Positions 1 through 20,071 of a DNA stretch of 20,071 nt are shown here, piece after piece; position 1 is the first letter of the stretch; each line of letters begins with the position of its first letter. Source of the stretch: a virus; the IMG/VR virus record IMGVR_UViG_3300030102_003721, positions 1 to 20,071 of that record; one strand, 5' to 3'. The position numbers and the translations under genes were made by a program. The notes under the pieces were generated by a model. The model saw only the letters and a program-made list of their open reading frames with translations. It was not told the origin of the DNA and ran no database searches.

Positions 1-147
1 GACGATTATAAAAAATTATCAAAAATAATGCCAAAAAGTATTGACTGGGCAAAGCTTTCAGAGTATGAAAAAGAAGACACTACTGCGAGCAGCCAGACCT
101 TTGCTTGTACTGGTGACGTTTGTGAAATAGTAGATATAGGAGCATAG
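1..147 (+). CDS. Ribonucleotide reductase alpha subunit, C-terminal end (5' end outside window)
   Basis: The frame is open from the left edge and ends at TAG 145-147, giving the last 48 residues of a longer protein. The visible tail contains SIDWAKLSEYEKEDTTASSQ and then FACTGDVCEIVDI. A C-x4-C cysteine pair a few residues from the end is the redox swinging arm of ribonucleotide reductase large subunits (E. coli NrdA ends in a C-x4-C pair); it re-reduces the active-site disulfide while ribonucleotides are converted to deoxyribonucleotides. Phage RNRs often show this D/E-rich linker before the cysteines. The catalytic domain is not visible, so class I (NrdA) cannot be told from B12-dependent class II (NrdJ). 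It lies 1 nt before the next gene, and the DUF3310 gene nearby supports a nucleotide-metabolism operon. Confidence 0.65.
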   Translation, partial: DDYKKLSKIMPKSIDWAKLSEYEKEDTTASSQTFACTGDVCEIVDIGA

Positions 148-148
148 T

Positions 149-595
149 ATGCAAGTTCACGTTAGACCTTTTAGAAAAGACATTTACGATCTGGTAGATG
201 AACCATCGAAGAAAACTTTATCAGATTATCTAATATCAAAAGGTCACACCATTGTTAAAGACAAAGAAACTTTTGACGCTGATATAGTTTCTACTAAAGA
301 TGGGTTTACCTATTTTAACGAAGTAGAAGTTAAGTCATCTTGGAAAGATGAATGGCCTGAGCACTGGGCTGAGATTAGAATCCCAGGAAGAAAAAGAAGA
401 CTTGTTGAAAAATATAAAGATCAAAACGGAGTGTTAAACTTTTACGTCTTAAATAAATTTATGGACAAAGCATGGCGTATAAAAGATACTCTTATGACAG
501 ATGATACACTCAAGGTTGCTGTCGGTAGGAGAATCCCAAAAGGTGAAACATTCTTTCACATTCCATATCAAGAAGCGGAGTTAATAAACTTATGA
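149..595 (+). CDS. PD-(D/E)XK nuclease-like protein
   Basis: This is a 148-residue protein of uncertain function. Its start is well supported: AGGAG lies 6 nt before ATG 149. The only clear clue is the central pattern FDADIV (residues 42-47) followed by a beta hairpin and NEVEVKSSW (57-65). An Asp then E-x-K on a strand (D45 or D43, E60-V-K62) is the metal-binding core of the PD-(D/E)XK nuclease superfamily, which includes phage Holliday-junction resolvases and recombination nucleases. An IPGRKRR segment (78-84) is basic and could touch DNA. It is co-directional with the RNR gene and overlaps the DUF3310 gene by ATGA. If the motif is real, it would nick or resolve DNA during replication or repair. 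It could also be an unrelated small alpha/beta protein, because the family call rests on a short motif. Confidence 0.5.
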   Translation: MQVHVRPFRKDIYDLVDEPSKKTLSDYLISKGHTIVKDKETFDADIVSTKDGFTYFNEVEVKSSWKDEWPEHWAEIRIPGRKRRLVEKYKDQNGVLNFYVLNKFMDKAWRIKDTLMTDDTLKVAVGRRIPKGETFFHIPYQEAELINL

Positions 596-831
596 TAAAT
601 TCTGATGATACTGAGTATGATCCTGTAAAAAAGCCTCAACACTACGGTCAAGGCACAATAGAGTGTATTAAATATATAGAAGACTTTTTAACAGATGAAG
701 AGTTGATAGGTTATTACAGAGGTAATGTTGCAAAGTATCTTCACCGTTGGAGATATAAAAATGGTGTTCAAGATTTGGAGAAAGCACAATGGTATCTAGA
801 CGCACTAATCCAACTACAAAAGCGAAAGTAG
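592..831 (+). CDS. DUF3310 protein (T7 gp1.7-like)
   Basis: The 79-residue product carries the diagnostic DUF3310 pattern: KPQHY at 14-18, IECI at 23-26, the basic helix GNVAKYLHRWRYKNG at 44-58, and DLEKAQWYL at 61-69. This domain occurs in many phages and includes the C-terminal part of T7 gp1.7, described as an unusual nucleotide kinase; whether stand-alone small versions like this are active is not known. The start overlaps the upstream stop (ATGA, 592-595), typical of translational coupling, with GGAG 11 nt upstream. Proximity to a ribonucleotide reductase fits a role in dNTP supply. The domain call is secure; the biochemical role is inferred. Confidence 0.88.
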   Translation: MINSDDTEYDPVKKPQHYGQGTIECIKYIEDFLTDEELIGYYRGNVAKYLHRWRYKNGVQDLEKAQWYLDALIQLQKRK

Positions 832-995
832 CTAAACCTTTTAATCAAGGTTATAAAGGTTTCCTAACAGGAAACTTAAGTAATCCCTACGTTCAAAATA
901 CTAAAGAGCATAGGGACTGGGAGTTTGGCTTTAACAAAGCCTACTTCAAAAACAAGGAGCAAGTACTTGACAAAGAGTCTCGAAGAAGAAGCTAA
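789..995 (+). CDS. Rmf-like (ribosome modulation factor-like) small protein
   Basis: A 68-residue basic protein. Residues 19-52 read NQGYKGFLTGNLSNPYVQNT and then a W-x3-GF-x4-Y helix. This lines up with E. coli Rmf, whose core is GY-x-AG-x2-G, a few residues, PY, about ten residues, then W-x2-GW. The shared positions here are G21-Y22, G24, G28, P33-Y34, W44 and G47-F48. Rmf binds the 30S subunit and drives 100S ribosome dimers in stationary phase; small Rmf/CrpP-like proteins are also known on mobile elements. The start lies inside the DUF3310 gene in another frame (43-nt overlap), with GGAG 8 nt before ATG 789. A ribosome-binding role is inference; the fold could serve another RNA or protein target. 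Confidence 0.55.
   Translation: MVSRRTNPTTKAKVAKPFNQGYKGFLTGNLSNPYVQNTKEHRDWEFGFNKAYFKNKEQVLDKESRRRS
954..969 (+). promoter_or_regulatory. Shine-Dalgarno that sets a TTG start
   Basis: AAGGAG at 954-959 followed 7 nt later by TTG at 967-969. This is the best ribosome-binding site near this gene and decides the non-ATG start against the upstream in-frame TTG at 925. Confidence 0.6.
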
Positions 996-1173
996 AAAGT
1001 TTGCTCGACAAAAACGTAAACCTGCTAGTGTAAAAGAATTAACACCTCGTTTATATCTAGCAGGTCAAGCTATGGGTGGTTTCATTGCGGCAGGTAGACA
1101 AACTTGGCGAATGGAGGAAATTAAGAAAGCATCTTTTGATTGGGCAGATTATATGTTAGAAGATGATACATAA
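967..1173 (+). CDS. Conserved-looking small phage protein, function unknown (TTG start)
   Basis: A 68-residue protein beginning TKSLEEEAKKFARQKRKP after the initiator. It has a charged N-terminal helix, then LTPRLYLAGQAMGGFIAAGR and a C-terminal helix ending in WADYMLEDDT. I do not recognise a named family; the pattern resembles small hypothetical proteins found in many phage accessory regions. The frame is open back to a TTG at 925, but TTG 967 is preferred because an AAGGAG Shine-Dalgarno at 954-959 sits 7 nt before it, while 925 has no good site and would overlap the Rmf-like gene more deeply. The stop TAA (1171-1173) is also the start of the A-tract of the converging terminator, so this is the last gene of the + strand operon. 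Confidence 0.65.
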   Translation: MTKSLEEEAKKFARQKRKPASVKELTPRLYLAGQAMGGFIAAGRQTWRMEEIKKASFDWADYMLEDDT

Positions 1174-1176
1174 AAA

Positions 1177-1201
1177 AAGAGGGGGCGTTTAGCCCCCTTT
1201 T
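1177..1201. terminator. Bidirectional rho-independent terminator between converging operons
   Basis: GGGGGC (1181-1186), loop GTTTA, GCCCCC (1192-1197), extended by A/T pairs and one wobble on each side. On the + strand it is followed by TTTTGTTTATTTT; read on the - strand the stem is followed by a run of seven T residues (complement of 1172-1178). It therefore has a U-tract in both directions and lies in the 30-nt gap between the stop codons at 1173 and 1204. It should stop both the metabolism operon and the late operon. Confidence 0.88.
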
Positions 1202-1203
1202 GT

Positions 1204-3486
1204 TTATTTTCCGTATTGTTTTGCCCCAACCTCCGCAGGAATTTTGAGCATCTCTATCTGCTCTACTGTTGAAAGATATTCTTTTAATACATAGAGTTCA
1301 GCTCTAGTCATATCTCCTATATCACCATCAAAGTTTAATTCTTCTACAGCATCGTCAATTTTTTTATTATTATATTTACTGGACAGTTCATACTGCAAAT
1401 CAATTGTATCAAGTGGACCTGAGTATTGTAAATATAAAAAACTTTTAGCTAACTCTTTAGCTTCAGGTAATATTTCTTTTTTCCAATAAAGCCTTTGTCT
1501 TTCAAGTGGCATATTTCTAAAAGCTTTACTATCCATAAGAGCTGAAGATTTAGCTTCAATAATATCGAATAGTATGCCATTATATTCGTTAGCAGCTTCT
1601 GGTGCTTGCATTCTAATTTTTCTTGCAGCGTTTAAACTAAAAGTGTCGTAACCTAACATATTCATTACACGTTGGGTATCAGTAAGTCTGATTGGTCTTA
1701 CACCTAATGTTTTTGTAGACGTAATGTCAGCTTCACCTATGGCTGCCTGTTTAAGTGTTTCTCCTCTTATTGACTCTCCGAGAAACAAAGGTAAAATATT
1801 ATCTACATAACGAGTAGAGTCATTATAAAACTTATTCCCCTGATAACGATCAATAGGTCTAGCTTGTTGACCGCTTGCAATACCTGCAAGTGTATTTACA
1901 GGTTCTATAAAACGTGTTCCTGAAGATATAACTTGAGAACCTATACCACCAAAAGATTTACCAAAGGCTCTCCAAGATTCTTTCATATCTCCTTGAAACA
2001 TATAAAAGAAAATTCCAGTAACATCTTGTTGAGTTTTATCTAGGTTTCTAAGAAGTCCTTGTAAAGTAAAATCTCGTGCAACTTGTTGAAGTAGTTCAGC
2101 AGGTGGCTCTTCTCCATCCATCCAATATGAAGCCACCCTTGCTGCAGCTTTAAATGCTGAAACAGGATAGTCATACTGCCTAGTAACAACTTCACCGCCA
2201 ACAGATGATTGATACAAACCAAGTCCAGCTTTTCTATCTTCTCTTTCCTGCTGTACCATAAGTGAAGCAAGGCTCCAAGATACAGCAAATTTGGTAAAGA
2301 GTTCTCCGTATTCTTTATCTGAATACTTACCTGCAGCTTTACCTGCAATAGCAAGTCCAGATGCTTGTAATCCAAAATCTACTGTATTATTAAAAAATCT
2401 ACCAAAAGGTATGAGCAGACCAATTCCAGGAATATTTCTTGCATCTTCAATCACAGCCGCAACTTCACCAACAAGTCCTGAGCCTTTATAGGATTTAGAA
2501 AAAATATTTTCTAGGGTTCTACTAACAGCTTTTGTTTCTATTTCTGTATAAGCTTTAGTAGACATAAACTTGGCAGCATCTTCCCAGTTGTAAAACTCTG
2601 ACCAACCTTTACCAGTTACAAGTCTTAACTGTTTATCCATTTGAAAGATAAACTCCTGAGACTTAGTAAAGTTATCTTGAGCTTTAACAAATGATAATGT
2701 TTGAATAAGGTCTACAGCATCTTCTGCTTTTTGCCCAACAAGTTTTTGATTAGGTGTAAACTTACCATCCGTAACAAGTTTAGTTACATTATCAATACCA
2801 CCTGGAAGAGTGCTTGCAAGTGTTTGTAATGCTTTTGAGTTTCTAGTTAAAGCTGACTCAAATGCTGCATGAGTCATGTCAGGATCTAGTAATAACCTCA
2901 TACGAAAATAATTAGAGTCAAGTATACTTCTTGCAATTTTGTATGATTTTTCCCCTGCTTGTTCCATACCAATGGCTTTAGCTAATGTTCCTCTACCTGC
3001 ATGAAGAGTCATTAGAGCCATATCAGATACTGTATTAATACCTGCATTAGCACCCCAACCAATCATGTTAAGAGCACTGGTTGATGGGTTAGATACAAGT
3101 AACCTAATCAATCTATTTTGATTATTACGAATAAAGTCTGGAAGTTTTTCTGATAAACCTTCTGCTTTAGTTTTATCACCTTTTAAAAATCCTAGATCTA
3201 AAGCTGTGTCTATCATCTCAGCTATTTGTACATCTTTAATTGATGTACCATTTAACTTTGAACCTTGAGATGCTGCATTAAGAACTCTGGCAGAGGCATT
3301 CATTTTAAGTGCAAAAGTATTAGCAAAGTCTTCTATCGTAAGAGTTTTAGCTTCTTTAAGTTTATTACCAGTAGACTTTTCAAAAGCTTTGATAAAAGTC
3401 TTTATATCTTTTGGATCTGATTGTTTAATTACTATAAAGGTCGCCTTCTCCTCTTGAAATATATACAAGCCCACGTTCTTGTGCAA
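1204..3486 (-). CDS. Large internal virion / DNA-ejection protein (downstream part; start uncertain)
   Basis: The 760-residue frame looks mostly helical, with segments such as LVSNPSTSALNMIGWGANAG near residue 133, a Gly-rich hydrophobic stretch NIPGIGLLIPFGRFF near 352, and many amphipathic helices. No catalytic motif was recognised. Its size, position at the end of the late operon and style match the long internal virion proteins that marine podoviruses pack and eject, analogous to T7 gp15/gp16. The start is doubtful. The longest frame begins with TTG at 3486 with only a distant AAGG (11 nt), and the first in-frame ATG is much later, within MNASARVLNA. The first 62 nt overlap the upstream gene in another frame, and similarity of style suggests that the two once formed, or still form, one polypeptide (see findings). 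The function is inferred from context. Confidence 0.7.
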   Translation of the reverse strand: MHKNVGLYIFQEEKATFIVIKQSDPKDIKTFIKAFEKSTGNKLKEAKTLTIEDFANTFALKMNASARVLNAASQGSKLNGTSIKDVQIAEMIDTALDLGFLKGDKTKAEGLSEKLPDFIRNNQNRLIRLLVSNPSTSALNMIGWGANAGINTVSDMALMTLHAGRGTLAKAIGMEQAGEKSYKIARSILDSNYFRMRLLLDPDMTHAAFESALTRNSKALQTLASTLPGGIDNVTKLVTDGKFTPNQKLVGQKAEDAVDLIQTLSFVKAQDNFTKSQEFIFQMDKQLRLVTGKGWSEFYNWEDAAKFMSTKAYTEIETKAVSRTLENIFSKSYKGSGLVGEVAAVIEDARNIPGIGLLIPFGRFFNNTVDFGLQASGLAIAGKAAGKYSDKEYGELFTKFAVSWSLASLMVQQEREDRKAGLGLYQSSVGGEVVTRQYDYPVSAFKAAARVASYWMDGEEPPAELLQQVARDFTLQGLLRNLDKTQQDVTGIFFYMFQGDMKESWRAFGKSFGGIGSQVISSGTRFIEPVNTLAGIASGQQARPIDRYQGNKFYNDSTRYVDNILPLFLGESIRGETLKQAAIGEADITSTKTLGVRPIRLTDTQRVMNMLGYDTFSLNAARKIRMQAPEAANEYNGILFDIIEAKSSALMDSKAFRNMPLERQRLYWKKEILPEAKELAKSFLYLQYSGPLDTIDLQYELSSKYNNKKIDDAVEELNFDGDIGDMTRAELYVLKEYLSTVEQIEMLKIPAEVGAKQYGK

Positions 3487-4633
3487 TCTGAGCTAGACCT
3501 TTAAGAACAACATTACCCTCATCGTCTACATGACCAAGAAGTAAATCTACAAAAAAGTCTGTGTCAAGATCTTTAAGTTCTACACCACCTTTTACCTTTT
3601 TAGTCCAAGTACCACTTTTAGGTACTACTGAGTTTACATAATCTCGTATAGACTCAGACAAAGTTTTCATTACATCTTTAGCTTCTGGCTGAGTTACAGA
3701 TACAGATGGTGCAGCTACCTTAGACTCACCTCTAAGCATAACCTTACCTGCTTGAATACCACCTATTCCAACTGCACCTACAGCAGCAATACCCATAGCA
3801 AACTTATCGTAATCGTCACGAACACCTAACTCTATCAAACCATTTTGATATAGATATTCCATACCAACGTTTACTACAGCATCAATACTAGCAGTTGTAG
3901 CAATCTCAGCAAGTGCTCCTTTTTGTGCTAGACGCTTAAGACCACGAGATGATAGTAGTTGGGCTGAGTAGTTTTTAACTTGGTTAGTAGTAGCTTTACC
4001 TGCTTCATCTATTGCCTTAACAAAAACTTTTTTACCAGTTTGTGAAACAGCTTTAGCACTAGCACCTGTAGCTTGTTTCTCAGCCATCTTTTGCAGTGCT
4101 TTTTTCTTAGCAACGTTAGTACCTACTCTTATAGCACCACCACCAACAAATTTACCTACAAGTCCACCTACTATGTTTAATGGATCAAGAATACCTTGAC
4201 GTATAAAATCTACTGTACCACGAACTTTTTCACCAAGTGTGGTTTCTCTAGTGTATAAACCTGCCATGTTTTCATACAAAGCTGCAGCAGCATGTGCACG
4301 AGCCATCTTGTCTTCGTCATCTTCTATATCATTTAGGTAATCCATTTCAGACAAACCACGTACAGTATTACCACCTGCTACACCACGTCTATTATCTAAA
4401 TAATCATCTACAATTTTTGCACGACTTTGACCCTCTATAGACTGTAATCCATAGCGGTCAATCATATAATTTTCTACAATAGAAAATGCTGAATCACTTT
4501 CTACCATATCATTTTCTGAATAAGTTCCTGGCTCAGGAAGATCAAGTGTGGGTGCAGTATGAAACTGAGAAAAAAAGTTTTCTTCTTGGGGTACTTCCTT
4601 CTCTTCGTGAAACTGCTCAAAAAAGTTAGCCAT
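3425..4633 (-). CDS. Probable internal virion protein (upstream part of split or frameshifted gene)
   Basis: A 402-residue protein starting at ATG 4633 with AGGA 6 nt upstream and an 8-nt gap from the preceding gene. The N-terminus holds a duplicated short motif, NFFEQFH (3-9) and NFFSQFH (19-25), followed by an acidic, Pro-rich stretch. Residues 150-172 (DPLNIVGGLVGKFVGGGAIR) and 278-296 (FAMGIAAVGAVGIGGIQAG) are Gly/Ala-rich and hydrophobic and could insert into a membrane. Between them lies a Lys/Ala-rich helical region. No enzyme motif was seen. Membrane-active Gly-rich segments fit an ejected protein that helps form a channel. The end overlaps the 760-residue frame by 62 nt, which is unusual in an operon that otherwise has near-zero gaps. 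Confidence 0.7.
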   Translation of the reverse strand: MANFFEQFHEEKEVPQEENFFSQFHTAPTLDLPEPGTYSENDMVESDSAFSIVENYMIDRYGLQSIEGQSRAKIVDDYLDNRRGVAGGNTVRGLSEMDYLNDIEDDEDKMARAHAAAALYENMAGLYTRETTLGEKVRGTVDFIRQGILDPLNIVGGLVGKFVGGGAIRVGTNVAKKKALQKMAEKQATGASAKAVSQTGKKVFVKAIDEAGKATTNQVKNYSAQLLSSRGLKRLAQKGALAEIATTASIDAVVNVGMEYLYQNGLIELGVRDDYDKFAMGIAAVGAVGIGGIQAGKVMLRGESKVAAPSVSVTQPEAKDVMKTLSESIRDYVNSVVPKSGTWTKKVKGGVELKDLDTDFFVDLLLGHVDDEGNVVLKGLAQIAQERGLVYISRGEGDLYSN

Positions 4634-4641
4634 GTATTTTC

Positions 4642-5595
4642 CTAGTCAAGATATTGATCTGCTGCATTAGGTCCGTAAAAATTATTAAAATCTCTTATCA
4701 TTTGTTCAGTTGGATTATTTTGTAATGCCGCTATTGCCTGTGATGTAGGTTTTGGCCTAGTAGTTGAATTTTCAGTTGTAGTAGTTTCAGAAAATTTTAA
4801 ATAAGGTTTAACTATATAATTTTCAGACAGACCACGATAAGCAGATGGGTTTTCTGCCTCAAGACTTCCAATAAACTCAGGTGTTATAAACCTAGATAGT
4901 AGATAATCTCTAGCATCAGCTTTAGTTCCTGGATCACTACTGGTTAAGTTATTTAAAGCATTTTGTGTACTTACTCGATCAGGATCGTTTTCCAAACCTG
5001 CACGAGCAGTACGAACTACATTTTGTAATACGCCCTCAAATTGTTTTTCTCTATCTGCAAAATCAGTTTTTTGTATAGTTTCTGGTTGTATATCAACAAA
5101 CACAGTACGACCACCTTTAGTGGTCATATCTGTAATTTTTTTTGCTAACTTGTAATACTCTTCTTTGTTTGTAAGATCGACAACATCAAATTCTTTAAAC
5201 AAATCAATTTTATCTTGAACTGATGTAGGTGCCTGAACGATACTAACCATCGTAGGTAAATCCCGTAGATTAATAACCCTATCGTAGTTAGTAGCTTGAT
5301 CTTCAATAAAATCTAAAACATCTTTAGCAGCATACGGATCTTCTAAGATGTTGTTTAAGTAGTTTAAAGTATCTTTGTCTTCAATGCCAGAGTCATTAAT
5401 ACGTTGCTGCAGTTTTAATGCAGACTCTGCTGCTGTTACTGTATCTTTGGATTTACCAGTACCACCAGACCCTCCACTTCTTATATAAAGATCTAGAAGA
5501 GCATCCTCTCTGATACGAATAAGTTCATCTTCTTTTGCTTTAGCTGCATCGGCTTTCTCTAACCAATTTTTAATACCTATTGGATTAAACGCCAT
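4642..5595 (-). CDS. Structural-region protein, function unknown
   Basis: A 317-residue protein that I do not recognise. The start ATG 5595 has GAGGG 7 nt upstream, lying over the end of the preceding gene (2-nt gap). The N-terminal third is helical and charged (KNWLEKADAAKAKEDELIRI, 9-28) with a flexible SGGSGGTGKSK linker (residues 40-50). This is followed by a mixed region with repeated aspartates and a Thr/Ser-rich low-complexity stretch near 273-286 (ETTTTENSTTRPKP). There is no signal peptide, membrane helix or catalytic motif. Its place between the lysozyme/internal protein genes and the large ejection protein suggests a minor virion or core component, by position only. Confidence 0.6.
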   Translation of the reverse strand: MAFNPIGIKNWLEKADAAKAKEDELIRIREDALLDLYIRSGGSGGTGKSKDTVTAAESALKLQQRINDSGIEDKDTLNYLNNILEDPYAAKDVLDFIEDQATNYDRVINLRDLPTMVSIVQAPTSVQDKIDLFKEFDVVDLTNKEEYYKLAKKITDMTTKGGRTVFVDIQPETIQKTDFADREKQFEGVLQNVVRTARAGLENDPDRVSTQNALNNLTSSDPGTKADARDYLLSRFITPEFIGSLEAENPSAYRGLSENYIVKPYLKFSETTTTENSTTRPKPTSQAIAALQNNPTEQMIRDFNNFYGPNAADQYLD

Positions 5596-5597
5596 GA

Positions 5598-6125
5598 TTA
5601 TACCCTCGCCATTAGTCCAGTTTTAACTGGCTCTTCTTCTACCATCTCAGGTTTTTCTGGCTCCATCTCTGGTTCCATTTCCATTTCAGGTTCTGGCATA
5701 GGTGCCATACCTCGTTCTTCTTTTATCTTAGCTAACATTTTCTTAGCACGGGCTACATCTCTTTGATAGGTAATAACCTCTTTAGCTTCTTTATTTTCAA
5801 AGCCTTCATCAAACTCTAAATCAACAGCCTCTGCAAACCCTTTGATGTACTCGTGAATTATAGGTGCAATAATTAAGCTTACATCTATTGAGTGGATACC
5901 TGCAACAACACCACTACGTAAAATACCTTGAACCATAGTCTGTAAGTCCACTCCCATTTCTAGAAAGTATAGTACATCTTCCATAGCACCATCTTTATTT
6001 AAATTATCTATGTGTGCATCTATTGCCTCCATAGGATCAACTATTTCTGGCGGTCTTTCATATGGAGCATTCTTCGGAGTGTCAGTTAGAGACTGACCTG
6101 GAATTGGTGCATCAAAAGTTCTCAT
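5598..6125 (-). CDS. Conserved marine-phage structural protein with acidic PEM-rich tail, function unknown
   Basis: A 175-residue protein. The N-terminal signature RTFDAPIPGQSLTDTPKNAP followed by YERPPE is of a type I associate with conserved unknown proteins of marine phages, including cyanophages. The middle (40-110) is helical: MEDVLYFLEMGVDLQTMVQG and then HSIDVSLIIAPIIHEYI. Residues 143-168 are a Pro/Glu/Met low-complexity tail (PEPEMEMEPEMEPEKPEMVE) ending in TGLMARV. The start shares one base with the upstream stop (TAATG, 6123-6127), so it is translationally coupled to the lysozyme gene. Coupling and position suggest a virion or assembly role. The acidic tail could act as an interaction or packaging tag; this is inference. 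Confidence 0.65.
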   Translation of the reverse strand: MRTFDAPIPGQSLTDTPKNAPYERPPEIVDPMEAIDAHIDNLNKDGAMEDVLYFLEMGVDLQTMVQGILRSGVVAGIHSIDVSLIIAPIIHEYIKGFAEAVDLEFDEGFENKEAKEVITYQRDVARAKKMLAKIKEERGMAPMPEPEMEMEPEMEPEKPEMVEEEPVKTGLMARV

Positions 6126-6901
6126 TATTTAAGGCTCCTGTCTTCATTGTATCTTTGTAAAATATCTTTTGCAGCAGAAATTCTCTTGCTTAACTGAGGT
6201 TTTCCAGGTCTTAAATAATGGTTAGAAGTAGCTTTTGCAGCATCTACTACTGTATCAGTATTTAAAATTTTATTTAAAGCACTTTTTTCTGTTGTATCAA
6301 ACTCTTTTGTAATCATTGCAAAGTTAGCTTCATAATTATCTGCAGATAAATTTCCAAGATCTGTTAATAGTTGTTCAAAGGTATCCCTTCTATCCCCTGT
6401 CCATTGTGCAAAAGCTAAACCACCCTTAGACCCTTTAACGGTAGGTTTAAGTTCTTGCATAAATTCAAAACCACCTGTTTCATGCCAAAGATTTCCAACA
6501 ACTCCTGCAGCCTGTTCATCAGTCATACCGAATTCTGATTTTAAATCGTCCATTAATTTAAAAGAAGTTTCGTAAGCTTTGTCTACAGTAACACCAGAAC
6601 TTTTAGAAAATATAGGTGTTTCCCCTAAATCTTTATTTTTAACATCTTTTTCAAAACTAATATTTTTAACTTTCTCTTTTAAGGCTTTATTATCTTCAGA
6701 GACTTTTTCATACCTTTTAAGAATTTTTTCTTGAAGAGAAACAGGCTCTTCAATTTTTTCCCCTAGTCTTTCTACTAAAGGACTTGCTTTAGTTCTTCTC
6801 TCGTCTGAAGCACTTTTGATAGCTTTAGATGCCTCTAGACCCCCTGATTGCAAAGCAGCAATTAGAGACATTGTACTAGGTCCATAATTCCACGCACTCA
6901 T
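6125..6901 (-). CDS. Virion-associated lysozyme (phage tail lysozyme domain)
   Basis: A 258-residue protein. Residues 1-105 are charged and helical (likely a virion anchor), and about 108-252 form a lysozyme-like domain. Key pattern: MTDEQAAGVVGNLWHETGGF (126-145) followed by GGLAFAQWTGDRRDTFEQLL (160-179). The E-x-GGF after GNL, with G-x-AQW downstream, is characteristic of the phage tail lysozyme (lysozyme-like fold) family; E141 is the predicted catalytic acid that cleaves the MurNAc-GlcNAc bond. No signal peptide is present. With ejection-type proteins on both sides, it probably acts from the virion, opening peptidoglycan for genome entry, rather than as the endolysin. Start ATG 6901 has AAGGAA 7 nt upstream and a 2-nt gap to the previous gene. 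Confidence 0.85.
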   Translation of the reverse strand: MSAWNYGPSTMSLIAALQSGGLEASKAIKSASDERRTKASPLVERLGEKIEEPVSLQEKILKRYEKVSEDNKALKEKVKNISFEKDVKNKDLGETPIFSKSSGVTVDKAYETSFKLMDDLKSEFGMTDEQAAGVVGNLWHETGGFEFMQELKPTVKGSKGGLAFAQWTGDRRDTFEQLLTDLGNLSADNYEANFAMITKEFDTTEKSALNKILNTDTVVDAAKATSNHYLRPGKPQLSKRISAAKDILQRYNEDRSLK

Positions 6902-6903
6902 AA

Positions 6904-9900
6904 TTAAATTCCTTTTTTATTATTAAATATTCCACCAAAAAGACCGTTTGGATCTGATCCAAAAAAGAATCTAAATGCTAAATCTGTAGCTGCAATATCT
7001 TTTCTTTCTGAAAGTTCTTTTTCTACCTGTTCTATTTTTTTATCACCTAATAAAAGATTTAAAGATCTGTCAAGTGCCGCTTGTTGAGCACTAAATGCAA
7101 ACGACATGATATCTCGTTCACGTTGCCAAATCTGATCAAGGTTAGTAGAGGTAAGAGCATTTATAGTTTTAGCAAAGTCCATATTACTTTCATTTTGCGC
7201 AGCAGTGTTAAGTGTGGCTATATTTTGTCTCCACTGTGCATTAGCTTGAGCAATAACTAATCCATTTTGTGCGTTAAACAAATCACGCTGTTGTTGTAAA
7301 TTAGAATTAAACTCACGTAAAGCATTAATACTGTTTACATTAAATTGATCCATAGCGTTTTGTTGTGATGCATTAAACTGTGATACTTGAGAAGTTAACC
7401 CTGCAAAAAACTGATCAGTCTGGTTCTCGCTTGACGCATTAAATTGCGCAGCAGCATTTTCAGCAGCTTGATCAGTAAACAAAGCTTGAATTTGTTGTTG
7501 TGCTTTAAACATAGCAGCTTGCTGTTCAAATCCTAAGTTTGTCATATCCATCTGCAAAAAGTTTTGAGCATTTTGTACTGCAGCTTGTTGACGATTGTTT
7601 AGGTTAGACAAATCCATGTTTGCTAACGCAGATGCTTCAGCAATAACCATTGCTTGTCTATTAGATAGATTAGCTAATTCCATTGTATTAACTGCACGAG
7701 AGTTTTCAAGTGCTATGTTTTGTTCTGCAGTAAAGTTCATGTTGGCAATATCACCAATACGTGCAGAATTTTTTACACGAGCTTCAAATGCCTGATCAAA
7801 CTCTTGACCTATAAATGCGGCACGTTGTTGTGCTGCAAGTATAGCACGTTGTTGACGGTTAGACAAGTTTTGAGATTCAAACTGTGCCTGTATACCTGCA
7901 TCTGCTTGAGCAATGGGTAGTGCAGCTTCCATAGCAGCTTGTATGATAGCCTGTCCTGCCATACTAGATGCACCTAGACCACGAGCAGACATCGTAGCCA
8001 TTGCTGCTCTCATTGATCCTGCAGCCCACGGTGGTGTCTTACCACCTTCAAACTGAGCCATAAGACCTTCTAGTTGACCTTGAACAGTGGCCTTAGCAGA
8101 TGGTTCTGCTGTAGCTGCTTCAATCTGTTCAGCAAACTCTGCAGCTTTTTCTGCATTAGCTGCACCAGAGATAAGCTCACCATCTTGGATTTCCCTTTGT
8201 ACAGGGTTGTCCATCATAATGGCTGTACCTTGCTGTGCTTTTAAATCTGATACAGCAGAGGTAGTCTGTTGTTCAGCAGTAACCTGAGCTTGATCTGACA
8301 CAGTACCTGTTACAGGTTGCATACCTGAAGTTACGCCTTGTACTGCACCTCCTATAGTAGTAGGAGTTATTGTACTAGCATCTGTAATGGTAGGCATACC
8401 AGCTTGCTGCACTGTACCTACCGTTGCAGCTTCAGCATAAGGTGATGTTTCACCTGCTTGACCTGCTCCTGTAGAAATAAAGTCTTCTTCAGTAGGCTGA
8501 ATAAGATCTACAGCAGACTGTTGTGGTTGCATAGTCTGATCAATTAAATTTTGTTGCATACCAGAAAAATCTTCTAAAGAAGTAGTAGCCGTACCTACAT
8601 CACCACCTGGAAAAAAACCTTTTATATAACCACCTTTGTTAGCCATTATCGTACCAATGGCATTAAACTTACGTTTCATACCCTCACTAGCATTAGCAAA
8701 AGCATCTAGTGAAGGGTTAGTTTTTGGACCTCTGTAACCATTCATAGTAGCAATACGATACTTAGCTTCTAGCATAGTATCCTGTGACATACCACCTGAA
8801 GCATAGCCATTATGCATCATACCACCTTGTGCAGCACCCCTAGTTTTACTATAGCCTGGTGGTACATAAGTGATAGGCTGTCCGTTATTTTCAGTTACAG
8901 AGATACTCTGCCCAAACTGATTTGAATACTGCACTGTTTGTACTCCTATAGAACTACCCCCCATACCTGGCATAGTTGAGGTTAGTTGTTGTTGAGTAAA
9001 TCCTGCTTGTTGTTGTACAGGTTGATTATAATTAAATGTAGGTACGGCAGATAGTCCTGAAGTTTGCAGGGTTGTACCAAAAGTGCCTGTAATAGGTTGT
9101 TGACCGTAAGTAGTACCGCCCCCTATAATAGTTCCTGTCCCTGTACCTGTTCCTGTCCCTGTACCTGTTCCTGTACCGTTTCCTGGATCAACAGCAGTAG
9201 GTGTACCACCTTCATCTGTAGGAGCACCAATGTAAGTAGTACCAGTATCGTCATCATCTCCATCAGTAGTAGTATCCGTAGTAGTGTCTGTACCAGTATC
9301 TATACCAGTATCTGTATCTGTAGGGGTAGTTACAGCAGGAGTCATAGTTTCTTCTGTTTGCTCTTGAGTACGTTTAAATGCACTGTATTCTTCAGCATTT
9401 CCAAACTGTTGTGCCTCTACAAATATAGCACCTTGTCTTCCTGTAGTAGGTGTAAGACCTATCATTGCACTTAATGCATCTAAGTTACCAAGCTGCTGAC
9501 CCCATGTTGCACTTGTACCATCAGCAAATGTATACTGTAGTCCATCTTGACCAAAAGTAATATTATTGTTAGGAGTACCATAAGCTTGGTTTAGTGTTTG
9601 TAGGTAAGACTCTGGGGTGTAGCTAGGACGATAGTCTTGTGTATCTGTAATAACACCATATAGTAAAGCACCTGTTATTGCGTTATCAATGCCTTTATAA
9701 GTAGACTGTAAAAACTGATCTTCCTGCCCTTCATAAAAACTAAAACCTTTATATTGTCCAGTTTTTTCTTGAGTAATAGTTCTTTCAGGTCCACCATCTG
9801 TAGAAATAGTGCCACCACCAGAAATCATAGACTGTTCTTGTAATCTTTTTAAAAAGTCACTACCTGATAGGTTATTATTTAAAGTCTCGTGTAAGATATG

Positions 9901-11040
9901 TGCATTGCCAGGAAGTACACCATCAGGTTTTATTTGCTTGTACTGATCCATAACACCTTTGACTTTATTTACGTCTAGACCAAACGAAATAATGTCTTTA
10001 GGGTCAAGTGATGTCTGGGTTAGTTTTACGCCTTCAGGTGATATAAGGCTAAATTTATAGTCATCTGTATTTGGGTACTCTTCAAGTACAATGTCAATAT
10101 CTTTACCATATGATGTATATACTTTACCATTGCTAATACCTACAGCAGGGCGAATACTACTTGCAATATTAAAAGCTTCATTACGTCCTGCTTCAGGTAT
10201 AGCTTGATTGATTATATTAGTTAATTGGTTCATATTAACTGAAGTACCACCAAAGTGTTTTGCTTTAGTGGCTAGTTCAAGTAGTTCAGCACGTTGTTCT
10301 GCAGTCTCAGCAACTTTATTGTTTAATCCAAAGTGTTTTTCAGTAGCGGCAATAGCTTCTTCTTGTGTATTTCTACGTGGCCCCATCTGACCATCTCTAG
10401 TTACAGCACGATAGCCATCATCGTAAATAACATTAACAACTTCATCAGAGTTAATAGTATTGCTATCAGAAAGAATACCCTCCACTTGATTTTGAAGATA
10501 TTCTTCTACAGAGGTATGTTTTTTTAAATTCCAGTTTTTATTACCTAAGTCTTGTGCTGCTTTTTGTGCTGCAGCTTGACTATAAGAAACCTCTGTTCTT
10601 TTCCATTCAATATCGTTTCCCACACCTTTACCAACAAGATATTGATACCGTTGTCTACCTGATATAGGATCAGTACCTAAGTCAACTCTTTTAATTAAAG
10701 TCTGCATTTGTTCTGTTTGCTCGTTTAAACTAGGTGTTGTACTTGAACCACCTGCTTGACCTACATATGAATCTGTTGCTGAAGCAGTATTTGTACTAAC
10801 ACTAGATTGCTTTTCCTGTGTAGGTTCTAAACTTTTTTTAAGTTGATCAAACTCTTTTGCAACCCTATTTGCATTTGAGCCTCTAGAGCCTTTTTTTGAA
10901 TTTATAGATACATAAGTTTTTTTACCTTCAGGGTCTATTTTAATAATTTGAGTTCTTTTATTACTAGCTTTAGCAACATATCTTGTGCCATCAGCCGTTG
11001 TGTAACTATCTACTTCTCTATAACCACTAGATTCTGCCAT
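6904..11040 (-). CDS. Giant internal virion/structural protein with 22-residue helical repeats
   Basis: A 1378-residue protein, the longest in the window. It starts at ATG 11040 with AAGGAAG shortly upstream. N-terminal part (1-560): mixed alpha/beta, with Tyr/Asp/Gly-rich segments. Residues about 570-640: low-complexity Asp/Thr then eight Gly-Thr dipeptides (622-637), a likely flexible linker. Middle: Gln/Pro/Gly-rich, with Gly-aromatic motifs such as HNGYASGGM and NKGGYIKGFFPGGD. Residues 1054-1317: twelve 22-residue helical repeats rich in Asn/Gln/Ala with the consensus M-D-L-x-N-L-x-N-R-Q-Q-A. The C-terminus ends in an aromatic-Gly patch (FRFFFGSDPNGLFGG). No enzyme motif was seen. It precedes the virion lysozyme, so an ejected or core protein that spans the envelope is the best inference; a tail-needle or tape-like component is an alternative. 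Confidence 0.7.
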   Translation of the reverse strand: MAESSGYREVDSYTTADGTRYVAKASNKRTQIIKIDPEGKKTYVSINSKKGSRGSNANRVAKEFDQLKKSLEPTQEKQSSVSTNTASATDSYVGQAGGSSTTPSLNEQTEQMQTLIKRVDLGTDPISGRQRYQYLVGKGVGNDIEWKRTEVSYSQAAAQKAAQDLGNKNWNLKKHTSVEEYLQNQVEGILSDSNTINSDEVVNVIYDDGYRAVTRDGQMGPRRNTQEEAIAATEKHFGLNNKVAETAEQRAELLELATKAKHFGGTSVNMNQLTNIINQAIPEAGRNEAFNIASSIRPAVGISNGKVYTSYGKDIDIVLEEYPNTDDYKFSLISPEGVKLTQTSLDPKDIISFGLDVNKVKGVMDQYKQIKPDGVLPGNAHILHETLNNNLSGSDFLKRLQEQSMISGGGTISTDGGPERTITQEKTGQYKGFSFYEGQEDQFLQSTYKGIDNAITGALLYGVITDTQDYRPSYTPESYLQTLNQAYGTPNNNITFGQDGLQYTFADGTSATWGQQLGNLDALSAMIGLTPTTGRQGAIFVEAQQFGNAEEYSAFKRTQEQTEETMTPAVTTPTDTDTGIDTGTDTTTDTTTDGDDDDTGTTYIGAPTDEGGTPTAVDPGNGTGTGTGTGTGTGTGTIIGGGTTYGQQPITGTFGTTLQTSGLSAVPTFNYNQPVQQQAGFTQQQLTSTMPGMGGSSIGVQTVQYSNQFGQSISVTENNGQPITYVPPGYSKTRGAAQGGMMHNGYASGGMSQDTMLEAKYRIATMNGYRGPKTNPSLDAFANASEGMKRKFNAIGTIMANKGGYIKGFFPGGDVGTATTSLEDFSGMQQNLIDQTMQPQQSAVDLIQPTEEDFISTGAGQAGETSPYAEAATVGTVQQAGMPTITDASTITPTTIGGAVQGVTSGMQPVTGTVSDQAQVTAEQQTTSAVSDLKAQQGTAIMMDNPVQREIQDGELISGAANAEKAAEFAEQIEAATAEPSAKATVQGQLEGLMAQFEGGKTPPWAAGSMRAAMATMSARGLGASSMAGQAIIQAAMEAALPIAQADAGIQAQFESQNLSNRQQRAILAAQQRAAFIGQEFDQAFEARVKNSARIGDIANMNFTAEQNIALENSRAVNTMELANLSNRQAMVIAEASALANMDLSNLNNRQQAAVQNAQNFLQMDMTNLGFEQQAAMFKAQQQIQALFTDQAAENAAAQFNASSENQTDQFFAGLTSQVSQFNASQQNAMDQFNVNSINALREFNSNLQQQRDLFNAQNGLVIAQANAQWRQNIATLNTAAQNESNMDFAKTINALTSTNLDQIWQRERDIMSFAFSAQQAALDRSLNLLLGDKKIEQVEKELSERKDIAATDLAFRFFFGSDPNGLFGGIFNNKKGI
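7090..7881 (-). repeat. Twelve tandem 66-bp units encoding 22-residue helical repeats
   Basis: Residues 1054-1317 of the 1378-residue protein divide without gaps into twelve 22-residue units. Examples: MELANLSNRQAMVIAEASAL-AN, MDLSNLNNRQQAAVQNAQNF-LQ and MDMTNLGFEQQAAMFKAQQQ-IQ. Positions 5-6 are often N-L and the second half is Ala/Gln-rich. Two 11-residue hendecads per unit suggest a right-handed coiled coil or an amphipathic helix. The units are diverged in DNA, so they are old duplications. Confidence 0.75.
9130..9177 (-). repeat. Gly-Thr dipeptide tract with exact 18-bp tandem repeat
   Basis: Encodes eight Gly-Thr pairs inside the 1378-residue protein. On the + strand the 18-bp unit GTTCCTGTCCCTGTACCT occurs at 9131-9148 and again, base for base, at 9149-9166, followed by a partial copy (9167-9177). 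Perfect identity points to recent slippage, unlike the diverged repeats elsewhere in the operon. Confidence 0.85.
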
Positions 11041-11050
11041 ATTTTCTTCC

Positions 11051-11305
11051 TTACTTACCCATTGTCATCCACACTGCACCTGCAATAAATGTCAGCAGTG
11101 CGACAGTGGCTAATTTAACTACAGTTGACCAGATAGATTTACGTGTATCACGCCATGCCTCTAGTAAACTTCTCATTTCTATAATATCTTTTTGAGCATC
11201 ATCATCAAGTAGACCGATAGAACGTAGGGCTTCTTTAGCCCCACGCCTAGCTGCTTTGTCTAGCATATCTTCCAGTTCTTCTGTGGTAAGTTTAATGTCT
11301 GACAT
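11051..11305 (-). CDS. DUF6127-like small protein with one C-terminal membrane helix
   Basis: An 84-residue protein. Residues 6-52 form charged helices (TTEELEDMLDKAARRGAKEA, then SLLEAWRDTRKS). Residues 61-80 (TVVKLATVALLTFIAGAVWM) are one hydrophobic helix with a tiny TMGK tail. The pattern, including AARRGAKEALRSIGLLDDDA and LLEAWRDTR, resembles DUF6127, a small-protein family of unknown function. A cytoplasmic amphipathic part with a single tail anchor could be a holin- or spanin-like lysis accessory, a virion membrane protein or an ejection partner; sequence alone does not decide. The Shine-Dalgarno is weak (GAG before AACT-ATG), so expression may depend on read-through from the gene 25 nt upstream. 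Confidence 0.65.
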   Translation of the reverse strand: MSDIKLTTEELEDMLDKAARRGAKEALRSIGLLDDDAQKDIIEMRSLLEAWRDTRKSIWSTVVKLATVALLTFIAGAVWMTMGK

Positions 11306-11330
11306 AGTTTAACTCATAAATGCTAGAATG

Positions 11331-11549
11331 TCAAGCTGCTTCTTTTTCTTCTTCTGCTAATTTAGCAGATAAAATATTTGCAAATGCATCTCTACCTACA
11401 CGTAGTTGGTCTAGATTAAATTTTGATGCGTTAATCTTTCTTTCTAAATCAACAATATGATTTACCATTGTTTGTTGTTCTTGAGTCATATCCTCTATGA
11501 TATACTCTTTGTCGTTTATAGTGATTGGGGTCTTTTTATCTTTTCCCAT
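11331..11549 (-). CDS. DUF6447-like small coiled-coil protein
   Basis: A 72-residue protein. A short beta segment (KTPITINDKEYIIEDMTQEQ, 6-25) leads into a long charged helix (about 22-70) containing VDLERKINASKFNLDQLRVG and RDAFANIL. This arrangement matches DUF6447, a small family of unknown function that I associate with phages and marine bacteria. The start ATG 11549 has a strong AAGGAG 9 nt upstream. It lies between the fibre-assembly chaperone and the membrane-helix protein, all with gaps of 20-25 nt. A role as a small chaperone or virion accessory is only a positional guess. Confidence 0.65.
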   Translation of the reverse strand: MGKDKKTPITINDKEYIIEDMTQEQQTMVNHIVDLERKINASKFNLDQLRVGRDAFANILSAKLAEEEKEAA

Positions 11550-11569
11550 TTTACCATTCTCCTTCTATG

Positions 11570-12067
11570 TTATGGTTTTGTAGGCCAATCTGAATCTTGT
11601 AGATTAGGCCAGTTGCTGTGATCAGGTAGATCACGTAATGCTTGTCTGTATGTAGCCATTGCATCTGACATTGTTACATCAGACAGCGCATAAAAATCTG
11701 TTTCTGCAAGTTTACTATCTCGTGTAGCACGATGCCTTGCAGCAGTATTAGCATCTAGCGTAGCTTGATATGCAGCCTCATGTTCTGCTTTGGTAGTCGT
11801 TACACCATCTTCAGTCGTATCGGCAAACATGTCTCTAGCTACATACTTCTCGACCCAGTTGCCGTTACTATCTTGCTCAACACCATCACGTACACTTACT
11901 TGATATGCTGTTGTTGTAGCCGCAGGGCTTGGCAATACTGGGTCTAGGTTCATTGCGTCTAGCGTTGCTGCTTTCCAGACACGAGGCAATGACATATTAG
12001 GAAAGTCTGCTCTCCATTGTCCTTGCGTTTTAACTTCGCCTGTTGTTCTGTTTCTATATTCACCCAT
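11570..12067 (-). CDS. Tail-fibre assembly chaperone-like protein
   Basis: A 165-residue protein. Its C-terminal ~50 residues carry RDSKLAETDFYALSDVTMSD (116-135), AMATYRQALRDLPDH (136-150) and a terminal WPTKP. This combination (RD-x-LLAETDW-x-ALSD, YRQALRDIP, WPTKP) is the hallmark of the phage tail assembly chaperone family that includes fibre-assembly proteins encoded just downstream of fibre genes. The N-terminal half (YRNRTTGEVKTQGQWRADFP, then a variable beta region) probably binds the fibre tip. AAAGGA lies 7 nt before ATG 12067. The gene directly follows the two fibre genes, consistent with helping them fold and trimerise. It is not expected in the mature particle. Confidence 0.8.
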   Translation of the reverse strand: MGEYRNRTTGEVKTQGQWRADFPNMSLPRVWKAATLDAMNLDPVLPSPAATTTAYQVSVRDGVEQDSNGNWVEKYVARDMFADTTEDGVTTTKAEHEAAYQATLDANTAARHRATRDSKLAETDFYALSDVTMSDAMATYRQALRDLPDHSNWPNLQDSDWPTKP

Positions 12068-12093
12068 TGATTGATCCTTTCATATGAGTTTGA

Positions 12094-14022
12094 TTATGCG
12101 ATTGCGTAGAAGATGTATATATTGCCGCTAGCATTTAAAAAGTTATTACTGGACAATGCAAATCCTCCTGAATACGGTTCAATTATGTCATCATCTGTTG
12201 TTTCAGCATCATTTGTATTTAATGAAAAGTAAGGGTCATTACCTGCAACAATCCCTCTTTCACTGTCCATTACAACCCAATTTCCTACTGCGCTTCTTTT
12301 TTTAATTAGAACAAACCTAGCGCCACTGCTAAATCCACAATCAATTTGGTGATCAGCGGAGCCATTCCCAGTATAGCTTCCCACCTTGGATATACCTGCT
12401 ACGGTAGCGAAAAGGAAGGCTATGTAGCTGCTAGCAGATGAATTTACTCTAGAACTATTTCCCACAGAAAATTGAGTATTGGTTGGAGCAGTATCATCCC
12501 ATAAAAAATCAGCAGCAAACTCTGCGGCATTCGTGAAGTAAAGGCCATATTGTTCAGGGTTTACTCCTCCATTTAGTCCAGAATGATAAACTGCAAACTC
12601 ACCTGTACCTGTCCTGTTCTTCACCCAAATCATTTCTGGTACTACACCAAGGTTATGATTTATGGTTCTACCTGCAGTACTATTTCCGCCATAAGTAACT
12701 ACATCAAAATAGCTAGGTGCACGTTTCCACATATAATGTATATTATCAGTTGAAGTGTCTGATCTATCAATAAAACCTGTCATGTAGTCAAAAGCGGCCT
12801 CACTAGAACTTCCTTCTGCGCTAGTTAAGTTAGCAAACAAACGTTTACCTTGAATTAATCTTGCATTAACATATTTGTTATCACTTGATGCTTTATTAGT
12901 ATGCAACCCCATGTCAACAGGAAAGCCAGAGACTGCATTAGGAGGGCCACCACTACGATCATCTATAGCAAACACATCAGTTGCACTTGTAGGCGTTGCG
13001 AGTGGGCCTCTGCGTATTGCCGTATAAACAAAGTTTTTATTATTAAAACCACTTACATGCTCAAACCCAGTTGGGGTTATATGTATTCCATCCTCGTCAT
13101 ATTCGGCAAAGTTTTGATTAGAAGAAACTGCTTTATTATAAAACCCAGACGAAGGTTGATCCCCCATAAAACCACGTATATTATCAATAATTTTAAAATC
13201 GGTTGTATCATCGTAAGGTCTATAAATAATCCATTGAGGTTCAAACCCTAAATTAATACTGGCTGTTGCAGAGTTGTCAGCAGTATAAGTTCCACACTTA
13301 ATAATGTCTTGATCACTATTAGGGCCAAACTCACCATCATTGTTATTGTGTGCAAATAAGTAGGCAACGTAGGTTCTACTTGATTGATTAACATCATCGT
13401 GACCGTTTAACGTAAACTCCGTTGACGTTGGTGCTGTATCGTTCCAGTACGTATAGTCACCTCTTGAGCCATTATCATTAAGCCTTAAAAAATAATCTTC
13501 TGGTGCTAAAGGGTCCATCCCTCTGTGATAAACAGCCCACAATGTTGAAGCATGACTTGTGCATTTAACTATAATCATACCTGGAACTGATTCAAGATTA
13601 TGAGCAACAGTTCTACCTGCTGTTCCATTTCCAGTATATGTTACCTTATCAAAAAACTTTGGGGCTTTCCTAAATGTCCACCATACCGCTTCATTACCAG
13701 AATAGTTGTTAAAAGTGTCAGTAAAGCCAGTTGACGTGAAACTATAGTTGGCCCCTGTAAGGCCAACAGTGTTAGAATTTGGTATAAGATAACCGCCACT
13801 GCCTACATTTGGATCAAATATATAGTGGTTGGAAGCACCATTTCTGCTTTTAGCCCAAACTATTCCACCTTCACCAGATAAATTAATACCGTTATTTACT
13901 GTAAAAACACCAGTACCAGATTCTATATCTACAAACGTGTTGAACACATCATCTACATCAGTAGCTCCACCACCTGCTGCTGCACCTGCTGCTGATAAAA
14001 ATAATTTCTTTTTAGTACTCAT
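12094..14022 (-). CDS. DUF7483-type fibre/adhesin protein with internal duplication
   Basis: A 642-residue beta-rich protein. It starts TKKKLFLSAAGAAAGGGATD, a short positively charged/Ala-Gly leader common in this family and not a convincing signal peptide. It contains two tandem halves. Half A (about 112-340) has FRKAPKFFDKVTYTGNGTAG, YWNDTAPTSTEF, TYVAYLFA, IKCGTYTADN and FVYTAIRRG. Half B (about 428-642) has WKRAPSYFDVVTYGGNSTAG, LWDDTAPTNTQF, SYIAFLFAT, ISKVGSYTGNG and IYIFYAIA. Such modules are seen in marine phage structural proteins and are often placed with receptor-binding fibres. It follows the main fibre gene by 4 nt and precedes the assembly chaperone, which supports a host-recognition role. 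The AGGA ribosome site lies 7 nt before ATG 14022. The receptor is unknown. Confidence 0.7.
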   Translation of the reverse strand: MSTKKKLFLSAAGAAAGGGATDVDDVFNTFVDIESGTGVFTVNNGINLSGEGGIVWAKSRNGASNHYIFDPNVGSGGYLIPNSNTVGLTGANYSFTSTGFTDTFNNYSGNEAVWWTFRKAPKFFDKVTYTGNGTAGRTVAHNLESVPGMIIVKCTSHASTLWAVYHRGMDPLAPEDYFLRLNDNGSRGDYTYWNDTAPTSTEFTLNGHDDVNQSSRTYVAYLFAHNNNDGEFGPNSDQDIIKCGTYTADNSATASINLGFEPQWIIYRPYDDTTDFKIIDNIRGFMGDQPSSGFYNKAVSSNQNFAEYDEDGIHITPTGFEHVSGFNNKNFVYTAIRRGPLATPTSATDVFAIDDRSGGPPNAVSGFPVDMGLHTNKASSDNKYVNARLIQGKRLFANLTSAEGSSSEAAFDYMTGFIDRSDTSTDNIHYMWKRAPSYFDVVTYGGNSTAGRTINHNLGVVPEMIWVKNRTGTGEFAVYHSGLNGGVNPEQYGLYFTNAAEFAADFLWDDTAPTNTQFSVGNSSRVNSSASSYIAFLFATVAGISKVGSYTGNGSADHQIDCGFSSGARFVLIKKRSAVGNWVVMDSERGIVAGNDPYFSLNTNDAETTDDDIIEPYSGGFALSSNNFLNASGNIYIFYAIA

Positions 14023-14026
14023 TAAT

Positions 14027-17000
14027 TTATCCTAGTGCCTGACCTGCTGTAAATCCGTACCAGTTTGTGCCACCATCTCTTGTATAAAACACAAAGACAT
14101 CTTTAGCTGATGCTGTTGCTGTAAGAGTTGGGGCTGTAGCTGAAGGCCAATCTACAGATGTAGGCCAAGTAACTGTATAACCTGATGCTGAAGAGTCCTG
14201 TATAATCTCTAAACTAAAACTAAATGCTGTGCCAGATGCAGGTGGGTTACTAAAAGTAAACGTAGTGTTTTCTGTTAGTGTATGTGCAAATGCGTTACCT
14301 GTGTGGCAGTCTACTGTAATAGCGTTAGAAGAAGAAGTAATTGTGTTATATACTTCGTTATAACTATCTGCTATTAACTCACCACTTACATCAGTAGTTC
14401 CTGCAGAATTTATTCGAAGTCTTTCAGTACCACCTGTGTCAAATGTTATTGTATCTGTACCAAAGTCAATTGATGTATTGGTATCGCCACTATGTCTAAT
14501 ACCATCAGCTACATTTATATATTCGTTTACAGTAAGATTACCGTATATAGTCGTATCTTGACCTTGACTAATATTTAAGGCAAGAATTTCATTAGTTGAA
14601 CCGCTAGATGTATAAAAAGCCATGCTTGAGCCATCAGCTGCAGAGTTTTGAGCTATAGCTTTAATAGAAGCTTTGACACCTGCCCCTGGAGTTGAAGTAT
14701 CTGAGCCATAAAAATCTATAACACCAAGTTCTTGACCACTTGTTGCTGACGTATCGGTATTTCTTAATTCAAGGGTTGCAGTGCTTGATGATTGCACACG
14801 AGCAAATCCACCATTAACAAATAAATCGTCAGTCGTTGTTACATCACCAGTAACGCTTACACCAGTAGTAGAAGTTTGAAGTTTTATTGAGTTATTATGA
14901 TAAAGATATACAGCACTATCCCCTGAGCAAAAAATCATATTTTCCGATGATGAAGATGTTCCCTTACGAATAGCAAAATTATCATTGGTATAAATATATG
15001 TGTCTACTGTAGTATTAGAACCATTTCCAGCAATGATATTTGCGTTTGCAGTGTTGTCGTGATATATTTGCAGATCATCATCAGCGCCAAACTTTAAACG
15101 GTTTGTTGTAGATGAGCCATCATCAAAAGCTATTTCATTTCCGTTAGTATCTAAATTACCGCCAAGCTGTGGGGACGTATCTTCAACAATATTAAGAAGC
15201 ACAGTACCTGTAGCATCAGGTAAAGTAATTGTCCTATCTGCAGTGGGGTCTGTAACATTTAAAACAGTTTCGAAATCGTTAGCAGTAGAACCTTCTATGG
15301 TAAGACCTGCATCACTTAGGTACAAACCACTAACTGTAGGAGATGTAAGAGTTTTATTTGTTAGTGTTTTTGTTGTAGCTGAAAAATATGTGTCAAGTAA
15401 ATCTACATCAAAGTAACCTATAGAAGAGCCAGATGTGTCAAATACTGCAATACCATCATCTGCTGCAATAGCTGTGCTTGTATCAATCGTAATTGCTGAT
15501 ACATCTGCAACAGCGTTAAGTTCTGCACCTGTAGCTGTAAGTCCTGTAACGTTGTTAGCTTGACCTGCTGTAGTGTCTACATAAGCTTTTACAGATTGTT
15601 GTGTAGGAATAAGTGTAGCACTGTTAGATGTCATATCATCTTCATCTACAAAGGCAGTTACAGTAATTGTACCGTCAGATAGGCTACCGTATGTTACAGT
15701 ACCACTTGCTGTTACTGTAGTACCACTAACATTACCAGTAACATCACCAGTTAAATTACCAGTTACATTTCCTGTCACATTACCAGTAACGTTACCTGTT
15801 ACTCCACCTGTTACGTCACCAGTTAAATTACCAGTAACATTACCTGTTACGTTTCCAGTTAAGTTTCCAGTTACATCACCTGTAACGTCTCCAGTGACAT
15901 CTCCAGTTACATTTCCTGTAAGGTTGCCTGTAACGTTACCTTCAACATTAGCAACCATAGTACCTGTAGTAATTGTAAGATCGCCAGTAGATGCACCAGT
16001 AAATGTACCAGTACCTACAGTAAATTTATCTGCTGATTCATCAAAGCCAATAAATGCATTAGCACTGTCACCACGTTCAATAACAATACCTGCATCGTTT
16101 GAAGGTGTGCCTGTAGTACCGTTACCTAATTCAATAAGTCCATCTGACACAACTGTGTTTGTTGTTGATACAGTTGTAGTTGTACCGTTGACCGTAAGAT
16201 CACCACCTACTGTGACGTTACCTGAAGTTGTAACTGTAGCAAAACTAGATGTACCAGATGAAGTTACGTTACCTGTTAAATCACCAGTAACATCACCTGT
16301 AACGTCTCCAGTGACATTACCAGTAACGTTGCCAGTAACATTTCCTGTTACATTCCCAGTTACGTTACCAGTTAAAGCTCCTGTCACTGCAGTAATATTA
16401 GCTGCATCACCGTATATGTTAGCCCAACGAACAGAGGTAGTACCTAAGTCATGTGTACTATCTGCAGCAGGGTTTAGATTTTTAGCTGTAGAAGTTGTAG
16501 CTACTAAATTTCCTGTAACATCTCCAGTAAGATCACCTGTCACATCTCCTGTTACATTACCAGTGACATTTCCAGTAACATTACCTGTAACATTCCCTGT
16601 TAAGTTACCTGTCACGTTTCCTGTAACATTTCCTGTTACGTCACCTGTAACATCGCCTGTAACATCACCTGTCAAGTTTCCTGTAACGTTACCTGTAACT
16701 GGACCTACAAGTGAAGTACCTGTGATTGTTGTACCTGTAATAGCTGCAGCACTGTTACCACCAATAACTGCACCATCAATTGTACCACCATTAATATCAG
16801 CGGTATCAGCTACAAGATCATCTATTAGTGCTTGTCCATCAACATACAGATTACGCCACTCAGCACCTACAGCACCAAGGTCATGTGTGTCATCAGCAGA
16901 AGGAGTGATAGCAGATGCAACATCAGCAGTAATAGTTACTGTATCTGTAGCTGCATTACCAAGAGTAGTGTTTCCGTTTACTGTTAAGTTTGCAGTAATA

Positions 17001-17395
17001 GTAGCACTTTCATCTACAGTAAGAGTGTCTATTGTAGCTGTACCATCAATAAATAAATCTTTAAATTCTAAACTAGATGTACCAAGGTCAATGTCATTGT
17101 CGGTTACAGGAACAATAGCACCATCTTGTATTCTTACTTGCTCTACAGCAGCAGAAGATACCTCACTAAAAAATCCAATACGGTTATTTGTCGTGTCTAT
17201 AACAACTTTATTATAATTATCTGTATCAGAAATTTCTGGTATATATGCACCTTCTGCAGTTGTACCATCATGTTTATGACCAGATGTTTTATTAAAAGCA
17301 TCTCGTATTGCATTAAATTCATTGTTTACTGGACCAGATTTTACAATCTCACCTGGTTGTATGTTACTGCTTGATTGTCTTGTATAACCTGCCAT
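14027..17395 (-). CDS. Tail fibre with NVTG tetrapeptide-repeat shaft
   Basis: A 1122-residue protein. The N-terminal ~60 residues (GYTRQSSSNIQPGEIVKSGP, then FNAIRDAFNKTSGHKHDG) resemble tail-fibre/virion-attachment heads. Then come three copies of a DLG-x5-W/F-x-NLY-x-DG module (near 103, 171 and 315) and three arrays of [ND][VL]TG repeats (232-295, 340-379, 487-558; 44 units in all), which should form a thin beta-structured shaft. Next is a beta module with DRTITLPDATGTV and NRLKFGADDDLQIYHDN. The C-terminus ends in a beta-sandwich-like segment (NAITVDCHTGNAFAHTLTEN through YTRDGGTNWYGFTAGQALG) and lacks an obvious S74 self-cleaving chaperone, in line with a separate assembly protein downstream. 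Role: receptor binding. It follows the previous gene by 1 nt. Confidence 0.85.
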   Translation of the reverse strand: MAGYTRQSSSNIQPGEIVKSGPVNNEFNAIRDAFNKTSGHKHDGTTAEGAYIPEISDTDNYNKVVIDTTNNRIGFFSEVSSAAVEQVRIQDGAIVPVTDNDIDLGTSSLEFKDLFIDGTATIDTLTVDESATITANLTVNGNTTLGNAATDTVTITADVASAITPSADDTHDLGAVGAEWRNLYVDGQALIDDLVADTADINGGTIDGAVIGGNSAAAITGTTITGTSLVGPVTGNVTGNLTGDVTGDVTGDVTGNVTGNVTGNLTGNVTGNVTGNVTGNVTGDVTGDLTGDVTGNLVATTSTAKNLNPAADSTHDLGTTSVRWANIYGDAANITAVTGALTGNVTGNVTGNVTGNVTGNVTGDVTGDVTGDLTGNVTSSGTSSFATVTTSGNVTVGGDLTVNGTTTTVSTTNTVVSDGLIELGNGTTGTPSNDAGIVIERGDSANAFIGFDESADKFTVGTGTFTGASTGDLTITTGTMVANVEGNVTGNLTGNVTGDVTGDVTGDVTGNLTGNVTGNVTGNLTGDVTGGVTGNVTGNVTGNVTGNLTGDVTGNVSGTTVTASGTVTYGSLSDGTITVTAFVDEDDMTSNSATLIPTQQSVKAYVDTTAGQANNVTGLTATGAELNAVADVSAITIDTSTAIAADDGIAVFDTSGSSIGYFDVDLLDTYFSATTKTLTNKTLTSPTVSGLYLSDAGLTIEGSTANDFETVLNVTDPTADRTITLPDATGTVLLNIVEDTSPQLGGNLDTNGNEIAFDDGSSTTNRLKFGADDDLQIYHDNTANANIIAGNGSNTTVDTYIYTNDNFAIRKGTSSSSENMIFCSGDSAVYLYHNNSIKLQTSTTGVSVTGDVTTTDDLFVNGGFARVQSSSTATLELRNTDTSATSGQELGVIDFYGSDTSTPGAGVKASIKAIAQNSAADGSSMAFYTSSGSTNEILALNISQGQDTTIYGNLTVNEYINVADGIRHSGDTNTSIDFGTDTITFDTGGTERLRINSAGTTDVSGELIADSYNEVYNTITSSSNAITVDCHTGNAFAHTLTENTTFTFSNPPASGTAFSFSLEIIQDSSASGYTVTWPTSVDWPSATAPTLTATASAKDVFVFYTRDGGTNWYGFTAGQALG
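15722..15937 (-). repeat. NVTG array 3 (18 units of 12 bp)
   Basis: Eighteen contiguous tetrapeptide units (NVTG, NLTG, DVTG, one GVTG, ending NVSG), residues 487-558 of the fibre. The 12-bp units differ mostly at synonymous positions. This is the longest of the three arrays. Confidence 0.9.
16259..16378 (-). repeat. NVTG array 2 (10 units of 12 bp)
   Basis: Ten tetrapeptide units from ALTG to NVTS, residues 340-379 of the fibre, directly after the third DLG-type module. Confidence 0.9.
16511..16702 (-). repeat. NVTG array 1 (16 units of 12 bp)
   Basis: Sixteen tetrapeptide units from PVTG to DVTG, residues 232-295 of the fibre, between the second and third DLG-type modules. Units vary between Asn and Asp at position 1 and Val and Leu at position 2. 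Confidence 0.9.
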
Positions 17396-17396
17396 T

Positions 17397-18950
17397 TTAT
17401 AACCTATCTCCTACCCCAAAAGTAATCACTAAACCTTGGATACTGTGTGATGCTTTTGTATCATTAGTTACATATCTAAAAGATACTGATTTTCCTGAAC
17501 CTGAAATATTTGTCCTACGTACTGGTGATGGATCACCATCAAAAACAGCCCCACTCGTTGCTGCATCTGCTGCATAAGCTGCTTCGTTATAGTATGCTGC
17601 TGCATTATCATTGGTTAATGTAAAATCCGTAGGACTTAAAATGTTTGAATCTTCGTAATCGTAAACAGCAGACATAAATAATTCATTATCACCCTCAGAA
17701 CGCATATATGTTGCTACGTTGTAAAATATTTTTCTTTGTTCAGGATCTTGCATATAGTAATAAGGTGTTTGATAAGAACTAAATATTTCATCTCCACCAA
17801 AGCTATTACCTTTTTCTTGTCTATATACTTTACCTGTAGTATCTCCATGAAGAACAAACTCGTCTTGACCTATATAACCACTGTCAGCACAAGTAGCCTG
17901 TATTCCAAGTAGTTGTCCAAATTCTAAATTTATACCATTAGGAGTTTGTCTAAAACCCCCTATAATTCCTTGAGTATCTGCTGCTGCAAAAAAGTACCTA
18001 AACTGTGTTTTCTTTCTAATTATTACAGCATTTAAACCCTCAAGGTCAATATCAAAAATAACATCAGCAAATATAGACTGAATGTTTTTTGACACTGTTT
18101 CTAAATTAACATCTCCAATTTTATCTGTACCTGAAACAGGTCTGATGCCATCCTGAGATAAGAAAAGTAGATCACCACCTATTTCTAAAACACTGTCTGA
18201 AGCTAAACATCCTAAGTCATCTGTAATAGTCTCTAATATGAAATTAGAAATATTATTACCAACAAGCTTACGAATGTTATTAGTGCCAAAAATATACAGA
18301 GCATCTCTAAAAGTCTTTATAGCTACTATAGGAAAACCTACATTTATTACCCCAGATCCGTTTGCTGCACTAAAATCTGTTTCTGCGTAGGGAGCACTAA
18401 AATATAAGTTTGTATCTTCTGCAGGATCACCTGCTAAAAACATATGGTTTTGAAACACAGCAGAATATTTAGGATCTGTTGGTGCACTAGCATGAGTAAT
18501 CTGAGTGTATGTTGTACCATCGTAAGTAGCTGCAGGATTTATACCATCTGTAAGTATTACCTTTGGGCTACCAAAATTATACTTTGTAAATCTAACTTTA
18601 GTTACACCTGACATTGTAGGTGAACCAGAGGTAGTTACGGCATCCCAAGCACTTGTACTAGTATTCCATTTATGTAAGTAATTATTACCACTAGAAGGAG
18701 TACGACAAGCTAATATACCGTTATTAATACCGTTAGCTACACAAACACCAAGTACATTTCCTGTCCCTGTAACTGTACCATAATCATGGCTAAACCCATT
18801 TATTTTTCGATAGCCACCAGTAACAGCAGGTTCGTAGTTAGTAAGTTTAATTGCAGAACCAGGTTGTCTTTCACCTTGCGACAACACATCCCTGTTTGTA
18901 TTTAGTCCACCCTCACAGTAGACTTTAAAAGAGGCTAAATTATCTGGCAT
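17397..18950 (-). CDS. Tail tubular B / P22 gp10-like beta-propeller tail protein
   Basis: A 517-residue beta-rich protein. It opens with NLASFKVYCEGGLNTNRDVL followed by QGERQPGSAIKLTNYEPAVT. This is like phage proteins that seal the neck (P22 gp10 stabilisation protein, T7 gp12), with phrases such as GGYRKINGF, KVRFTKYNFGSPKVILTDG, YSAVFQNHMFLAGD, AIKTFRDALYIFGTNNIRKL and DLLFLSQDGIRPVSG. These recurring beta-blade motifs suggest a propeller. It would form the tail tube or nozzle below the adaptor and hold packaged DNA. The start shares one base with the adaptor stop (TAATG, 18948-18952), so the two are coupled; adaptor-then-nozzle order is standard in podoviruses. The exact family is inferred by eye. 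Confidence 0.75.
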   Translation of the reverse strand: MPDNLASFKVYCEGGLNTNRDVLSQGERQPGSAIKLTNYEPAVTGGYRKINGFSHDYGTVTGTGNVLGVCVANGINNGILACRTPSSGNNYLHKWNTSTSAWDAVTTSGSPTMSGVTKVRFTKYNFGSPKVILTDGINPAATYDGTTYTQITHASAPTDPKYSAVFQNHMFLAGDPAEDTNLYFSAPYAETDFSAANGSGVINVGFPIVAIKTFRDALYIFGTNNIRKLVGNNISNFILETITDDLGCLASDSVLEIGGDLLFLSQDGIRPVSGTDKIGDVNLETVSKNIQSIFADVIFDIDLEGLNAVIIRKKTQFRYFFAAADTQGIIGGFRQTPNGINLEFGQLLGIQATCADSGYIGQDEFVLHGDTTGKVYRQEKGNSFGGDEIFSSYQTPYYYMQDPEQRKIFYNVATYMRSEGDNELFMSAVYDYEDSNILSPTDFTLTNDNAAAYYNEAAYAADAATSGAVFDGDPSPVRRTNISGSGKSVSFRYVTNDTKASHSIQGLVITFGVGDRL

Positions 18951-19681
18951 TACACAATACTACTAATAGTGTTACTAAACGATTTGTTTCTTTGTATTAC
19001 TGTAGATCTAATATCAAGTGGATCATCCATAAGTATACGTCTCATAGACTTTATACCATCTTCAAAATTTTGTTGATGTATTGCAGCACTTTGATCATTA
19101 GATCTAAATCTCATCATGTACATCATAGCACCATCAATTACTACATGATTAAATCTATCTGGAATAACAGATGTATCATTAAAAGCTGTTAAGTCACTGG
19201 GAAATGACCAATAAACATATTCTATTTGATAGCTATTATTTGGTACAGGAGTTACACCAAACTTTGCTTCTAGTGTTTGGTATACTCGTTGTGGTGCTGA
19301 TATACCAGAACCAGAGTCTCCTTCGTCATCTAGTCCACGAAATCTTTGTGTATACTCTTCAAAAGATATTGTAGGGAGAAAACTAGGTGTATTATTTGCA
19401 GAGTCTAACTTTTTTAAATAAAAAGTATCCCAGTCTACAGTTGCAAAATCAGCAGGAAAAGAGTATAACCTTGTTCCTGCTGCTAATGTTTCAGTGTAAG
19501 TAGTTTTAAGAAAAGACCACTCTTGACCTGTTTGTATTATATTTCTAATGGAGTTATTAATAGCATCTTTAGCAAGTGCTTGAACATTTCTTACAGTTAA
19601 AAAACCATCACCTGCAGTATCCAGAGTGACTTCATTTAGTCTTACTAAAAGTTGATTAACCAATGATATATAAGTTGCCAT
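18950..19681 (-). CDS. Head-to-tail adaptor (tail tubular A / gp4-gp11-like)
   Basis: A 243-residue protein. The N-terminal half is helical: YISLVNQLLVRLNEVTLDTA, then LTVRNVQALAKDAINNSIRN followed by IIQTGQEWSFLKTTYTETLA. A beta region follows (GTRLYSFPADFATVDWDTFY). The C-terminus is helical with VVIDGAMMYMMRFRSNDQSA. This layout, with W-F/L-x(6)-TL-x(3)-G-x(2)-Y-x-FP after an N-terminal helical bundle, is typical of phage adaptor/tail tubular A proteins that form a dodecameric ring under the portal. The neighbour is the beta-propeller tail protein, coupled by TAATG. AAGG lies 9 nt before ATG 19681. The family is well supported, the exact homologue is not. Confidence 0.78.
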   Translation of the reverse strand: MATYISLVNQLLVRLNEVTLDTAGDGFLTVRNVQALAKDAINNSIRNIIQTGQEWSFLKTTYTETLAAGTRLYSFPADFATVDWDTFYLKKLDSANNTPSFLPTISFEEYTQRFRGLDDEGDSGSGISAPQRVYQTLEAKFGVTPVPNNSYQIEYVYWSFPSDLTAFNDTSVIPDRFNHVVIDGAMMYMMRFRSNDQSAAIHQQNFEDGIKSMRRILMDDPLDIRSTVIQRNKSFSNTISSIV

Positions 19682-19702
19682 TAAAAAATCCCTTAGATAA
19701 GG

Positions 19703-19731
19703 TTAAAGGGGCAAGTTGCCCTGCCCCCTAA
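19703..19731 (-). terminator. Possible weak terminator after the head gene
   Basis: On the - strand, AGGGGGC and GCCCCTT can pair around a 10-nt loop, followed only by TTT then AACC; a six-T run occurs about 20 nt later. It sits in the 55-nt gap between the head protein and the adaptor, where some podoviruses partly terminate after the capsid genes. The short U-tract makes it doubtful. An alternative GGGC-AACTT-GCCC stem is also possible. Confidence 0.35.
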
Positions 19732-19736
19732 GTTAG

Positions 19737-20071
19737 TTATGCATTGTCACGTGCTACTTCTTGAGCAGTGCCATCATTGCCCTGATCTGTACAGTCCATC
19801 ATAACTGCCCAGATGCGCAACTTACCTGAAGAAACTGCACCACCAGATAGTGAAGCAATTGTCAAGTCAATGTTGTCATCTGCAACAGCCATAACTGGCT
19901 GATAAGCTGCAGGGTTCTGAGCAACAACTGCTGCTGCAGAGGTAGCATCGAATCCATCAACAAATACATCAGCATCTACACCTGTTCCTAGATCTACAGT
20001 AAATGTAGAACCATCGGAAGCTGTATCAACTTCAATACCTGCGTTAAGGATCATGGTTCCTTTTTTGACAG
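19737..20071 (-). CDS. Small head/virion protein, probably cut by the right edge
   Basis: At least 105 residues, rich in beta strand and acidic residues: ILNAGIEVDTASDGSTFTVD, LGTGVDADVFVDGFDATSAA, then VADDNIDLTIASLSGGAVSS and RIWAVMMDC. This pattern (…AGIEV…VDLGTGxDADxFVDGFD…DNIDLTI…GKLRIWA) resembles small beta-sandwich phage structural or capsid-decoration proteins, and its place just before the adaptor fits a head accessory. An ATG at 20054 could be the start, but its GGA lies only 3 nt upstream (poor spacing). The frame stays open to the edge, reading LSKKGT before that Met, which continues the first beta strand naturally, so I annotate it as partial. If ATG 20054 is real, the gene is complete. 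Confidence 0.55.
   Translation of the reverse strand, partial: VKKGTMILNAGIEVDTASDGSTFTVDLGTGVDADVFVDGFDATSAAAVVAQNPAAYQPVMAVADDNIDLTIASLSGGAVSSGKLRIWAVMMDCTDQGNDGTAQEVARDNA

Follow-up and report, generated by a model that had tools for sequence, protein, structure and literature searches.

Introduction

Programmed +1 frameshift sites of the prfB type carry a Shine-Dalgarno (SD)-like sequence upstream of CTT-T, and their slip codon is followed immediately by a stop. Direct repeats bounding a lost stretch of DNA are typical of repeat-mediated deletion (or of a misjoin). T7 gp16 has an N-terminal muramidase (transglycosylase) domain. Reported escape mutants of T4-family phages provide an example of such loss, in that every mutant carried a large deletion flanked by direct repeats (PMC5449768). 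Assembly error is also a documented source of spurious pseudogenes in bacterial genomes (Cooley and Wright 2024; PMC11017572). Among deposited phages with a gene homologous to the one considered here, the Roseobacter phages CRP-207 and CRP-603 have been classed as HMO-2011-type (PMC9038755), and CRP-9, a short-tailed phage, is reported to have morphogenesis genes most similar to the HMO-2011-type group (PMC8528129).

Here we analyze a stretch of viral DNA of 20,071 nt (the window), part of a 20,597-base virus record, in which two long frames of what appears to be a large virion gene overlap out of frame. A sequence-only reading had left three origins for this arrangement (a programmed frameshift, a recent split or an error) and had labeled the product an ejection protein.

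Results

Two long minus-strand frames overlap in the window

The upstream frame (3425-4633, minus strand) starts with ATG and encodes 402 amino acids, and the downstream frame (1204-3486, minus strand) starts with TTG and encodes 760. They share positions 3425-3486 and are +1 relative to each other; these coordinates confirm the overlap of 62 nt that had been reported. The 62 nt describe an open frame, not a gene, for TTG 3486 is merely the first start-like codon past a stop. It sits within sequence that relatives translate in the other frame, and inspection by eye revealed no clear ribosome-binding site for it, bearing out the earlier remark that the downstream frame has no convincing start. 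The earliest ATG of that frame, again by eye, lies at 3301-3303. The bases proposed to act as a slip site are likewise present where they had been placed: AGGAG at 3448-3452, AAGG at 3444-3447, CTT at 3437-3439 followed by T, and TAA at 3425-3427. By contrast, the statement that the other minus-strand genes abut or overlap by one base needs amending, as two pairs overlap by one base and the rest are 1 to 55 nt apart. The features referred to below are:

3425..4633, minus strand: upstream fragment, 402 amino acids; N-terminal third of a virion gene that is normally undivided, cut off early by the frame change
1204..3426, minus strand: downstream fragment, 740 amino acids past the junction; the C-terminal two thirds of that virion gene, without a plausible start of its own
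3427..3433, minus strand: deletion junction; 17 nt of the junction-spanning relatives are missing, and the remaining GTAA(TT) copy lies at 3427-3432
3436..3452, minus strand: SD-like AGGAG and CTTT, the proposed slip site; ordinary coding sequence common to intact relatives

Relatives carry both halves in one frame

A scan of viral contigs with the downstream part identified 33 relatives at 45-98% identity. Five of these (L005, L011, L024, L030 and L031) end short of the junction, and in all 28 junction-spanning loci of this first search the open frame continues past the junction into the upstream half. Later scans used a neighboring gene (best 80 of 212) and the upstream half as queries. Both halves occur in 82 of 149 loci (E 1e-5 or better; window's own record excluded), which exact containment reduces to 49 distinct sequences. 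The sequence-only reading had asked whether the halves are fused in relatives, and they are: every one of the 49 distinct sequences holds both halves in one frame, 48 of them with no stop between the matched ends, and the three Roseobacter phages agree. Where the gene is whole and unbroken in contigs, it spans 1142-1215 amino acids stop to stop.

The closest comparison is provided by three IMG/VR contigs (L001, L002 and L003), to which both window fragments are 95-98% identical where aligned. Unlike the window, these contigs carry the 17 nt and read through in a single frame of 1150-1152 amino acids stop to stop. Among the closer of the fused relatives, the N-terminal parts are 70-96% identical to the 402-residue fragment. 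The homologous large gene of CRP-9 (gp36; QSL99451.1), CRP-207 (gp39) and CRP-603 (gp44) is the last in its block before opposite-strand genes; it differs from the window's in being uninterrupted, a single CDS of 1141, 1148 and 1152 amino acids, respectively, and is only 24-30% identical. Bacterial and archaeal genomes yielded two distant relatives in contigs of metagenome-assembled genomes (MAGs), each with one long frame (1168 and 1362 amino acids stop to stop). The contigs in question (L150 and L151) are binned as a Blastopirellula MAG and a Flavobacteriaceae MAG, and are probably phage contigs swept into bacterial bins.

We considered one further locus, L095, as a second case of the split and rejected it. 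Its two halves lie in one frame, and the interruption is caused by a single-base nonsense change relative to its twin L094. The stop (7386-7388) falls about 25 codons upstream of the junction-equivalent site; in this region L094 is identical at 350 of 351 bases and lacks the nonsense codon. A different locus, L029, has a private 1-nt deletion near 2588 beside a near-identical intact contig. These two private frame-breaking lesions next to intact near-twins hint at how frequent such lesions are in this collection.

A 17-nt stretch is missing at a short direct repeat

Alignment of the junction, and of the full gene with L001, L002, L003, L004 and L006, revealed that 17 nt are missing exactly at the junction in the window alone. 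In the full-gene alignment this is the sole gap not divisible by three; all others measure 3, 9 or 21 nt, except where L004 is cut off by the end of its contig. In relatives, the missing stretch is flanked by GTAA (GTAATT in L003) on one side and by a second GTAATT on the other, so that the window lost one copy of the direct repeat plus the intervening bases. In L001, L003 and L006, 1.1-1.5% of the positions in the gene have at least 4 nt of microhomology 17 nt away, and 0-0.4% have at least 6 nt. The protein segment affected is ungapped in all 28 aligned relatives, down to 23% identity.

Near-identical junctions were also sought by pattern among viral contigs. The full-length junction was present in eight, all within the set of 33 relatives, and the shortened junction in none, in a scan from which the window's own record may have been absent; nor did the fetched loci include a second contig of the window's strain. 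The locus thus has what marks a frameshift of the pseudogene or assembly-error kind: intact relatives, a lesion private as far as searched, and a length not divisible by three.

These observations suggest a simple course of events. A single large virion-protein gene (about 1150 amino acids in the nearest relatives) would have lost 17 nt between short direct repeats, GTAA or, if the ancestor had the codon of L003, GTAATT. Because 17 is not a multiple of three, the remainder of the gene would be read in the +1 frame, with the first part ending within about two codons of the join, giving the appearance of two overlapping genes. We are therefore highly confident that the overlap represents one large virion gene minus 17 nt at a direct repeat in this contig, for which no frameshift signal is needed.

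Weighing the alternative explanations

A programmed +1 frameshift at CTT-T, aided by the upstream AGGAG, would yield one protein of about 1142 amino acids. The window does contain an SD-like sequence a few bases upstream of CTT-T, an arrangement that resembles the prfB site, and the sequence of both parts is conserved. Yet the same elements are found in intact genes: of the five intact near relatives compared, L001, L002, L004 and L006 (but not L003) have AGGAG followed by CTTT within 4-12 nt at the same site, and these bases are therefore ordinary coding sequence. An SD-like sequence with CTTT also recurs within the window at minus-strand positions 2657 and 6506, inside open frames. Unlike at prfB, the codon after CTT is TAT, not a stop, and the two-frame layout is not conserved, since the relatives are fused and none of those fetched has two frames here. 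By hand count, moreover, the shifted product would be six residues shorter and carry a rewritten segment, which corresponds to a predicted helix (residues 402-411 of the L001 model) in the gapless stretch described above. The data do not support a programmed site, and we regard it as extremely unlikely. A related scenario, in which the deletion is real and the phage survives by chance +1 slippage at CTT-T through the pre-existing SD-like sequence, with a slightly shortened full-length virion protein, appears exceedingly improbable as well. A living lineage in which a recent split of the gene produced two functional proteins, the second starting from TTG 3486, from a non-canonical ATT at the stop or from ATG 3301-3303, would fit the length of the fragments and the low dN/dS of both. 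The scan for the shortened junction, however, found the split in no other contig, the second frame has by eye neither a convincing start nor a ribosome-binding site, and the conserved block at the join is destroyed in both split products; we consider this reading very unlikely.

For the preferred explanation, a private deletion, there remains the choice between natural slippage in the sequenced phage genome and an artefact of library preparation or assembly in the form of a misjoin at this repeat; we judge the two to be about equally likely. Against an artefact, a 17-nt deletion is an unusual type of short-read error. The cases described in PMC11017572 resemble the window in that one assembly has an interrupted frame that is whole in close relatives, and differ in concerning bacterial genomes, whereas any error here would be a 17-nt loss at a repeat. 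Relative to L001, L002, L003 and L006, dN/dS is 0.10-0.31 in the upstream part and 0.08-0.19 in the downstream part. Both halves thus look constrained and have undergone no visible decay after the lesion, which, judged from these substitution patterns, would be recent or artefactual. We saw no sign of a two-strain chimera joined at the junction in sliding identity against five relatives, because L001 stays closest, or almost closest, over several hundred bases on either side; farther upstream, near 4400, the nearest relative switches to L002 and L003. To look for decay of the phage as a whole, the open frames of L062, L069, L054, L051 and L046 were aligned to the window, and they revealed no further broken gene in the regions compared, which comprise all but about 18.3-20.07 kb, 11.33-11.55 kb, most of 9.2-11.0 kb and parts of the tail gene within 14.0-17.4 kb. 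Two right-hand-end genes, of 517 and 243 amino acids, are matched by PHROG profiles over most of their length. Of the earlier wording "recent split or error", what stands is that the 17 nt are absent from this contig only, as far as searched.

Gene neighborhood and candidate function

The virion gene ends a block of virion genes, behind matches to a tail lysozyme (PF18013), tail fibre and SU10 adaptor. Because CRP-207 and CRP-603 are HMO-2011-type and the morphogenesis genes of CRP-9 are most similar to that group, the window probably comes from a phage with an HMO-2011-like virion module.

Three further observations concern the surroundings. L062 (2213-8776), the nearest relative, has two copies of the tail-fibre genes homologous to window 12097-14341, of which the window has one. 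A 440-residue open frame on the plus strand (15894-17216) runs antisense to the 1122-residue tail gene and is probably a by-product of composition. Between convergent plus- and minus-strand genes, at 1173-1204, a GC-rich hairpin with flanking A and T runs was noticed by eye, and looks like a two-way terminator.

Profile searches contribute little to the function of the gene. Pfam returned no families for either fragment. PHROGs gave no match for the 740-residue fragment and one marginal match for the 402-residue fragment, to a virion structural protein (E 0.007); among the 28 aligned relatives one had a marginal match (E 0.0094), with no function given. By sequence, the best match in the PDB reached E 0.14. 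We therefore turned to the fold of the L001 protein, predicted from 25 sequences, which is mostly helical (pLDDT 68.6, pTM 0.63). The best predicted-structure match of this model is an unnamed viral protein of 1141 amino acids. It also matches the predicted internal virion proteins of Pelagibacter phage EXVC018P (E 7.5e-9) and Synechococcus phage S-CBP2 (E 6.4e-6), both with low TM-scores of 0.24-0.34, as well as several "large polyvalent protein associated domain" proteins (E below 1e-4, again with low TM-scores). No clear match emerged among solved structures (best Foldseek E 0.22; best VIA-align Z 5.4 over 63 residues), and internal virion proteins are absent among the solved-structure matches listed, which excludes nothing.

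A muramidase domain like that of T7 gp16 had no Pfam match in either fragment, although a diverged domain may escape a profile; the phage tail lysozyme domain PF18013 resides in a separate gene of 258 amino acids (6125-6901). The "ejection protein" label thus draws indirect support from the weak structural similarity of the model to predicted internal virion proteins of other phages, whereas homology to T7 gp16 was not seen in our searches. A reasonable guess from the predicted model is that the gene encodes an internal virion (ejection-type) protein in HMO-2011-like podophages.

Discussion

The feature is an ordinary private 17-nt deletion in one contig, by mutation or artefact. The lesion most likely reflects a chance mutation or an assembly error, not a new mechanism, so that a misleading candidate for a novel programmed frameshift in a virion gene can be set aside. 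More generally, a programmed frameshift can be mimicked by one private deletion in a metagenome contig. Our comparison further outlines a family of large virion genes in HMO-2011-like marine phages that is nearly without profile annotation. If the deletion is natural, the phage would be defective or recently mutated; if it is real and the phage is alive, it would constitute a natural test of how much alteration this virion protein tolerates.
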